Source: Mesorhizobium sp. STM 4661 (GTDB lineage Bacteria; Pseudomonadota; Alphaproteobacteria; Rhizobiales; Rhizobiaceae). Taken from it: 64,000 bases of DNA. The stretch covers positions 1 to 64,000 of the forward strand of contig NZ_CAAF010000070.1 of assembly GCF_000359125.1 (NCBI RefSeq). The letters run 5' to 3'. This document shows positions 1 to 64,000 of this stretch, one piece after another. Position 1 is the first letter of the stretch. Every line of letters begins with the position of its first letter. A model generated the notes under the pieces. The model worked only from the letters and a program-made list of their open reading frames with translations. It had not been told where the DNA came from and ran no database searches. The translations under genes were made by a program, and so were the position numbers.

Positions 1-35
1 CGGATGTCGCCATCGTTTTCGCCAATCACCAAAGT

Positions 36-118
36 TGGAGAGCAAGCGAGGCGGCGAAGCTGCCAATCTCCCCCCTTGCGGGGAGATGACCGGCAGGCCA
101 GAGGGGGGTGGGAAGAAA
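36..118. repeat. Dispersed intergenic palindromic repeat (RIME-like)
   Basis: The stretch has a perfect 8-bp stem (ATCTCCCC at 66-73, GGGGAGAT at 80-87, 6-nt loop) followed by a CCGGCAGG...AGAGGGGGG tail. This composition is familiar from repeats scattered between genes in Mesorhizobium and related rhizobia; that attribution is from memory, not from a search. A related tail fragment occurs at 33806-33830. It is non-coding and may fold in RNA. Confidence 0.55.
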
Positions 119-387
119 CGCATGCCCGCGAATGGTGGCACTACACGCTCGAACACGAACCGTTTCCAAAGCAGCGCTTCGATTTTCCGATCGCCGCCGA
201 ATAGCCCACCGACTCGCACCCCTCCCGCACTCCTGCGCCTTGCCGAAGCGTTGGCTGTTTCTAGATAGATCGTCTGGGCTGGGAGCCCGCACGCCACCGC
301 TGGAGGAAAATGTTTCCTCACGATGTGCAATACCGGCGAAAAATTGCTTCAGAGGGGCAAAAAAGGCAACGTTGAATGCATCTAATT

Positions 388-404
388 TCTATCAATTCGG
401 TAGA
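388..404. promoter_or_regulatory. Imperfect palindrome upstream of sbp
   Basis: The 17-nt sequence TCTATCAATTCGGTAGA is palindromic except for two symmetric mismatches. It lies 28 nt before the start codon of the first sulfate-binding protein. It could be an operator for a sulfur regulator, for example the Rrf2 protein at 6519-6968, but no second copy was found at the other sulfate-binding gene. Confidence 0.25.
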
Positions 405-431
405 GTTCGGCCATTGTCAACGGAGGCGGAA

Positions 432-1460
432 ATGACCAAACCTCATTTCAGGAAACTGCTCGGCGCGCTGGTCGCCACATCTGTCCAGTTCGGCACGCTC
501 GGTTTCGCGTTTGCCGATACCACCATCCTCAATGTGTCCTACGATCCGACACGTGAGCTCTACAAGCAATTCGACGAGGCCTTCGCCGCGAAATGGAAAG
601 CCGACACCGGCGAGACCGTCACCATCCAGCAGTCGCATGGCGGGTCGGGCGCCCAGGCCCGCGCCGTGATCGACGGCCTCGACGCCGACGTGGTGACGCT
701 GGCGCTCGAAGGCGACATCAACGCCATCGTCACGAAATCAAAGAAGATCAATCCCGACTGGCGGACGAAATTCGAGAGCAATTCGGCACCCTATACCTCG
801 ACCATCATCTTCCTCGTCCGCAAGGGCAATCCGAAGGGCATCCACGACTGGGGCGATCTGGTCAAGGACGGCGTCCAGGTCATCACGCCAAACCCGAAGA
901 CCTCCGGGGGCGCGCGCTGGAACTATCTCGCGGCCTGGGCCTATGCCAACGCCCAGGATGGCGGTGACGAGGCCAAGACCAAGGAATTCGTCGGCAATCT
1001 CTTCGCCCATGTCCCGGTGCTCGATACCGGGGCGCGCGGCTCGACCGTGACCTTCGCGCAAAAGGGCCTGGGCGACGTGCTGCTGGCCTGGGAAAACGAG
1101 GCCTATCTGGCGCTCGACGAATTCGGCGCCGACAATTTCGACATCGTCTACCCGCCGACCTCGATCCTGGCCGAGCCGCCGGTCGCCGTGGTCGACGCCA
1201 ATGTCGACGCCAAGGGTACGCGCAAAGTCGCCGAAGCCTATCTGAGCTACCTCTATTCCAAGGAAGGCCAGACGCTGATCGCCAAGAACCATTATCGCCC
1301 GTCGAAGCCCGATCTGGTGCCCCCGGAGGATCTTGCCAAACTGCCTGAGATCAAGCTGATCACCATCGACGATCCGCTTTTCGGCGGTTGGAAGAAGGCG
1401 CAGCCTTATCATTTCGGCGACGGTGGTATATTCGACCAGATCTACAAGCCGGCCCAGTAA
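432..1460 (+). CDS. sbp: Sulfate ABC transporter periplasmic binding protein
   Basis: Periplasmic receptor that delivers sulfate (possibly thiosulfate) to the CysTWA importer. The 342-residue product has an N-terminal signal peptide ending near AFA (about residue 27), then the Sbp/CysP family opening [11 protein letters not shown], the [17 protein letters not shown] segment and [16 protein letters not shown], all typical of sulfate-binding proteins. Length fits the family (about 330-345). The ATG at 432 is preferred to longer in-frame extensions because GGAGG lies just upstream and the signal peptide then starts correctly. It is the first gene of a plus-strand operon; cysT follows after 23 nt. 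A paralogue is at 5284-6270. Confidence 0.93.
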
Positions 1461-1483
1461 GCTAAACTCTAGATCAGGACGAC

Positions 1484-2335
1484 ATGACCACAGCACCTGC
1501 CAAGGCGGGGTGGCGGTTCAGACAGCCGAGCGTCATTCCGGGTTTCGGATTGACGCTCGGCTTCTCGCTTGCCTACCTCACGCTCATCATCCTCATTCCC
1601 CTGTCGGGGCTGATCTGGCGATCGGCCGCGCTCGGCTGGGCCGACTTCTGGGCGATCGCCACCGACCGCCGCACCATCAACGCGCTTGAAATCAGCTTCG
1701 GCACCGCCTTCATCGCCGCCGCCGTCAATGTCGTGTTCGGCACGATCGTCGCCTGGGTGCTGGTCCGCTACAACTTTCCCGGCCGCCGCATCGTCGATGC
1801 CATGGTCGACCTGCCCTTCGCGCTGCCGACGGCAGTGGCCGGCATCGCGCTGACCACGCTCTACGCGCCGAACGGCTGGGTCGGCAGCCTGCTGGCGCCG
1901 CTCGGCATCAAGGTTGCCTATACGCCGCTCGGCATCGTCATTGCGCTGATCTTCATCGGCCTGCCCTTCGTCGTGCGCACCGTCCAGCCGATCATGGAGG
2001 AAATCGACAAGGAGGTGGAGGAAGCGGCGGCCACGCTTGGCGCCAACCGCTTTCAGATCATCTCCCGGGTGCTGTTTCCGGGCCTGGCGCCGGCCATCGT
2101 CACCGGCTTCGCGCTGGCCTTCGCGCGCGGCGTCGGCGAGTACGGCTCCGTCATCTTCATCGCCGGCAACCTGCCCTACAGATCCGAGATCGCGCCGCTG
2201 CTGATCGTCATCCGGCTGGAGGAATACAACTACGCCGCGGCGACCGCGATCGCGGCGATCATGCTCGGCCTGTCGTTCGTGATGCTGCTGGTCATCAACC
2301 TGGTGCAGTCGTGGAGCCGCAAGCGCTATGGCTGA
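1484..2335 (+). CDS. cysT: Sulfate ABC transporter permease CysT
   Basis: Inner-membrane permease subunit of the sulfate/thiosulfate importer, 283 residues, with about six hydrophobic segments. The cytoplasmic EAA loop is clear: [21 protein letters not shown] near residues 183-203, followed by the [14 protein letters not shown] segment characteristic of CysT/CysU. It pairs with CysW, whose start lies inside the cysT 3' end (8-nt overlap), so the two are probably translationally coupled. CysA supplies ATP hydrolysis. The assignment is firm from motifs and gene order. Confidence 0.94.
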
Positions 2336-3212
2336 CCCGGTCATCAAATCCTACACGCCTCACCACGAAAGCCAGTCCGCGGCGGTGACCGAAAGCTTTG
2401 GGGCACGAAGCGTGCTGATGATCGTGGCTTTTGCCTTCCTCGGCATTTTCCTGCTTTTGCCGCTGATCATCGTCTTCAACGAAGCCTTTTCGAAGGGCGT
2501 CGGCGCCTATACGGAGGCGCTGGGCGACCCCGATACACGCTCGGCGATCCGCCTGACGCTGCTGGTGGCGGCGATCTCGGTGCCGCTCAACGTCATCTTC
2601 GGCATCTCGGCCGCCTGGGCGATCGCCAAGTTCGAATTCAAGGGCAAGGCCTTCCTGACCACGCTCATCGACCTGCCCTTTTCGGTCTCGCCTGTCATTT
2701 CCGGACTGGTCTATGTGCTTTTGTTCGGTGCACAGGGCCTGCTCGGCGGCTGGCTGAAGGCGCATGGCATCGTCATTCTGTTTGCCGTGCCGGGCATCGT
2801 GCTGGCCACCATCTTCGTCACCTTCCCCTTCGTCGCCCGCGAACTGATCCCGCTGATGCAGGAGCAAGGCAATGGTGACGAGGAGGCAGCCCTGTCGCTC
2901 GGCGCCAATGGCTGGCAGGCCTTCTGGTACGTGACGCTGCCCAACGTCAAATGGGGATTGCTCTACGGCGTGCTCTTGTGCAATGCCCGCGCCATGGGCG
3001 AGTTCGGCGCGGTGTCGGTCGTGTCGGGCCACATACGCGGGTTGACCAACACCATGCCGCTGCATGTCGAAATCCTCTATAACGAGTACAACGCCGTCGG
3101 CGCCTTTGCCGTCGCATCGCTGCTTGCCGGCCTGGCGCTGGTGACGCTGGTCTTGAAAACACTTCTCGAGATGCGCTACGGCGCCGAGATCGCCGCGACG
3201 CGCGGACACTGA
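2328..3212 (+). CDS. cysW: Sulfate ABC transporter permease CysW
   Basis: Second membrane subunit of the sulfate importer, 294 residues. The EAA loop reads [20 protein letters not shown], followed by the CysW-typical [17 protein letters not shown]. About six transmembrane helices are visible after a soluble N-terminus of roughly 25 residues. Its ATG overlaps the last codons of cysT. A 72-nt gap containing a palindromic repeat separates it from cysA, which is unusual in an otherwise tight operon. Confidence 0.94.
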
Positions 3213-3216
3213 CAAA

Positions 3217-3265
3217 ATGCATGTCGCCCAAAAGTGGGAACCGGTTTTGGGACAACGACTTGCAT
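3217..3265. repeat. Dispersed palindromic repeat between cysW and cysA
   Basis: The arms are ATGCATGTCG...CCCAAAA and TTTTGGGACAACGACTTGCAT, which pair almost completely around a short GTGGGAACCGG centre. This is a palindromic intergenic element of the type repeated many times in rhizobial genomes (family recognition from memory). It would form a hairpin in the cys mRNA between the permease and ATPase genes and could alter ATPase expression or mRNA decay. Confidence 0.6.
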
Positions 3266-3284
3266 CAACTACAAAGGGATTTGC

Positions 3285-4325
3285 ATGGAAGTTCGCGTTG
3301 CCAACGTGCGCAAGGAGTTTGACCGGTTTCCGGCTCTTCGCGACGTTTCGTTGGACATCAAGTCCGGCGAACTGATCGCACTGCTTGGCCCCTCGGGCTC
3401 CGGCAAGACGACGCTGCTCAGGCTGATCGCCGGGCTCGAGCGGCCGACGAGGGGAAAAATCTTCTTCGGCGAGGAGGATGCCTCGCACAAGTCGATCCAG
3501 GAACGCAATGTCGGCTTCGTCTTCCAGCATTATGCGCTGTTTCGCCATATGACGGTTGCCGACAATATCGGCTTCGGCCTCAAGGTCCGGCATGGGCCGA
3601 CACGCCCATCGGCGCAGGAAATCCGCCGCCGCGCCTCCGAGCTTCTCGACCTCGTCCAGCTTTCGGGCCTCGAAAAGCGCTATCCGGCGCAGCTTTCGGG
3701 TGGCCAGCGCCAGCGCGTGGCGCTGGCGCGCGCCATGGCGATCGAGCCGCGCGTGCTTTTGCTCGACGAGCCGTTCGGCGCGCTCGACGCCCAGGTGCGC
3801 CGGGAACTGCGTCGCTGGCTGCGCGATATCCATGACGCCACCGGCCATACCACCGTCTTCGTCACCCATGACCAGGAAGAGGCGCTGGAGCTTGCCGACC
3901 GCGTCGTGGTGATGAGCCAGGGCCGCATCGAGCAGGTCGGCACCGCCGATGAAATCTACGACACGCCGAACTCGCCCTTCGTCTACGGCTTCATCGGCGA
4001 ATCGAGCTCGGTCCCGGTCAAGGTCGAGGATGGCCAGGTCTGGATCGCCGACCGCCCGATCGGGCTCTCCGCGCCGCAGGCGCCGGAAGGGCAAGCGACG
4101 CTTTTCTTTCGCCCGCACGATGTCGAATTGGTGGATGGCTGCAGCGGCTGCATCGCCGGCACGGTCGCCGCCAGCCGCCGTGTCGCCGGCACCAGGCGCG
4201 TGGAACTCGAAATCGGCGGCGACCGCCAGCGCGTCGAGATCGAGCTGCCCGTCGACCATCCGGCGGCGCAGAAAAGCCGCGTGGCATTCCGGCCGCGGCG
4301 CTGGAAGCTTTTTCCTGCCGCTTGA
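3285..4325 (+). CDS. cysA: Sulfate ABC transporter ATPase CysA
   Basis: ATP-binding subunit of the sulfate importer, 346 residues. Visible motifs are Walker A GPSGSGKTT (about residues 35-43), Q-loop VFQHYALF, signature LSGGQRQR, Walker B LLLDEPFGALDA and H-loop FVTHDQEEA, with a C-terminal TOBE-like regulatory domain from about residue 240. The start is placed at ATG 3285 rather than further upstream, because the upstream in-frame codons fall in the palindromic repeat. It closes the sbp-cysTWA operon; vapC is convergent 9 nt beyond its stop. Confidence 0.93.
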   Translation: MEVRVANVRKEFDRFPALRDVSLDIKSGELIALLGPSGSGKTTLLRLIAGLERPTRGKIFFGEEDASHKSIQERNVGFVFQHYALFRHMTVADNIGFGLKVRHGPTRPSAQEIRRRASELLDLVQLSGLEKRYPAQLSGGQRQRVALARAMAIEPRVLLLDEPFGALDAQVRRELRRWLRDIHDATGHTTVFVTHDQEEALELADRVVVMSQGRIEQVGTADEIYDTPNSPFVYGFIGESSSVPVKVEDGQVWIADRPIGLSAPQAPEGQATLFFRPHDVELVDGCSGCIAGTVAASRRVAGTRRVELEIGGDRQRVEIELPVDHPAAQKSRVAFRPRRWKLFPAA

Positions 4326-4334
4326 TCCAGGGCA

Positions 4335-4733
4335 TTACGCCAACCAGTTTTCGACCATCAGACCCCTGATCCGGGTGAACTCTCCAGTGTTGGCCGTCAC
4401 CAGCGTAGTGCCCAGGACACAGGCGTGGGCAGCAATGAAAAGGTCGTTGTGGCCGATGGTCTGACCCATGCCTTCCAGCTCGGCGCGAAGTGCGCCGTAC
4501 TCCGCATCCACCGGCACATCGAGCGGCAAGACAGGAATCTCAGCCAGCAATTCCTCGACCTTCCCAAGCAGCTTGGCCGAGCCCTTCCTGCCGCAGCCAT
4601 ATCGCAGTTCCGAGGCGACCACGATGCTGGTGCACACGGCGGCGTCTCCCTCTCGCGCCATTGCCCTTGCGGCTCTGCCAGCCGGGTTTCGGATCATGTC
4701 GCTGATAATGTTCGTATCCAGCATGAACCGCAT
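4335..4733 (-). CDS. vapC: VapC-type PIN-domain toxin ribonuclease
   Basis: Probable toxin of a type II toxin-antitoxin pair: a Mg-dependent endoribonuclease that attacks RNA when free of its antitoxin. The 132-residue PIN domain shows the first catalytic aspartate in FMLDTNIISDMI (residues 3-14), a conserved glutamate in VVASELRYG and a C-terminal acidic pair region in GHNDLFIAAHA and VTANTGEF. The ATG overlaps the TAA of the antitoxin gene by one base, so translation is probably coupled. It sits between cysA and the second sulfate-binding gene with no functional link to either. Confidence 0.88.
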   Translation of the reverse strand: MRFMLDTNIISDMIRNPAGRAARAMAREGDAAVCTSIVVASELRYGCGRKGSAKLLGKVEELLAEIPVLPLDVPVDAEYGALRAELEGMGQTIGHNDLFIAAHACVLGTTLVTANTGEFTRIRGLMVENWLA

Positions 4734-5005
4734 TAAAAAATTTCCTCGGATTTGACAGGTGTATCGTTGATCTCGGGGAAGTCGTCCTCAGGACCGAGCG
4801 GCGGCTCTTTGGCCCATTGGGCAAGCAGCGCGGTGAGGCCGGCTTTGCGGACCGGCTCGATGACAAGGCGGTCGCCTTCACGGCTGATCAGGACCTTTTC
4901 GCCGGGGAGTTCGAACTCGACGGGAATGCGCACCGCCTGACTGCGGTTGTTGCGGAAAAGCTTCGCCTCTTTCGGCGGCGTTGTTGAATAGCGGTGCCGG
5001 GGCAT
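4733..5005 (-). CDS. vapB: VapB-type antitoxin
   Basis: Antitoxin of 90 residues with an N-terminal SpoVT/AbrB-like swapped-hairpin domain: KLFRNNRSQAVRIPVEFELP and the following EKVLISREGDRLVIEP are typical of VapB/MazE-type DNA-binding antitoxins. The C-terminal tail (about residues 65-90), rich in Glu and Asp, would wrap the VapC toxin. The start at 5005 is chosen because AAAGGAG lies 8 nt upstream; longer in-frame extensions run across the tandem repeat upstream. The protein probably represses its own promoter together with VapC. Confidence 0.85.
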   Translation of the reverse strand: MPRHRYSTTPPKEAKLFRNNRSQAVRIPVEFELPGEKVLISREGDRLVIEPVRKAGLTALLAQWAKEPPLGPEDDFPEINDTPVKSEEIF

Positions 5006-5017
5006 GGCGAGGGCTCC

Positions 5018-5043
5018 TTTGTATATGCCATTTGTATATGCCA
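5018..5043 (-). promoter_or_regulatory. Tandem 13-bp repeat at the vapBC promoter
   Basis: Two perfect head-to-tail copies of TTTGTATATGCCA (plus-strand reading) occupy 5018-5030 and 5031-5043, directly upstream of vapB. The proximal copy shares its end with the vapB Shine-Dalgarno AAAGGAG. AT-rich repeated half-sites at this place are what an autoregulated AbrB-type antitoxin would be expected to bind. Confidence 0.5.
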
Positions 5044-5283
5044 TATAGCGCTTCGATGCAATCGTTTTCGCCTGCAATTGGCCGGCCCAGGAACGACTGT
5101 GCACGCGCACGACAAGACGCCCAGAAGACTCTGCTTGGAAGAAAATCCTACCAACCGGCTGTTTCGGCAACGGTTTTTCTAACGACGTCGCCATGGCTCC
5201 GCCTTGCATGCCTCGTCGCGTCGGGCACCGGCTGATTATTCTTGGGCATTCGATAAACGGCATTTTTCAAGGAGCCTGTTTTC

Positions 5284-6270
5284 ATGAAGCGATTTTTGCT
5301 TGGCGTCGCCACTGCGGCCGGCCTGTTCCTCGCATCCTCCCAAGCCTGGTCGGCCGACAAATTGCTGAACGCTTCCTACGATGTCGGCCGCGAACTCTTC
5401 GCGCAGGTCAACAAGGCTTTCATCGCCGGACACCCCGGCGTCAGCATCGATCAGTCGCATGCCGGAACGTCGGCGCAAGCACGCGCCATCGCCGAGGGCC
5501 TCGGCGCCGATGTCGTTACTTTCAACCAGGTCACCGACATCGATTTCCTGGTCAAGAAGGGCCTCGTCTCCGCCGATTGGCAGAAGGATTTCCCTAACAA
5601 CGCCTCGCCCTTCTATTCGCTGCCGTCCTTCCTGGTGCGCACCGGCAATCCCAAGCACATCAAGGACTGGAACGATCTCGTACGCGACGACGTCCAGGTG
5701 ATCTTCCCCAACCCGAAGACCTCGGGCAATGCGCGCTACACCTATCTCGCCGCCACGGCCTACGCCAAGGAAGCCTTCAAGGGCGACGACGCCAAGGTGA
5801 AGGAGTTCGTGACCAAGCTGTTCAACAACGTGCCGATCTTCGATACTGGCGGGCGCGCTGCAACCACGACCTTCGTGCAGCGCGAGATCGGCGACGTGCT
5901 GATCACCTTCGAGTCGGAGACGCGCGGCATCCGCAAGGAGTATGGTGGGGACAAATTCGAGCAGGTGACGCCCTCGGTCAGCCTGTTGGCCGAGTTTCCG
6001 GTGGCGATCGTCGACACGGTCGCCGACGAGCACGGTACGCGCGATCTCGCCAAGACCTACCTCGACTTCCTCTATACGCCGGAGGGCCAGAACATCCTGG
6101 CCGAGAATGGCAACCGGGTTCGCGACCAAGCCGTCGCCTCCAAATACAAGGCTGAGTTTCCCGATGTCCGCCTGCTGACGGTGGAGGATGTCTTCGGCGG
6201 TTGGGACAAGGTGCAGGCCGAGCATTTTGCAGCCGGCGGGCTGCTCGACCAGACCTATGGCAGCCGCTAA
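5284..6270 (+). CDS. Second (orphan) sulfate-binding protein
   Basis: Sulfate/thiosulfate periplasmic binding protein of 328 residues with a signal peptide ending near SQAWSA (about residue 24) and the family landmarks NASYDVGRELF, DQSHAGTSAQARAIAEGLGADVVTF and NPKTSGNARYTYLAA. It is clearly paralogous to the protein at 432-1460 but diverged, and has no permease or ATPase of its own; it probably feeds CysTWA with a different affinity or ligand (sulfate, thiosulfate or similar oxyanion). Start has AAGGAG 9-10 nt upstream. A strong terminator follows, so it is a single-gene unit. Confidence 0.9.
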   Translation: MKRFLLGVATAAGLFLASSQAWSADKLLNASYDVGRELFAQVNKAFIAGHPGVSIDQSHAGTSAQARAIAEGLGADVVTFNQVTDIDFLVKKGLVSADWQKDFPNNASPFYSLPSFLVRTGNPKHIKDWNDLVRDDVQVIFPNPKTSGNARYTYLAATAYAKEAFKGDDAKVKEFVTKLFNNVPIFDTGGRAATTTFVQREIGDVLITFESETRGIRKEYGGDKFEQVTPSVSLLAEFPVAIVDTVADEHGTRDLAKTYLDFLYTPEGQNILAENGNRVRDQAVASKYKAEFPDVRLLTVEDVFGGWDKVQAEHFAAGGLLDQTYGSR

Positions 6271-6292
6271 GGTTTTCTATCCTCAAGCCAAG

Positions 6293-6330
6293 CAAAGAAA
6301 GCCGGCAGTTGGCCGGCTTTCTTTGTTTTT
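6293..6330 (+). terminator. Rho-independent terminator after the orphan sulfate-binding gene
   Basis: A perfect 14-bp stem (CAAAGAAAGCCGGC at 6293-6306, GCCGGCTTTCTTTG at 6312-6325) encloses a 5-nt loop and is followed by TTTTT at 6326-6330. It starts 22 nt after the stop codon and should end the transcript cleanly. Confidence 0.93.
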
Positions 6331-6472
6331 ATGCCTGGAAATGCAGTTTCCGGGTCGCCTGCCGTCCAAAACGTTACAAAGAATCAACGCGTTTGTGTTT
6401 AACCTGCCATCCGACAGCTTGTTTTGCGCGAAACCGCACCGCGCGGTCAAAACGTCATGATTTGCACACAAA

Positions 6473-6495
6473 CAACCGCCAGATGCGGGCGGTTG
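6473..6495. other. Hairpin in the leader of the Rrf2 gene
   Basis: CAACCGCC (6473-6480) and GGCGGTTG (6488-6495) form a perfect 8-bp stem with a 7-nt loop, 24 nt before the Rrf2 start codon. It may be an operator for autoregulation or an RNA structure near the ribosome binding region. Nothing else is recognised between 6331 and 6518. Confidence 0.4.
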
Positions 6496-6518
6496 GGGTT
6501 TCATGAACTGAATCGGGC

Positions 6519-6968
6519 ATGCTTACCAAAAAAGGCAAATACGGGCTCAAGGCCCTCGTGCATCTCTCCGGTCTGCCGGTCGGCCAGCTTGCATTCGTCA
6601 ATGACATCGCGGTCGCCAACAACATCCCGAAGAAATTCCTGGATGCCATCCTGGGCGAATTGCGCAATGCCGGCTTCGTCCAGAGCCGCAAGGGCAAGGA
6701 AGGCGGTTATCGCCTCGCTCGGCCGGCCTCCGAGATCAAGATCGGCCATGTCGTGCGCGTCCTCGATGGACCGCTGGCGCCAATCCCTTGCGCCAGCCGC
6801 ACCCAGTACCAGCGCTGCGAGGATTGCGACGAGGCGACCTGCCAGGTCCGGCACATGATGCTGGAAGTGCGGCAGGCGATCGCCGAGGTGCTGGACAATC
6901 GCAGCCTCGCCGCCATGCGCGACGCCGACAATGACGATTTTCCGGTCGAACTGACGTCACAGATATAG
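6519..6968 (+). CDS. Rrf2-family (Fe-S type) transcription regulator
   Basis: DNA-binding regulator of the Rrf2 family, 149 residues. The winged helix-turn-helix fills the first 85 residues (KGKYGLKALVHLS, NNIPKKFLDAILGELRNAG, the wing RKGKEGGYRLARP). Four cysteines, C91, C100, C103 and C108, sit where IscR/NsrR/RirA proteins bind an iron-sulfur cluster, so it may sense Fe-S, iron, redox or sulfur state. Its place next to two sulfate-binding genes makes a role in sulfur metabolism plausible but unproven. The acyltransferase-like gene follows after 9 nt and is probably cotranscribed. Confidence 0.82.
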   Translation: MLTKKGKYGLKALVHLSGLPVGQLAFVNDIAVANNIPKKFLDAILGELRNAGFVQSRKGKEGGYRLARPASEIKIGHVVRVLDGPLAPIPCASRTQYQRCEDCDEATCQVRHMMLEVRQAIAEVLDNRSLAAMRDADNDDFPVELTSQI

Positions 6969-6977
6969 ATCGATCGG

Positions 6978-8135
6978 ATGAGGCTGCCGTGGTTCGCAAA
7001 ATCAGGGAAAGCCGATCGGAAGAGACCATCCGCCGCCAGCTACCGCACTGAAATCATCGCCGACGTCATAGTGCCGGATCGCGCCGAGCCTGTCCGGTTC
7101 TTCAGCCGCAAACTCATCAGCCCGGCAAAACTGCGCCGTTTCTCCAACAAGGATTTTCGCGAAAGCCTGTTGTTCGGCTTCTATCTCGGTGTTGCGACAA
7201 TACTGCCGGTCGCCTGGTGGGCGCCGATCTGCCGCTTTGTGTCAGGACTTCGGCTGAAGCGCCACATGCGCAAGGACTTTTCGCGCTACGCCGCCGCGAC
7301 CCAGGCGGTGCTTGGCAAAGACATCGATGCAAAGAAGCTGTTCAGGGCCCTGCTCGCCGCGAACCACCGTCGGCGCCTGCTGCTTGCGGTGCATGTGGTC
7401 CGCACGCGCTGGTCGCCGACGATCCGGCTGGAAGGCCTGGAAGGCTTGCAAGCGGCGCTGAAACGCGGCCGAGGCGCCATCGTCTGGTGCGATCAGTTCA
7501 CCGCCCAGACCATCATCGGCAAGCGGGCGCTGCATGAGGCCGGTGTCGAAGCCCATCAGGTGAGCGTCGACTTTCACGGCATCTCCGACACGACATTCGG
7601 CTTGCGATTCCTCAACCCGCCGCTGGTCGCCGTCGAAAACCGCTTCCTGAAAAGCCGGGTCGTTTTCGAACGCGGCGACGCCTATCAGGTGACAATCCGC
7701 ATGCAGAAGATCCTGAAAGACAACGGCGTCGTCCTGATGACCAACAACATCCATGCCGGTTCGACCTTCGCCGAAGCCGGCATCGGGGAAAGCGGCTGGA
7801 CCCATCTCGCCTCGGCGCCCGCGAATTTCGCTGCACGGGGCGGCACGGCGCTGTTTGCCATGTCGACCTTCGAGACGGTTCCGTTCCGCGAATATCGGGC
7901 CGCCATCAGCCCCGAACTGAGGCCGGCGCAATCGCAGCCGGCGCCGATTGTGCCCAAGACAAAGGAGATGGGTCCCAAGAACATGGCGTTGCAGGCGCAC
8001 TACATCCTGCTCAAGCGCGACCGCCTGCTGGAGGCTCTGAAAGATCATCCCGAGCAGATGATGGTGTGGGCCAGCCACCAAAGGTTCACCGAGCGGTCGG
8101 GTGTCGTCGCAATCGACAATGATGCCGGCTCATGA
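6978..8135 (+). CDS. LPLAT/LpxL-like acyltransferase-superfamily protein
   Basis: The 385-residue protein resembles lipid A (LpxL/HtrB-type) acyltransferases in layout: a hydrophobic segment near residues 60-80, a basic region, then a block resembling the acceptor/acyl-CoA site (RGRGAIVWCDQF) and a later SAPANFAARGGTALFAM segment like the family's third block. The usual catalytic H-x4-D/E is not present; the equivalent block reads WCDQFTAQT. It may be an altered or inactive acyltransferase, or use a different catalytic residue. It ends 6 nt inside the convergent gluconokinase gene. Function is uncertain. Confidence 0.5.
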   Translation: MRLPWFAKSGKADRKRPSAASYRTEIIADVIVPDRAEPVRFFSRKLISPAKLRRFSNKDFRESLLFGFYLGVATILPVAWWAPICRFVSGLRLKRHMRKDFSRYAAATQAVLGKDIDAKKLFRALLAANHRRRLLLAVHVVRTRWSPTIRLEGLEGLQAALKRGRGAIVWCDQFTAQTIIGKRALHEAGVEAHQVSVDFHGISDTTFGLRFLNPPLVAVENRFLKSRVVFERGDAYQVTIRMQKILKDNGVVLMTNNIHAGSTFAEAGIGESGWTHLASAPANFAARGGTALFAMSTFETVPFREYRAAISPELRPAQSQPAPIVPKTKEMGPKNMALQAHYILLKRDRLLEALKDHPEQMMVWASHQRFTERSGVVAIDNDAGS

Positions 8136-8645
8136 GTTCGCCTCGCCAAGCAGGCTAACGGCAGAGGCTACAATGTCTCCGACCGGCCGCGTGGCGTCGA
8201 GCGTCAATGCCCGCTCGTCCGCTGCCGGCGCCTCAAGCGTGGCGAACTGGCTGTCGACCAGGCTCGCCGGCATGAAATGGCCCGGGCGGGAGCCGACACG
8301 CTGCTTTGCGGTCGCAGGATCGATTTCCAGATAGAGGAAAACGATGTCCTTGCAAAAACCGCGCAGGCGCTCGCGGTAACTGCGCTTCAATGCCGAACAG
8401 GCAGCGACGACACCCTGCCCGCTGGCGACCGATACAGCGATGCGCTGGCCGATCGCGTCGAGCCAGCCTTCGCGCAAGGCGTCGGTGAGCGGCTCGCCAC
8501 GCGCCATACGCGCGACATTCTCGGGCGGGTGCAGCCTGTCGCCCTCGACGAAGGCGGCCCCCAGCACTGCTGCCAGCGCTTCGCCGACGGCGGATTTGCC
8601 GCAACCCGCGACGCCCATCGCCACGACGGCCGGCGCGGGCCGCAT
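8130..8645 (-). CDS. gntK: Gluconokinase
   Basis: Phosphorylates D-gluconate to 6-phosphogluconate with ATP. The 171-residue length and sequence match the GntK family: P-loop GVAGCGKSAVGEALA (about residues 10-24), EGDRLHPPENVARMARGEPL, CSALKRSYRERLR and RPGHFMPASLVDSQF. Start ATG 8645 is preceded by CGGAGGGG; a GTG 12 codons upstream is an alternative. It is the last gene of the minus-strand CUT2 importer operon, which suggests that the importer carries gluconate or a sugar converted to it. Confidence 0.92.
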   Translation of the reverse strand: MRPAPAVVAMGVAGCGKSAVGEALAAVLGAAFVEGDRLHPPENVARMARGEPLTDALREGWLDAIGQRIAVSVASGQGVVAACSALKRSYRERLRGFCKDIVFLYLEIDPATAKQRVGSRPGHFMPASLVDSQFATLEAPAADERALTLDATRPVGDIVASAVSLLGEANS

Positions 8646-8689
8646 GGGGCCCCTCCGGACTTGTTCCGCCTTTTCGTTCACGATGCGGA

Positions 8690-9676
8690 TCAGCGGCTTG
8701 CCGGCGCGCGGCCGTAGAGCAGCAGCATGGCGACGATGACGACGCCATAGATGATCTGCCGCCCCGCCTCCGGCATCTGCATGACGGAAAGGATGGATTG
8801 CAGCAGTGTGATCAGGATCACGCCCGCGACCGTGCCGAGATAGGAGCCGCGACCGCCAAGGATCGAGGTGCCGCCGAGCACCACCGCTGCGATCGACGGC
8901 AAGAGATAGGCATCGCCCATCGACTGCGCCGCCTTGGAGGCATAGCCGGCCAGAAGCACGCCGCCGAAAGCGGAGAGCCCGCCGGACACGGCAAAGGCGA
9001 TCATCACCACCCGCCTTGTATCGATGCCTGAGAGGTAGGCGGCGCGCTCGCGGTTGCCTATGCCATAGACGGCGCGGCCGAAACCGGTGCGGGTCAGGAC
9101 GAAAACCATCACTGCACCGATCAGCGCCCAGATGATGACCGCGTTCGGCAGTCCCGGAATGGCAAAGCCGGTCGCCAGATAGCGCATCGCTCCGGTTGCC
9201 GAGTCCTGCGGCGAGAACCCGCCCGTGTAGACCACCATCAGCCCTTGCGCGACGGCATTGGTGGCAAGCGTTATGATCATCGAGGGAATGCGCAGATAGG
9301 CGACGCCAATACCGTTGACGATGCCGATCAGCACACCGCAGAAGATACCGAACGGAATGGCCAGCGCCACCCCGGCCGAGCCATAGGCCGCCGCCGCGCA
9401 GGCCATCATGGCGCCGACAGCCACCGACCACGGCACCGACAGGTCGATCTGGCCGAGCAGGATGACCAGCATCATGCCGGTTGCGATGACGCCGAGAAAC
9501 GAGGCCACCTTGAGCTGCTGCAGCAGATATTCGGGCGACAGGAAGCTGCGTGAGTAGAGACTGCCGACAAACAGCAGCAGCACGATGCAGGCAAAGGCGG
9601 TCAACACCGCCGGATCGGCGCGGCGAATGAATTTCGGCATGCGGCCGGCAATATCCCCGATCGTCGTCTCGCTCAC
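8690..9676 (-). CDS. CUT2-family sugar ABC transporter permease (second)
   Basis: RbsC-type inner-membrane permease, 328 residues, about eight to ten transmembrane segments. It carries the family signatures LVILLGQIDLSV, LRIPSMIITLATNAVAQG and the C-terminal SIAAVVLGGTSILGGRGSYLGTVAGV. The start is GTG 9676, whose TGA-overlapping GTGA links it to the preceding permease gene; an internal ATG 15 codons later is possible. It forms a heterodimer with the product of 9673-10653. Confidence 0.88.
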   Translation of the reverse strand: MSETTIGDIAGRMPKFIRRADPAVLTAFACIVLLLFVGSLYSRSFLSPEYLLQQLKVASFLGVIATGMMLVILLGQIDLSVPWSVAVGAMMACAAAAYGSAGVALAIPFGIFCGVLIGIVNGIGVAYLRIPSMIITLATNAVAQGLMVVYTGGFSPQDSATGAMRYLATGFAIPGLPNAVIIWALIGAVMVFVLTRTGFGRAVYGIGNRERAAYLSGIDTRRVVMIAFAVSGGLSAFGGVLLAGYASKAAQSMGDAYLLPSIAAVVLGGTSILGGRGSYLGTVAGVILITLLQSILSVMQMPEAGRQIIYGVVIVAMLLLYGRAPASR

Positions 9677-10653
9677 AGGAACCACTCCAACCGGTTGCGG
9701 ACCCGAAACAGGGCGAAGGCGCCGAGGCTGACCGCGATCAGCAGGATGACACCCTGGAACAGCGGCTGCCAGAGCGGATCGAAATCGAAGACGAACAGCA
9801 GGTCGCCGATGGTGCGGAAGGCGAGCGCGCCGAAGATCGCGCCGATGGCGCTGCCCTTGCCGCCGAACAGCGAAACGCCGCCGAGCACGACTGCGGCGAT
9901 GGAAAACAGCGTGTAGGCATTGCCGCTGGCATAGGCGGCATCGCCGGTATAGGTGAAGAACGTCAGGAACAGCCCGCCGATCGCGGCAAGCAGACCGGCC
10001 AGCGCATAGGCGGCGAACTTGCCGCGGCGGATCGGCACGCCGGACATGTAGGCAGCCATCTCCGACGATCCGGCCGCGTAAGCCGCGCGGCCGAGCACCG
10101 AGCGGCTGAACGGTACCCAGACCAGGAGCACGACGGCCAGCAGCACCACCAGGCTCGCCGGCACCACGCCGAACAGGCGCCCGGTCAGCGCGTCGGCGAG
10201 ATCCTCGTTGACCGAGCCGCCCGGAAAGGGCCTGAGCAGCAGTGCGATGCCAAAATAGACCGCACCCGTGGCGATGGTGGCGACAATCGGCTGAAGCCGT
10301 CCATAGATGACGATGGCGCCGTTGATCGCCCCGCACAGCAGTCCGGTACCAAGCACCGCGACGACCCCGAAGGCGGTTTCGATACCGGTGCCGATGACCA
10401 GCCACGAGGCCAGGCAATTGGTCAGCGTGAAGATCATGCCGATAGAAAGATCGATGCCGGCGGTGATCACCACCAGCGTCTGCGCCATGGCGATGAAGGC
10501 AAGCAGCACGCCCTTGTTCGAAGCCGTCTGCACGACATTGGCGGTGAAGCCCGCCGGATGGTTCGAGGTGTAGATGACGAACATGACGATGAAGATGCCG
10601 AAGGCGAGCAGCGTTCCGCGCTGCTCGGCAAGCCAGTAGCGCCAGTCTTTCAC
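9673..10653 (-). CDS. CUT2-family sugar ABC transporter permease (first)
   Basis: RbsC-type permease, 326 residues, with LVVITAGIDLSIG near residue 60 and FSIAAVVLGGVSLFGGKGSAIGAIFGA near residue 265, both family hallmarks. The start codon is GTG at 10653, overlapping the TGA of the ATPase gene (GTGA). The two different permeases of this operon are of similar length and probably form a heteromeric channel. Confidence 0.9.
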   Translation of the reverse strand: MKDWRYWLAEQRGTLLAFGIFIVMFVIYTSNHPAGFTANVVQTASNKGVLLAFIAMAQTLVVITAGIDLSIGMIFTLTNCLASWLVIGTGIETAFGVVAVLGTGLLCGAINGAIVIYGRLQPIVATIATGAVYFGIALLLRPFPGGSVNEDLADALTGRLFGVVPASLVVLLAVVLLVWVPFSRSVLGRAAYAAGSSEMAAYMSGVPIRRGKFAAYALAGLLAAIGGLFLTFFTYTGDAAYASGNAYTLFSIAAVVLGGVSLFGGKGSAIGAIFGALAFRTIGDLLFVFDFDPLWQPLFQGVILLIAVSLGAFALFRVRNRLEWFL

Positions 10654-12197
10654 GCGTCTGCTCCCTGCTTCAGGCTGGTGTCATCGCCATGGATGTTGAG
10701 GGCGCTGGCGATCAGGGCCCGCTCGGTGATCTCGGCGCCGACCAGCTCGCGCTTGACGGCTCCGTCATAGAGCACCAGCACCCGGTCGCAGCAGCCGATC
10801 AGTTCGTCATAGTCGGTGGAGTAAAAGAGGATCGCCGCACCTTGATCGGCGAGCTTGCGCATCAGCTGATACAGTTCCTGCTTGGTGCCGACATCGATGC
10901 CGCGTGTCGGATCGTTGAGCAGGATGATGCGCGGCTGCCGCATCAGCCATTTGGCGATGACGACCTTCTGCTGGTTGCCGCCGGAAAGTGCTGCGACCGG
11001 AATATCGAGGCCTGCCGTCTTGATCGCCAGGAGACCGACCATGTCGTCGATCAGCCGCTGCTCGGCGGCGCGATCGATGACGCCGGCCCTGGACAGCCGG
11101 TCGAGTGCCGCGAAGGAGAGATTTTCGCGCACCGTCATCGGCAGCATCAGGCCTTCCGTCTTGCGGTCTTCCGGGATCAGCGCCATGCCGATCCGGTCGT
11201 CGCGCGCGGCGGTCGGACTGGCGATGGCCACCGGCTTGCCGTCGATCAATATCTGGCCGGACAGGCCGCGCAGCACGCCGAAGAAGGCGAGCAGCAATTC
11301 GCGCTGGCCCTGGCCGTCGAGACCGCCAAGGCCGACGACCTCGCCTGCGCCCACCGTGAGCGAGACATTGTCCAGCCGGTCGGTCCAGGAGAGCTTGCGG
11401 GCCTCCAGCACGGGAGCGGCGTCAGCCTGCGCACGCACCGGCTTCGGCGGGAAGATATGGCTGTATTCGCGGCCGATCATCAGCTCGACGACTTCGTTGT
11501 CGGTCTTCGAGCCTGCCGCATAGCTCGCGACATTGCCGCCGTTGCGAAACACCGTGCACTGGTCGGCAAGCTCGGCGATCTCGTTCATCCGGTGCGAGAT
11601 GTAGAGCAGCGCCAACCCTTCCGAGCGCAGCCGCTTCAGCACGCCGAAGATCTTGGCGACGTCGGCCGCCGTCAGCGCCGAGGTCGCCTCGTCGAGGATC
11701 AGGATGCGCGGCTTCCTGGCCAGAGCCTTGGCGATCTCGACCATCTGCCTTCTTGAAAGAGGAAGATCCTTGACCAGCGCCAGCGGGTGGATGTCGGCGG
11801 CGCCCGCGCGCGCCAGCGCCTCCTCCGCGATGCGGCGCTGCGCCTTGCGGTCGATCATGCCGAAGCGCTGGGGCGGATCGGCAATGACGATGTTGTCGGC
11901 GACGCTGAGTTCGGGGACGAGCGACAGCTCCTGAAAGATGCAGACGATGCCGGCCTGGTTAGCGGCGGCCGGCGAGGCGAAGGTCACCTCGCTTCCGTCC
12001 AGCATCATGCGGCCTTCGTCGGGCGCGACGACGCCCGCCATGACCTTGATCAGTGTCGATTTGCCGGCGCCGTTTTCGCCGAGGATGGCGTGGATGCTGC
12101 CTGGCGTGACGGACAGCTCGGCCTTTTCCAGCGCCCGCACGCCGCCATAGCGCTTGGATATGCCTTCCATGCGGAAGAGCGGAACCGCTCCGTCCAT
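10650..12197 (-). CDS. CUT2-family sugar ABC transporter ATPase (two fused nucleotide-binding domains)
   Basis: RbsA-type tandem ATPase, 515 residues. The first domain has Walker A GENGAGKST, a modified signature LSRRQMVEIAKAL and Walker B LILDEATSAL. The second lacks a true Walker A (GLDGQGQRE), keeps the signature LSGGNQQKV, and has ILLNDPTRGIDVG, where the usual Walker B Asp-Glu is Asn-Asp. A weak second site is normal for RbsA-like proteins, though the ND pair is a further departure. Start ATG 12197 has GGGAGGGG upstream. It powers the two permeases encoded downstream. Confidence 0.92.
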   Translation of the reverse strand: MDGAVPLFRMEGISKRYGGVRALEKAELSVTPGSIHAILGENGAGKSTLIKVMAGVVAPDEGRMMLDGSEVTFASPAAANQAGIVCIFQELSLVPELSVADNIVIADPPQRFGMIDRKAQRRIAEEALARAGAADIHPLALVKDLPLSRRQMVEIAKALARKPRILILDEATSALTAADVAKIFGVLKRLRSEGLALLYISHRMNEIAELADQCTVFRNGGNVASYAAGSKTDNEVVELMIGREYSHIFPPKPVRAQADAAPVLEARKLSWTDRLDNVSLTVGAGEVVGLGGLDGQGQRELLLAFFGVLRGLSGQILIDGKPVAIASPTAARDDRIGMALIPEDRKTEGLMLPMTVRENLSFAALDRLSRAGVIDRAAEQRLIDDMVGLLAIKTAGLDIPVAALSGGNQQKVVIAKWLMRQPRIILLNDPTRGIDVGTKQELYQLMRKLADQGAAILFYSTDYDELIGCCDRVLVLYDGAVKRELVGAEITERALIASALNIHGDDTSLKQGADA

Positions 12198-12230
12198 CGG
12201 CCCCTCCCAAGGCGCTTGTTCTTCGGGACC

Positions 12231-12256
12231 GGCGCCGCGGGGTGCTCCGCGGCGCC
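12231..12256 (-). other. Intercistronic hairpin after the binding-protein gene
   Basis: GGCGCCGCGG (12231-12240) and CCGCGGCGCC (12247-12256) form a perfect 10-bp stem with a 6-nt loop between the binding-protein stop and the ATPase start. There is no U-tract, so it looks more like an mRNA stabiliser or attenuator that keeps binding-protein message in excess than a full terminator. Confidence 0.65.
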
Positions 12257-12267
12257 GAGCGATCAGT

Positions 12268-13392
12268 CTACTGGTTTTCCTTGCTCTGGCCCATGATTTC
12301 CTGCGCGGTGAAATTGATACCGCAGGTCGGGAACGAGTTACCGACGAAGAAATTGTCGGACTGGTCAGGGAAATAGTCCTGGCCTGCCTTGAAGTTCGGA
12401 TCCTCGACGATCGCCAGCGGCAGCTTGACCGCTTGCGGGACGACCTGGCCTTCAAGTGCTGCGATCGCTGTCTTGATGGCAACCGCCACCTGCGCCGGGC
12501 CGGTACCGGCCGACGAGCACTTCAGCCCGTCCGCGGCAAACTTGGCGCAGAACTTGCGGAAGCCATTCTCGGTCTCGCCGCCGAACGGCACGAAGGGATG
12601 CTTGGCGTCGATCATCGCCTGCACGATGCCGGTATCGCCGCCCTGACCGGTGACGCCATCGAAGGGACCGTTGGTGGCGATGGCATCGGCCGAAGCCTTT
12701 TGCGCCACGCCGTCATCCCACTTGCCGACGACCTCGGTGACTTCCCACTTCTTGCCGGAAGCGTCGAGAACCTCATGGATGCCATTGTGGCGGTCGGTGT
12801 CGACCGATGTGCCGGCAACGCCGCGCACTTCGAGGATCTTGCCACCATTGGGCACATGCTTGATCAGCCAGTTGCCCCACAGCTCCCCGAGACCCTTCTG
12901 GTCGACATTGACGTTGATGGCGTCCTTGGTGTCGAGGATGTTGTCGAAGGCAACCAGCACGACGCCGGCTTCCTTGGCGCGCTTGATAACCGGCCCGAAG
13001 GCGGTGGGGTTCTGCGCGTTGACGACGATCGCGTCATAGCCGGAATCGATGAAATTGTTGATCGCCGAAATCTGGGCCGGCACGTCTTCGCCGGTCGAGA
13101 CGACCTTGAATTCCTTCAGCTTCGCCGCGACGTCGGGCTGCGCCGCATAGGCCTTCGCCGTCTGCACCATCTGGATGCGCCAGGTGTTGGCGATATAGCC
13201 ATTGGCGAGCGCGATGCGGTAAGGGCCTTCCTTCTTGGGGAACTTGAAGAACTGCGTATCGGCCGCCCATGGCGCGAAGCAGTCCGGCTCGGCCGCCGGC
13301 CCCTTGACGATTTCGGGATCGGCGATCGCCGACGAGCTCAACATGGCGAATGCAGCGGCGGCAACGATGCCACCAACAAGTGACTTGATCAT
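12268..13392 (-). CDS. CUT2-family sugar-binding periplasmic protein
   Basis: Periplasmic receptor of the importer encoded downstream, 374 residues, signal peptide about residues 1-24 (ending SSAIA). The type I periplasmic fold is recognisable from RIALANGYIANTWRIQMVQTA, DAIVVNAQNPTAFGPVIKRA, GVVLVAFDN and DGVTGQGGDTGIVQAMIDA. It is longer than ribose-binding proteins (about 300), which suggests a different ligand; gluconokinase in the same operon hints at an aldonate or related sugar. It is the first structural gene of the operon. The LacI operator and an AT-rich repeat lie upstream. Confidence 0.9.
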   Translation of the reverse strand: MIKSLVGGIVAAAAFAMLSSSAIADPEIVKGPAAEPDCFAPWAADTQFFKFPKKEGPYRIALANGYIANTWRIQMVQTAKAYAAQPDVAAKLKEFKVVSTGEDVPAQISAINNFIDSGYDAIVVNAQNPTAFGPVIKRAKEAGVVLVAFDNILDTKDAINVNVDQKGLGELWGNWLIKHVPNGGKILEVRGVAGTSVDTDRHNGIHEVLDASGKKWEVTEVVGKWDDGVAQKASADAIATNGPFDGVTGQGGDTGIVQAMIDAKHPFVPFGGETENGFRKFCAKFAADGLKCSSAGTGPAQVAVAIKTAIAALEGQVVPQAVKLPLAIVEDPNFKAGQDYFPDQSDNFFVGNSFPTCGINFTAQEIMGQSKENQ

Positions 13393-13555
13393 CGATATTC
13401 CTCCCAGTTGCAGTTCTGATTGTTGTTAACAGCCATGACAGTTCACGCGTCTGACCAGGCACCTCCCGCCTTGCCGTCGCGCTCTTGAGGTGGGCCGGTT
13501 GCCGGCCCGACATCCTCTCCTTGTGATCCCGCAAGCAGCAACAAAAACTATCATA

Positions 13556-13602
13556 TTATACATAATAAACAAGTATCAGCTGTCGCTTATGTATAATAAA
13601 CA
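13556..13602 (-). promoter_or_regulatory. Paired AT-rich repeat upstream of the CUT2 operon
   Basis: Read on the minus strand, TGTTTATTATACATAA (13602-13587) and TGTTTATTATGTATAA (13571-13556) are direct repeats with two differences, 31 bp (about three helical turns) apart. Their cores TTATACATAA and TTATGTATAA are also exact inverted copies of each other. They stand out sharply from the GC-rich surroundings and may combine promoter elements with a second operator. Confidence 0.5.
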
Positions 13603-13639
13603 GGCTTTGGGCCCCATCGCGATTTTGTGCCGACGCTGG

Positions 13640-13655
13640 ATGGTAGCGCTACCAT
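13640..13655. promoter_or_regulatory. LacI-family operator palindrome
   Basis: ATGGTAGCGCTACCAT is a perfect 16-bp palindrome with the central CG of LacI-family operators and the A/TGGTA...TACCA form common for gluconate-type repressors. The adjacent LacI-family gene (13696-14724) is the likely partner. The site lies upstream of the AT-rich promoter region of the importer operon. Confidence 0.75.
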
Positions 13656-13695
13656 GACGGCGTGTAAAGGATCATTGTGCTATATCCGGAAAGCG

Positions 13696-14724
13696 TCAGC
13701 GCGCCGTGCTCTCGCGCCGAATAAGCTCGAAGCCGAGGTCGACCACCCGCTGCTCCGGCCGTTTCCCCGCAATCGCCGCCAGGGCCATGGCGACCGAGCG
13801 TCGGCCGATTTCATAGCGGTAGGTGCGGATGCTGGTAATTGATGGGAACGCAGACTGCATCATGTCGAGATCGTTGAAGCCGACGATGCCGATGGTCTTC
13901 GGCACGGCGATCGCAGCGCGGTGGCACTCGAACAGTACACCGAGCGCGATATCGTCGTTGTTGCAGAAGACGCCGTCGAGCGCCGGCATCTTGGCCAACG
14001 CGTCACGGAATAATTCGCGCCCGAGCGTCACGCTCGACAACACTGGCGTGGTGGTGACCAGCCGTGCATCGAACAGGCCGGCAGCTTCCATTGCCGCGCG
14101 ATAGCCGGCGAGACGCCGCTGCGATCGCGGGTCCATGCGCGCACCGATGAAACCGATCCGCCTGTAACCCGCCTCGATCAGATGCTCCGTCGCCGTGCGT
14201 CCGCCGTCGAGATGCGAGAAACCGACCAGCATGTCGACAGGATCGGGTCCGGTTTCCATGACCTGCACCACCGGGCAGCCGGCTGTCTCCAGCAATTTTC
14301 GCGCGGTCGGCGTCTGGTCGATGCCGGCCACGATCAGGGCTGCCGGGCGCTGCGAGCCAAACACCTGCAACAGCCGTTCTTCCTCGAGGCCGGAATAATG
14401 CGTGTTGCCGAGCTGGACGCGGAATGGGCCATCCGACAGGCTGTCATAGATGCCGCGCACCACTTCGGCGAAGACGTTATTGGTGAGCGACGGCACCAGA
14501 ACGCCGAATACCTCGGCGCGCGCCGAGGCCAGAGCGCGTGCATTCGGATCGGGTACATAGCCGAGTTCGTCGACGGCAGCCCGGATCTGACGCCGCAGAT
14601 CCTCCGAGACACGTTCCGGATCGCGCAAGGCGCGCGACACGGTGATGGCGCCGACGCCGGCCTTGCGCGCGACATCGGCGATAGTGGGGCGGCCGCCGCC
14701 ACGGCGCGAGCGCGGCTTGATCAT
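13696..14724 (-). CDS. LacI-family repressor (gluconate-repressor type)
   Basis: Transcription repressor of 342 residues. The helix-turn-helix is at the N-terminus (PTIADVARKAGVGAITVSRAL, with the hinge GYVPDPNARALAS), followed by a periplasmic-binding-like effector domain (VFGVLVPSLTNNVFAEVVRGI, FCNNDDIALGVL). It closely resembles GntR-type gluconate repressors in the first 75 residues. The start at 14724 gives the usual basic leader before the HTH; a longer in-frame extension has no good ribosome site. Gene order and the palindrome at 13640 point to control of the downstream importer-gntK operon. Confidence 0.9.
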   Translation of the reverse strand: MIKPRSRRGGGRPTIADVARKAGVGAITVSRALRDPERVSEDLRRQIRAAVDELGYVPDPNARALASARAEVFGVLVPSLTNNVFAEVVRGIYDSLSDGPFRVQLGNTHYSGLEEERLLQVFGSQRPAALIVAGIDQTPTARKLLETAGCPVVQVMETGPDPVDMLVGFSHLDGGRTATEHLIEAGYRRIGFIGARMDPRSQRRLAGYRAAMEAAGLFDARLVTTTPVLSSVTLGRELFRDALAKMPALDGVFCNNDDIALGVLFECHRAAIAVPKTIGIVGFNDLDMMQSAFPSITSIRTYRYEIGRRSVAMALAAIAGKRPEQRVVDLGFELIRRESTAR

Positions 14725-14893
14725 GGCCTTGTTCCCGGCACTGCGCCTTTGCCAACGCACCGTCGCGGCCTTGTCGCCATGCTCATCCGGCTTCCTCGCC
14801 ACATTTTGTCGGCTTGGCGTCGCGCAGCCTCTGTCCGTTGTCAAGCCGACGGTCCGTGGCGACTTTCACGCCCGGACGGCTGGCTTCAACTCC

Positions 14894-16123
14894 TCAGGCC
14901 ATCGCCATCGCGCTGCGGCGCGCCTTCCACATCAGAAGCCCGACGGCCACCAGGTTCACTAGGTTCCAGGCGGTGCCGTTCAGGAAGGCGGCGGCGTAGG
15001 AGCCAGTGAGGTCGTAGATCCAGCCCGACATCCAGCCGCCGACCGCCATGCCGAAGATGGTCGCCATCATGACGATGCCGACACGCTGGCCGGCCTCCTT
15101 GGCTGGCATGTAGTCGCGCACGATGATCGCATAGCAAGGCACGATGCCGCCTTGCGACAGGCCGAAGACCAGCGAGACGACATAGAGCGAGGCGAGCCCG
15201 TCGAAGGGGATGTAGAACAGCAGCGACAGGCATTGCAGCACCGAGCCGATGAGCAGGGTTTTCACCGCGCCGATGCGATCGGCCAGAAAGCCGGACGCCA
15301 GCCGGCTGACGACGCCCGCCGCCAGCATGATCGACAGCATGTCGGCGCCTCGCGCCACGCCGTAGCCGAGATCCATGCAATAGGCGACGATATGGACCTG
15401 CGGCATCGACATCGCCATGCAGCAACCGAAGCCGGCGACGACGAGCAGCACCTGCAGGGCCGCCGGCGACAGCGAGATCGGCTGGACCAGTCGGCGGCCG
15501 GGTGAACCGGGAGCAGCGGCAAGTGGTGCGCCGCGCCTGAGCAGCAGTACCAGCGGCACCATGGTGGCGAGGCAGACGATGCCGATCGCGGCATAGGTGA
15601 AGCGCCAGCCTTCGCTCTGCATGACATAGGGCATCGCCGTCGGCCAGATTGCCCCGGCAAGGTAACTGCCGGAAGCGGCCGCCGTCACCGCCACGCCACG
15701 CCGGCGGTTGAACCAGTGCGAGATGTCCGCGATCAACGGACCGAAGATCGCCGACGTGCCGACACCGATCAAAAGCCCCTGGGCAAGGGTGAACCCAAGG
15801 ATCGATGTGGTCAGCGACGCGAGCAGGAAACCGGCGCCGAGCGCGATCGAAGCTGTCAGCGCCGGAATCCAGTAGCCCATGCGGTCGATGGCGCGTCCGA
15901 CCAGCAGATTGCCGAGAGCGAAGCCGACCATGGTCGCGGCATAGGGCATCGATGCCGCGGCGCGGTCGACGCCGAATTCGGCCTGCACGGCGGGCAGCAC
16001 GACGACCACCGCCCACATGCCGACGCCACCGATTGTCGCCAGCAGCATCGAGATGGCGAGCCGCACCCAGGCGTAGGCGCTGTCGATACCGGGGCTGCTT
16101 GCCTGGCTGGCGGTTGTGGTCAA
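14894..16123 (-). CDS. MFS transporter (oxalate/formate or monocarboxylate type)
   Basis: Twelve-helix major facilitator of 409 residues. The N-half loop GRAIDRMGYWIPAL and the C-half loop GFLADRIGAVKTLL are the MFS motif A copies; HWFNRRRGVAVTAAASGSYLAGA resembles the OFA/monocarboxylate branch, where this segment follows helix 4. The substrate is probably a small organic acid or sugar acid. It lies between the FadR-type regulator upstream and the LacI gene downstream, all on the minus strand, so it could belong to either regulon. Confidence 0.82.
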   Translation of the reverse strand: MTTTASQASSPGIDSAYAWVRLAISMLLATIGGVGMWAVVVVLPAVQAEFGVDRAAASMPYAATMVGFALGNLLVGRAIDRMGYWIPALTASIALGAGFLLASLTTSILGFTLAQGLLIGVGTSAIFGPLIADISHWFNRRRGVAVTAAASGSYLAGAIWPTAMPYVMQSEGWRFTYAAIGIVCLATMVPLVLLLRRGAPLAAAPGSPGRRLVQPISLSPAALQVLLVVAGFGCCMAMSMPQVHIVAYCMDLGYGVARGADMLSIMLAAGVVSRLASGFLADRIGAVKTLLIGSVLQCLSLLFYIPFDGLASLYVVSLVFGLSQGGIVPCYAIIVRDYMPAKEAGQRVGIVMMATIFGMAVGGWMSGWIYDLTGSYAAAFLNGTAWNLVNLVAVGLLMWKARRSAMAMA

Positions 16124-16349
16124 AGACGTTTCCTGTCCGCGGTTTTTTAGAAATCGACCGGTTCCTTCGCCACTATCGGCCCATTCGCGGCGCGGAGCAG
16201 CGCCACATCAGGCAATTCCGTGGCTCCAGGGCTGAGCAGTTCCTCTCCTGGAACCGTCAACGCCGTGCGGACACAAAAAGACGAACTGCGCGCCACCTTC
16301 GGACGCCCGAAGGAAGGAAAGCGCAAGATGGCGTAAGCCGAGTATCGAG

Positions 16350-17150
16350 CTACCTCGACCTGATGACGACGTCGGTATTGGCCAACAGTTTGCGCACGGC
16401 ATTGCGCGCCGCATCCGGCCGCTGCAGGCGAATATTCTTCTCGATCGCCTCATGCAGCTTTTGCGCATGCTGCAAATCGTCCAGCTCCCGCGTCGTATAG
16501 GCGAACAGATGATCGAAAGCCGATTCGATCAGCACGCCGAGCGGCACCAGCAGATCGTTGCCCGACGCCCGCAAGATGGCCAGATGAAAGCGCGTGTCGG
16601 CACGGGTGCGCTCCTGCAGCGTCGCCGCCTCGCCCATCTCCCGGCAGGCCTGGCTGATTTCGGCCATCTGCTCGTCGCTGCGCCGCATGGCGGCGAAGGC
16701 GCTGGCCTCCGGTTCGATGATATGGCGGAATTCCTGCACGGTTTTCAGGAAAACCTCGCGGTCGGGCGATGTCGCGTACCAGGCGAGCACATCGCGGTCG
16801 AGCAGGTTCCAGCGTTCCCTGGGTTCGACCCAACTGCCGATCTTGGGGCGCGATGCCAACAGGCTTTTCGCCATCAGCATCTTGATGGCTTCCCGCACCG
16901 CCGAGCGGCTGACATCGAAGGTCTCGGACCATTTGGCTTCGTTGGGCAGGATGGTTCCCGGCGGATAGTCGCCGCGCACGATCCTCAAGCCGATCTCGTT
17001 GGCCAGCGAGGCATGCACGCTCGACCCGGGAATGCGGGCCACATCGGCCCGGCGGACGGCCGCCGGACGTTCGGCGGGAGCCGCACCGGCCAATTTTTTC
17101 CCTTGTTCGGCTTTCCGTCCCGCATCTGTCCCAGAAAGTCCGGATTTCAA
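16350..17150 (-). CDS. FadR/GntR-family regulator, copy 1
   Basis: Regulator of about 266 residues with an N-terminal winged helix (IGLRIVRGDYPPGTILPNEAKW and FDVSRSAVREAIKMLMAKSL) and a C-terminal FCD ligand domain containing the metal-binding pattern: EFRHIIEPEASAFAA, then DTRFHLAILRASGN and the final LHEAI. The start is uncertain: the longest frame begins with TTG at 17150. It is transcribed from the same strand as the epimerase gene upstream, and is almost identical to copy 2 at 23224-24006. The likely operator is the palindrome at 18145-18159. Confidence 0.88.
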   Translation of the reverse strand: MKSGLSGTDAGRKAEQGKKLAGAAPAERPAAVRRADVARIPGSSVHASLANEIGLRIVRGDYPPGTILPNEAKWSETFDVSRSAVREAIKMLMAKSLLASRPKIGSWVEPRERWNLLDRDVLAWYATSPDREVFLKTVQEFRHIIEPEASAFAAMRRSDEQMAEISQACREMGEAATLQERTRADTRFHLAILRASGNDLLVPLGVLIESAFDHLFAYTTRELDDLQHAQKLHEAIEKNIRLQRPDAARNAVRKLLANTDVVIRSR

Positions 17151-17216
17151 AGCCTGTCAAGCACAGGACCGCAAAGCCCGCTTCTGTGCACGGATCAGCC
17201 CCGGATCATCACTTGA

Positions 17217-18113
17217 TCAAGCCTTCTTGACGTATCTCCGCCAGCTATGCTCAGGGCGGAAGCCAAGCACATCCCTCGCCTTGCGGTTGGAGAGCAGCGT
17301 CTCATATTCGCCGAGTTCAGCCTTGATTGGCACGTCGGGATAAAACCGCTTTAGCAACTCGGCTGTCGGCAGATCGGACGAACAATCGTCATTGGCGGCG
17401 TTGAACACCTGATAGCCAAGCCCGTCCCTTTCGATCGCCCGCAGCGTGATCTGGCCAAGGTCGCGCGCATCGATGTAGCTCCAGGCGATGCGCTTGCGGA
17501 AACCCGGATCGGCGAACCATTTCGGAAACAGCTGGTATTCATGCGGCTCGATGACGTTGCCGATGCGCAGGGCATAGATGTCGGTGCCGTTGCGTTGCGC
17601 AAACGCCCGCGCCGTCTTCTCATTGACGACCTTGGACAGCGCGTAGCTGTCCATCGGATCGACGTCGTAGTCTTCATCGAGCGGGAAATATTTGGGGTCG
17701 CGCGGCTCGTTGGCGAACACCAGCCCGTAGGTCGTCTCGCTGGACGCGATCACCACCTTGCGGATGCCGAGCTTCACCGCCGCCTCGATGACATTGTAGG
17801 TGCCGAGCGCATTGATGCGGAACACCTCGTTGTCGGTTGTGATCATGATGCGTGGGATGGCCGCGAAATGCACCACGGCATCGACCGGCTGCGCGCGCAA
17901 CGACGGATCGAATTCGTGCAGGCCCATATAGCTCGACAGCGCGTTGAACACCTGCCCGCTGTCGGTGATGTCGGTGATCAGCGTGCGCACCTTGGGATTG
18001 TCGAGCGGCCTGGTGTCGATATTGAGCACCTGGCAGCCATGCTCGACCAGATATTGCACGACATGACGCCCGGCCTTGCCGCTGCCACCGGTGAACATGA
18101 TCCGCTTCGTCAT
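17217..18113 (-). CDS. NAD-dependent epimerase/dehydratase (extended SDR)
   Basis: Extended short-chain dehydrogenase of 298 residues. The N-terminal nucleotide-binding motif is GGSGKAGRHVVQYL (about residues 9-22), with an acidic residue in NIDTRPL that suggests NAD(H); the catalytic Tyr and Lys are in YALSKVVNEK, preceded by ASSETTYG. It acts on a sugar or sugar-acid, possibly a uronate, but the substrate cannot be read from sequence. Start ATG 18113 has GGAG 8 nt upstream; a GTG four codons earlier is less likely. It is divergent from the dehydrogenase at 18232 and followed by FadR copy 1. Confidence 0.83.
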   Translation of the reverse strand: MTKRIMFTGGSGKAGRHVVQYLVEHGCQVLNIDTRPLDNPKVRTLITDITDSGQVFNALSSYMGLHEFDPSLRAQPVDAVVHFAAIPRIMITTDNEVFRINALGTYNVIEAAVKLGIRKVVIASSETTYGLVFANEPRDPKYFPLDEDYDVDPMDSYALSKVVNEKTARAFAQRNGTDIYALRIGNVIEPHEYQLFPKWFADPGFRKRIAWSYIDARDLGQITLRAIERDGLGYQVFNAANDDCSSDLPTAELLKRFYPDVPIKAELGEYETLLSNRKARDVLGFRPEHSWRRYVKKA

Positions 18114-18144
18114 TTTGCTCTCCACATCGCTTGGGAATTATGTG

Positions 18145-18159
18145 TATTGTCAGACAATA
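18145..18159. promoter_or_regulatory. Predicted FadR-type operator in a divergent promoter
   Basis: TATTGTCAGACAATA is a perfect 15-bp palindrome (TTGTC-N-GACAA core) midway between the divergent starts at 18113 and 18232. The core has the form bound by many FadR-subfamily GntR regulators, and the regulator gene is two genes away. Similar sites occur at 25501-25580, in the divergent gap next to the duplicate regulator. Confidence 0.7.
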
Positions 18160-18231
18160 TTGCATTCTGCAACCACCTGCGGCAAGAACGGCAGCACCAT
18201 TATCGATAATTTCCAGACAGGACAAAACGAC

Positions 18232-19164
18232 ATGACCACGACTGCCGCGAGCGAAAAGATCGGCTTCATCGGCCTTGGCCTGATGGGGCATGGAATCGCC
18301 AAGAACATCGTCGACAAGGGCTATGCGCTGACGTTTCTCGGCCGCAAGAACCGCAAACCCGCGGAAGATCTGCTTGGCCGCGGCGCCAAGGAAGCAGCCA
18401 CCTCGCGCGACGTGGCTGCGGCATCCGATATCGTCTTCATCTGCGTCACCGGCTCGCGCGAGGTGGAAACCATTGTCCGCGGCCCCGGCGGCCTCAAGGA
18501 GGGCTTGAAGAAGGGCTCGGTCGTCGTCGACTGCTCGACCTCCGATCCGGTATCAACGGTGGCCATCGCCGCCGAACTCAAGGCGCTCGGCGTCGACTAT
18601 GTCGATGCCCCGCTCAGCCGCACGCCGAAGGAGGCCTGGGAAGGCACGCTCGACGCCATGGTCGGCGCCTCCGACGCGGTCTTTGCCCGCCTCAGGCCGG
18701 TGCTCGACACCTGGGCCGGACGCATCGTCCATATCGGCGGCACCGGCGACGGCCACCGCATGAAGCTGCTCAACAATTTCATTTCGCTCGGCTATGCGGC
18801 GATCTATTCCGAGGCGCTGGCACTGGCCGAGAAGGTCGGCATCTCGCCGCCGCGTTTCGACAGCGTCATCCGCAACGGCCGCATGGATTGCGGCTTCTAC
18901 CAGACCTTCATGCGCTGGACGCTGGAGGGCGACCGCGACGCCCATAAATTCACTATTGCCAATGCCTTCAAGGACCTCACCTATCTCGAATCGATGGCGG
19001 GTGCGGCCGGCATAGCCAACCCGCTTGGCAATGCCACCAAGAACGCCTTCGCCGGCGCCTTTGCCGCCGGGCCCGCCGATCAATATGTGCCGATGCTGGC
19101 AACGCATGTCGCCAAGGTCAACGGCGTCGACCTGATGCCGACCACAGCGCCGCGCGTCCCATAG
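18232..19164 (+). CDS. 3-hydroxyisobutyrate dehydrogenase-family (beta-hydroxyacid) dehydrogenase
   Basis: NAD(P)-dependent beta-hydroxyacid dehydrogenase of 310 residues. The dinucleotide signature IGFIGLGLMGHGIAKNIVDKG is at residues 8-28, the substrate-binding STSDPVS segment about residues 102-108, and the catalytic lysine in GHRMKLLNNFI about residue 180. The family includes 3-hydroxyisobutyrate, tartronate semialdehyde and L-threonate dehydrogenases. Context with a sugar epimerase and FadR regulator favours a sugar-acid such as a four-carbon aldonate over valine breakdown. The start at 18232 is chosen because the upstream in-frame extension crosses the operator. Confidence 0.86.
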   Translation: MTTTAASEKIGFIGLGLMGHGIAKNIVDKGYALTFLGRKNRKPAEDLLGRGAKEAATSRDVAAASDIVFICVTGSREVETIVRGPGGLKEGLKKGSVVVDCSTSDPVSTVAIAAELKALGVDYVDAPLSRTPKEAWEGTLDAMVGASDAVFARLRPVLDTWAGRIVHIGGTGDGHRMKLLNNFISLGYAAIYSEALALAEKVGISPPRFDSVIRNGRMDCGFYQTFMRWTLEGDRDAHKFTIANAFKDLTYLESMAGAAGIANPLGNATKNAFAGAFAAGPADQYVPMLATHVAKVNGVDLMPTTAPRVP

Positions 19165-19629
19165 GGCGCGCAATGAAGGCTGCAGAGCCGACATGGAATT
19201 TCCATGAGCCCAAAAGCCTGATTCATTGCAATAGAACCATGCGCTATGGTCCTGTTGATCATCATTCCGAACCGACCTTTAGGACCATCATCTAGCGGCA
19301 AACCCAATCAGCGCAAATGGCCAAGATGGGTAGAATGTTGCCATTCGCCTCGTCGATGGGAACGAGCGAATGGCGCCAACAGCAGACATTGCGCTGTTCA
19401 TCGGAAATCGGACGTTCCTGTTGACGAAGATGCCTGAAAGCCAGGTCACCCGATCATCGCCGTTGCAACCGCCGACAAACTCACCGAAACCTGTAACAAA
19501 CCGACTGACACGCGTGCGATCGAGCTGTCGCAACCGCATTGGCCGAACCACATGTATCAAGCGAGACAAGGTTCGCTTACAAGCCTACATCGACCGAGTG
19601 CGGATCGGCACGGAATTGGAACACTGTTG
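19165..19629. other. Non-coding boundary region before the recQ-dprA cassette
   Basis: No credible gene is seen in these 465 nt. It holds a palindrome CATGGAATTTCCATG (19192-19206) and a strong hairpin: GCCATTCGCCTCGT (19340-19353) pairs with ACGAGCGAATGGC (19362-19374) with one bulged base and an 8-nt loop, lacking a clear U-tract. The sequence is lower in GC than the flanking dehydrogenase gene and marks the left edge of a probably acquired segment. No attachment-site repeat or tRNA end was recognised. Confidence 0.5.
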
Positions 19630-21729
19630 ATGACAGATCGACCCGCAGCACTTGTCCTTTTAAGAAGAGCACTGAATGATGCAGGCGCCTCGTTCCGCGA
19701 CGGCCAGTGGGAGGCGATTGATGCCCTCGTGAATCGTCAAGAGCGGTTGGTGGTGGTGCAGCGCACCGGCTGGGGCAAGAGTTCCGTCTATTTCATCGCC
19801 ACTCGTATTCTCCGAGACCGCGGGCGCGGCCCCACGCTGATCGTATCGCCGCTACTGGCTCTCATGCGGAACCAGATCGAGGCCGCTGAGAGGCTTGGTA
19901 TCAGAGCATTGACCATAAACTCCACGAACAGAACTGAATGGCCGGCACTCCAACGAGTTGTTCGGTCAGACGAGGCTGACGCTCTCTTGATCTCACCGGA
20001 GCGCCTGTCGAACGACGAGTTCATAGGGAACGTGCTGCTACCTATCGCGGAGACCATTGGTCTGCTGGTGGTCGATGAGGCACACTGCATTTCAGATTGG
20101 GGACACGACTTTCGACCTGACTACCGGCGGCTGGTCAATGTTCTGCAACGGATGCCAGACAATGTGCCGATCCTGGGCACAACAGCGACCGCCAACAATC
20201 GCGTCGTTGCAGATGTCCAAGCCCAACTAGGGAATATCGCGATCCAGCGCGGATCGCTCATCAGGCCAACGCTGGCGCTACAGACAATGCGGCTGCCAAC
20301 GCAGGCTGCCCGCCTCGCCTGGCTCGCAGAACACATCGGGGCACTCCCCGGCACGGGGATCATCTACACACTTACAAAGCGTGATGCGAACCAGGTCGCC
20401 GACTGGCTGAATCAGCATGGCATTGCCGCCAAAGCCTACTACAGTGGTGTGTTCGGTGACGGTTTCGACGATTCCGATGCCTACCGGCAGCACCTTGAAG
20501 ACCTTCTCCTGAACAACGAAATAAAAGCGATAGTCGCGACCACAGCCCTAGGAATGGGATACGACAAACCCGACCTTGGTTTCGTCGTCCACTATCAAGC
20601 ACCAGGATCGATCGTTGCTTACTATCAGCAGGTCGGACGCGCTGGGCGGGGAATCGACCATGCAGTCGGCATATTGATGTCGGGGGACGAGGACGACGAC
20701 ATCCACGAATATTTCCGAAGCAGCGCATTTCCTCGTGACCGATGGGTGCAGTCGATTTTGGACGCGCTTGAAGACAGTGACGGGCTTACAGCGACAGAGC
20801 TTGAAGAGACGGTGAACCTGCGTCGACGCCAGATAGAGCAGGTTCTCAAGTTCCTGTCCGTCGATAGTCCGGCACCAGTCATCAAGGACGGTTCACTGTG
20901 GCAGCGAACGCCGGTTCCATTTCGGATGGACCACGATCGGATCCAGCGGCTGACAGAACAGCGCGAAGTCGAATGGGGCGAGATTCAAGGCTACATCGAC
21001 GAGCCGGGATGCCTCATGGAGTTCCTGGCCCGCGCGTTAGACGATGCAGACCCACGGGCATGTGGAAGATGCGCGCGGTGCTTGGGGCAGCCGATTGTAG
21101 CTACCACTTTCAGCCGAGACACGGCCATTGAAGGTGGGCGTTTTCTACGCCACTCGGAAATCGCCCTTGAATGCAAAAAACAGGTCGCGAAAGACGCCTT
21201 CGTCGAATACGGATTCAGAGGAAATCTCCCGGACGCGCTAAGGTCGGAAACAGGACGCATCCTCTCTCGCTGGGGCGACGCCGGCTGGGGACAGATTGTA
21301 GCAGAAGATAAGCACAGCGGACACTTCCGTGATGAGCTAGCTGATGCGGTCGCCGAGATGATCCGCGACCGCTGGCGCCCCGATCCGGCACCGACTTGGA
21401 TCACATGCATACCTTCAAGAAACCATCCCACCCTGGTTTCCGATTTTTCCGAGCGCCTCGCGATTGAACTTGAGATTCCGTTTTTTCCCGTCGTGATCAA
21501 AATCAAGGACAATGAACCCCAGAAGGGGCAACAGAACAGGTTTCACCAATGTCGAAACCTTGATGGGGTTTTTAGGATCGACGGTGAGGTGCGGGACGGG
21601 CCAGTGCTCCTCGTTGACGACGTCGTTGACTCTGCCTGGACGCTGACGGTTGCCGCCGCTCTGCTGAGACAAGCAGGCAGCGGTCCAGTCTGGCCACTTG
21701 CGTTGACAACATCGAGCATGGGGGCCTGA
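19630..21729 (+). CDS. RecQ-like DEAH helicase fused to a C-terminal phosphoribosyltransferase-like domain
   Basis: The 699-residue protein begins with a superfamily 2 helicase: Walker A RTGWGKSS (45-52), DEAH box at 149-152 followed by CISDWGHDFRPDY, TTATAN (about 184-189), and motif VI QQVGRAGRG. A RecQ zinc site follows, a C-x16-C-x2-C-x2-C pattern ending CGRCARC. The last third is not RecQ: it ends with VLLVDDVVDSAWT (about 659-671), the PRPP-binding loop of type I phosphoribosyltransferases as in ComF. It probably unwinds DNA; the second activity is unknown. A dprA-like gene starts one base after the stop. Codon use is less GC-biased than in neighbours, which suggests transfer. Start ATG 19630 was chosen over a longer extension without a helicase-like sequence. 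Confidence 0.85.
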   Translation: MTDRPAALVLLRRALNDAGASFRDGQWEAIDALVNRQERLVVVQRTGWGKSSVYFIATRILRDRGRGPTLIVSPLLALMRNQIEAAERLGIRALTINSTNRTEWPALQRVVRSDEADALLISPERLSNDEFIGNVLLPIAETIGLLVVDEAHCISDWGHDFRPDYRRLVNVLQRMPDNVPILGTTATANNRVVADVQAQLGNIAIQRGSLIRPTLALQTMRLPTQAARLAWLAEHIGALPGTGIIYTLTKRDANQVADWLNQHGIAAKAYYSGVFGDGFDDSDAYRQHLEDLLLNNEIKAIVATTALGMGYDKPDLGFVVHYQAPGSIVAYYQQVGRAGRGIDHAVGILMSGDEDDDIHEYFRSSAFPRDRWVQSILDALEDSDGLTATELEETVNLRRRQIEQVLKFLSVDSPAPVIKDGSLWQRTPVPFRMDHDRIQRLTEQREVEWGEIQGYIDEPGCLMEFLARALDDADPRACGRCARCLGQPIVATTFSRDTAIEGGRFLRHSEIALECKKQVAKDAFVEYGFRGNLPDALRSETGRILSRWGDAGWGQIVAEDKHSGHFRDELADAVAEMIRDRWRPDPAPTWITCIPSRNHPTLVSDFSERLAIELEIPFFPVVIKIKDNEPQKGQQNRFHQCRNLDGVFRIDGEVRDGPVLLVDDVVDSAWTLTVAAALLRQAGSGPVWPLALTTSSMGA

Positions 21730-21730
21730 G

Positions 21731-23053
21731 ATGCAGTTGACGCCTCAGTCCCAAGCGATGATGCTTCTAACCGTATCGTTCGGCAAATCCGATTCCGCCG
21801 ATATGAAGCCCCTTTCGAACAAAGAGTGGGCTCGGTTTGCCATCTGGCTCAAGGAACACGGGCTGGACCCCGCGGCCTTGCTCAAGGGCGACTTGGATTC
21901 TTTACTTGCGGGCTGGACGGATCGCGCGGTTACGATCGTACGCGTCCGATCACTTATTGGCCGGGGAGCGGCCCTTGGTCTCGCCCTTGAGAAGTGGCAA
22001 CGTGCCGGGCTCTGGGTGCTGACCAGATCCGACCCAGGATATCCCGAACTGTTGAAGCGACGACTCCGTGCCGAATCTCCCGCGGTATTCTTTGGCTGCG
22101 GAAACAAGGCCCTATTGAACGCTGGCGGTATCGCCGTTGTGGGATCGCGCGATGCAGATGAAGAAGACCTTGCATTCACGGCCAATCTTGGCAAAGAAGC
22201 CGCCTCACAAGGCTTTTCTATCGTCTCTGGCGGGGCGCGAGGCGTCGATCAAAGCGCGATGCTCGGAGCATTGGACGGCGATGGGACTGCTATTGGCGTC
22301 CTCGCAGACAGTCTTCTTAAGTTAGCGACGTCATCGCGATATCGCAAGCGTATCATGTCCGGCGACTTGGTGCTGATCACCCCCTTCAATCCGGAGGCGG
22401 GGTTCAATGTCGGCAACGCCATGTCGCGGAACCGCTACATCTACTGCCTAGCCGACGCAGCGATCGTCATTAGCAGCACGGCCGACAGTGGCGGCACATG
22501 GAGCGGCGCGCTTGAAGACCTGAAAAACACATGGGTCCCGCTCTGGATCAAGCCAAGCACTGCCGCGGGATCGGGAAATCCAGAGCTCGTGAGACGTGGG
22601 GCGCACTGGCTGCCCGACGACTTACAGTCGCTGTCAATTCTACTTACCAACTCCGAGTCTGATCCCGGCCAGTCTAAACAGGAAGGCCTGCCGCTAGCGC
22701 CTCGCAGTCGAAATGAAGAGGAAGACCTGAAGGATGGTGCCGGTTCACCGAAGTCAGGCGAATTCTCCGAGGAGACCGAACCCAGCTTTGCCGCACTACC
22801 TGCGAAGCACCCGCAAGCGGTCAACGCAGATTTCTATTCGCTTTTCCTGGCGCACATGGCCGATCTCACATCAGTTCGCTCGTTGACGGTAGAGGATATC
22901 TCCGTGCGGCTTGAATTGGAAAAGTCCCAGGTAAATGCCTGGATGAAACGAGCCGTGAGCGAAGGAACGATCAAGAAGTTAACCAAGCCAGTCAGGTACC
23001 AGATGACCTCGGGAGAGCGACAGCAAGCCTCATTGTTCGGTGATGAACTGTAA
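21731..23053 (+). CDS. DprA/Smf-like protein with extended C-terminus
   Basis: The 440-residue protein has a DprA-type Rossmann fold in the middle: DPGYPELLKRRL and PAVFFGCGN (about 96-118), IAVVGSRDADEEDL (about 133-146), SGGARGVDQSA (about 167-177), then SRNRYIYCLADAAIVI. The usual FP-x-RNR-x-IAGLS is changed to AMSRNRYIYCLAD. A low-complexity charged linker (about 310-365) leads to a C-terminal winged-helix-like domain, ending in ASLFGDEL. Competence DprA loads RecA on single strands; here the tight pairing with the RecQ/PRTase gene suggests a dedicated two-protein nucleic-acid system. The gene order argues against the housekeeping dprA locus. Confidence 0.83.
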   Translation: MQLTPQSQAMMLLTVSFGKSDSADMKPLSNKEWARFAIWLKEHGLDPAALLKGDLDSLLAGWTDRAVTIVRVRSLIGRGAALGLALEKWQRAGLWVLTRSDPGYPELLKRRLRAESPAVFFGCGNKALLNAGGIAVVGSRDADEEDLAFTANLGKEAASQGFSIVSGGARGVDQSAMLGALDGDGTAIGVLADSLLKLATSSRYRKRIMSGDLVLITPFNPEAGFNVGNAMSRNRYIYCLADAAIVISSTADSGGTWSGALEDLKNTWVPLWIKPSTAAGSGNPELVRRGAHWLPDDLQSLSILLTNSESDPGQSKQEGLPLAPRSRNEEEDLKDGAGSPKSGEFSEETEPSFAALPAKHPQAVNADFYSLFLAHMADLTSVRSLTVEDISVRLELEKSQVNAWMKRAVSEGTIKKLTKPVRYQMTSGERQQASLFGDEL

Positions 23054-23223
23054 GGCCGCTGTATAGGAATAGGCAACAAGGGCTGGTTGGGCCGAATGTC
23101 CGACTTCTGGAAGGCAAATAGGTCCGGAAGGTCTGGTCAGGGTCATGGGCGGGAATTCGGCCGAGCGCGAACGAGTTTCCGCTTAGAGCCGAACTTTGCC
23201 GTTCAGAGCGATTGGGTTTGACC

Positions 23224-24006
23224 TTACCGCCGTGACCGACCGATGACATCATCGGTGTTGGCGAGCAATCTGTGCACCGCATTGCGCGCCGCGCCTGGTC
23301 GCCGCAGGCGGATGTTCTTCTCGATCGCTTCGTGCAAGGACTGTGCCCGTCGTTGGTCGCTGTGCTCGCGGGTGACGAAGACGAACAGGTGGTCGAGCGC
23401 CGATTCGATCAGCACGCCGAGCGGCACCAGCAGGTCGTTGCCGGAGGCGCGCAGGATGGCGAGGTGGAAGCGCGTATCGGCGCGCGTGCGCTCCTGCAGC
23501 GTCGCCGCCTCGCCCATCTCCCGGCAGGCCTGGCTGATCTCGGCCATCTGCTCATCGCTGCGCCGCATGGCGGCGAAGGCACTGGCTTCCGGTTCGATGA
23601 TATGACGGAATTCCTGCACGGTGCGCAGGAACGCCTCGCGGTCGGGTGCGGTCGCGTACCAGGCGAGCACGTCGCGATCGAGCAGGTTCCAGCGCTCCTT
23701 CGGCTCGACCCAACTGCCGATCTTGGGGCGCGATGCCAACAGGCTCTTGGCCATCAGCATCTTGATGGCTTCCCGCACCGCCGAGCGGCTGACGTTGAAG
23801 GTTTCCGACCATTTGGCTTCGTTGGGCAGGATGGCCCCGGGGGGATAGTCGCCGCGCACGATCCGAAGACCGATCTCGCTTGCCAGCGAGGCATGCACGC
23901 TCGAGCCGGGAAAGTGTGCCGCGTCGGCGCGCCGAAAGGCAGCCGGGGGTCTGACCGGCGCCTCGGCCTTGGCGGGTCGTTTCCTTGATTTTCCGTCGTC
24001 CGGCAT
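23224..24006 (-). CDS. FadR/GntR-family regulator, copy 2
   Basis: The 260-residue regulator has the same winged helix (NVSRSAVREAIKMLMAKSL) and FCD domain (EFRHIIEPEASAFAA, DTRFHLAILRASGN) as copy 1. By eye about nine residues in ten agree over some 225 positions, with differences concentrated at the N-terminal tail and near LFVFVTREHSDQRRAQ. Start ATG 24006 gives an N-terminal tail similar in length to copy 1. It lies downstream of the CUT2 binding-protein gene on the same strand and probably controls the divergent importer through the sites at 25501-25580. Confidence 0.9.
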   Translation of the reverse strand: MPDDGKSRKRPAKAEAPVRPPAAFRRADAAHFPGSSVHASLASEIGLRIVRGDYPPGAILPNEAKWSETFNVSRSAVREAIKMLMAKSLLASRPKIGSWVEPKERWNLLDRDVLAWYATAPDREAFLRTVQEFRHIIEPEASAFAAMRRSDEQMAEISQACREMGEAATLQERTRADTRFHLAILRASGNDLLVPLGVLIESALDHLFVFVTREHSDQRRAQSLHEAIEKNIRLRRPGAARNAVHRLLANTDDVIGRSRR

Positions 24007-24040
24007 CCACGTTCCAATGCGTCGGCTGTCTGTCGCGGGC

Positions 24041-24055
24041 AATTGTCGGGAATTC
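24041..24055. promoter_or_regulatory. Possible degenerate operator before FadR copy 2
   Basis: AATTGTCGGGAATTC contains one good half-site (ATTGTC) and a poor second half. It lies 35 nt upstream of the copy 2 start codon, so weak autoregulation is possible. The rest of 24007-24182 shows no gene. Confidence 0.25.
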
Positions 24056-24182
24056 AGATTCCCTGCCGAATTAGCCCTTCGCCGAAAATGCGAACTATGG
24101 GCGCGTCGAAACCGGGGCATTCCGCCCCGACCGCGCTGCTTGTCCCTTGCATGAACCGGGTACATTCCATGACCCGGGGTGG

Positions 24183-24223
24183 CGGGGCGCCCCCGCTCTA
24201 CGACCAAAGCGTCCGGCGCCCCG
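24183..24223 (-). other. Hairpin downstream of the CUT2 binding-protein gene
   Basis: CGGGGCGCC (24183-24191) and GGCGCCCCG (24215-24223) form a perfect 9-bp stem with a 23-nt loop, 11 nt beyond the binding-protein stop. No U-tract follows on the minus strand. It may protect the 3' end of the message or slow transcription into FadR copy 2. Confidence 0.45.
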
Positions 24224-24233
24224 AAATTGCGGC

Positions 24234-25223
24234 CTACTTCTGGATGCAGGTGTCGACCGTGTCCTTGGTGCATTCGTCGAGGCCGGTGAACACCGGATCG
24301 GCAACGGCCTTGCCTTCGATCAGGTCGATCATCACCGAAGGCGCCTTGTAGCCCATCTCGAACGGCCGCTGGCCGACGAGTGCGGTGACAAGGCCTTCAC
24401 GGGCGATCGCCACCTCGTCGCCGATCGTATCGGCGGCGCCGATGACGAATTCGTTCTTGGCGATCTTGTCGGCCATCGGCTTGAACAGGTCGCGATAGGG
24501 CTGCGGCGCGCCAAACAGCGGCCAGCCGCCCATGATACCGAAGGCGTCGAGATCGGGATTGGCGGCGAGGATATCGGTCATCGCCTGCACGCCCTTGGCG
24601 CCGTCGTCATTGGTGAACACCGGGCAGCCGGCGACTTCCGTCCAGCCGCCTTCGCCGGCGAGCGCTGCAAGACCTTCCTTGCCCGAAAGCGCATCACGCA
24701 TGCCCTGCGCGCGGCGCAGGATGTTGTCGGCCGCGGGATTGCCCTCGATGGTGCAGATCTTGCCGCCATCCGGCTTGCCCTTCTTGATGTACTCGCCGAT
24801 CTTCTTGCCCATCAGATAGTTGTCGGTGCCAAGATAGGTCTTGCGAAGTGCTGCATCTTCCTTGGCAAGGTCGGCGTCGATGGTCATGATCGGGATCGAC
24901 GGATTGGCGCTTTTGATGGTCTGCGCGATCAGCGGCGCGTTGGACGGCGAAATGGCCATCGCCACGGTATCGGACTTGCTCAGCATGTCGCCGACGATCT
25001 GCGCCTCGCCGGCCTCGTCGGAGGTCGAAGCCGGACCGGTGTAGAAGCACTCATACTCCGAACTGGCATTTTCCTTGTTCCATTTCTGGCAACCCTGGTT
25101 GATGGCCTCGAAGAACGGATTGTCGAGACCCTTCACGACGATGACGAGCTGTTTCTTGGCCAAAGCCGGCCCGGCGCCGAGCGCCATGACGGCGGCAGCG
25201 GCGAGCAATAGTGATTTCCTCAT
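24234..25223 (-). CDS. CUT2-family sugar-binding periplasmic protein
   Basis: Periplasmic sugar receptor of 329 residues with signal peptide about 1-22 (MRKSLLLAAAAVMALG... ending ALA). Family features are KQLVIVVKGLDNPFFEAINQG, TVAMAISPSNAPLIAQTI, IPIMTIDADLA and DAFGIMGGWPLFG. Conserved cysteines (about 45, 58, 154, 205 and 318, 327) could form disulfides. Start ATG 25223 has AGGGAGG upstream. It is transcribed away from its ATPase and permease genes (25699-27517), and the shared gap carries three operator-like sites. Confidence 0.9.
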   Translation of the reverse strand: MRKSLLLAAAAVMALGAGPALAKKQLVIVVKGLDNPFFEAINQGCQKWNKENASSEYECFYTGPASTSDEAGEAQIVGDMLSKSDTVAMAISPSNAPLIAQTIKSANPSIPIMTIDADLAKEDAALRKTYLGTDNYLMGKKIGEYIKKGKPDGGKICTIEGNPAADNILRRAQGMRDALSGKEGLAALAGEGGWTEVAGCPVFTNDDGAKGVQAMTDILAANPDLDAFGIMGGWPLFGAPQPYRDLFKPMADKIAKNEFVIGAADTIGDEVAIAREGLVTALVGQRPFEMGYKAPSVMIDLIEGKAVADPVFTGLDECTKDTVDTCIQK

Positions 25224-25698
25224 GTCAGTCCTCCCTTGAAAACAGACGGACACGACGTGTCCGCCACACAGACCGACCGGATCAAGCAATGACAGAGCAT
25301 CGTTGCACGAGCGCTCGTGTCGCCAAGCCAGGTCGATAAGCATTTCCAGATGCGGTCTCGAAGCCGCCCAACAAACACTGCTGTCGGCGGTCCCTCGACC
25401 GATAAGCCTCCGCCGACCCGCCCGGAAAACCGGCAACAGGGTCGGCATATTCTCCTCCGACGCTTAGCTAATATCGGCTCGCGGCCAACGTCAATCTCTA
25501 TTTGTCCTACAAAACTGATTTTTAAGGAGCCCTCCCCTCAATTCGTCGGACAATTGCCAGATCTTATTCGTCCGACAATTGACGCCGGTGCGGGCATTCG
25601 CATAATGGACTTCAAAATCGCTGTCTCCGGGAGGAGCTGGGGAGAGCGGGGCCGCGGCGGAACCGCGGGCCGGTAAGCACGGGGAGGCAAGAAGGCTG
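25224..25698. other. Divergent promoter region of the second CUT2 importer
   Basis: No gene is seen in these 475 nt. The right half holds three operator-like sequences (25501-25580) that should govern both the binding-protein gene to the left and the ATPase-permease genes to the right. AT-rich tracts around 25495-25525 are the best candidates for promoter elements. Confidence 0.55.
25501..25580. promoter_or_regulatory. Cluster of three FadR-type operator-like sites
   Basis: Site 1 TTTGTCCTACAAA (25501-25513) is a TTTGT-N3-ACAAA palindrome. Site 2 ATTCGTCGGACAATT (25541-25555) and site 3 ATTCGTCCGACAATT (25566-25580) each have a GTC-N-GAC core and a full GACAATT right half. Sites 2 and 3 begin 25 bp apart. 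The same core occurs as a perfect palindrome at 18145-18159 beside the paralogous regulator. Confidence 0.62.
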
Positions 25699-26442
25699 GT
25701 GGCGGTTCTCGAACTCACCAATATCTCGAAACATTTCGGCGCCATCCAGGCGGTCAACGACGTGTCGCTGTCGATCGAGCCCGGGCAGGTCGTCGGCCTG
25801 ATGGGCGACAATGGCGCCGGCAAGTCGACCCTGGTCAAGATGATCGCGGGCAATTTCCGCCCGAGCCATGGCACGATGCAGATGGACGGCAAGGACCTGA
25901 TCCTGCACAAGCCGGTCGAGGCGCGCCAGCATGGCATCGAGATCGTCCATCAGGACCTGGCGCTATGCAACAATCTGACGGCCGCCGCCAATGTTTATCT
26001 CGGCCGCGAGCTGCGCCGGGGCGTCGGGCCGTTTCGCATCCTCGACTATGCCGCCATGTACAAGCGCGCCGGCCAGATCTTTGCGGTGCTTAAGTCCGAA
26101 ACCCGGCCCCGCGACCTCGTCAAGCAGATGTCGGGCGGCCAGCGGCAAGCGGTGGCGATCGCCCGCACCATGCTTTCCCAGGCCAAGATCGTGCTGATGG
26201 ACGAGCCGACGGCGGCGATCTCGGTGCGGCAGGTGGCGGAGGTGCTGAATTTGATCCGCCATCTGCGCGACCAGGGTATATCAGTCGTGCTGATCAGTCA
26301 CCGCATGCCCGACGTCTTTGACGTTGCCGACCGCGTCATCGTCATGCGGCGCGGCCGCAAGGTCGCCGACAAGACGATCGCATCGAGTTCGCCCGAGGAG
26401 GTCACGGGCCTGATCACCGGCGCCATCGAGCAGGTGTCATGA
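25699..26442 (+). CDS. CUT2-family sugar ABC transporter ATPase (single domain)
   Basis: Single nucleotide-binding domain of 247 residues, as in fructose-type FrcA rather than the fused RbsA form. Motifs are Walker A GDNGAGKST (about 36-44), HQDLALCNNLTA, signature MSGGQRQAVAIART, Walker B IVLMDEPTAA and H-loop VLISHRMPDV. The start codon is GTG 25699 with GGGGAGG upstream. The permease follows after 76 nt; the binding protein is divergent. Confidence 0.92.
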   Translation: MAVLELTNISKHFGAIQAVNDVSLSIEPGQVVGLMGDNGAGKSTLVKMIAGNFRPSHGTMQMDGKDLILHKPVEARQHGIEIVHQDLALCNNLTAAANVYLGRELRRGVGPFRILDYAAMYKRAGQIFAVLKSETRPRDLVKQMSGGQRQAVAIARTMLSQAKIVLMDEPTAAISVRQVAEVLNLIRHLRDQGISVVLISHRMPDVFDVADRVIVMRRGRKVADKTIASSSPEEVTGLITGAIEQVS

Positions 26443-26518
26443 GAGTGGCGGATCCGGAATTTCAAAGCTTTGAATTCGCCGTGCTGACGCGCTTCGCCAC
26501 CGGCATGAGAGGTCGATA

Positions 26519-27517
26519 ATGGCAGCCACCCTTGACCAGACGATTGCACAGAAACAGCACACCTTGCTGTCCAGGGTGTTCGCCACTCAGACATTTTGGG
26601 TGGTGATTGCGGTCATCCTCGCCTGCCTGTTCCTGTCGTTTGCCACCGATTCCTTCGCCACCCCGAAGAACCTTTACAACATCACCCGCAACATCACCTT
26701 CGTTGCCATCGTCGCGCTCGGCATGACCTTCGTCATCATCACCGGCGGTATCGACCTGTCGGTCGGCTCGGTGCTTTGCCTGTGTTCGATGATACTGGCC
26801 GTCACCATGCATGCCGGCTACTCGATCGAGATCGGCATTGCCGCCGCGATCGGGACCGCGCTGATCGTCGGCGCCTTCAATGGGGTTCTGATCGCCTATC
26901 TCGGTTTTCCGCCCTTCGTGGTGACGCTCGGCATGCTCTCGATCGCGCGCAGCCTCGCCATGGTCGCTTCCAACAACACCGTCGTCTTCCAGTTCGGACC
27001 GGACCACGACAAGCTTCTGGCGCTGGGCGGCGGAGCCTGGCTGTTCGGCATCGCCAATCCGGTGCTCTATATGATCCTGCTGGCGCTCATCACCGGCTTC
27101 GTCCTGCGCTGGACGAAATTCGGGCGGCACATCTTCGCCATCGGCGGCAATGAGCATGCGGCGACGCTGACCGGCGTTCCGGTGCGCCAGATCAAGGTCG
27201 CGGTCTACATGATCTCGGCGCTGGCCGCCGGCATCGCCGGCATCATCCAGACCGGATGGCTCGGCGCCGTCACCACCAATCTCGGCAACGGCATGGAGCT
27301 TCAGGTCATCGCCGCCACCGTCATCGGCGGCGCCAACCTGGCCGGCGGCGTCGGCACCGCCTTCGGCGCCATCGTCGGCGCGGCGCTGATCGAGGTGATC
27401 CGCAACAGCCTCGGCCTGCTCGGCATCAATGCCTTCTGGCAAGGGGTGTTCATCGGCGGCGCGATTCTGCTGGCGGTCCTGTTCGACCGGATACGCAACT
27501 TCAGGCGCAGCGACTAA
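26519..27517 (+). CDS. CUT2-family sugar ABC transporter permease
   Basis: RbsC/FrcC-type permease of 332 residues with about ten membrane segments. Landmarks are MTFVIITGGIDLSVGSVL (about 74-91), YLGFPPFVVTLGMLSIARS and the C-terminal VIAATVIGGANLAGGVGTAFGAI. Only one permease gene is present, so the channel is probably a homodimer. Start ATG 26519 follows GAGAGG. Confidence 0.92.
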   Translation: MAATLDQTIAQKQHTLLSRVFATQTFWVVIAVILACLFLSFATDSFATPKNLYNITRNITFVAIVALGMTFVIITGGIDLSVGSVLCLCSMILAVTMHAGYSIEIGIAAAIGTALIVGAFNGVLIAYLGFPPFVVTLGMLSIARSLAMVASNNTVVFQFGPDHDKLLALGGGAWLFGIANPVLYMILLALITGFVLRWTKFGRHIFAIGGNEHAATLTGVPVRQIKVAVYMISALAAGIAGIIQTGWLGAVTTNLGNGMELQVIAATVIGGANLAGGVGTAFGAIVGAALIEVIRNSLGLLGINAFWQGVFIGGAILLAVLFDRIRNFRRSD

Positions 27518-27685
27518 GGACAGGGAGCTATTCGTTATCGTTCCTATCGCTCAGTCTGAAAATCGGCCATCGCAAAGCGCCGCAGGCCTGAGCCAAGCGG
27601 ATGCGGCTTGACGCGGGCCCGAACTGGACCGCACTATCCCCATTGCAGGCGAAGGGAGGCCAGTCGTCTGCGGGAGGATATACCC

Positions 27686-28513
27686 ATGACGGAAGCGATC
27701 AGGCTCTACTGGGGCCGGTTCGGACATGTTTCTGTCCTGAACGTCGCCAGCGACTTCGTCACCCATGCCCATGTCGAGGCGCATATCATCATCTGGCTGG
27801 AAGGCACGGCCGGCGAGATGACCATCGGCCGTGAGACGGTGCGGCTTGGTCCAGGCACCGCCGCCGGTATCAATTCCTTCCAGCCGCACAGCCACGCTTT
27901 GTCGCGCGACGGCACGCCCGGCCTGTTCCTTGCTTTCTACATCGATCCGGACTGGGCGCGCCGGCGCCGCGACCTGCCATCCTCGGCACCGCTGTTTTCG
28001 ACCCCTGCGATCACGCTCGAGCCCTGGCTGCACAAGGCGGCAGCCAATCTGCTCGACCATTTGAGCGACAATGAGAGCATCGACGACATCGCCAATTACG
28101 AGATCGAGCGCTTCATCGACTCAGTGCTCGATGCCGCCGACGCTTCAGCGCCGCAAGCTGTGCGCGCCCGCATAAACACCATGCAGGACTTCCGTGTCCG
28201 CAAGGCTATCCAGCTGATGAAGGCCAATGTCTGCGAGCGCATCTGCTTCGACGATGTGGCGCGCAGCGTCGGCCTGTCGCGGCCGCATTTCTTCGCGCTG
28301 TTCAAGGAGCAGACCAATCTGACGCCCAACGTGTACTGGAACACGCTGCGCATGGAAGAAGCGGTGCGACAGCTGCAGTGGTCGCAAGAGCCGTTGATCT
28401 CGGTCGCCTGCAATCTCGGCTTCACCACGCAGGGCAATTTCTCGCGCTTCTTCCGCGACCATGTCGGCGTTCCGCCGACACTCTATCGCGAGGCGGCGCG
28501 AGCGATAGCCTGA
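27686..28513 (+). CDS. AraC-family transcription regulator
   Basis: Regulator of 275 residues with an N-terminal cupin-like sensing domain (HAHVEAHIIIWLEG at about 29-42 with the His cluster, RLGPGTAAGINSFQPHSH) and a C-terminal pair of AraC helix-turn-helix motifs (ICFDDVARSVGLSRPHFFALFK and PLISVACNLGFTTQGNFSRFFR). Start ATG 27686 has CGGGAGGA upstream. It lies just before the molybdenum hydroxylase genes on the same strand and is their likely regulator. It might instead serve the importer upstream. Confidence 0.87.
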   Translation: MTEAIRLYWGRFGHVSVLNVASDFVTHAHVEAHIIIWLEGTAGEMTIGRETVRLGPGTAAGINSFQPHSHALSRDGTPGLFLAFYIDPDWARRRRDLPSSAPLFSTPAITLEPWLHKAAANLLDHLSDNESIDDIANYEIERFIDSVLDAADASAPQAVRARINTMQDFRVRKAIQLMKANVCERICFDDVARSVGLSRPHFFALFKEQTNLTPNVYWNTLRMEEAVRQLQWSQEPLISVACNLGFTTQGNFSRFFRDHVGVPPTLYREAARAIA

Positions 28514-28625
28514 ACCGCGTGGTTCATTTTCAGACTCCTTGATAGGTGCTCAAGACGCATTGATAAGCGCCCCCTGATTTGCCGCCCTACCCTCCCAAGC
28601 ATCTGATTTGCAAGGGAACATCCAT

Positions 28626-29069
28626 ATGGCGAAAGTCACCATCTCCAGCGTCATCGACGCGCCGGTCGAAAAGGTCTGGGCGCGCATACGCGACTTCAAC
28701 GGCCTGCCGGGCTGGCATCCGCGCATGGTCGAAAGCCATATCGAGGACGGCAACGACGCCGGCACCATCGGCTGCGTGCGCAATTTCCAGCTCGCCAGCG
28801 GCGCCCGCATCAGGGAGAAGCTGCTCGATTTCTCCGACGACAATTTTCTGATCAGCTATTCCATCCTGGAGACGCCGCAGCCGCTGACCAATCACAAGGC
28901 GACGCTGCAATTGCGGCGGGTGACCGACGGTGACCGCACCTATGCCGAGTGGACCGCGAACTTCGACGCTGCTCCCGAAGAAGCCGACAAGCTGGCCGAA
29001 GGCATGGGCGCCAATGTCTTCCAGGGCGGCTTCAATGCCCTGAAGAGCCACTTCGCCGGCCAAAGCTAA
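28626..29069 (+). CDS. SRPBCC-family protein (CoxG-like)
   Basis: Small protein of 147 residues with the START/SRPBCC helix-grip fold: KVTISSVIDAPVEKVWARIRDF at the start, LPGWHPRMVES, and a long C-terminal helix (about 125-147). Such proteins bind hydrophobic ligands; in CO dehydrogenase and related molybdenum hydroxylase clusters the CoxG member is thought to link the enzyme to membrane quinones. Sixteen nucleotides separate it from the FAD subunit gene, which supports that kind of role. Start ATG 28626 is favoured over one six codons upstream by the AAGGGA spacing. Confidence 0.75.
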   Translation: MAKVTISSVIDAPVEKVWARIRDFNGLPGWHPRMVESHIEDGNDAGTIGCVRNFQLASGARIREKLLDFSDDNFLISYSILETPQPLTNHKATLQLRRVTDGDRTYAEWTANFDAAPEEADKLAEGMGANVFQGGFNALKSHFAGQS

Positions 29070-29085
29070 AAGCCAGGAGCGTGCC

Positions 29086-29907
29086 ATGGCGCTTGCCCTC
29101 CAGACTTTCTCGACCGTGAAGGATGCCGATGCGGCGCTGAAGGCGGCCGGCACCCGCTATCTCGGCGGCGGCACGCTGGTCGTTCGCGCCACCAATGAAG
29201 GCGACGTATCGCTCTCCAGCTTCGTGCGCTCGACCGAACCGTCCCTGTCGACCATAGCCGTCTCCGGCGGCAAGATCCGTCTTGGCGCCTCGGTGACCAT
29301 GGCGGCGATCGCCCGCCATCCGGATCTCAGCACCCTGTCTCCCGCCGCGCGCGCCGTCGGCGGTCCGGCGATCCGCAACATGGCGACCGTCGGCGGTAAT
29401 CTGTTCGCACCGGCGCCTTATGGCGATTTCGCCGTCGCGCTGCTGGCGCTGGACGCGACGGTCCGCACCGATGATGGCGAAACGCCGATCGAGACCTTCC
29501 TGGCCAAGCGGGACGACAGCCGCGCCATCGTCACCTCGGTTGGCTTCGCGCTGCCCTCGCATGGCGGCTTTCGCTTCCTGAAAGTGTCGCGGGTCAAGCC
29601 CAAGGGCATTTCGGTGCTGAGCATAGCCGCGGTGCTGGAACAAGCGGCGGACGGCACTGTGTGCGCGGCACGCATCGCGCTCGGCTGCATGGCCGACCGG
29701 CCGATGCGCGCCAGGGCGGCCGAGAAGGCGCTGCTCGGCAGAAAGCTCACCAAGGATGGTATCGCGCCGGCGCTGGCCGCCGTGGGTGAAGGCACCTCGC
29801 CTATCACCGATCCGATCGCCAGTGCCTGGTATCGCACGCAAGTCTTGCCGGTCCATCTTGGCCGGCTGCTGCTTGGCCAGGTCGCGGGCATGGAAACAAA
29901 GGCTTAG
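29086..29907 (+). CDS. Molybdenum hydroxylase FAD-binding (medium) subunit
   Basis: FAD subunit of 273 residues, CoxM/NdhF class. The two flavin-contact motifs are present as RYLGGGT (about residues 25-31) and the second as IRNMATVGGNLFAPAPYGD (about 96-114). The C-terminal CO-dehydrogenase flavoprotein domain is short but visible. It would pass electrons from the 2Fe-2S subunit to an acceptor. It is cotranscribed with the small and large subunit genes. Confidence 0.9.
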   Translation: MALALQTFSTVKDADAALKAAGTRYLGGGTLVVRATNEGDVSLSSFVRSTEPSLSTIAVSGGKIRLGASVTMAAIARHPDLSTLSPAARAVGGPAIRNMATVGGNLFAPAPYGDFAVALLALDATVRTDDGETPIETFLAKRDDSRAIVTSVGFALPSHGGFRFLKVSRVKPKGISVLSIAAVLEQAADGTVCAARIALGCMADRPMRARAAEKALLGRKLTKDGIAPALAAVGEGTSPITDPIASAWYRTQVLPVHLGRLLLGQVAGMETKA

Positions 29908-29964
29908 GCCCGTTGGGGGCGCGCGTCTGTCCGACCAGTTCGGGCAGGCGCGCAAGGAGGAACA

Positions 29965-30447
29965 ATGGCAAAGGTCCCGGTTCAATTCACCCTCAACGGC
30001 GCGGAAAAGGCCGAATTCGTCGACAGCGGCACGACGCTGCTTCACGCCTTGCGCGACAAGATCGGCGATACCTCGCCGAAAGGCGGCTGCCACCAGGGCA
30101 CATGCGGCGCCTGCTCGGTCATCATTGACGGCGAACTCCGGCTCTCCTGCCTGACGCTGGCCGAGACCTGCAACGGCGCCGCCATCACCACGACATCAGG
30201 CCTTTCGCAAGGTGGTGTCCTGCATCCGCTGCAGCGCGCCTTCCTCGACGCCTTCGCCACCCAATGCGGCTTCTGCACGCCGGGCATGATCATGGCGGCC
30301 AAGGTGCTGCTCGACCAGACGCCCAACCCCAGCCGCGCCGAGGTGGTCGAGGCGCTGTCGGGCAACATCTGCCGCTGCACCGGCTACGAGCCGATCATCC
30401 AGGCGGTGCTTACCGCCGCGCGCTCCAACTCACAGCGCGCGGCTTGA
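29965..30447 (+). CDS. Molybdenum hydroxylase 2Fe-2S (small) subunit
   Basis: Iron-sulfur subunit of 160 residues with both expected clusters. The plant-ferredoxin type site has C42, C47, C50 and C62 (GGCHQGTCGAC then SCL); the helical site has C101, C104, C136 and C138 (CGFCTPGM and CRCTGYEP). All eight ligands are intact. GGAGG lies just before the ATG. The first Mo-subunit gene follows after 10 nt. Confidence 0.95.
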   Translation: MAKVPVQFTLNGAEKAEFVDSGTTLLHALRDKIGDTSPKGGCHQGTCGACSVIIDGELRLSCLTLAETCNGAAITTTSGLSQGGVLHPLQRAFLDAFATQCGFCTPGMIMAAKVLLDQTPNPSRAEVVEALSGNICRCTGYEPIIQAVLTAARSNSQRAA

Positions 30448-30457
30448 GGGAGCAAAG

Positions 30458-31825
30458 ATGGAACTGCGCAAGAACTATTTCGCCGACCAGCGCAAGGACG
30501 ATCTGCATGAGATCGGCCAGCCCCGGCCGCGCTCGGATTCGCCCGGCCACGTCACCGGCAAGACCGCCTATTTCGCCGACCGCAACTTTCCCGGCATGCT
30601 GCACCTGAAGATGGTGCGCAGCCCGTACCATCACGCCCGCATCCGCTCGATCGACACGTCCGAGGCCGAGAAACATCCGGGCGTGGTGAAAATCCTGACC
30701 GCCAAGGACGTGCCGCACAATGTCTACACCATCCTGATCCTGATCCAGATCGGGCCGGAGGACGAGACGGTGCTGGCCGACGGCAAGGTGCGCTGGAAGG
30801 GCGAGGCCGTGGTGGCGGTGCTGGCCGAGACCGAGCGCGCCGCACAGGAAGCCGCCGCCAAGGTCAAGGTCGACTACGAGGTGCTGCCGGCCGTCTTCGA
30901 CATGCAGGAGGCGCTGAAGCCCGGTGCGCCCATCGTCAACGAATATCACGGCCAGAACTACTATCTCTACGATAGCGGCGAATGCCGCAAGGTGCGCTTC
31001 GGCGATGTCGAGGCCGGCTTCACCAGTGCCGACCATATCCTCGAACAGAGCTACCAGTCCTCGCCGATCGAACATGCGCCGACCGAGACGACCGGCTGCG
31101 TCGTCGTCCCCGAGGGCAATGACCGCTTCACCTGCTACACCAACACGCAGGCGATGTTCTTCACCCTCGACAACACTTCGATCATCCTGCAGATGCCCGG
31201 CAACAAGCTGCATTTCGTCGGCGGCACCGTCGGCGGCGGTTTTGGCGGCAAGGTCGACGTCATCGTCGAGCCGATCGCAATCCTCGGAGCAAAGCTAACC
31301 GGACGACCGGTCTGTTTCATCTACAGTCGAGAGGAAGAGATGCAGATATCGTCACCCCGCGCGGCCGAAAAGGTCGTCATCAAGGATGGCGTCATGAACG
31401 ACGGCCGCATCGTCGCGCGCAAGGTCACCGGCTACACCGATGCCGGTGCCTATTCGCGCCATTCGCCCTACGGCGCGCAGAAGGGCGCGGGACATTATCC
31501 TGGCCCCTATACCATCCCCAATGTCTGGATCGACACATACTGCGTCTATACCAACCGCACGCCCTCCTCGGCCATGCGCGGCTTCGGCGTCACCATCGGC
31601 GATTTCGCGCTCGAGGTGCAGATGGACAAGCTCGCCCGGCTGATCGGCATGGACCCGCTGGAATTCCGCTTCATCAACGCCTATCGCGACGGCGACATGA
31701 AGGCGCATCGGCAGCCGACCGAGGGGGCCGCGCTGATCGAATGCATGCAGGAAGCCTCGCGCGCCGCCAACTGGCCGGTGGCGGAGAAATATCTGGCGAT
31801 GTCCTCCTACGCGAAGGGAGCTTGA
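30458..31825 (+). CDS. Molybdenum hydroxylase Mo-binding subunit, N-terminal half
   Basis: The 455-residue protein corresponds to the first 60 percent of a xanthine-dehydrogenase-family large subunit: a/b hammerhead domain (RPRSDSPGHVTGKTAYFADR at about 24-43), cofactor-contact loop GGGFGGKVDV, and SAMRGFGVTIGD. The SAMRGFG loop is unlike the VAYRCSFR of true (form I) CO dehydrogenase, so CO is not the expected substrate. It ends with TGA and the second half begins at 31827 in another frame. Either the subunit is naturally split or the gene is frameshifted; good ribosome sites favour the first. Confidence 0.85.
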   Translation: MELRKNYFADQRKDDLHEIGQPRPRSDSPGHVTGKTAYFADRNFPGMLHLKMVRSPYHHARIRSIDTSEAEKHPGVVKILTAKDVPHNVYTILILIQIGPEDETVLADGKVRWKGEAVVAVLAETERAAQEAAAKVKVDYEVLPAVFDMQEALKPGAPIVNEYHGQNYYLYDSGECRKVRFGDVEAGFTSADHILEQSYQSSPIEHAPTETTGCVVVPEGNDRFTCYTNTQAMFFTLDNTSIILQMPGNKLHFVGGTVGGGFGGKVDVIVEPIAILGAKLTGRPVCFIYSREEEMQISSPRAAEKVVIKDGVMNDGRIVARKVTGYTDAGAYSRHSPYGAQKGAGHYPGPYTIPNVWIDTYCVYTNRTPSSAMRGFGVTIGDFALEVQMDKLARLIGMDPLEFRFINAYRDGDMKAHRQPTEGAALIECMQEASRAANWPVAEKYLAMSSYAKGA

Positions 31826-31826
31826 G

Positions 31827-32837
31827 ATGGCGATCAGGCGCGGACGCGGCGTCGCCGCGATCAACTATCCGACCGGCATGAACCTCGGCGGCGATCCCAC
31901 CCAGGCCCTGGTGCATTCGACGCCGACCGGCAATTTCATGGTGACGCTGTCATCAGTCGATCTCGGCCAGGGCATGAAGCAGATCATGGCGCAGATTTGC
32001 GCCGAGACGATCGGCGTGCCGACCGACCGCGTGGTGGTCGACACCGCCGACACCGACACCGGCCCGCACTGCATGGGCACCTTCGCCTCGCGCGGCACGC
32101 ACCGCGCCGGCAACGCCGTCATCCAGGCCGCCAAGGAGGCCCGCCAGGTGATGCTGGAAGTGGCTGCAGAGGAGCTGGAAGTCAACGCCTCCGATCTCGA
32201 GACCGATGGCCAAGGCAACATCCTGGTCAAGGGCGCGCCGCGGAAATCGATCTCGATCTTCGACGTCGCGCTGTCGGCGCATTTCAAGCGCGGCCGCTCG
32301 ATTTCCGGCCGCGGCATGTTCCTGATCCCGCGCTCTTATCCCGAGAAAGAAACCGGCGCGATGAAGCCGTCGACCTGCTACGCCCATGCCTGCACGGTGG
32401 CCGAGGTCGAGGTCGATGACGAGACCGGCGAAGTCACCGTGCTGACGGTGAAGAACATCTTCGAGATCGGCCGCGCGCTGAACCCCAAAATGGTCGAGCA
32501 GCAACTCGTCGGCGGTTCCTGGATGGGCATCAGCCACGCGCTCTACGAGACGACGGAACCCTATTATCCCAACCGCGACCATGGCGGCACCGACTTCAAC
32601 CAGTATCTGATGCCGGGCCCAGGCGATCTTGCCGAAACCGAGATCATTGTGCTGGAACGTCCGTCCGCTGATGGCCCCTACGGCGCCAAGGGACCGGGCG
32701 AAATGTGCGCCAACCCGCAGATTCCCGCCGTGGCGAATGCTGTCTTCGACGCCGTCGGCGTGCGCGTCGACACGCTGCCGATCACGCCGGAGCGCATCCT
32801 GCGTGCCTTGAAGGCGCAAACCGGCGCGCCGAACTGA
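31827..32837 (+). CDS. Molybdenum hydroxylase Mo-binding subunit, C-terminal half
   Basis: The 336-residue protein continues the large subunit with SSVDLGQGMKQIMAQICAE (about 33-51), TFASRGTHRAGNAVIQAAKE, EVTVLTVKNIFEIGRALNP and the active-site loop GAKGPGEMCANPQIPA, where E292 matches the catalytic glutamate of the family. It starts with ATG one base after the previous stop, with GGGAGC upstream. The 455 plus 336 split resembles the two Mo subunits (about 50 and 37 kDa) described for nicotinate dehydrogenase of Eubacterium barkeri. Confidence 0.85.
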   Translation: MAIRRGRGVAAINYPTGMNLGGDPTQALVHSTPTGNFMVTLSSVDLGQGMKQIMAQICAETIGVPTDRVVVDTADTDTGPHCMGTFASRGTHRAGNAVIQAAKEARQVMLEVAAEELEVNASDLETDGQGNILVKGAPRKSISIFDVALSAHFKRGRSISGRGMFLIPRSYPEKETGAMKPSTCYAHACTVAEVEVDDETGEVTVLTVKNIFEIGRALNPKMVEQQLVGGSWMGISHALYETTEPYYPNRDHGGTDFNQYLMPGPGDLAETEIIVLERPSADGPYGAKGPGEMCANPQIPAVANAVFDAVGVRVDTLPITPERILRALKAQTGAPN

Positions 32838-33728
32838 GTGCTGGAAATGCCTGAAGCGAACGCCGAGACTGTAGCGACCTCGCCGGAGGCGGTGGCGTCC
32901 GGCCTCGCCGCCTCGCGCTACCTGGCTGACGAGAGTCTTTCGACCGCGATCTTCCTGGCGATAAGGCTGGGCAAGCCGCTGCTGCTCGAGGGCGCGCCGG
33001 GCGTCGGCAAGACGGAAGCGGCGAAGGCGATCGCCGAATTGCTCGGCCGTGAGCTGGTGCGGCTGCAATGCTACGAGGGCATCGACGCCGCGCATGCGCT
33101 CTACGAATGGAACTACCAGCGCCAGTTGCTCGCCATCCGCCACGCTGGCGACCACGAGATCGACATCTACGACGACCGCTTCCTGATCGCGCGGCCGCTG
33201 CTGCAGGTGCTCAACGCACCGGAGGAGCGCGTGCTGCTGGTCGACGAGATCGACCGCTCCGACCATGAGTTCGAAGCATTGCTGCTGGAATTCCTGTCCG
33301 ATTTCCAGATCAGCATTCCAGAGAGAGGCACTATTCGCGCAACGGCGCAGCCGATCGTCATCCTGACCTCCAACCGCACGCGCGAACTCGCCGAGGCGCT
33401 GCGCCGGCGCTGCGTCTACCACTGGATCACTTATCCCGATGCCGCGCGCGAGGCCGAGATCATCATGCTGCGCGCCGGCGACGTTGCAGAAGCGACGGCG
33501 CGCGCCGTGGCGGCGGCCGTGCAGAGCATCCGCGCCCGTCCGCTGGCCAAGCCGCCCGGCATCGCCGAAGTAGTCGAATGGGCCAATGCCGCCACCATTC
33601 TCGAAAAAGGCGGCAGCCCATGGCCGGAGGCCTTCCGCCGCGCGATCGGCGTGCTGATCAAGGACGAAGAGGACCTGTCCTACATCGCGCCAGAGCTTAG
33701 CCGGATCGTCGAGGAGGCGCTGGCGTGA
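32838..33728 (+). CDS. MoxR-family AAA ATPase (CoxD-like)
   Basis: AAA+ chaperone-like ATPase of 296 residues with Walker A LEGAPGVGKTEAAK (about 51-64), the MoxR-typical LQCYEGIDAAHALYEWNY, Walker B LLVDEIDRSD and sensor-1 VILTSNRTREL. In CO dehydrogenase operons CoxD works with the VWA protein CoxE in maturing the active site; the same pairing occurs here. The GTG at 32838 directly follows the previous stop; ATG 32847 is an alternative start. It overlaps the VWA gene by four bases (GTGA). Confidence 0.9.
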   Translation: MLEMPEANAETVATSPEAVASGLAASRYLADESLSTAIFLAIRLGKPLLLEGAPGVGKTEAAKAIAELLGRELVRLQCYEGIDAAHALYEWNYQRQLLAIRHAGDHEIDIYDDRFLIARPLLQVLNAPEERVLLVDEIDRSDHEFEALLLEFLSDFQISIPERGTIRATAQPIVILTSNRTRELAEALRRRCVYHWITYPDAAREAEIIMLRAGDVAEATARAVAAAVQSIRARPLAKPPGIAEVVEWANAATILEKGGSPWPEAFRRAIGVLIKDEEDLSYIAPELSRIVEEALA

Positions 33729-34969
33729 CACGCGACGTCAACGACCCCTTCGCCCCGTTCACGGCGGGACGGACGAATATGGATCGACGGTACATTCCGC
33801 AACGCTGGCAGGACAGAGGGGGGCGCGAAGGAATGATGCGGGGAGAAAGCTTACCCCGCGCCGCAGCGCCTTTGCTCGGCTTCGGCCGGCTGCTGCGCCG
33901 CTACGGCTTCCCGGTGGCGCCTGAGCAAGTGTCCAGCTTCATGCAGGCGGTGACGCTGCTCGGACCACGCTCGATGGCCGACATCCGCCAGGCCGCCCTT
34001 GCCACGCTGGCGCCGCCGCCCGACCGCCGCGACGAATTCGAGGCGCATTTCCAGAGCCATTTCTACGGCAATACCGCTGCGGTGGTCGAAGGCGACAGTG
34101 ATGAGGAAACCCGCATCAAGGACGACGGCGGCACCAGCGAGGAAGAGAACGAGGTGATCCGCCAAGAGGAAGGCGGCGAGCTATCCTCAGGCGTCGAACA
34201 GCTGTGCACCCGCGACTTCCAGCGCGACGGCGACGGGCTTGCCGCCTTCCGCCGCAAGCTCGCTGCCGCCTTGCCCACTCGCCGCTCCTTTCGCACCGTG
34301 CGAACGCATTCGCGCGGCAAGCTCGATCTGCGCCGTTCGTTGCGCGAAATCGTCAGTGCCGACGGCGACGTGCCGTCGCCGCTCTTGCGCCGCAGGCAGA
34401 CCGTGCCGCGCAAGCTGCTGCTGCTCATCGACGTGTCCGGCTCGATGAAGCTGCACACATCAGACTATCTCAAACTGGCGCATGCCGCCGTGCAAGGCGG
34501 CGGCCGCGCCGAGATCTTCACCTTCGGTACGCGGCTGACCCGCATCACCGGGGCGCTGCGCATTCGCGACCGCGACCAGGCGCTGGCCCGCGCTGCCGCG
34601 CAGGTCGACGATTGGGATGGCGGCACCCGCATGGGGCCGACGCTGCTCGCCTTCCTCTCAGTGCCACGCTTCTCCGCTTTCGCCCGGGGTGCAGCGGTCG
34701 TCATCCTCTCCGACGCGCTGGAGCGCGGCGACCATGCCGAGCTGGAGACCGCGATGCGCCGTTTGAGCGGCCGTGCCTTCCGCTTGTCGCTGGCGACGCC
34801 GCTCGCCGGTGACCCGCGTTTTCGGCCAAAAACAGCGGCCCTGCGCGTCATCCTGCCGGTGCTCGACGATCTGGTCGACGGTTCGTCGGTGAAAAACCTC
34901 ACCGGTTTCATCCTGTCGCTTGCCCGCCCCGCCCCGGCGGCCGAGGCAATATGGAAAAGGGTTTCATGA
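33725..34969 (+). CDS. VWA-domain protein (CoxE-like)
   Basis: Protein of up to 414 residues, partner of the MoxR ATPase. The von Willebrand A domain carries the metal-ion site DVSGSMK (about residues 237-243) with later GGTRMGPTL and VVILSDALERGD; an acidic, Glu-rich stretch lies about residues 135-155. The start is uncertain. GTG 33725 overlaps the moxR-like stop, but the next 36 codons include a fragment of a dispersed repeat (33806-33830) and rare-looking AGA GGG GGG codons, so ATG 33833 may be the real start. Likely role is enzyme maturation with the AAA ATPase. Confidence 0.83.
   Translation: MTRDVNDPFAPFTAGRTNMDRRYIPQRWQDRGGREGMMRGESLPRAAAPLLGFGRLLRRYGFPVAPEQVSSFMQAVTLLGPRSMADIRQAALATLAPPPDRRDEFEAHFQSHFYGNTAAVVEGDSDEETRIKDDGGTSEEENEVIRQEEGGELSSGVEQLCTRDFQRDGDGLAAFRRKLAAALPTRRSFRTVRTHSRGKLDLRRSLREIVSADGDVPSPLLRRRQTVPRKLLLLIDVSGSMKLHTSDYLKLAHAAVQGGGRAEIFTFGTRLTRITGALRIRDRDQALARAAAQVDDWDGGTRMGPTLLAFLSVPRFSAFARGAAVVILSDALERGDHAELETAMRRLSGRAFRLSLATPLAGDPRFRPKTAALRVILPVLDDLVDGSSVKNLTGFILSLARPAPAAEAIWKRVS
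33806..33830. repeat. Fragment of the RIME-like repeat inside the VWA reading frame
   Basis: The stretch GGCAGGACAGAGGGGGGCGC and the bases after it match the tail of the dispersed repeat at the left end of the window (GGCAGGCCAGAGGGGGG). It lies within the open frame of the VWA gene just before the ATG at 33833. It is either an intergenic remnant, if that ATG is used, or repeat-derived coding sequence. Confidence 0.5.
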
Positions 34970-35856
34970 TGCAGAAGGCGATCGACGCGCATTTCCACAT
35001 CTGGCGCCAGCAGGATCAGCCCTGGCTGGTCGGACCGATGGTGCCGCGCATCTTTGGCCCTTACGAGCCGATCCGCCGCGACTATCCGATCGAGGAATTC
35101 CTCGCCGACCAGAAGGGCGCGGGCGTCGAGAAAGCCGTCTATGTCCAGACCAACTGGGCCAAGGAAGATTTCGAGAATGAGGTGGCCTTCCTGCAGAAGA
35201 CCGCCGACGAGACCGGCTGGCCGCATGCCATCGTCGGCTATGCCGACATGACGGTGGACGACGTGCGCCATCAGATCGACCGGTTGAAAAAGTATCCGCT
35301 GCTGCGCGGCGTGCGCATGCAGCTGCACTGGCACGAAACGCCGGCCTTCCGCTTCGCCGCCTCGGTAGATCAAGTCATCGACCCGAAGGTGCGAGCCAAT
35401 GTGGCGCGGCTCAAGGATTACGGCCTGTCCTTCGATCTGCAGCTTTTCCCCGCCCAGATGAAGGACGGCCTGACGCTGGTCGGTGAGAACCCCGAGACCA
35501 ATTTCATCCTCACCCATGCCGGCATGCTGACCGGCATGGAGCCGGAAAACACGGAGACCTGGAAGGCCGGCCTGCGCACACTGTCAGCGGCGCCCAACTT
35601 CTACGCCAAACTGTCCGGCCTCGGCACCTTCGTCCACCGCAACGACCCGGCGCTGATCGCCTATATCGTCGACAATGCGATCGACATCCTTGGCTCAGAC
35701 CATCTGATGTTCGGTTCGAATTTTCCGATTGAGAAGCTGTGGACCAGCCACGCCGAACTGATCAAGGCGCACCGGGAGGCGGTGGGTAAGCACGGTGCGG
35801 CGGCAGAGGCCGACATCTTCTGGAACACGGCGGAAAAGGTTTATCGGCCGGTGTGA
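34966..35856 (+). CDS. Amidohydrolase-2 family (TIM-barrel) hydrolase
   Basis: Metal-dependent hydrolase or lactonase/decarboxylase of 296 residues. The metal-binding start motif is IDAHFHIWR (about residues 4-12), followed by YVQTNWAKED, the barrel histidine in ILTHAGML and the C-terminal GSDHLMFGSNFPIEKL. Members act on lactones, aromatic acids or hydantoins. It overlaps the VWA stop (ATGA), so it probably processes the product of the molybdenum hydroxylase. An ATG 15 nt upstream is another possible start. Confidence 0.85.
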   Translation: MMQKAIDAHFHIWRQQDQPWLVGPMVPRIFGPYEPIRRDYPIEEFLADQKGAGVEKAVYVQTNWAKEDFENEVAFLQKTADETGWPHAIVGYADMTVDDVRHQIDRLKKYPLLRGVRMQLHWHETPAFRFAASVDQVIDPKVRANVARLKDYGLSFDLQLFPAQMKDGLTLVGENPETNFILTHAGMLTGMEPENTETWKAGLRTLSAAPNFYAKLSGLGTFVHRNDPALIAYIVDNAIDILGSDHLMFGSNFPIEKLWTSHAELIKAHREAVGKHGAAAEADIFWNTAEKVYRPV

Positions 35857-35893
35857 GTGCTGCTTCTCGCTTCACCCTGAATTGCAGGCGATT

Positions 35894-37336
35894 TCAGTTC
35901 CGCGGAAGATGGCCCGAAACCTCGGCGCCCGCGGCCGCCGGCAATGCCAGGAAACGCAAGGCGGCCACCAGTCCGATAGCGCCGATCGCCAGGAAGGCGA
36001 GACGGAAGTCGACGAGGTCCAGCGCCGGCCCGCCCCTTGCGATCCGCGACAGGTTGAGCAGCGCCGCCGCCACCGCTACGCCGAACAGCATCGCCACCTG
36101 CTGCAGCATGCTGGACAAGGTCGCTGCCGAACTGCGCTGCGGCGCGGCCACGTCGGCGAAGGCGAGTGTGTTGAGCGCGGTGAACTGCATCGAACGCGAC
36201 AGCCCGGCAATCAGCATCAGCGCCACCACCAGCACTTGCGGGGTGTGTGGCGAGATCGCCGCGCAGGCCATGATCGACAGCGACGCGATCACCCCGTTGA
36301 CGATTAGCACCGGGCGGAAGCCGAAGCGCCGCAGCGTCGGCGTCGTCACCGCCTTCATGCCGAGATTGCCGAGGAAATAGGCCAGGATCATCAAGCCGGC
36401 ATCGATGGGGCTGAGGCCGAAACCGACCTGGAACAGCAGCGGCAAGAGGAACGGCGTGGCGTTGATGGCGACCCGGAAGACCGTGCCGGCCGTCAGCGTC
36501 GATATGGCGAAAGTCTGCACCTTGAATGCCGTGAGATCGAGCAGCGGATGTTGAGCACGCGCGAGATGCCGCACGGCCAGCCAACCGACAAGGACGCCCG
36601 CGCCAAGCAGCGCCACGGTCGGCAAGGCGCCGTCTTCCGGATGCGCGATGCGCTCGAGACCGTAGAGCAGCGAGGCGAGCCCCACCGAAGTCAGCAGAAA
36701 GCCCGGCCAGTCGAGCGGCCTGGTCTCGGCTTCGCGGTCGCCGGGGATGAAGCGGGCGACCAGCGCCAGCCCAGCCAGCCCAAGCGGAATGTTGATGAAG
36801 AAATTCCAGTGCCAGGAGAGATAGGTGGTGATGAAGCCGCCAAGCACCGGCCCGACCACTGGCGCGAACAGCGCCGGCCAGGTGATCAGCGCCGTGGCGT
36901 TGAGCAGCTCGGACTTCGGTGCGTTGCGCAGCACCAGGATGCGGCCGACCGGCGTCATCAGCGCGCTGCCCAGGCCTTGCACGGCCCGCGCGGCGACGAA
37001 CTGGGTCAGGTTCTGCGAGACGCCGCAGGCGATCGAGGCGAGCGTGAACAGGGCGATGGCAATGAGGAAGATATTGCGCGCGCCAAAGCGGTCGGCGAGC
37101 CAGCCGGATAGCGGCACGAACACCGCCATGGTCAGCATGTAGACGGTGATGCCGATGCTCATCGCCACCGCCGGCACACCGAAGGACTGGCCCATCTGTG
37201 GCAGCGACGTCGAGATGATCGTCGAATCCAGAAGCTGCATGAAGAAGGCGACGGCGACAATCAGCGCAACGCGCCGTGCCTGCCGCGCGGGTACCGCGCT
37301 TTCAGGCAAGGCTTCGTTCTCGGGAATGGCGGTCAT
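35894..37336 (-). CDS. MFS drug/metabolite exporter, DHA2 (EmrB-like, 14 TM)
   Basis: Proton-coupled exporter of 480 residues with about fourteen membrane helices. It shows the DHA2 marks LLDSTIISTSLPQMGQSFG (motif D1, first helix), GWLADRFGARNIFL (motif A) and GPVLGGFITTYLSWHWNFFI (motif C region and the following WRWIF-like segment). The substrate is unknown. It converges with the amidohydrolase gene and is divergent from the cyclodeaminase-like gene. Start ATG 37336 is preferred to a longer in-frame extension that crosses an operator-like sequence. Confidence 0.9.
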   Translation of the reverse strand: MTAIPENEALPESAVPARQARRVALIVAVAFFMQLLDSTIISTSLPQMGQSFGVPAVAMSIGITVYMLTMAVFVPLSGWLADRFGARNIFLIAIALFTLASIACGVSQNLTQFVAARAVQGLGSALMTPVGRILVLRNAPKSELLNATALITWPALFAPVVGPVLGGFITTYLSWHWNFFINIPLGLAGLALVARFIPGDREAETRPLDWPGFLLTSVGLASLLYGLERIAHPEDGALPTVALLGAGVLVGWLAVRHLARAQHPLLDLTAFKVQTFAISTLTAGTVFRVAINATPFLLPLLFQVGFGLSPIDAGLMILAYFLGNLGMKAVTTPTLRRFGFRPVLIVNGVIASLSIMACAAISPHTPQVLVVALMLIAGLSRSMQFTALNTLAFADVAAPQRSSAATLSSMLQQVAMLFGVAVAAALLNLSRIARGGPALDLVDFRLAFLAIGAIGLVAALRFLALPAAAGAEVSGHLPRN

Positions 37337-37380
37337 GAACGGAACTGTACGAACTCTTCCCGCGCCACTGGGAACCAACA

Positions 37381-37395
37381 AATTGTCCGGCAAAT
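37381..37395. promoter_or_regulatory. Operator-like sequence in the MFS/cyclodeaminase divergent gap
   Basis: AATTGTCCGGCAAAT contains a TTGTC-C-GGCAA near-palindrome, similar to but weaker than the FadR-type sites at 18145 and 25566. It lies 45 nt upstream of the MFS start codon. Which regulator would use it is not evident; no regulator gene lies in the adjacent cluster. Confidence 0.3.
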
Positions 37396-37514
37396 GATGT
37401 GCACCGGTTTGAACAGCATTTGGGCGGCTTCGTCCAGAGATGGACCAACAAACTTTCGTGTCGCGTCACGGCCTGTTATGGGATGGCTGGGGCCTTCTTG
37501 GAAACCGCGCACGC

Positions 37515-38516
37515 ATGAAAGCAATCTACATCGACTATCTCAACGCCCTCGACATCGAAGCACTCGCAATGACCGATGCCGAGATCATCGCTGCGGTCGA
37601 AGCCGGCCTGGTGGCGCAGGGCAACGGCCAGACGGTGATCGAACCGCGTGTCCATCTTGAGCCGGACCCGTCCTTCCATGGCCATTTCAACGTTCTGCGC
37701 GGCTACATCGCGCCACTCGACACGGCCGGCGTCAAGATCGTCGGCGATTATGTCGACAACTATCTGCACGGCCTGCCGTCGGAATTCGGCATCCTCAACC
37801 TGTTCGATCCGCGCACCGGCACACCGCGCGCCATTCTCGACGCCACGGTCATCACCGATATGCGCACCGGCGCCGTCACCGCCATCGGCGCGAAACATCT
37901 GGCGAAAAAGACATCGAAAATCCTCGGTCATGTCGGCGCGCGTGGCACGGCCTACTGGAACGTGCGCCTGCTCGATCATCTCTTCGACTTCGACGAGATT
38001 CGCGTGCATTCGCGCCGGCCGGAAAGCCGCGACGGCTTTGCCGCCAAGCTGTCCGCCGACCTCGGCAAGAAGGTCACGGCGGTCGCCGACTGGAAAAGCT
38101 GCGTCGAGAGCGCCGACATCGTCGTCGAGGCCTCGCGACTGCCGGAGCCGCAGCCGCTGCTCAAGACCGAATGGATCAAGCCCGGTGCGCTGGTGGTGCC
38201 CTACGGCACGATGAGCGCGGTGGAGCTTTCCTTGACCGACATCATGCAGAAGATGGTCGTCGACGATTGGGGCCAGTGCAAGGGCGGCAAGTTCGGCTCG
38301 CTGCGTGCCCATGTCGAGACCGGACGGCTGAGCGAACAGACGCTGCATGCCGAACTCGGCCAGATCGCCGCCGGCCTCAAGAGCGGGCGCCAAAGCGACG
38401 ATGAGACGATCCTGTTCTGGCATCGCGGCCTGTCGCTGTCCGATATCGCTCTGGGCAAGGCGATGCTGGCCAAGGCGCAGGCGCAAGGCATCGGCCAGAG
38501 GCTGCGCTTCGCATGA
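37515..38516 (+). CDS. Ornithine cyclodeaminase/mu-crystallin family protein
   Basis: NAD-linked enzyme of 333 residues in the OCD/mu-crystallin family (cyclodeaminases, ketimine reductases, alanine-type dehydrogenases). The substrate half has VEAGLVAQGNGQ and GVKIVGDYVDNY; the Rossmann part begins KILGHVGARGTAYWNVRLL, where the usual GxGxQA pattern is altered to GARGTAYW, then EIRVHSRRPES. The changes make true ornithine cyclodeaminase activity doubtful. Its last bases overlap the start of the ammonia-lyase-like gene (ATGA), so the two are coupled. Confidence 0.82.
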   Translation: MKAIYIDYLNALDIEALAMTDAEIIAAVEAGLVAQGNGQTVIEPRVHLEPDPSFHGHFNVLRGYIAPLDTAGVKIVGDYVDNYLHGLPSEFGILNLFDPRTGTPRAILDATVITDMRTGAVTAIGAKHLAKKTSKILGHVGARGTAYWNVRLLDHLFDFDEIRVHSRRPESRDGFAAKLSADLGKKVTAVADWKSCVESADIVVEASRLPEPQPLLKTEWIKPGALVVPYGTMSAVELSLTDIMQKMVVDDWGQCKGGKFGSLRAHVETGRLSEQTLHAELGQIAAGLKSGRQSDDETILFWHRGLSLSDIALGKAMLAKAQAQGIGQRLRFA

Positions 38517-39994
38517 GCGCGCTTGTCCTGACCGGCGCCGGCGTCGGCATCGAGGATGTCGCGTCGGTCGCCCGCGACGCGCGGAAGGTGGAAGTCGCAC
38601 CCGATGTCATGGAGCGGCTCGACAGAGCGCGAAAGATACTCGACCAGGCCGCCGCGTCCGGTCAGCAGATCTACGGGCTCAACACCGGGCTCGGCGCCAA
38701 TCTTGGCACCACGGTAGAGGGCGACGCCAGCGCCTTCCAGCGCCAGCTCCTGGAGGGGCGCAGCGGCGCTGTCGGCGAGGCGCTGCCGGTCGAGACCGTG
38801 CGGGCAACGATGTTTGCTCGGGCAGCGATGCTGTCGACCGGCGGCTCAGGCCTATCGCCTGCCGTGTTTGTTGCACTGGTCCAGGCGCTCAATGCCGGCG
38901 TCCATCCCGTGATGCCGTCGCTCGGCTCGATCGGCGCCGGCGATCTGGTGTTGATGACAGCTCTTGCCGGCTTGCTGATCGGCGAAGGCGAAGCCGAATA
39001 TCAGGGCCGGCGCATGCCGGCGGCCAAGGCGCTGATGATGGCGCGCCTCACGCCCGTCAGCCTCGCGCCCAAGGACGGGCTGTCGCTGATCAACGCCTCG
39101 GCGGTTTCGGCCGGCAGCGGCGCGCTGGCAGTGGCCGACGCATTGTCCGCCCTCGCGCATCAACAGCAGGCCGGCGCGCTGACCATGGAAGCCCTCGGCG
39201 CCAATCGCACGATCCTCGATCCGCGCCTGCAGGCGGCAAGACCTGCCGCCGGCCAGCAACAAGCCGCGAAAGGCTTGCGCGATCTTCTGGCCAGCGACGA
39301 AAAGCAGACACCGACGACCTTGCAGGACCCGCTATCGATCCGCTGTATGCCCTCGATCCACGGCGCGCTGATCGAGGCGATCGGTCAGGCAAAGCGGGCG
39401 GTCGAGATCGAGCTCAATGCCGCCGCCGACAATCCGCTGGTGCTCGGCGACGACGGCATGGTGCTGTCGACCGGCAATTTCCACACCGCGTCGCTGGCGC
39501 TTTCCTTCGAGACGCTCGGCCTCGCCATAGCGCAAGCGGCGGCGGCCTGCGCCGCCCGCTTCATCCAGCTCACCGGCTCCGGCCGCAACGGCCTGCCCAA
39601 ATATCTGTCGCCGGTCGGCGGCGCCTCGGCCGGTTTCGTACCGCTGCAGAAGACGCTGGCGGCAATCATGGCCAGCATCCGCCATAAGGCCAACCCGGTG
39701 ATGCTCGACTTCCTGCCCGTCTCGGAAGGCGTCGAGGATCATGCCACGCAAACGCCGCTGGCGGTTGCGAAATGCGCCGAGATGATCGTGCTGTCGCGGC
39801 GGCTGATCGCCTTTGAGCTGATGGCCGCCGCGCAGGCGATAGACCTGCGCGACGCACTCACACTGGCGCCGGCCACTGCCGCAATTCACGGCGCGGTGCG
39901 CGCGCTTGTCCTCCCGCTCAAGGAGGACCGGCCGCTCGGCGCCGAGGCCGAAGCGCTTTATGCAGCGCTCACGAATGGGAACTGGCCAGCCTAG
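38513..39994 (+). CDS. HAL/PAL-family ammonia-lyase-like protein lacking the MIO serine
   Basis: Protein of 493 residues with the histidine/phenylalanine ammonia-lyase fold: IYGLNTGLGANLG with the catalytic Tyr (Y54), QDPLSIRCMPSIHGAL, GNFHTASLALSFETLGLA and SIRHKANPVMLDFLPVSEGVEDHAT. The electrophilic MIO group normally forms from Ala-Ser-Gly in GS-x-GASGDL; here the codons read GSIGAGDL (residues 138-145), so the serine is missing. It may catalyse a different elimination or isomerisation, or be inactive. Calling it histidine ammonia-lyase from overall similarity would be misleading. Confidence 0.85.
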   Translation: MSALVLTGAGVGIEDVASVARDARKVEVAPDVMERLDRARKILDQAAASGQQIYGLNTGLGANLGTTVEGDASAFQRQLLEGRSGAVGEALPVETVRATMFARAAMLSTGGSGLSPAVFVALVQALNAGVHPVMPSLGSIGAGDLVLMTALAGLLIGEGEAEYQGRRMPAAKALMMARLTPVSLAPKDGLSLINASAVSAGSGALAVADALSALAHQQQAGALTMEALGANRTILDPRLQAARPAAGQQQAAKGLRDLLASDEKQTPTTLQDPLSIRCMPSIHGALIEAIGQAKRAVEIELNAAADNPLVLGDDGMVLSTGNFHTASLALSFETLGLAIAQAAAACAARFIQLTGSGRNGLPKYLSPVGGASAGFVPLQKTLAAIMASIRHKANPVMLDFLPVSEGVEDHATQTPLAVAKCAEMIVLSRRLIAFELMAAAQAIDLRDALTLAPATAAIHGAVRALVLPLKEDRPLGAEAEALYAALTNGNWPA

Positions 39995-40014
39995 CTGGTT
40001 TACGCCCGCCTTGC

Positions 40015-40818
40015 TCAGGCTGCGCCGTCGACCTTCTTCATGAACAGGCTGAGTTCGTTGGAGTCCATGTGCACGATGTGCCTGTCTTCCGGGTAGGCTC
40101 CGCTGTTGACGTCGGCGACATACTCGGAGAAAGCGGCGACGCGTTCGGCTTGCAGGCGGTCATATTCGGCGGCGAAATTGCGATAGACCTTGGAATGGCG
40201 GGGCATGTGGCCGCGGTTCTGGCCGAGTATATCGTCGGCGAACAGATATTGCGCGTCGCAGCCGGTGCCGGCCCCCATCGACAGCATGATCAGCGATGTG
40301 CGTTCCGAGATTGCCTTGGCCACCTCGACCGGCACCACCTCGATCTCGGCGCCGACAGCACCTGCGGCTTCCAACTGCTTGACCGCCTCGAAGACTTGCA
40401 TGGCGGCGGCGGCGGTCTTGCCGACGGCCTTGAAGCCGCCGGTCCAGGTGGCGCGAGACGGGATCAGGCCGACATGGCCAATGACAGGAATGGCGTCGTC
40501 AGCCATCCGCTTGATGGTGGCATAGCCGGCGCTGCAATAGACGGCGTCGGCACCGGCCTTGTAGAGCCGGAACGCCCAGCGGACGAAGTCGTCGGCTGTA
40601 CCGATCTCGTAGAAATTGTCCCCCGGCATGGTGAACAGACTGGGCGCCGCATCGCGGTATTGCGGGTTGAGCACCAACTCGGGCGGCACCGAGACGATAT
40701 CGACACCGGCCCGCTCGGCCGCCTCTGCCTCGTCCATCGTCAGCACGCGCAGCATCGTCAATTGCCGCTTGCCCTTCATGGCCCGCAGGTCAGCGATCGT
40801 GGGTCTTTTCCGGCTCAT
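40015..40818 (-). CDS. PanB-like (ketopantoate hydroxymethyltransferase family) protein
   Basis: TIM-barrel protein of 267 residues resembling PanB: PVIGHVGLIPSRATWTGGFK (about 111-130) and the catalytic-type EVVPVEVAKAI with E165. The metal-binding and substrate region differs: where PanB has VGDS, this has SVPPELV (about 43-49), and the KIEGG stretch is CSAGY (about 95-99). The chemistry is therefore probably not ketopantoate synthesis. It is the last gene of a minus-strand operon with a Rieske ferredoxin and a desaturase, convergent with the lyase gene 20 nt away. Confidence 0.75.
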   Translation of the reverse strand: MSRKRPTIADLRAMKGKRQLTMLRVLTMDEAEAAERAGVDIVSVPPELVLNPQYRDAAPSLFTMPGDNFYEIGTADDFVRWAFRLYKAGADAVYCSAGYATIKRMADDAIPVIGHVGLIPSRATWTGGFKAVGKTAAAAMQVFEAVKQLEAAGAVGAEIEVVPVEVAKAISERTSLIMLSMGAGTGCDAQYLFADDILGQNRGHMPRHSKVYRNFAAEYDRLQAERVAAFSEYVADVNSGAYPEDRHIVHMDSNELSLFMKKVDGAA

Positions 40819-40862
40819 CGATTTTTATCCCCTTGTGATTGCTGCGGAGTGGCTCGGACCGC

Positions 40863-41177
40863 TCAGCCGATCTGGATCAGCACCTTACCGGCCGCGACCT
40901 TGACCGGGTAGGTCACGAGATTGACGCAGACGGGCGCCCCTTTGGCCTGCCCGGTCTTGTAGTTGAAGCGGCCATTGTGCTTCGGGCATTCGATGATGTC
41001 GTCCATGACGAGCCCGTCGGCCAGATGCGCCTTCTCATGGGTGCAAAACCCATCCGTGGCGAAGAATTCGTCGTCAGGCGAACGGTAGACCGCAAAGGTG
41101 CGGCCGCCGTGATCGAAGCGGATGACGTCCTCTTCCTCGACATCGTCCACGGCGCATGCCTCCACCCAATCGGCCAT
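40863..41177 (-). CDS. Rieske-type 2Fe-2S ferredoxin
   Basis: Small electron carrier of 104 residues, like the ferredoxins of bacterial dioxygenases. The Rieske ligands are in CTHEKAHL (C45, H47) and CPKHNGRF (C64, H67), with the expected 16-residue spacing. It most likely reduces the di-iron membrane enzyme encoded immediately upstream (41210-42298). No ferredoxin reductase gene is nearby. Confidence 0.92.
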   Translation of the reverse strand: MADWVEACAVDDVEEEDVIRFDHGGRTFAVYRSPDDEFFATDGFCTHEKAHLADGLVMDDIIECPKHNGRFNYKTGQAKGAPVCVNLVTYPVKVAAGKVLIQIG

Positions 41178-41209
41178 CTCTATCTCCTGAAATCCCTGCT
41201 CCGCGCAAC

Positions 41210-42298
41210 CTATTCCGCAGCCGCCGACATGTTGACCTCGTGGAACTCGCCACGATAGGGCCGCGCCGTCGGCGGCAGCTCGCGCTTGAGGAAATAGTCC
41301 TCATATCTGAGCTGCTTGAGCAGGACCGGCCAGACCTCGCGATAGGCATGACAGATCGACGGGTTGGGCACGGGCAAATCGTGCTTGATCAGCTCATGCA
41401 GCCTGGGCAGCGCGTGATAGGGCACCATCGGGAACATGTGATGCTCGACGTGGTAGTTCATGTTCCAGTAGATGAACCGGCTGATTGGATTCATGTATAC
41501 GGTGCGGGTGTTGAGCCGGTGGTCGACGACATTGTCGGCGAGACCAATGTGCTGCAGCAGACCGGTCATCACCATGTGCCAGCTGCCATAGAGGCGCGGC
41601 AGGCCGATCAGCATCAGCGGCAGGAACGACCACATATAGAGGGCGAGTGCTATCGTCGCGACGTAGATGGCAACATGCCAGCGCGCGGCGGTGACGACCT
41701 TCGGCAGCTCCATCTCCGGAATGAAGCTCCTCTCGTCGGGCGAGATCTTGCCGAACGCATTGCGCACCAATGTCGGCAGTGAGTAACGGAAGTCGAGGAT
41801 CCCGGTGAAGGCAAGTGCTGCGCGCAGCAGGTCCGGCGGCCGCATCACCGCGATCTCGGCGTCGCGCCCGACGATGATCGTGTCGGTGTGGTGGCGGGCA
41901 TGGCTCCAGCGCCAGGTCACCGGGTTGCGCATCAGCATGAAGCTGGCGATCTGGTAGACCACATCGTTCATCCAGCGCGTGCGGAAGGCGGTGCCATGGC
42001 CGCATTCATGCCAGCGCGAGTCGCTGGAGGAGCCGTAGAGCACGCCGTAGACGAAGAAGAACGGCACGCACCACCAGGTGCCCCAGAACCAGATGCCGCC
42101 GCCGGCGGAGCCCAGAATGGCGACGATCCAGATGACCGTATCGCGGATCGCCGGGCCGTCGGAACGCTGCATCAGTTCCTTCATCGCCTTGCGGGAGACA
42201 TCGGTGTGATACCATTCCGCCGAGGCAAGCCCGGTCTCGATCGCGATCCGTGTGCTTTCGCCGACCAGGCTGTAGTCGCGCTTCATCTTGTCAGCCAT
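41210..42298 (-). CDS. Membrane fatty-acid desaturase/hydroxylase family protein
   Basis: Integral membrane di-iron enzyme of 362 residues. The three histidine boxes are HECGH, HARHH and NYHVEHH, in the usual order and spacing, with membrane segments between about residues 50-95 and 205-245. The family covers acyl desaturases, beta-carotene and alkane-type hydroxylases. The adjacent Rieske ferredoxin is an obvious electron donor. Start ATG 42298 follows GGAGGTCAC. Its partners (PanB-like, lyase-like, cyclodeaminase-like) suggest a dedicated small-molecule pathway rather than membrane lipid desaturation. Confidence 0.87.
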   Translation of the reverse strand: MADKMKRDYSLVGESTRIAIETGLASAEWYHTDVSRKAMKELMQRSDGPAIRDTVIWIVAILGSAGGGIWFWGTWWCVPFFFVYGVLYGSSSDSRWHECGHGTAFRTRWMNDVVYQIASFMLMRNPVTWRWSHARHHTDTIIVGRDAEIAVMRPPDLLRAALAFTGILDFRYSLPTLVRNAFGKISPDERSFIPEMELPKVVTAARWHVAIYVATIALALYMWSFLPLMLIGLPRLYGSWHMVMTGLLQHIGLADNVVDHRLNTRTVYMNPISRFIYWNMNYHVEHHMFPMVPYHALPRLHELIKHDLPVPNPSICHAYREVWPVLLKQLRYEDYFLKRELPPTARPYRGEFHEVNMSAAAE

Positions 42299-42388
42299 TG
42301 TGACCTCCAAATCCTGATGGCCGCGCGCCCTCCCCGCGCCGACCAGAGCCGACCTCCCGACTGGTGCCTCGCATCGTCCTCGTCATCG

Positions 42389-43570
42389 TCACGATCTGCC
42401 TCCGAGAACCGGAAATTTGCCCGACGGCCGCGGAAAATCCTGCTGCGGCTGCCTGGCGATCGCTGTGATCCTGTCTTCAGCGGCCGCGATATCGTCGGCA
42501 CCGTCGAGAACGCGGAACACCGCATCGTAGGAGCGGCTTTCGCTATGCTCCAGCCAGATCATCTCGCCGCGTTCGCGGGCAGCCAGATTGCCGAGCACGT
42601 GATGCGTCGACGGCTCGATGCCCAGCGCATACTGTCCCGCCTGGAAGTTCTGCCACTCATAGGCACAAGGCAACTGCTCCTTGCGCGTGACGATCTCAAG
42701 GCCGAGGCCAAGGCGGTCGTTGACCACCGCCACCGGCACGTCGCCCTCGGCGTCGGCGGCAAGCTCATGCTGCCAGACCTGCTCCTGGAAACCCAATTGC
42801 GGCGCCGGCACCGTGCGATAGCCGACCTTCTGCGCCTCGTAGCGCTCGCCGGCATGGGCTGCCCAGACCACATCCCTTATCGGCGCCAGATAGCGCGAGC
42901 CTTCGTCGAGCACGGGATGGCTGACATTGATGTGGTAGAAATACATATGCGGCGTCCGGTTGAAGCCGTGATTGACGACGCGGTCCGATAGCCGGATCTC
43001 ATTGCCGCCGACATCGGCCTCGATCCGCCGCAGCAGGTGCAAATCCTCGCCGAACACCGTCGACTGCTGCATGATAGCCTCGGCCCACAGCACGCAGCGG
43101 TCGCCGTCCCAAGCCTCGCCATAGCCGGTCAGCCGCGCCGGAATAGTGCTGATGCGGCCATGCAGCGAATGACGAACCGTCTTCTTCGGCGGATAGTTGT
43201 AGCTGTCGGCCGGCACCTCGTTCATGAACAGGATGTGGTCGAGGCCGCAAGTGAGCAGCAGGCCGGAAAACGACCGCGCCCAGGCAAGGCCCTCCTCGCC
43301 CTCATGCTCGTGCAGGCCGGGATGACGAAAGCCGCTTGGCGAATGCCAGCCGATCGCCTGTCCCCTAAAGTCGCAATCGGCGATGTCCAGCGCCCGGTCG
43401 ACGAGTGCCGTGAACCGCAATCCCGAGCCGGTGCGGAATTCAAGCATGCGGATGCCGCGCTCGACGCCGTCGCCAAGCGTCATCAGCCGCACACCGGCGA
43501 ATTGCGACAGCATGCCGGACCGCTCCGAAACCTGCCGGCGCGACAGCGTCTTGCCGTAAAGCTCTACCAT
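42389..43570 (-). CDS. DUF4432 family, galactose-mutarotase-like protein
   Basis: Protein of 393 residues resembling the aldose-1-epimerase-like DUF4432 family: a beta-rich sequence with FTALVDRALDIADCDFRGQAIGWHSPSG near the N-terminus, FSGLLLTCGLDH, a MYFYHINVSHPVLDEG segment and WQNFQAGQYALGIEPSTHHV near the C-terminus, where mutarotases have catalytic His and Glu residues. It probably handles a sugar anomer or epimer imported by the CUT2 transporter, whose ATPase gene ends 10 nt upstream on the same strand. Confidence 0.8.
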   Translation of the reverse strand: MVELYGKTLSRRQVSERSGMLSQFAGVRLMTLGDGVERGIRMLEFRTGSGLRFTALVDRALDIADCDFRGQAIGWHSPSGFRHPGLHEHEGEEGLAWARSFSGLLLTCGLDHILFMNEVPADSYNYPPKKTVRHSLHGRISTIPARLTGYGEAWDGDRCVLWAEAIMQQSTVFGEDLHLLRRIEADVGGNEIRLSDRVVNHGFNRTPHMYFYHINVSHPVLDEGSRYLAPIRDVVWAAHAGERYEAQKVGYRTVPAPQLGFQEQVWQHELAADAEGDVPVAVVNDRLGLGLEIVTRKEQLPCAYEWQNFQAGQYALGIEPSTHHVLGNLAARERGEMIWLEHSESRSYDAVFRVLDGADDIAAAEDRITAIARQPQQDFPRPSGKFPVLGGRS

Positions 43571-43580
43571 GTGACGGCCA

Positions 43581-44363
43581 TCACTTCGCTCTCGTCTCTT
43601 TCAACAGGGCCGACATGTCGGCGCCGGTGATGATGCTTTCCACCGTCAGCAGGTCGGTATCGGCGACCGTCTGCTCGGCGACGATCTCGCCGCGGCGCAT
43701 GACGATGATGCGGTCGGCGACCTGGAAGACATGGTGGATGTTGTGGGTGATCAAGAGCACCGAATGGCCGGCCGCACGCACCTCCTTGACGAAGCGCAGC
43801 ACGCCATGCGTCTCCTCGACGCCGAGATTGTTGGTCGGCTCGTCGAGGATGATCACCTTGGCGGCGAACTGCATGGCGCGCGAAATCGCGATCGATTGGC
43901 GCTCGCCCCCCGAAAGCGTGCTGACCAGCGCGTCGGCGTCGAGCTTTTTCGAGATGCCGACACGCTTCAGCAAGGTTGAGGCTGCATCGCGCAATTTGGC
44001 CCGATCGAGCGGCGCGAACACGCCCAGCCACTTGAAATTGACAGGTTCGCGGCCGAGAAAGAGGTTGCGCGCGATGCTGAGATCCGGCGCCAGCGAGGTG
44101 TCCTGATGGATGGTCTCGATGCCGAGATCCATCGCGTCGCGCGTCGAGCGGATCGAGACCTTCTGTCCCCGCACATAGATCTCGCCGCGATCGACGGGAA
44201 ACACCCCGGAGATCGCCTTGATCAGCGTGGATTTGCCGGCGCCATTGTCGCCCAGCAACGCTACCACCTCGCCTTCGTTCAGCGCGAAGGACGCATTCTT
44301 GAGCGCGCGGACGCTGCCGAAGGACTTTTGCAGATTCTGTAGCCGGAGCACTTCCTGCGCCAT
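43581..44363 (-). CDS. CUT2-family sugar ABC transporter ATPase (single domain)
   Basis: Single nucleotide-binding domain of 260 residues: Walker A GDNGAGKST (about 37-45), HQDTSLAPDLSI, signature LSGGERQSIAISRAM, Walker B IILDEPTNNLG and H-loop LLITHNIHHV. Start ATG 44363 has AAGGAG upstream and lies 2 nt after the permease stop. With the permease and binding protein encoded upstream it makes a complete importer. Confidence 0.92.
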   Translation of the reverse strand: MAQEVLRLQNLQKSFGSVRALKNASFALNEGEVVALLGDNGAGKSTLIKAISGVFPVDRGEIYVRGQKVSIRSTRDAMDLGIETIHQDTSLAPDLSIARNLFLGREPVNFKWLGVFAPLDRAKLRDAASTLLKRVGISKKLDADALVSTLSGGERQSIAISRAMQFAAKVIILDEPTNNLGVEETHGVLRFVKEVRAAGHSVLLITHNIHHVFQVADRIIVMRRGEIVAEQTVADTDLLTVESIITGADMSALLKETRAK

Positions 44364-44365
44364 GG

Positions 44366-45370
44366 TCAGCTCCTTGCGGCGTTCTTCTGCAGCAGAGCGT
44401 GCAGGATGAGCATGGCGAGGATGATGACGCCGACAAAGATGTTGTAGGCAAGCCCGGGCACGCCGATCAGCACGATGCCGTTGCGGATGGCGCGCAGCAT
44501 CAGCGCCCCCACGATCGTGCCCAGGATCGTGCCGCGCCCGCCGGTCAGCGCCGTGCCGCCGACCACCACCATGGCGATCACTTCGAGTTCGTAGCCGGTG
44601 CCGGCAACCGGCGAGGCAGCCGAGATGCGGAAGGCGCTGATCATGCCGGCCAGTCCCGCCAGCACGGAAGTCAGGATGAACAGCCAGATCTTGACCGCAT
44701 CGGCCGGTACGCCGCGCGCCACCGCCGCGTTGCGGTTGGAGCCGATGGCGCTGATCCAGTTGCCGAGCTTGGCATAGCGCAGGATGTAGACCGCCAGCAG
44801 CGACAGGCCGACGAACCACCACAGCGAAGTGTAGAGCCGGAACGAACCGACATAGAAACTGCCGGCCAGCAGCGTCACGAAGAAGCCGGGCTGGTCCCAG
44901 GATTTCAGCGGAAAGCCCTGTGTGATGTAAAGCGCGGCACCCCGCACCACCAGCAGCATCGACAGCGTGACCAGGAAGGAGGAGATGCCGATCTTGGTTA
45001 CGATCAGCCCGTTGATCGCCCCGATCGCCACGCACAGCAACAAGCCGGCAAGCAGCGCCACGCCGATGCCGGCCTCGCCGTTCTGCACCAGCAGCATGAC
45101 GACGACCGGGGCCAGCCCGAACACGGCGCCGACCGAAAGGTCGAACTCGCCCGCCGTCAGAAGCAACGTCATGCCGAGCGCGATGATCCCGAGCTCGGGC
45201 AAGAACGCCATCATATTGGAGATGTTGAGCGGCGACAGGAAATTGGCGTCGGCGATGGCGAACACCGCCAGCAGCACGATGAGGATGATGAGCGAGGAGA
45301 ATTGCGGCGAGCGGATCAGGCTCGACCTGCGCTTGGCCCCAGGCATTTCCTCTTCAGCGGCGATTGTCAT
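44366..45370 (-). CDS. CUT2-family sugar ABC transporter permease
   Basis: RbsC-type permease of 334 residues, about ten helices: MTLLLTAGEFDLSVGAVFGL (about 67-86), IGISSFLVTLSMLLVVRGAAL and the C-terminal EVIAMVVVGGTALTGGRGTILGTIVGA. Only one permease gene is present. The start is taken at ATG 45370; an in-frame ATG eight codons later is possible. Confidence 0.91.
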   Translation of the reverse strand: MTIAAEEEMPGAKRRSSLIRSPQFSSLIILIVLLAVFAIADANFLSPLNISNMMAFLPELGIIALGMTLLLTAGEFDLSVGAVFGLAPVVVMLLVQNGEAGIGVALLAGLLLCVAIGAINGLIVTKIGISSFLVTLSMLLVVRGAALYITQGFPLKSWDQPGFFVTLLAGSFYVGSFRLYTSLWWFVGLSLLAVYILRYAKLGNWISAIGSNRNAAVARGVPADAVKIWLFILTSVLAGLAGMISAFRISAASPVAGTGYELEVIAMVVVGGTALTGGRGTILGTIVGALMLRAIRNGIVLIGVPGLAYNIFVGVIILAMLILHALLQKNAARS

Positions 45371-45396
45371 GACTGCTTTGAACCATACCTTGGAGC

Positions 45397-45424
45397 GACG
45401 CCCGCCGCCTGCGCGGCGGGCGTC
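45397..45424 (-). other. Intercistronic hairpin after the binding-protein gene
   Basis: GACGCCCGCCGC (45397-45408) and GCGGCGGGCGTC (45413-45424) form a perfect 12-bp stem with a CTGC loop. It lies 8 nt beyond the binding-protein stop and before the permease gene. The same arrangement occurs at 12231-12256 and 52551-52580, pointing to uneven expression of receptor and membrane subunits. Confidence 0.7.
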
Positions 45425-45432
45425 AGTTTCAA

Positions 45433-46374
45433 TCACTTGTTGTAGAGTTTCAGGATCGGCTCGACGCTCGAAGCGTCGTAGAGGCTGAAAGTGCGGATGT
45501 CGTAGCCGATCGGCTCGCCGGAGGCGGCGAGCCCGAGCAGCGCCACCGGCATGAAGCCTTGCGCCGACGGGAACTGCCAGGCGGCCGCGTTGACGAAGCC
45601 GGCCTTGACGGCTTCCGCGGTTTCCTTGGAATTGCCCCAGCCGACGACCGGAATCTTGCCGGCCGGCACGCCGGCGCCATCGAAGACGCGCTTGACACTG
45701 GCCGCGACGGAATCGCCGAGGGCGATGATCGCCGGCGGATTGTTGGCCACCATGTAATCGGTCATCTTGGCGATGATGCCGGCCGGATCGGTGCCGCAAT
45801 CGACCACGTCGTATTTGATGCCGAGCGGATCGAACACGCTGGCGATGCCTTCGGTCTCGAGCTGCTGGTAGCTGGCTCCCGGCACTTCGACCGGGAGGAA
45901 AACCTTGTCGCCCTGCTTCACCATCTTGCGGTCGACGAGATACTTGGCCCAGATAACGCCGGCTTCCTTGAGATCGGCGCCGACATAGGCCTGCCGACCG
46001 GTCGCCGGATCGTCTGTGTTGAAGAACACGATCGGGATGCCGGCGGCCTTGGCCGCTTTTACCTCCTCGGTCCACAGACCGGGCTGCGCCGAAGTGGTGG
46101 CGATGCCGTCGGGCTTGGCCGCGAGCGCGGAATTGAAAGCCTCCTTCTGCGCCGCCATGTCGCCACCGCTGAAGGAGATCTTGCAGGTCACCTTGAGCTG
46201 GTCGCAGGCCTTGGTCGCGCCGGCGTTCCAGTCGAGCCAGAACGCATCCGACGGGCCGCCATGCGACAGCAGGTAGAAGGTCTTCTGGCCATCCTGCGCC
46301 AGTGCCTGCGAGCCTAACGCCAGGCCGGCGAGCACTGTCGCTGCCGCCGCCAGTTTCAATCCGAATTTCAACAT
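45433..46374 (-). CDS. CUT2-family sugar-binding periplasmic protein
   Basis: Periplasmic receptor of 313 residues, signal peptide about 1-26 (ending SQALA). The type I fold shows in KTFYLLSHGGPSDAFWLDW, DGIATTSAQPGLWTEEVKAA, IPIVFFNTDDPATGRQAYVG and AIIALGDSVAASVKRVFD. The N-terminal HGGPSDAFW is typical of ribose/inositol-like receptors, but the ligand is not determined. It is the first gene of this importer unit, following the isomerase gene on the same strand. Confidence 0.9.
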   Translation of the reverse strand: MLKFGLKLAAAATVLAGLALGSQALAQDGQKTFYLLSHGGPSDAFWLDWNAGATKACDQLKVTCKISFSGGDMAAQKEAFNSALAAKPDGIATTSAQPGLWTEEVKAAKAAGIPIVFFNTDDPATGRQAYVGADLKEAGVIWAKYLVDRKMVKQGDKVFLPVEVPGASYQQLETEGIASVFDPLGIKYDVVDCGTDPAGIIAKMTDYMVANNPPAIIALGDSVAASVKRVFDGAGVPAGKIPVVGWGNSKETAEAVKAGFVNAAAWQFPSAQGFMPVALLGLAASGEPIGYDIRTFSLYDASSVEPILKLYNK

Positions 46375-46412
46375 TTCGCTTCCTCCATTGTTGTTTCCTC
46401 CCGGCCGAAAAG

Positions 46413-46430
46413 CGCCGCCGCATGGCGGCG
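46413..46430 (-). other. Hairpin between isomerase and binding-protein genes
   Basis: CGCCGCC (46413-46419) and GGCGGCG (46424-46430) make a 7-bp stem with a GCAT loop, 15 nt past the isomerase stop. On the minus strand it is followed by C/T-rich sequence, so it could act as a weak terminator separating the two sugar units. Confidence 0.4.
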
Positions 46431-46444
46431 ACGCGGGACTGCTG

Positions 46445-47359
46445 TCAGAGGCCGTTGGCGCGGAACTTGTCGTCGAGGAATTTCTTGGCCCGCGGCACGT
46501 CGTCTTCCGAGAGATGCTCGATGATGACCGGGATGTTCGGGCTCTTCTGCGACAGGCGCTGCAGATAGAGATCGTAGTTCAGCGAACCGGTGCCCGGTGC
46601 GTTGAGCACCATCTCGCCGACGCCGCGGAACGTGTGCGAGGCAAGCGCGTCGTCATCGCCGATATCGGCATGCTTCTCGCTCTTGTCGTCGCCGGCGCGC
46701 GCGACATCCTTGGCGTGCGCGATCTTGACCTTGTCGGCCAGCGTGTCGAACACCTGGTTCAGCACCTTGTCCATCTGGTCGATGTTGTGGCCTTCGAAGT
46801 AATTGGTCGGGTCCATCAGCAGGCCGAGGCCGGGATGGTCGACCTGCGCGAACATCCGCACCGTTTCCTCGACCGACCCGACGACATTGTTGACGTAGGT
46901 TTCGAGCAGGAACATCGAGCCATGGTCGTAGGCTTCCTGCGCCAGCTCGGCGATCACCTTGCGGCACATCTCAAAGCCCTCTTCGGACTTGTTCTTGGGA
47001 TCGCTCATCCACTCGCTCTCGGTGTTGTAGGTGCCGGTCTCCGAGATCACGTAAGCGCTGCCGAGCTGGCGCGCGTTGCGGATGATTTCCTTCAGCCGCT
47101 CGACATTGGCCTTGCGGTGCGCGAGGTCGGGATGAATGACGTTGGTGTAGCCCGAGATGCAGCAGATCGGCAGGTCGTGGGCGCGGAACGTATCGCGCAC
47201 CTTCCTGGCCTTGTCCTTGGTGATCTGGCCGGCCGACAGGTCGATATCCCTAAAATGCAGGTCGAGCTGCACGGTGTTGAAGCCGTGGCCGCGAATTTTC
47301 TTCGCCGTCTCTTCGAGGCCATAGGGGAAATACCCCGTAAAAATTCCGGATTGCATCAT
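46445..47359 (-). CDS. Sugar phosphate isomerase/epimerase (xylose-isomerase-like TIM barrel)
   Basis: TIM-barrel protein of 304 residues of the IolE/IolI/ketose-epimerase-like superfamily. It shows GFNTVQLDLHF (about 27-37), the ISETGTY strand, a likely metal-binding glutamate in MFLLETYVNNV, GLLMDPTNYF and the late PVIIEHLSEDDV. The actual sugar is unknown. It is encoded between the Gfo/Idh/MocA oxidoreductase and the CUT2 importer genes, so oxidised and isomerised sugar intermediates are likely. Confidence 0.85.
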   Translation of the reverse strand: MMQSGIFTGYFPYGLEETAKKIRGHGFNTVQLDLHFRDIDLSAGQITKDKARKVRDTFRAHDLPICCISGYTNVIHPDLAHRKANVERLKEIIRNARQLGSAYVISETGTYNTESEWMSDPKNKSEEGFEMCRKVIAELAQEAYDHGSMFLLETYVNNVVGSVEETVRMFAQVDHPGLGLLMDPTNYFEGHNIDQMDKVLNQVFDTLADKVKIAHAKDVARAGDDKSEKHADIGDDDALASHTFRGVGEMVLNAPGTGSLNYDLYLQRLSQKSPNIPVIIEHLSEDDVPRAKKFLDDKFRANGL

Positions 47360-47401
47360 GGTGTGAAGTCCTCCCTGTAAGTGATTCAGTCGCCTGCTGT
47401 T

Positions 47402-48505
47402 TCAGTTAATCGAGATTTCGGAAAGCTTGACCGTGCGGCCCTTCTCGATCGAGCGGTAGCCGGCCTCGATCAGCGCCATGGTCTTGACGTTGTCGGCGAC
47501 GGAGAGCGCCGGCGGCTCACCTGTCTTCACCGCGTGCTGGAGTTGTTCCATGACGCCGATGAAGGCATGCGGGAACCACATCGTGTTCCAGCTCGGCGTG
47601 ACCCATTTCCCGTCCGTTGTCTCGGTCGAGGCATAGGTCAGCGTCGAGGCGGAGCCTGTCGGCCAGCCGATAGTGCCCTTGGCGACACCCTTCGTGCCGT
47701 CGACGCGCCAGTTGATGTGCTGGTCGTCCTTGTAGCCATCCTGGCGCGGACCCGACCAGACATCCTCCAGCGACACCGCAAGCACGCCTGACGGAAACCG
47801 CATCGTCGACACGGTGATGCCGTCGGAATGGTCGAATGTCGTGCGCGGATCCTTGCGGGTCAGCGTGGTAATTTCGTCCGGATCGCCGAACAGGAAGCGC
47901 AGCACGTCGAGATGGTGCACGCTCATATTGGCGAGCGTCAGCCTGTTGTATTCCTCCAGGAAGGTCTGCCAATGCGGGATCGCATGCATGTCGATCTGCG
48001 CGAAGACGATGTCGCCAAGCGCGCCGCTGTCCATGATCTGCTTCAGGACGCGCATCGACTGGTCGTAGCGCATGTTCTGGTTGACCGAGAGGATCTTGCC
48101 AGCCTTGGCCGCCTCGTCGCGCAGTTCGATCGCGTTCTTGAGCGACAGCGCCAGCGGCTTTTGCGCCAGGATCGCCTTGATATGCTTCTGCTTCAACGCA
48201 TGGCGGATCAGCGCCGGCTGCTGATCCGGCGGGAAGGCCAGGTCGATGATCTCGACATTTTTGTCCTCGATCAGTTGCTCGGGCGTGTCGTGGACGGTCG
48301 GGATGCCCCAGCGTTTCGCCACTTTTTCGGCGCTGGCTTTGGTGCGCGAGGCGATCGCCACCACCGGAAAGCCGGCCTCGTGATAGGCAGCGAGATGGCA
48401 TTCGGCCATGATCATGCCGGCGCCGACACAGCCAATCCTGTATTCTTTCGTGCGGACCCTCACGTCCGGCTCGAAGCCGATGCCCGCTATTTCTTCGCTT
48501 GCCAT
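47402..48505 (-). CDS. Gfo/Idh/MocA-family oxidoreductase
   Basis: NAD(P)-dependent sugar or inositol dehydrogenase of 367 residues. The Rossmann motif is RIGCVGAGMIMAECHLAAY (about 23-41), followed by the family's ILAQKPLALSL (EKP loop altered to QKP) and NQNMRYDQSM. QKP in place of EKP is noteworthy because the lysine is retained. MASEE... ATG 48505 has GGGAGGA upstream; longer frames are not supported. It lies directly downstream of the CUT1 ATPase gene. Confidence 0.88.
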   Translation of the reverse strand: MASEEIAGIGFEPDVRVRTKEYRIGCVGAGMIMAECHLAAYHEAGFPVVAIASRTKASAEKVAKRWGIPTVHDTPEQLIEDKNVEIIDLAFPPDQQPALIRHALKQKHIKAILAQKPLALSLKNAIELRDEAAKAGKILSVNQNMRYDQSMRVLKQIMDSGALGDIVFAQIDMHAIPHWQTFLEEYNRLTLANMSVHHLDVLRFLFGDPDEITTLTRKDPRTTFDHSDGITVSTMRFPSGVLAVSLEDVWSGPRQDGYKDDQHINWRVDGTKGVAKGTIGWPTGSASTLTYASTETTDGKWVTPSWNTMWFPHAFIGVMEQLQHAVKTGEPPALSVADNVKTMALIEAGYRSIEKGRTVKLSEISIN

Positions 48506-48540
48506 CTGATCCTCCCGAAGCTCGTTTCTTGCAGCCGCCG

Positions 48541-49617
48541 TCATCGTGCCAGCGCTCCCCCGCCATGGCCGAAATAATGCACCCGGCCGGGCTCGCAGGA
48601 TATCGCCACCATCGCGTCCGGTCTGATGTCCGGCTGACCGCGCAGCAGCGCCCTGAGGCGCGCCTGCCCGGCAGCGAGCGTCACGATGGTATAGCCGCCG
48701 AGCGGCTCGACCTCGAACACGCGCGCCGGGCGGCCCGTGCGCCCATCCGACCTCGCACCATCCGACCATGGCCGAACCTTGATGTCTTCCGGCCTGAGAC
48801 CGATCTCCACGGCATCGGCCGGAGCAGCCTTGTCCGCGATATGGATCCTGCCCTCCGCTGCCTCGACGCCGCCCTCGCCGCGCACCGATTTCAATATGTT
48901 CATCATCGGCGAGCCGAGCAGCCGCGCCACATAGGTGCTGGCGGGGCGGTCATAGACCTCGGCCGGCGCGCCGATCTGCCTGATCTTGCCGCTCTCCAGG
49001 ATAGCGATGCGGTCGGCGACCGACATCGCTTCCTCCTGGTCGTGCGTGACATAGATCAGCGTCTTGCCGAGCTCGCGCTGGATGCGTTTGAGCTCGACGC
49101 GCGTCTCCTCGCGCAGCCGTGCATCGAGCGCCGAGATCGGATCGTCCATCAGATAGGCGGCCGGGTCGCGCACCAGCGCACGGGCAATCGCCACGCGCTG
49201 CCGCTCGCCGCCCGAAAGCTGCGCCGGCGGCTTGTGCAGTATATGGCCGATATGCAATTTGGCCGCGACATCGGCGACGCGCTTTTCGATCTCGGCCTCA
49301 GCAACCCTGCGTTCGACCAGCGGAAAGCGCACATTCTCCAGCGCGCTCATATGTGGGAACAGGGCCAGGTTCTGGAACACCATGGCGACGTTGCGCTCGG
49401 CCGGCGACACCGCGTTCACAGGCCTGCCGCCGATCAGGATCTCGCCCGTATCAGGAGCCTCCAGCCCGAGTATCAGGCGCAGCAGCGTCGACTTGCCGGA
49501 CAGCGGCGGCCCGAAGAAGCAGAAGAACTCATTGTCGTTGACGGCAAACGAGGCATCGTCGACGGCGAGCGTGCCGCCATAGCGTTTCGTCACGTTGCGG
49601 AAGACGACATCGGCCAT
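48541..49617 (-). CDS. CUT1-type ABC ATPase, partner A (Walker B Glu replaced by Asp)
   Basis: MalK/UgpC-like ATPase of 358 residues with Walker A GPPLSGKST (36-44), Q-loop FQNLALF, intact signature LSGGERQR (134-141) and H-loop YVTHDQEEA, plus a C-terminal TOBE-like domain. The Walker B catalytic position reads YLMDDPISALD, with D159 where glutamate is expected. It is encoded 3 nt after partner B, whose defects are complementary. The pair recalls the GlpS/GlpT ATPases of the rhizobial glycerol importer. Confidence 0.9.
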   Translation of the reverse strand: MADVVFRNVTKRYGGTLAVDDASFAVNDNEFFCFFGPPLSGKSTLLRLILGLEAPDTGEILIGGRPVNAVSPAERNVAMVFQNLALFPHMSALENVRFPLVERRVAEAEIEKRVADVAAKLHIGHILHKPPAQLSGGERQRVAIARALVRDPAAYLMDDPISALDARLREETRVELKRIQRELGKTLIYVTHDQEEAMSVADRIAILESGKIRQIGAPAEVYDRPASTYVARLLGSPMMNILKSVRGEGGVEAAEGRIHIADKAAPADAVEIGLRPEDIKVRPWSDGARSDGRTGRPARVFEVEPLGGYTIVTLAAGQARLRALLRGQPDIRPDAMVAISCEPGRVHYFGHGGGALAR

Positions 49618-49620
49618 GGC

Positions 49621-50706
49621 TCAGTCCGCCTTGATCGCTTGGCCGGTGGCGGCGTCGAAGACGCGCACCGAGGACGCGGCCGGAGCGACGATCGCGGTCT
49701 GTCCGATCGCCAGCCCGACATCGTTCTCGAACACCGCTTTGACCGCGCTCTCACTCTCGCCAAGATGGACGATGGTGCGCGCGCCGATCCGCTCGACGAA
49801 GCTCACCGGCATCGAAAGGCCGCGGTCGGAGAGAGTCACCTGCTCCGGCCGGAAGCCGTAAAGCACATCTCCGCGCGCGGCCCTCACCGCCGGGGCGAGA
49901 TCGTCCGGCAAGGGTGGCGTGACGCCCAGCGGCCCGAGATCGATCACCAGGCCACGGTCGCTTTCCGCGGGCCTGCCCTTCAGCAGGTTCATGCCCGGCG
50001 ACCCGATGAAGCGGGCGACGAAGACATTGGCCGGATTGTTGTAGACCTCGAGCGGCGTGCCGACCTGCTGCAACACGCCGTGGTCCATCACCGCGATGCG
50101 GTCGGCCATGGTCATGGCTTCGAGCTGGTCGTGGGTGACATAGACCATGGTCTGCTTGAACTGGCGCTGCAACTGCTTGAGCTCGGTGCGCATGACCGCC
50201 CGGAAGGCCGCGTCGACATTCGATAGCGGCTCGTCGAGCAGGAAGATCGCCGGCTCCATGATCGCCGAGCGGCCGATCGCCACGCGCTGCAAGATGTTGA
50301 CCGACAGCCGGTCGGCTTTGCGATCGAGCAGCGACGTCAGTTGCAGCATTTCGGCAATGGCGCCAACGCGGCGGTCGATCTCGGCTTTCGCGGCGCCACG
50401 CATCCTCGGGCCGTAGGCGAGGTTCTGGCGCACAGTCATATGGGTGAAGATCGCATAGTTCTGGAAGACGAAGCCGACGCCGCGCCGTCCCATCGGCACG
50501 CCGGCCATGTCGCGCTCGCCAAACAGGATCTTGCCGTTGGTCGGCTCCTCCATGCCGGCGATCATGTTCATCGTCGTCGACTTGCCGCAGCCCGACGGCC
50601 CGAGCAGCGCCATGAACTCGCCGTCGGCAATGGCGAGATCCATCGTCTTCAGCGCGGTAAAATCGCCGAATTTCTTGACCAGGTTCTGCAGATGGATGGC
50701 GCTCAT
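49621..50706 (-). CDS. CUT1-type ABC ATPase, partner B (degenerate signature motif)
   Basis: MalK/UgpC-like ATPase of 361 residues with canonical Walker A GPSGCGKST (36-44), Q-loop FQNYAIF, Walker B FLLDEPLSNVDA (E159 present) and H-loop YVTHDQLEA, then a TOBE-like domain. The ABC signature reads LSVNILQR (134-141) instead of LSGGQQQR; the nucleotide sequence confirms it. In a heterodimer with partner A one ATP site would be fully canonical and the other doubly degenerate. The start overlaps nothing; the downstream gene of partner A begins after 3 nt. Confidence 0.9.
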   Translation of the reverse strand: MSAIHLQNLVKKFGDFTALKTMDLAIADGEFMALLGPSGCGKSTTMNMIAGMEEPTNGKILFGERDMAGVPMGRRGVGFVFQNYAIFTHMTVRQNLAYGPRMRGAAKAEIDRRVGAIAEMLQLTSLLDRKADRLSVNILQRVAIGRSAIMEPAIFLLDEPLSNVDAAFRAVMRTELKQLQRQFKQTMVYVTHDQLEAMTMADRIAVMDHGVLQQVGTPLEVYNNPANVFVARFIGSPGMNLLKGRPAESDRGLVIDLGPLGVTPPLPDDLAPAVRAARGDVLYGFRPEQVTLSDRGLSMPVSFVERIGARTIVHLGESESAVKAVFENDVGLAIGQTAIVAPAASSVRVFDAATGQAIKAD

Positions 50707-50707
50707 C

Positions 50708-51664
50708 TCACGCCTCCTGCCTGGCCGCGGCCATGCGCTTCATCGCAAACACCGCGGCGATCGACAGCACGATCAATATGGCCAGCGCGATCGCCGCCAC
50801 ATAGCCCCAGATCAGGTCCTGCGTGGTGAGCTTGTAGATGTAGACGGAGATCGTTTCGGTGGCGACACCGGGGCCGCCGCCGGTCATGATGTAGAGCGTG
50901 TCGAAGATCTTGAAGTTCTCGATCACCCGGATCGCCAGGGCGATGATGATGATCGTCTTCATCTTCGGCAGCACGATGGTGATGAAGCGCTGCCAGGGAT
51001 TGGCCCCGAGCAGCGTCGCCGCCTTGATCTGGTCCTCCGGCACGCCGACCAGGCCGGCAAGCAGGATGAGGAACATCAAGGGCGTCCACTGCCAGATGTC
51101 GGCGACCATCACCGCGATCAGCGCCAGCGTCGGGTCGGAGAGCCAGGCGATGGTGACGGGAAAGCCTGATAGCGCCGACAGGATGTCGTTAACCGGGCCG
51201 CCCGACTGGAACAGCATGAAGAACATGTAGCCGGCCACCGCCGGAACCACCATCATCGGCATCAGCAGGATCGAGTAGAAGATCCGCTTGCCCGGAAACT
51301 CGTCGGCAAACAGCGTGGCGAGCGCGAGGCCCATCAGGAATTCCGCCGGCACGCAGACGATCATGACGATGGCCGTGCGCTTCAGCGCGCTCCAGAAGCG
51401 CGCGTCGACGGCAAGGTCGGTGTAGTTGGCGAAATTGTTCCACAGCGACCAGGCGTTCCACCAACCGAGGCCGGACAGCGGCGACCAGTCGGTGAGGCTG
51501 ATGTAGAGCTGCATCAAGAGCGGGAAGACGGCGATGAACAGCACCAGGATCTGCGCCGGCAATGTCAGCCGGAAGCCGAGCTTTGCCCCTTCGTCCCGCA
51601 GGGCCGGCTTTGCCTGGACGGTTTTCATCACGTCCTCCGAAATCGTGGCAGTCACCGCGCTCAT
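50708..51664 (-). CDS. CUT1-family sugar ABC transporter permease (MalF-like)
   Basis: Permease of 318 residues with about six membrane helices and the EAA loop [23 protein letters not shown] (shown by its middle [13 protein letters not shown]). [17 protein letters not shown] is typical of MalF/UgpA-type subunits. ATG 51664 overlaps the preceding stop (ATGA); ATG 51628, with GGAGG five bases upstream, is an equally good start and would shorten the protein by 12 residues. Confidence 0.9.
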
Positions 51665-52521
51665 TGCTTGAGCGCTCCGAAGGTCAGCCCGCGCACCAGA
51701 TGGCGCTGGATGGCGATGCCCATGATGACAGGCGGCACCGCGGCAATGAGGCCAAGGGCTGCCTTGGCGCCATAGAGCTGTCCGGTCATCGAGGACGACA
51801 GCGAGGCCATGTAGACCGGGATCGTCACCCATTCGCGCGTCGTCAGAAGCAGCGCGATCAGATAGTCCGACCAGTTGAGGATGAAGACGAAAAGTGCGGC
51901 ACTTGCCAGCGGCGCGCGCATCATCGGCAACGTGATGCGGGTGAAGACGCGCCACCGCGAACAGCCCTCGACGAGCGCCGCCTCCTCGATCTCGCGCGGC
52001 ATGTCGTCGAAAAAGGTCTTCATCAGCCAGAAGGCGAAGGGCAGCGTGACGATGCCGTAGATCAGCGACAGCCCCCACCAGCTGTCGGTGAAGTTGAGGA
52101 AGGCCCACATGATCATGACAGGGATCATCACCGCCATCGGCGGAAACAGACGAAGCTGGATCAGCGCCAGCGGCAGGTTCTGGCCCGAGCCGAAGCGCGA
52201 CAGCCCATAAGCCGCGGCGGTGCCGGCCGACATCGCGATCGCCGTGCCGAACACCGCCGACAGCAGCGACGAGACGATCGGTTTCATTGCCGTGCGGTCG
52301 AGCGCGACGATGAGGTTGTTGGTCGATTCACCGAAGACGAAGCGGAAATTGCTGAGCGTCGGGTTCTTCGGCCACCAGGTCAGGTCGGCGCCGGTCGCCG
52401 ACCATTCGGCGATCGGCTTGAACGCCATCGACACCATCCACAGGATCGGCACCAATGTTACCGCCATGGCCGCGAAGATCGCGGCATAGCGGAATATCTC
52501 GAAGGGAATTGAACGCTTCAT
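51661..52521 (-). CDS. CUT1-family sugar ABC transporter permease (MalG-like)
   Basis: Permease of 286 residues with six membrane helices. The EAA loop reads [20 protein letters not shown]; the N-terminal [13 protein letters not shown] and the [10 protein letters not shown] segment are typical of MalG/UgpE subunits. It pairs with the product of 50708-51664. The binding-protein gene lies upstream across an 80-nt gap containing a stable hairpin. Confidence 0.91.
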
Positions 52522-52550
52522 CTTGCAGCTTTGCTGGTACCATCGTTTGC

Positions 52551-52580
52551 GGAGGGGAAGAGCAATCACTCCTCCCCTCC
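52551..52580 (-). other. Intercistronic hairpin after the CUT1 binding-protein gene
   Basis: GGAGGGGAAGAG (52551-52562) and CTCCTCCCCTCC (52569-52580) pair at 11 of 12 positions around a 6-nt loop, in the gap between binding-protein stop and MalG-like start. Like the hairpins at 12231 and 45397 it sits just past a receptor gene. Confidence 0.6.
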
Positions 52581-52601
52581 ATTGCGATCCCGGGAGGAGG
52601 A

Positions 52602-54215
52602 TCAGCTGATCGGATCGAGAACGGTGGGCCATGCCTCCTTGTTGGTCTTGATGGCTTCGAGAAGCTTCTCCTCGCCGGTGCGCCGCGCGATCTTCTTCCA
52701 TTCGGCCTCGGTGTCGGCCATCGCCTGCTCGGCCGTCTTGGCCTTGGTAAGTGCCGCGACGAGGTTCTCGTCCAGCGCATTGTGGAAGGCGGTGGCGCCG
52801 GGATAGTTGATGGTCGGCACGGTGCGGGCGACCGTCTCGCGCACCATATCCATGTGGTAGGCGTGATAGGTCTGGCGGACCAGCGGATCGGAGAAATCCG
52901 ACAGCCGGAACGGATCGAAATAGCCGCCCGGATTGGCCGTCATCCAGGCATAGATGCGGCTCGATCCCAGCCACTGCAGGAAGAGATAGCAGGCCTCCGG
53001 ATGCTTGGCCTGCGAGGACACCGAAGCCGACAAATTGAGCCACAACACCGAACGGCTGATCAGCTTGCCGTCGATTTCGCGGCCGGGCGGCAGCATCGAG
53101 CCGATCTTGCCGGTGACAGCTGAATCCTTGTTGCCGGCATTGTCGAGGAACTTCGGCAGGTTGGAGAAGGCGCAGGTCATGGCAGCACCGCCCTTGGCGA
53201 AATTACCGTACTGTTCCGGCCAGCCCCACGAGATCGCATCCGGCGAATGATGCGAAAGCGAATCGACATATTCCGTCGTGGCCGCGATGCCCTGTTCCGA
53301 ATTGATCAGCGGCTTGCCGGTGTCGTCGAACAGGAACTGGTTGGGCGAGGCCATCGAGACGTAGCGCTGGTACCAGTTGGTGTAGCCCCAGCCCTGGTTG
53401 CGCAGATCGGTCGAGCCGAACAGGCCCTTGTCCGGACGCTGGAAGAAGGCTGCGATGTCGCCATGCTGTTTCCAGGTCTTCGGCGGCACAAGGTCGTAGC
53501 TGTATTTGTCCTTGAAGGCCTTCTTCTCGGCCTCGTCGCCGAACAGGTCCGTGCGGTAGACCCAGGTCTGGAAATCGCCGTCCAGCGACACGCCATAGGT
53601 CGAGCCGCGATACTGGTTGAGCAGCGAAACACCCTTGGCGCCGTTGACATAGCCGCGCTCGGGATCGTCCCATTCCGGCTTGTGCTGGGCGACGAAGTCA
53701 TCGAGCTTGAGGATGCCGCCGGTTTCGGCGAGGTCGCCAAGGCGGTTCCACTCGACAGCATAGATGTCATAGGCCCCACCCTTGGTGGAGATGTCCTGCA
53801 TCGTCTTGGTGAATTCCTGGCCGTTCGGCACGCCGACGATTTCAAGCGGAATGCCGGTTTCCTTTTCCCACAGATCCTTGATCGATGGCGCGCCGGCCGG
53901 GAACGGCTGCGTCAACTGGCCGATCGAACCGTCGGACAGGCCAAGCACGATCTTGGCCGGCGCCTTGCCGGCGCCCTTCATCGCCTTGACCGCCTCGATG
54001 GCGCGGCCTTCCGGCGTATCCGGGCCATACTGATAGCGCTCCGAGCCGTCGAAGCCCGTCGGGCCGCCGATCATGCCGGGCGCCAGCGCATCGGCCGCAT
54101 AGGCGCGGCCTGGACGGATGAATTGCGGGGCAATACCTGCCGCGGCCATGAACACGGCCGCCTTTCCACCGGACGCCAGCAAACGGCGCCGCGACATGCG
54201 GATCAAATTTGACAT
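52602..54215 (-). CDS. CUT1-family sugar-binding protein with Tat-type signal
   Basis: Large periplasmic receptor of 537 residues (typical CUT1 receptors are 400-450). The N-terminus [19 protein letters not shown] is a twin-arginine signal, suggesting export in a folded state. The mature region shows [57 protein letters not shown] and the C-terminal [17 protein letters not shown]. The size and gene set resemble GlpV of the rhizobial glycerol importer GlpSTPQV, but neighbours argue for a sugar or polyol. ATG 54215 has AGGGAGGA upstream. Confidence 0.88.
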
Positions 54216-54569
54216 TGGAAGTCCTCCCTTAGGGCCCTGTTCCTCCACGGCCCTATGATGGATATTGACGGCAGGATACGAAGCCTGTCAACATCATAAA
54301 TAATCAAAACACGTCACAACATCGCAAATGAGGGAGAGAATGCAGTCTATCGAGGTTGTCGCATCGCACCTATTGCTTGGATTTGAGGGAATTCAACACG
54401 GATCGAGCTCTTTTCCACGCTGGCTGGCGATTTGGTTTAGCCCGGTGGCTTGCGCATCGGCCAAGGCCGGTTACATCATTTCCCATCAGAATCGCTGCCG
54501 GTGATGAGCCGTTCTCCGGGTTCGATCGAAATTTGCGCGATTTTGATGCTGGCAATGAGGTAGTCGACT
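54216..54569. promoter_or_regulatory. Divergent promoter region between CUT1 operon and LacI regulator
   Basis: No gene is seen in these 354 nt. A candidate minus-strand promoter is TTGACA (54291-54286) with CAATAT (54267-54262) at 18-bp spacing. TTGACGGC (54265-54272) and GCCTGTCAA (54283-54291) form an inverted repeat overlapping it, which could be the LacI-family operator. The GC content drops sharply around 54285-54320, as expected for a promoter. Confidence 0.4.
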
Positions 54570-55601
54570 GTGCGGTCCACCCTGACAGACATAGCCCGCG
54601 AAGCTGGCGTCTCCGCCGCCACGGTCGACCGTGTGCTGAACAACCGCCCCGGCGTTCGGGCGCGCACGCGTGAAATCGTGCTCGAGATGGCGCAGCGGCT
54701 TGGCTACATCGCCGAGAATTCGAACGGCCCTACCCCGCGCAACGCGCTCCCCGGCGATGTCATACGGCTCGACTTCGCCTTGCCCGCCGGCACCAACTCC
54801 TTCATCAAGATGCTGCACCGTCACATCGAGGCGCAGGCGCAGTCGCGACCCGATCTCGATGTGCGCGTCGCCACGATCGAAGGCTTCAATCCGGACCGGC
54901 TAGCCCGGCTGCTGCAGGATCTGCACGGCCAGACGCAAGGCGTCGGCGTTATCGCGCTCGACCATCCGACGGTCCGCGAGGCGATTCGCTCGCTGTCGGC
55001 CAGCGGCGTCAAGGTCGTCACCATCGCCTCCGACATCCTGCATGTGCCGAGGGTCGCCTATATCGGCATCGACAACCGCGCCGCCGGCCGGCTGGCCGGC
55101 TATCTGCTCAATCGCTTCATGGGCGCTGGCCGGCCGGGCAAGGTCGCGCTGTTCGCCGGCTCGCTCTCCTATCGTGGCCACGAGGAGCGCGAGATGGGGT
55201 TCCGCCACATACTGACGGAGGAATCGCCCAATCTCGAGATCGTCGAGATGCGCGAAATGCTCGACGATCGGGAAAAGGCCTATTCGGAAGCATCGGCCCT
55301 GCTGGACCGGCATCCCGACCTCGCCGCGATCTACAATGTCGGCGCCGGCAACACCGGCATTGCCAGGGCGCTCAAGGAGCGCGGCCGTGCGCTTTCAACG
55401 GTCTTCCTCGGCCACGAGGTGACGGAAGGCACCAAGGACCTTCTGCTCGACGGCACGCTCGACGCCGTCATCGACCAGAACCCGCGCGTCGAGGCACGCG
55501 AGGCGCTCAATATCCTGAGCCATGCGGTCAGGGGCTTGTCCTACGAACTGCACCAGCCGCGGCTGCAGGTGATCTTCAGGGAAAGCATCCCGGAGATCTG
55601 A
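54570..55601 (+). CDS. LacI-family transcription regulator
   Basis: Regulator of 343 residues. The N-terminal helix-turn-helix reads LTDIAREAGVSAATVDRVL (about 5-23) with the hinge-like segment after GYIAEN; the effector domain is periplasmic-binding-like (NSFIKMLHRHIEAQAQ, GIDNRAAGRLAGYLLNRF, AIYNVGAGNTGIARAL). TVDRVLN instead of TVSRVLN marks a subgroup frequent in rhizobial sugar loci. The start is GTG 54570 with GAGG upstream. It is divergent from the CUT1 operon and most likely controls it. Confidence 0.9.
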   Translation: MRSTLTDIAREAGVSAATVDRVLNNRPGVRARTREIVLEMAQRLGYIAENSNGPTPRNALPGDVIRLDFALPAGTNSFIKMLHRHIEAQAQSRPDLDVRVATIEGFNPDRLARLLQDLHGQTQGVGVIALDHPTVREAIRSLSASGVKVVTIASDILHVPRVAYIGIDNRAAGRLAGYLLNRFMGAGRPGKVALFAGSLSYRGHEEREMGFRHILTEESPNLEIVEMREMLDDREKAYSEASALLDRHPDLAAIYNVGAGNTGIARALKERGRALSTVFLGHEVTEGTKDLLLDGTLDAVIDQNPRVEAREALNILSHAVRGLSYELHQPRLQVIFRESIPEI

Positions 55602-55641
55602 ACGAGTCCTCTCAATCGGGCGGCCTATTCGCGGTGGCCGG

Positions 55642-56079
55642 CTAGGTTCGGCTCACTATCGCTTGCGCGTCCTCGTTAGTGCCGATGGCGATCCGGTCGC
55701 CGGAGACAATGCCTGATGTGTCGCAGACGACCAGCGGCATGCGGATGTCGTAGAGGAATTCGGCGACGATGGCGCCGACGGCGAGGATCGGGTCCGGCCG
55801 CTCCAGGATGATACCGGCCGGCGCCGTGCCCTTGCGGATCGCCTCGGCAAGAACCGACGAGGAGGACGACGAGCCACGCCCACTCGCCATGACCAGGATC
55901 CGTCCGGCGACATTGCTGCCTAGAGCCGGATGCGAATGGTCGATGATGTCGCCGGTCTCGGCATCGACGCCGCCCCAGAAACTGAGCGCTTGCGACAGCA
56001 CCAGCGCAGAGCCTTGCGCCTCGCCGACAAGCTGGAAAATGCCAGTTCTGTCCAGGGCTCGCCTGTCCTGCCCGCTCAT
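55642..56079 (-). CDS. Aconitase X swivel-domain (small) subunit
   Basis: Small AcnX subunit (DUF126) of 145 residues: [20 protein letters not shown] (about 31-50) and the hallmark [15 protein letters not shown] (about 67-81), followed by [13 protein letters not shown]. It forms the mobile domain over the active site of the large subunit. Two-subunit AcnX enzymes are known as cis-3-hydroxy-L-proline dehydratases in related bacteria; whether this one is cannot be read directly. Its ATG overlaps the large-subunit stop (ATGA). Confidence 0.9.
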
Positions 56080-57347
56080 TGCGTGCCTCGCACGACATGG
56101 CCGGCCGCGGCAGAGCGGATGCAGTCCGCCATGTCGCCGAAGGCCACCGAGACGCCGATATTGCCGGGCGCATAATGCGCCCATTTGCCGGAATTGGTCA
56201 TCACCACGCCGTCGAGCCGCTCGATGATCGCGGTGACGTAGGTGCAGGTGTCGGCGACTGGAATAAGTCCGAACGCCTCGATGCCGGCCAGCGCCCCCTC
56301 ATCCTGCAAACGCGTCAGCGTCGCGCGCCCGGTGTTGACATAGATCGGAATGCCCCTGCCCGGCGCGACCTTTCGCAACAATGGCAACAGCCGCATCCAT
56401 TCGTCATGCGAGAAATGCGGCGTGCCCAGCGACACGGCCGCCAGAGGCGCGCCGTCGGCTACGCTCGATAGCCTGGCCAGCGCATCGTCGAGGTCGGCAC
56501 GCGTGATGCGGATTGTCTCCTCTGGCGCCATGCCATGAAACGCTTCTTCGAGAGTGTTTGCTTCCGGCGTGATATCGACCGCATGGAACAGCGCCACAGC
56601 GCCGGTCGTCGCCGCGGCGGCGCCAAGCGCCTTTAGCTGGTCCTCGTCGCGCGGTCTTGGCAAGCCCGAGATCACCGGGATGCGATCGCCACTCGCTTGC
56701 CCGATGATCAGCCCGACGGCGACGAACAGACTGTCGCTCGGTTCTAGGTCAGAATCGATCAACTCGAACAGGACCTGGCCACGCCGGTTTTCCCTTAAAT
56801 GCAGGCCCCATGCCGGCGCGCGTCCGGTCATCGCGCAGCACAAATCGATGAAATCGCCATAACGGTTGGTCCGCGCCCCGATCACCGAATTGGCAAAGAC
56901 GATGGCGTTGGACTCACCCCAGGCGATCTGCTCGCCAAAGCTGGGCCGGAACCGCGTCTGGTATGGCGCGCAGGTGAAGGTCGCCTGGCAGCTTAGTTCC
57001 AGATGCGCCTTCATCAGGCGCCGCGCCGGCGCCTCTTGCGACGGCGGCATCTTCACCAATCCGGGATGGATGAGATCGAAGGAGCCGACATTCAGCGTCG
57101 TCGGCACCTGGACGTGGCCGCCGCCCTCGACCAGCCTTTCGACGAAATCAAGGCTGGCCTGGCCGTGATAAAGACAGCCATCGATATGAGCACCGGCAAT
57201 GTCGAGCAGCTTCGGCGCGCCGACCGCCTTCGAAAAGGCGGCCAGTATCTTCATCGCGGCAGCCGCGGCCGGCCCCTGCTCGCCCTGCAGCATCGACTGG
57301 TCTCGCGCACTCAGTTCAAGTGTCATCGGCTGTTTCGCTTTCCGCAC
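56076..57347 (-). CDS. Aconitase X catalytic (large) subunit
   Basis: AcnX large subunit (DUF521) of 423 residues. Family landmarks are [12 protein letters not shown] (about 50-61), [40 protein letters not shown] (seen as [13 protein letters not shown]), and [16 protein letters not shown] near the C-terminus; cysteines in these blocks probably hold the iron-sulfur cluster. Biochemically studied bacterial members dehydrate cis-3-hydroxy-L-proline. The start is taken as GTG 57347 with GGGGAGAG upstream; ATG 57326 is an alternative. It follows the PotA-like gene by 51 nt and is probably in the same operon. Confidence 0.88.
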
Positions 57348-57398
57348 GACAAAGCTCTCCCCGATTGCGGACCGGCTGGCAAGTCCGGCAGCCTGACC

Positions 57399-58466
57399 TC
57401 AGCTCGCAGCGATCAGCACCGTGCTCTCTGGCGACCAGCTGAGCATCACATCCTGCCCTTCCGCCAGCCGCTCGATGCCGGTGTTCTGCACGATGACCTT
57501 GAGCGTCTGGCCGTCGCGTTCGACGAAATAGGTGCTGTTGTTGCCGGCGAAGATGCGCTTGGAGACCTGGCCACGCAGCACATTGCCATTGGCCTGGACC
57601 GTACTTCCGGCATCGGTGGCGATGCGGATGCGTTCGGGTCGCACGGCGCAGCTCGCCTTGGTCCCTGCGGCGAGCGACACGCCAGCCCCGGCGGCGATCG
57701 TCGTGCCGTCGGCCAGTCGGATGCCGTTGCCTGTGCTGTCGCCGCGCAAGATATTGGCATCGCCGAGGAAGGTCGCGGCGAACTCGCTCTTCGGGCTGTC
57801 GTAGATCTCCTCCGGCGGCCCCTCCTGCACCAGCCGGCCGTCGCGCAATATGCCGATGCGGTCGCTCATCGTCAGCGCCTCTTCCTGGTCGTGGGTGACG
57901 AAGATGGTGGTAATGCCGATCTCGCGCTGGATGCGTTTCAACTCGATCTGCATGTCGACGCGCAGCGCCTTGTCGAGCGCACCCAATGGCTCGTCGAGCA
58001 AAAGCACGCGCGGCTTGGTGACGATGGCGCGCGCCAGCGCGACGCGTTGGCGCTGGCCGCCGGACAATTGGTGCGGCCGACGACCGCCGAGCTTGCCGAG
58101 TTGCACGAGGTCAAGAGCGCGCTGCACCTCGGCGGCAATCACCGCCTTGGCTTCGCCGCGCACCGACAGCCCGAAGGCGACATTGTCGGCGACGCTCATG
58201 TTGGGGAACAGCGCATAGTTCTGGAACACCATGCCGATGCGCCGCTTCTCCACCGGCACCCGCTCGACGCTTTCGCCGCCGATCGCGATGCGGCCGGAGT
58301 CGGGAAAATCGAAGCCGGCGATCTGCCTGAGCAACGTGGTCTTGCCGCTGCCCGACGGCCCGAGCAGCGCGTAGAAACCGCCATCGGCGAAATCGATCGA
58401 GACATCGTCCAGCGCCTTGTGCGCTCCAAAACTGCGCGACACGTTCGATACTTGCACGCCGGCCAT
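57399..58466 (-). CDS. PotA-type ABC transporter ATPase
   Basis: ATPase of 355 residues, spermidine/putrescine (PotA)/FbpC class: Walker A GPSGSGKTT (about 36-44), Q-loop FQNYALF, signature LSGGQRQR, Walker B LLLDEPLGALD and H-loop FVTHDQEEA; TOBE-like domain from about residue 280. All catalytic residues are intact. ATG 58466 overlaps the upstream permease TAA by one base. It completes a PotDBCA-like importer. Confidence 0.93.
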   Translation of the reverse strand: MAGVQVSNVSRSFGAHKALDDVSIDFADGGFYALLGPSGSGKTTLLRQIAGFDFPDSGRIAIGGESVERVPVEKRRIGMVFQNYALFPNMSVADNVAFGLSVRGEAKAVIAAEVQRALDLVQLGKLGGRRPHQLSGGQRQRVALARAIVTKPRVLLLDEPLGALDKALRVDMQIELKRIQREIGITTIFVTHDQEEALTMSDRIGILRDGRLVQEGPPEEIYDSPKSEFAATFLGDANILRGDSTGNGIRLADGTTIAAGAGVSLAAGTKASCAVRPERIRIATDAGSTVQANGNVLRGQVSKRIFAGNNSTYFVERDGQTLKVIVQNTGIERLAEGQDVMLSWSPESTVLIAAS

Positions 58467-59254
58467 TATTTCTCTCCGCCGAATTTGAAGAAGCGTGCCG
58501 TGAGCAGCATCAGCGCCATCGACACGACGATGATGATGGTCGAGACCGCGTTGATCTCCGGCGTAAAACCCTTGCGGATCGCCGCGTAGATTTCGACGGG
58601 CAGCGTCGTCTGGCCAGGCGTCGACAGGAAGTAGGAAACCACGAACTGGTCGAACGACACGGCGAAGGCGAAAAGCCCGCCGGCGATGACGCCCGGCATG
58701 ATCCAAGGCAAGGTCACGCGCCGCGTCACCTGCCACTGGTTGGCGCCGAGCGAGCGCGCCGCTTCTTCCAGTTCCGGTGCGAAGGTCTGCAGCCGGGCCG
58801 AGACGACGACGATGACATAGGGCAGCGCCAAGGCGACATGGCCGAGCAGGATGGCAAACAGGCCACGCCCGATGCCGACGCCGAAGAAGAAGATCAGCAT
58901 CGCCGTGCCGGTGATCAACCACGGAATGGCGATCGGCGGAAACAACAGCGCCTGCAGGAATTTCTTGCCTGGGAAGTCGTAGCGGTAGAGCGCCAGCGAT
59001 GCCGCCGAACCAAGCACAACGCTAATGACGGTGGTGATGATCGCGATTTCGAGGCTGTTCCATGTCGCCGAGATCAGTTGGTCGTTCTGCCACAGCGAGG
59101 CATACCACTCGGTCGTCCACTCGAAGGGCAACTGGTAGAAGGGCGAGGCGTTGAACGACATCAGCGCCATGATGATGATGGGCAGATAGAGGAAGGCGAG
59201 CAGCAGCCCGATGTAGAGCCGGCCGATCCATTCGAGAATGCGCGTCGTCGCCAT
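58466..59254 (-). CDS. PotC-type ABC transporter permease
   Basis: Permease of 262 residues, six helices. It has the PotC-type opening YIGLLLAFLYLPIIIMALMSF with SPFYQLPFEWTTEWY, and the EAA loop ELEEAARSLGANQWQVTRRV. The start overlaps the PotB-like stop (TGATG) and its stop overlaps the PotA-like start, so four importer genes are translated as a tight unit. Confidence 0.91.
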   Translation of the reverse strand: MATTRILEWIGRLYIGLLLAFLYLPIIIMALMSFNASPFYQLPFEWTTEWYASLWQNDQLISATWNSLEIAIITTVISVVLGSAASLALYRYDFPGKKFLQALLFPPIAIPWLITGTAMLIFFFGVGIGRGLFAILLGHVALALPYVIVVVSARLQTFAPELEEAARSLGANQWQVTRRVTLPWIMPGVIAGGLFAFAVSFDQFVVSYFLSTPGQTTLPVEIYAAIRKGFTPEINAVSTIIIVVSMALMLLTARFFKFGGEK

Positions 59255-60123
59255 CACGCGGCTCTCCGCAGCACCGGTGCGGCCAGCGCCAAAATAGCCA
59301 GCACGACGGCCAGCAGGATGAAGGAAAGTGCCGCGCCGAGCGGCCAGTTGAACACGGCGACGAACTGGTCCTCGATGACGGTGCCGTAGAAGGTACCGGT
59401 GCGGCCGCCGAGAATGCGCGGTTCCATGAAGGAGCCGACGACAGGCACGAAGATGAGTGCCGCGCCGGCGACCAGCCCCGGCATCGAGAGCGGGATGATC
59501 ACCCGCTTCAGCATTTGCAACCGCGAGGCGCCGAGCGAGCGCCCTGCCTCGATCAGTGAATCGTCGATGGCCTGCAGCGTGAGATAGCAGGTCAGCACCA
59601 TGTAGGGCACGTAGGAGTGCACCAGGCCGATGATCACCGCCGGATAGGAATACATCAGGTCGATGTTGATCTTGAACGGCAGCACGGCGTTGAGCGCCGT
59701 ATCGAGAATACCGCCTTCGCGCAGCACCATCGCCCAGGAGAAGATACGCACCAGCCCGTTCGACCAGAACGGCAGGATGACGAGCAGGAAGATCGCCTCG
59801 CGGCTGCGCCCCTTCAGCACCTTGGCCAGCACATAGGCCGCGGGATAGCCGATGACGATGCACCACAGCGTCACCTCCAGGCCGAGCCTGAGCGAGGCCA
59901 GCAGCAACGTCAGGTAAAGGCCTTGCGAGAAGAAGGCCGTGTAGTTGTCCAGCGTGAACGCCCACGCCTTGCCCGACAGCGGCAGCTCCGTCATGAACGA
60001 GAAGAAGACCATGGCCGACAGCGGCAGGAAGATCGCCACCGTCAGCCATAAATAAGCAGGAAGAAGCAACGGCAAGGCCGATCGCAATCCGCTCCGCGAA
60101 CCGATCGCGACCTGCCCGGCCAT
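59254..60123 (-). CDS. PotB-type ABC transporter permease
   Basis: Permease of 289 residues, six helices, with the N-terminal LLLPAYLWLTVAIFLPLSAM (about 18-37), ILPFWSNGLVRIFSWAM and the EAA loop DDSLIEAGRSLGASRLQMLK typical of PotB/PotH subunits. It follows the binding-protein gene by 26 nt. Confidence 0.92.
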   Translation of the reverse strand: MAGQVAIGSRSGLRSALPLLLPAYLWLTVAIFLPLSAMVFFSFMTELPLSGKAWAFTLDNYTAFFSQGLYLTLLLASLRLGLEVTLWCIVIGYPAAYVLAKVLKGRSREAIFLLVILPFWSNGLVRIFSWAMVLREGGILDTALNAVLPFKINIDLMYSYPAVIIGLVHSYVPYMVLTCYLTLQAIDDSLIEAGRSLGASRLQMLKRVIIPLSMPGLVAGAALIFVPVVGSFMEPRILGGRTGTFYGTVIEDQFVAVFNWPLGAALSFILLAVVLAILALAAPVLRRAA

Positions 60124-60149
60124 GTCCCGCCTCCCGAAAAAGCCTGCCG

Positions 60150-61211
60150 TTACTTCACGTCGACCTTAAGCTGCTGCCACAGCGCCAGATAGGCTTCGCG
60201 TTGGGCGTCGGTGATCGGCGCCTGGAACTGGATGCGCTTGGCGACATCAGGATCGCCCATCACCTTGCGGTTGAAGGCGTCCTCGGGAAGGGCCTCCACC
60301 GCCTTGGTGTTGGCCGACACCGGCGCGCCGACCTTGGTGACCCATTCGACATAGAATGTCGGATCGATCATGTAGTTGATGAAGGCCTCGGCGCCGGCGA
60401 CATTCTTGGAGCCGACCGGAATGGAAAAGGCGTCGAGCCAGGCAACGGCGCCTTCCTGCGGGATGACCAGCGAGACCGGCAGCTTGAAATGCGTCTTGGC
60501 GCGGTCGGCCGAGCCGCTCCAATAGGTGCCGATGTCGATCTGGTTGGAAGCCACCATCTGGTTCCAATCGTTCTCCGAGCTCCAAAAAGTCTTGATCTGC
60601 GGCATCAGCGAGGTCAGCTTCGCCTTGACCGCTTCCATATCCTTGATATCGTTGATGTTCTGGCCGGTGGCAATCGCGCCGAATTGGACCGCTTCGACAG
60701 CGTCGTCACGAATGACCACGCGGCCCTTGTGCGCCTCGTTCCACATTTCGGTGATGCTGGTCGGCGGCTTGTCGAAGGATTTCTCGTTGATCGCCAGCGC
60801 CGTCAGGCCCCACACCCATGGCACGCCATAGACCTTGCCGTCATGATCGAGCATCGGCGATCCCGCCTTGTCCGGGCTGATATCGGCATAGTTGGGCAGC
60901 TTGGACGTATCGATCGGCTGGATCAGCTTTTCCGCCATCGCCTGGTCGTTGAAGGCAGCGTTGATCATGACGACGTCGTAGAGGCCGGGATTGGTCCGCA
61001 GCTTGGTCAGCATTTCCTGTTCGGAATTGAAGAAGTCGTTGACGACCTTGTTGCCGGTCGCCTTTTCGAAGGCGGCGATCGCCCACGGCTCATCGGCGCC
61101 GTAGCCCTTCCAGTTCAGCACATGCACTTCGGCGGCAGTGGCGGCCAGCGTGAACACGGAGGTGAAGACGGCGGTCGCCGTCAGCAATGCAGTCAGTTTG
61201 GGCATGCGCAT
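60150..61211 (-). CDS. PotD-type periplasmic binding protein
   Basis: Receptor of 353 residues with signal peptide about 1-27 (ending ATAA). The mature start EVHVLNWKGYGADEPWAIAAFEK matches PotD/PotF-like proteins (seen in VLNWKGYGADEP), with YDVVMINAAFND, YGVPWVWGLTALAIN and IPVGSKNVAGAEAFINYMID. The polyamine-binding aspartates are not clearly conserved, so the ligand may be another cationic or neutral compound; the operon suggests a nucleoside- or hydroxyproline-like molecule. Confidence 0.9.
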   Translation of the reverse strand: MRMPKLTALLTATAVFTSVFTLAATAAEVHVLNWKGYGADEPWAIAAFEKATGNKVVNDFFNSEQEMLTKLRTNPGLYDVVMINAAFNDQAMAEKLIQPIDTSKLPNYADISPDKAGSPMLDHDGKVYGVPWVWGLTALAINEKSFDKPPTSITEMWNEAHKGRVVIRDDAVEAVQFGAIATGQNINDIKDMEAVKAKLTSLMPQIKTFWSSENDWNQMVASNQIDIGTYWSGSADRAKTHFKLPVSLVIPQEGAVAWLDAFSIPVGSKNVAGAEAFINYMIDPTFYVEWVTKVGAPVSANTKAVEALPEDAFNRKVMGDPDVAKRIQFQAPITDAQREAYLALWQQLKVDVK

Positions 61212-61267
61212 GTTCGTTCCTCTCTTTTAGCTTGCCCGGTTCCCGGGCTTGTCAGGTTTTCAGGCAG

Positions 61268-62245
61268 TCAGGCATGGGCCTTCCGGTTCCGGCCGTCGGC
61301 TCCGGTCGACGAACCGGCGATGTGGCTCAGGAATGTCTTGATTTCTACATCCGTCGGCGCCGAGGACCCGCCATGGCGAGTGACCGACAGCGCCGCCGCC
61401 GCATTGGCATAACGAGCCGCCTCGAAGGGCGGCACACCGCGCGACAGCGCGCTGACGAAGGCGCCGATATGAGTGTCGCCGGCGCCGTTGGTGTCTATTG
61501 CCGCCACCTTGAAGCCGGGCACGGCCTGCGCGCCGCCGCCGGCCAACCGCACGAAGCAGCCCTTTGCGCCGGCGCGGATGACCACGCCCGCCGCCTTCGG
61601 GCAGTGGTCGGGCAGAAGCCGCGCCGCGATGGCCTCGATGTCGCCAGGACCGGCGATCTCGGCCGCTTCCGTAGTGTTGCAGCTCAGCCATGTGGTGCGT
61701 GCAAGCACCCGCTCAAGGATCGGGCGCGGAATCTCTGATATGACCGGCGTCGGGTCGAAGACGAAGGGAATATTCGCCGGCAGCGCCTCGATCCAATCGG
61801 TCAGCGCGTCGCGGCTGCCGGGATAGCTCAGCGTATAGCCGGAAGTGAAAACCCAGTCGCCCGGCGCAACCCGGACCGGCGCCATCATGTCGAGGCTGAG
61901 CACGCTCTCGGCGCCGGGCCACGAGACGAAAGTGCGCTCGGCATCGCCGCTGATCATAGCGACGCAATTGCCGCTGTCCATCACGGGTGACGCCGGCGTC
62001 AGTGTCGTGATGCCTTCGGCAGCGAAGGCAGCACGCAGGAAATCGCCATTGGGTCCGCTGCCGAGCTGGCCGCCGAAGACGACCTTCATGCCGGTGCGGC
62101 CGGCTGCGATCATCATGTTGAAGCCGCCACCGGCAACCTGGGCAAAGCTGGATGCTGTCTTCTCCGTGCCGGGCGCCGGCAAGGCGTCGATGCGGTAGAC
62201 ATAGTCGACCACCGCGCTGCCGATATGGACGAGACGCCCGCTCAT
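61268..62245 (-). CDS. PfkB/ribokinase-family carbohydrate kinase (YegV-like)
   Basis: Sugar or nucleoside kinase of 325 residues. It opens with VHIGSAVVDYVYRIDALP, has the PfkB glycine pair in VAGGGFNMMIAAGRTG (about 37-52) and the C-terminal catalytic signature DTNGAGDTHIGAF (about 250-262) with the base Asp. Its ATG overlaps the ADP-ribosylglycohydrolase stop (ATGA). The gene pair and nearby GntR regulator match the YegU-YegV-YegW set of E. coli. Confidence 0.88.
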   Translation of the reverse strand: MSGRLVHIGSAVVDYVYRIDALPAPGTEKTASSFAQVAGGGFNMMIAAGRTGMKVVFGGQLGSGPNGDFLRAAFAAEGITTLTPASPVMDSGNCVAMISGDAERTFVSWPGAESVLSLDMMAPVRVAPGDWVFTSGYTLSYPGSRDALTDWIEALPANIPFVFDPTPVISEIPRPILERVLARTTWLSCNTTEAAEIAGPGDIEAIAARLLPDHCPKAAGVVIRAGAKGCFVRLAGGGAQAVPGFKVAAIDTNGAGDTHIGAFVSALSRGVPPFEAARYANAAAALSVTRHGGSSAPTDVEIKTFLSHIAGSSTGADGRNRKAHA

Positions 62246-63285
62246 GCCGCGGCATCCTTTCCGGAACCGGCTTTGGCCACCCGTGCCGCGACGAGATCAG
62301 TGGCCAGCGCGCGCACCTGCTCGATGTCGAGGCCCTTGAGCCTGACGATATGCTGTTGCGGCAGCCGGGAAAAGCCGGTGCAGGCGCCGGCCATGCCGGC
62401 GGCGACAGCGCCGATCGTGTCGGTGTCGCCGCCGAGATTGGAGCTGATGATGGCGGCCTGCCAGGGATCGCCACCGGCGATCTCGAGCACAGCAAAGGCT
62501 GCCGGAACCGATTCCTGGCTGGCAACGCCCGTGCCGACGAGATCGGTGATCAGCCGGATGCCGTCGGCGACGGGCCTGCCGCGAACGAGGACCCTCGCCC
62601 AGTCGATGCGCGCGGCAATGTCGCCGCCGGTGACCCAATGGCCGAGTGCCGCGCCACGCCTGGCTGCCGCAACAGCACTGTCCGAGGCGGACCGCCAGTC
62701 GCCGCCGGCGACGCCGCAGCTGACGGCGGCCGCAACTGCGGCGGCCGAGGCGATCGCAATCGAGGTGTTGTGCGTTGCGCGGCAGGTTTCGGCAACCTTG
62801 GCGACCAGCGCGTCGAGCGGCTCCAATGGCATCATGATGCCGACCGGGGCGATGCGCATGGCCGCGCCATTGGTGTCGCCACCACTTCCCGCTTCCTCGG
62901 CCGGCACGCCTTCATTGATGGCGTCGATGGCGCGCTTGGTCGACGGACCGAGCAGATCGTAGCTGCCGCGCGCCTTGACGTCGCGCTCCCAGTCGAGCAG
63001 CGCGTTGACCCAGCGCGTGTGGTCGAACCGATCGCCTGAAACAATCAGGATGCGGCCGAGCAGCAGCGCCTGTTCGGTGTCGTCAGTGATCGTGCCAGCC
63101 AGCAGCCCCCTCGATACCGGATGATCGGCGACGGGCGCGACGAAATCCTCGACATGGCCGTAAAGCTCGGCGATGCGGGCTGGCGACAGGAGCTGCGTTG
63201 GCATGCCAAGCGCATCGCCGAGCGCACCGCCGATGAGCGCGCCCATCGCCCGGTCGATCGTCTCGGCCGCATCCATCATGCTCAT
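62242..63285 (-). CDS. ADP-ribosylglycohydrolase-family protein (YegU-like)
   Basis: Protein of 347 residues of the DraG/ARH fold: the N-terminal MGALIGGALGDALGMPTQ (about 14-31), the metal motif GTITDDTEQALLL (about 64-76), GGDTNGAAMRIAPVG and the C-terminal NLGGDTDTIGAVAAGMAGA (about 293-311). All acidic metal ligands are present, so it should cleave an N- or O-glycosidic bond of a ribose compound. In an uptake and kinase operon it more probably acts on a free nucleoside-like substrate than on ADP-ribosylated protein. Confidence 0.9.
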   Translation of the reverse strand: MSMMDAAETIDRAMGALIGGALGDALGMPTQLLSPARIAELYGHVEDFVAPVADHPVSRGLLAGTITDDTEQALLLGRILIVSGDRFDHTRWVNALLDWERDVKARGSYDLLGPSTKRAIDAINEGVPAEEAGSGGDTNGAAMRIAPVGIMMPLEPLDALVAKVAETCRATHNTSIAIASAAAVAAAVSCGVAGGDWRSASDSAVAAARRGAALGHWVTGGDIAARIDWARVLVRGRPVADGIRLITDLVGTGVASQESVPAAFAVLEIAGGDPWQAAIISSNLGGDTDTIGAVAAGMAGACTGFSRLPQQHIVRLKGLDIEQVRALATDLVAARVAKAGSGKDAAA

Positions 63286-63293
63286 AACGCGCC

Positions 63294-63342
63294 CATCCTC
63301 AGAACTCCCGCATCTTCAGAACTCCCCATCTTCAGAACTCCA
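63294..63342 (-). repeat. Three tandem copies of a 16-17 nt unit between regulator and glycohydrolase genes
   Basis: CATCCTCAGAACTCCCG (63294-63310), CATCTTCAGAACTCCC (63311-63326) and CATCTTCAGAACTCCA (63327-63342) are head-to-tail. On the minus (sense) strand each unit reads GGGAGTTCTGAAGATG, that is, a Shine-Dalgarno-like GGAG followed by an ATG. The regulator stop codon (TGA, 63334-63332) lies inside the first sense-strand unit. Confidence 0.7.
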
Positions 63343-64000
63343 AGTGAAGGGCGAAATGCGCCGGATTAAGCAGGCTGGTCACATATTCGATGGCTCGGCC
63401 GTCGGCGGCGCGGGTCAAGCGTCGCGTCCGTAGAAATGGCGCGCCGGGAGCGCAATCGAGAATGGCGGCGTCCTCAGCGCTCAGCATCTCGATATCGACC
63501 CATTCCTCGCCGTGATCTGGAACAAGCCCCGCACCGCGCAGCGTTTGGTGCAGCGAGCCTTCGCGCAAGCCGCGCAGCGGCACGTCCTCCAGCTCGGGCG
63601 ACAGCGGCAGCCGGCTGCGCTCGATCGAGATAGCATGGCCGTCATCGGCGTTGGTGCGCACCCGGTCGACGGCGATGAAGAAGGGACTGTCGACGCCGAG
63701 CCTGGCGGCGAGTTCGGCATCCTGCATGACTTCGAGCCTGAGCGTGCGCGTGTCGGCATTGGCGCCGGCATTGGCGAGCGCGCGCGACCAGCCGACCGCG
63801 TCGTCGACCGGCATGCCGTCGAAGGTGACGAACGAGCCAATGCCGACCTTGGTGGTGATCAGCCCGCGGCTCGACAATTCCTCGAGACCCTTGCGGACGG
63901 TGTTGCGGCTGACGGAGAAGCGCTGGACGAGCTCGTTCTCACTCTGCAGGCGGTCGCCGAAACCGAGCACGCCGGAACGGATCTCATGTTCGAGAACAGT
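63332..64000 (-). CDS. GntR/HutC-family regulator with UTRA domain (5' end beyond window)
   Basis: Partial gene: the coding frame continues past the right window edge. The visible part holds most of the winged helix (GDRLQSENELVQRFSVSRNTVRKGLEELSS) as QSENELVQRFSVSRNTVRKG, wing ITTKVGIGSFVTF, and a UTRA ligand domain (ERSRLPLSPELEDVPLRG, DIEMLSAEDAAILDCAPG, FLRTRRLTRAADGRAIEYVT). It is the first gene of the operon to its left and resembles YegW in role. Missing residues are probably only 15-30. Confidence 0.85.
   Translation of the reverse strand, partial: TVLEHEIRSGVLGFGDRLQSENELVQRFSVSRNTVRKGLEELSSRGLITTKVGIGSFVTFDGMPVDDAVGWSRALANAGANADTRTLRLEVMQDAELAARLGVDSPFFIAVDRVRTNADDGHAISIERSRLPLSPELEDVPLRGLREGSLHQTLRGAGLVPDHGEEWVDIEMLSAEDAAILDCAPGAPFLRTRRLTRAADGRAIEYVTSLLNPAHFALHLEF

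Follow-up and report, generated by a model that had tools for sequence, protein, structure and literature searches.

A probable horizontally acquired PsyrTA (RqlHI) toxin–antitoxin module in a Mesorhizobium sugar locus, with a candidate clamp-binding motif in its antitoxin

PsyrTA modules combine a RecQ-family helicase that carries a C-terminal phosphoribosyltransferase (PRTase) domain with an adjoining DprA-like partner. Their source study is reportedly that of Sberro et al. 2013, and a mycobacterial relative of PsyrT is said, in the title of a cited paper, to have 3'-5' translocase and unwinding activity. For the E. coli pair RqlH/RqlI, the published report describes the PRTase domain as the genotoxic part, which the DprA-like partner binds and restrains (PMC4670107). 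Growth and SOS effects were abolished in RqlH lacking the PRTase domain and nearly abolished by the D663A substitution, RqlI rescued cells from RqlH, and co-immunoprecipitation of the two proteins required the PRTase domain; the isolated domain was non-toxic when expressed (PMC4670107).

The window analysed here is a stretch of 64,000 nucleotides from Mesorhizobium sp. STM 4661 (contig NZ_CAAF010000070.1). Based on comparative analysis, the gene pair at 19630–23053 is very probably (probability about 0.85) a horizontally acquired copy of this known toxin–antitoxin module. The original prediction knew of no named system with such a make-up, and on this point it has been overtaken: the combination is that of PsyrTA/RqlHI, which is in PADLOC and has been studied experimentally (PMC4670107). 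The locus contains:

19145–23223, no strand: inserted cassette of about 4.08 kb, absent from 6 of 6 sister loci examined
19630–21729, + strand: psyrT (rqlH), predicted toxin, RecQ-family helicase with C-terminal PRTase domain, 699 aa (Pfam, PADLOC)
19699–20214, + strand: DEAD helicase domain, residues 24–195, with Walker A TGWGKS and DEAH box (Pfam)
20350–20649, + strand: Helicase_C, residues 241–340 (Pfam)
21445–21678, + strand: PRTase domain (Pribosyltran), residues 606–683 (Pfam, 31.6 bits vs cut-off 26.3)
21604–21642, + strand: PRPP-binding loop VLLVDDVVDSAWT, residues 659–671
21731–23053, + strand: psyrA (rqlI), predicted antitoxin, DprA-like, 440 aa (Pfam, PADLOC)
21995–22612, + strand: DprA (DNA_processg_A) domain, residues 89–294 (Pfam)
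22673–22825, + strand: disordered linker, residues 315–365 (model pLDDT <50)
22832–23005, + strand: winged helix-turn-helix, approximately residues 368–425 (model)
23024–23038, + strand: QASLF, residues 432–436, candidate beta-clamp-binding motif in the C-terminal tail

The 699-residue protein matches the PADLOC PsyrT model from end to end (E 9.2e-298), and the 440-residue protein matches the PsyrA model (E 2.6e-152). The psyrT stop ends at 21729 and the psyrA ATG lies at 21731, leaving the one-base gap that had been described. An upstream ATG at 19552 would extend PsyrT to 725 residues; the start was set at 19630 because position 6 of the PADLOC profile aligns with residue 5, and because annotated T proteins adjoining an intact or broken PsyrA are 692–710 aa long (as translated). 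The fusion of a RecQ helicase to a C-terminal PRTase-like domain, predicted from the letters, is recovered by Pfam, by PADLOC and in the structural model, and the PRPP loop (including the D663 position), Walker A and DEAH motifs are all intact. The claim of complete helicase and zinc motifs held for the helicase; the RecQ zinc domain falls under the Pfam cut-off (12.6 vs 25), its cysteines C461, C478, C481 and C484 being nearly invariant across 39 relatives. The PRPP loop sits 28 residues from the C-terminus, and D663, D664, S668, W670 and T671 do not vary in 39 aligned PsyrTs. The AlphaFold2 model of PsyrT has a pLDDT of 89.2 and a pTM of 0.85, and the best 50 matches listed in a PDB fold search with the whole model are RecQ-family helicases. 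The closest PDB sequences to the PRTase domain are PRPP synthetases, with a weak match (E 0.017). The C-terminus probably adopts a PRTase fold, judging from its above-cut-off Pfam match, the PRPP loop and the confident whole-protein model.

PsyrA was modelled with an overall pLDDT of 87.3. The extra winged-helix-like domain that had been proposed for its C-terminal part is present in the model, and is followed by an end segment (431–440) with a mean pLDDT of 50. In a PDB fold search ShosA (8zva) ranks first by E-value, with little between it and S. pneumoniae DprA (3uqz); the TM-score to the model is higher for S. pneumoniae DprA (0.53) than for ShosA (0.49). PsyrA scores 94.2 bits against the NCBIfam dprA equivalog, far under the cut-off of 191.15. 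The PADLOC match ends at residue 425, and the 15 residues beyond it include QASLF.

The mobile-looking cassette of the original prediction proved to be an insertion. The closest sister genome has 124 bp of other sequence in its place between matching flanks, and the empty sites in the six sister loci rule out that the two genes are native to the sugar locus. No convincing terminal repeats were found at the insertion, just short, chance-like ones. Codon use is less GC-biased than in the surroundings, as had been noted: GC3 is 0.63 to 0.64 in the pair vs 0.77–0.86 in six neighbouring genes. The pair is thus neither conserved at this locus nor host-like in codon use. Genes for sugar/ABC transport, regulators and dehydrogenases surround it (1 of 10 neighbours scanned had no Pfam match). 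Besides this pair, the genome carries a canonical DprA gene and a separate RecQ-type gene. The two GntR genes flanking the cassette are 85% alike; duplication by the insertion was ruled out, both copies being present in all six cassette-free loci. Taken by itself the locus is one more PsyrTA, and a clean example of a defence-type cassette inserted in a sugar locus.

The occurrence of PsyrTA is sporadic. A distant PsyrT was found in 1 of 145 other genomes of the genus (2 of 146 with the source genome), and PsyrTA in 13 of 398 genomes of Pseudomonadota, source genome counted. Among 89 loci examined, 84 have a PsyrA-like ORF (two of them cut by a contig end, and two planctomycete ones weak); in two of the five others, the contig or stored stretch stops just past PsyrT. 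PsyrTs with no adjoining PsyrA do occur, among them rows L120 and L121, where none lies within 1.5 kb. Of four plasmid records with a PsyrA match, one has its copy within a type I restriction operon and one within a BREX operon. A tblastn search of the "phages" set with the C-terminal part as query (1e-15) returned no phage-borne relatives; two were found in IMG/VR.

By analogy with RqlHI, we infer that PsyrT of this copy is toxic and is neutralised by PsyrA. PsyrT, a RecQ-type helicase, would act through the PRPP site of its PRTase domain, to which PsyrA, with its DprA fold, would bind as a restraint. Phage replication or DNA damage would upset the balance between the two, and the freed PRTase would attack the nucleotide pool or DNA, so that replication fails and the cell is halted ahead of phage spread. 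Phage as the natural trigger is likewise inferred, and support for phage protection by PsyrTA itself is weak. In a test of E. coli NILS69 systems, expressed PsyrTA gave no detectable phage protection and growth was slowed (PMC12409345), so a defence role of the family is putative on the literature consulted. Of the self-contained system for foreign DNA that had been envisaged, the defence-type inference is supported; the best-supported activity on this analysis is that of a toxin–antitoxin pair, with a toxic PRTase and a neutralising DprA-like protein, rather than recognition of foreign DNA.

The pair might instead serve DNA repair or genome maintenance, processing nucleotides in DNA jointly, with toxicity confined to cells that lack one of the two. 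Russell and Mulvey put forward this model, and in their report loss of RqlI led to SOS, mutation and filamentation, and helicase mutants likewise disturbed cells (PMC4670107). However, sporadic occurrence and nesting in restriction and BREX operons are unlike a maintenance gene, and deletion of rqlHI had no detectable fitness cost in that work (PMC4670107), which makes this reading unlikely. A selfish addiction module, retained because its loss kills and devoid of any defence role, would fit the two-gene layout, the copies on plasmids and the NILS69 result, but not so readily the copies embedded in defence operons. Moreover, a DprA and PRTase pair of P2-like phages guards against T7 and lambda, and its authors liken it to shosTA and rqlHI (PMC9122126); addiction alone is therefore also improbable. 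A device for DNA uptake is brought to mind by ComF and DprA, and the domains do resemble ComFA/ComFC and DprA (PMC4670107). Yet the genome encodes its own canonical DprA, PsyrA lies far below the DprA equivalog cut-off, and Russell and Mulvey detected no transformation in their isolates (PMC4670107), leaving competence a very remote prospect.

A further proposal concerns how a toxin–antitoxin module such as PsyrTA might sense phage; it is held with lower confidence and lies outside the figure of 0.85. QASLF fits the beta-clamp-binding consensus Q-phi-x-[L/M]-[F/L] (taken from PMC13254535), and the tail that holds it is modelled with low confidence and is probably flexible, which suggests a candidate docking peptide for the sliding clamp. 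No description of this C-terminal motif of PsyrA was found in the literature. Through it, PsyrA would park the complex on the clamp and so position the toxin at sites of disturbed replication. More generally, DprA-fold antitoxins (PsyrA/RqlI and ShosA) may be replication-clamp ligands, whose peptide attaches the toxin–antitoxin complex to DnaN, either at the fork or behind it; interference of phage with the host replisome would be sensed there and the PRTase released, and true DprA would be without the peptide. We regard this as a tentative proposal, at distinctly less than even odds. If the motif is real, it offers a concrete and cheap test of how DprA-type antitoxins notice phage takeover of replication.

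Of 79 PsyrAs, 54 carry a clamp-like motif in the tail or linker (shuffle mean 13); some lineages have it at the C-terminus, others in the disordered linker. The split between tail and linker was made with a rough winged-helix pattern that failed to place 25 of 84 discovery rows and 6 of 16 held-out ones, cyanobacterial PsyrAs ending in QLSLL among them. None of 31 canonical DprA controls has the loose tail motif within its last 15 residues. Over the last 165 residues, winged helix included, the loose pattern occurs in 2 of 19 DprA controls (shuffle mean 3.6), so that the sharp separation of PsyrA from DprA is limited to the tail comparison. DprAs among L202–L227, judged by eye and partly from the same genomes as the 31 controls, were excluded from these counts.

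Held-out rows lend weak support to the tail motif. Neither the canonical nor the literature pattern occurs in their last 15 residues (0 of 16 each). Over the whole region, the preset pattern, fixed ahead of the held-out searches, matched 3 of 16 rows against a shuffle mean of 0.56, a count that 13 of 1000 shuffles attained. A looser one, finalised with the held-out tails already in view (a near-identical pattern was present in an earlier script), matched 8 of 16 against a shuffle mean of 1.86, a count that 0 of 1000 shuffles attained. Best identities to discovery rows are 41–93%, i.e. some are close; without rows at least 70% identical the counts are 2 of 12 (39/1000) and 4 of 12 (20/1000), respectively. 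Clustering at 45% identity gives loose tail counts of 7/14 (discovery) and 2/4 (held-out). Rows within one clade are non-independent, and the shuffles and Fisher tests ignore kinship.

The tail might instead bind PsyrT or some partner other than the clamp, or its recurrence might reflect shared ancestry within clades, and we give this close to an even chance. Clamp binding by QxxLF is putative, and among the 59 discovery rows in which a winged helix was recognised, 14 have the motif in neither place, including L041 from the clade of the PsyrA studied here. Once held-out rows at least 60% identical are removed, the preset pattern is found in 0 of 7 and the looser one in 1 of 7 (shuffle mean 0.66), with no excess; because the excess vanishes among these most distant rows, clamp docking was graded down and this alternative up. 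On the other side, the motif switches between tail and linker across the tree, some ShosA tails carry the motif (QLSLL, QLSLF), and QASLF agrees with the published clamp consensus. In addition, RqlI truncated to residues 1–320 still neutralises RqlH (PMC4670107) though most of QPELF (320–324 in the numbering of this analysis) is lost, which argues against QPELF as a needed toxin contact.

Among known systems, PsyrTA (PADLOC PDLC03928/PDLC03927) matches both proteins over nearly their full length, and differs in sequence divergence only, with PsyrA here extending 15 residues past the match. RqlH/RqlI of extraintestinal E. coli is also a RecQ–PRTase fusion with an adjoining DprA-like, HTH-bearing partner (PMC4670107); the E. 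coli RqlI examined (L167) lacks the tail motif and has QPELF in its linker, whereas PsyrA here has QASLF in the tail. DprA/Smf of competence shares the DprA domain, and a canonical DprA identity for PsyrA was rejected on the equivalog score. DpdF of the Dpd 7-deazapurine system is a RecQ-like helicase too, to which PsyrT gives strong partial PADLOC matches; the PsyrT model scores far above it, and Dpd membership was dismissed (DpdF equivalog 145.1 bits vs cut-off 550). ShosTA of P2-like phage (PDB 8zva, 9vzo) likewise joins a DprA-fold antitoxin to a PRTase-type toxin, and ShosA of phage P2_4C9 ends in QLSLLGDE. In the loci opened, however, its toxin is a phosphoribosyltransferase or HAD-like product with no annotated helicase domain, and ShosA is shorter (349 aa) than PsyrA (440 aa). 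The antitoxin gene comes first in ShosTA, whereas here T precedes A, and the pair, with its helicase-bearing toxin, falls outside ShosTA.

The gene pair matches PsyrTA, a known kind of system, and this assignment is well supported. The PADLOC PsyrT model matches the 699-aa protein over residues 5-697 (E 9.2e-298), the PsyrA model matches the 440-aa protein over residues 1-425 (E 2.6e-152), and RqlH/RqlI is the E. coli name for the same pair (accessible text of PMC4670107). The original prediction had correctly read a RecQ-type helicase with a C-terminal PRTase domain coupled to a DprA-like gene; the system, for which it had no name, is a known one, named both in PADLOC and in the E. coli literature. 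The genes are separated by one base, and two regulator genes flank the cassette:

19630-21729, open reading frame: psyrT, RecQ-type helicase with terminal PRTase domain, 699 aa
21731-23053, open reading frame: psyrA, DprA-like protein, 440 aa
16350-17150, minus strand: GntR/FCD regulator gene
23224-24273, minus strand: GntR/FCD regulator gene

The AlphaFold2 model of PsyrT is confident almost throughout, including the C-terminal part (mean pLDDT 89.2, pTM 0.85; pLDDT 72 in the last ten residues). The PRPP loop spans residues 659-671, within which D663, D664, S668, W670 and T671 are invariant across 39 aligned relatives. In the PsyrA model the DprA part is ordered to about residue 310, the linker (315-365) is disordered, and a winged helix-turn-helix at about 368-425 precedes a low-confidence tail. 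In the PsyrAs of three loci (L033, L074, L101) the C-terminal winged-helix unit seems, by eye, to be present two or three times. The host genome's own DprA and RecQ-type genes sit away from the cassette.

For the empty-site comparison, six loci were taken from the 11 other genomes among 12 loci returned. All six lack the cassette and retain both flanks, including both GntR genes; 53 to 127 bp separate the flanks in five, and 777 bp of other sequence in the sixth (L191). The two GntR/FCD genes form direct repeats with 85% identity over 714 bp, and the insert could be lost by recombination across them. A search for terminal repeats of the cassette found no convincing one. GC3 is 0.63-0.64 in psyrT and psyrA versus 0.77-0.86 in six neighbours, and the other listed cassette ORFs of at least 100 aa all lie on the strand opposite to the pair. 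A neighbouring ABC-transport protein is present in 130 of 144 same-genus genomes, its own included. A profile of the PsyrT C-terminal part (A2, E up to 1e-40) was found in 2 of 146 genomes of the genus (that of the window and one distant copy), 4/337 of the class, 8/369 of the class of genome G448 and 13/398 of the phylum; these samples overlap in part, and the own genome is counted where sampled.

Relatives of PsyrT occur on 13 plasmid records (1e-60) and those of PsyrA on four (1e-30); one such pair lies within a type I restriction operon on an E. coli plasmid and another within a BREX operon on an Acinetobacter plasmid. On Sinorhizobium meliloti pSymB (CP090106.1; L025, 4938-8444) the psyrT frame is open, with IS transposase genes upstream and a broken, unannotated psyrA frame downstream. 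PsyrT without an adjoining PsyrA was seen in a haloarchaeon, an Arthrobacter and a Tsukamurella (L027, L028, L029), the PRPP loop looking altered, intact and degenerate, respectively. In both E. coli records opened (L167, L168), chromosomal RqlHI sits between gntU and yhgN. One plasmid psyrA, used as query in a distant blastn search of 5426 complete E. coli genomes, matched 1646, with at least 80% query coverage in 53.

The PRTase domain of PsyrT is most likely the toxin and PsyrA the antitoxin, with the helicase most likely a regulator or sensor. As described in the accessible text of PMC4670107, RqlH without RqlI causes growth inhibition, SOS induction and filamentation. Removal of the PRTase domain abolishes the growth inhibition and SOS induction, and D663A leaves just a modest effect on viable counts; the domain on its own is not toxic. 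With RqlI the toxicity is relieved, and for the two proteins to co-immunoprecipitate the PRTase domain is required (PMC4670107). Phage defence by PsyrTA is a weaker reading than toxin-antitoxin function, because a test of NILS69 systems detected no protection by PsyrTA, according to the portion available of PMC12409345. The closest analogue is ShosTA, for which the available part of a review (PMC12593503) reports T7 Gp0.7 as the trigger and a PRTase and pyrophosphatase activity disturbing purine metabolism; an excerpt of PMC10732053 places it among systems that respond to Gp32, the single-strand-binding protein of the phage, by becoming active.

PsyrA of the window ends in QQASLFGDEL. For binding to the beta clamp the canonical motif is QL[S/D]LF; a revised consensus reads Q-phi-x-[L/M]-[F/L] or, one residue longer, Q-phi-x-[L/M]-x-[F/L], where phi is L, I, V or A (PMC13254535, seen in part). 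QASLF fits the revised consensus. Discovery loci numbered 89: seven came from plasmids and 82 from genome and viral collections, the genome search being limited to the 80 best among 577 relatives. Seven were dropped for want of a complete PsyrA (cut in L064 and L081; none in L109, L111 and L027-L029). The resulting set of 84 PsyrAs, some truncated or frameshifted, includes that of the window and chromosomal E. coli RqlI (L167). Alphaproteobacteria, Thermodesulfobacteriota, Cyanobacteriota, Bacteroidota and further groups show tails like QESLF, QSSLF, QPSMF, QLSLF and QLSLL. In a mostly gammaproteobacterial clade the chain stops shortly past the winged helix and the linker carries forms like QADLF, QVDLF or QTDLF; RqlI of L167, omitted from the tree, has QPELF in its linker.

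The region after the DprA domain was scored where it had at least 30 residues (79 of 84). Here, 41/79 PsyrAs matched the preset pattern Q.[SDTGN][LMI][FL], against a mean of 4.0 and a maximum of 11 over 1000 shuffles; for the looser Q..[LMI][FL] the count was 54/79 (shuffle mean 13.2, maximum 26). The looser pattern occurred within the final 15 residues of 25/84 PsyrAs (mean 1.6, maximum 7; 2000 shuffles), of 0/31 canonical DprAs and of 2/285 neighbouring ORFs of at least 250 aa. For discovery and held-out rows combined, without L167, the count is 30/99 versus 2/285 (Fisher p 1.7e-17, kinship ignored).

The held-out set comprised 24 loci from later genome searches, 16 with a complete PsyrA, several of them close to discovery rows. 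The preset pattern matched 3/16 (shuffle mean 0.56, reached in 13/1000) and the looser 8/16 (mean 1.86, reached in 0/1000); in the last 15 residues the canonical and literature patterns each matched 0/16. Without rows at least 70% identical to discovery rows, the counts were 2/12 (reached in 39/1000) and 4/12 (20/1000). Among the seven rows under 60% identity they were 0/7 and 1/7, with no excess, so the held-out sequences back the motif inside the sampled clades and tell little outside them. Some held-out rows without a match have six-residue endings, e.g. QGALPL and QGTLGF.

Similar endings occur among eight ShosAs with a ShosT-like neighbour. That of P2_4C9, which agrees with the solved ShosA at all 170 residues compared, ends QLSLLGDE, a Paracoccus ShosA ends QLSLF, and three from Rhizobiaceae, all one lineage, close with QTSFL or QASFL (L196, a fourth, lacks an adjacent ShosT). 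Looser six-residue forms terminate two of the eight, and the Bermanella tail has no motif form. The canonical pattern matches 2/8 versus 1/285 neighbours, and an extended Q.[SD][LMIF][FL], written after the ShosA tails had been seen, 5/8 versus 1/285.

Other arrangements were observed around ShosTA. On three Rhizobiaceae plasmids it is directly followed by extra genes (L171, 5133-5510; L173, 5121-5498; L195, 5119-5510), a hypothetical and a second DprA-like gene on the opposite strand. A three-gene set resembling a ShosTA/PsyrTA hybrid lies on Klebsiella plasmid NZ_AP022114.1 (L229, 5803-11890), directly downstream of a type I restriction R subunit, and on E. coli plasmid pLAO18 (L228, 4227-10371, minus strand). 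In the Klebsiella copy, from which the domain calls come, the first gene encodes a ShosA-like DprA protein (PADLOC ShosA E 1.9e-65). The second product, of 1558 aa, combines HAD, a stretch that resembles a PRTase but scores under the Pfam cut-off (its loop, FLIVDDVLTSGAT, is at 303), a nuclease-like DUF559 segment and a RecQ helicase; the third, of 162 aa, is hydrophobic at its C-terminus. The best PADLOC model for the 1558-aa protein is DpdF (2.1e-112), with a partial PsyrT match (5e-61) and a weak ShosT one (2.3e-7).

The tail motif suggests that PsyrA may dock on the sliding clamp. RqlI of L167 has 431 aa; counted from Met 32 it has 400 residues, as reported for F11, and QPELF falls at 320-324. 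A 1-320 truncation of RqlI effectively counters RqlH (PMC4670107, in the text available) and would lose most of QPELF, assuming that F11 RqlI agrees with that of L167 in this stretch. On that assumption neutralisation does not depend on the motif, whose remaining role would be localisation, sensing or nothing. Searches of an open-licence library and the text seen of the papers cited here yielded no mention of a clamp motif for these antitoxins; the primary PsyrTA, mycobacterial RqlH and ShosTA papers may contain one. The clamp is already known as a toxin target: the toxin SocB binds it through such a motif (PMC9690074, partial text) and a pneumococcal toxin acts on it (PMC12795458, partial text). 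Docking of an antitoxin there would be new.
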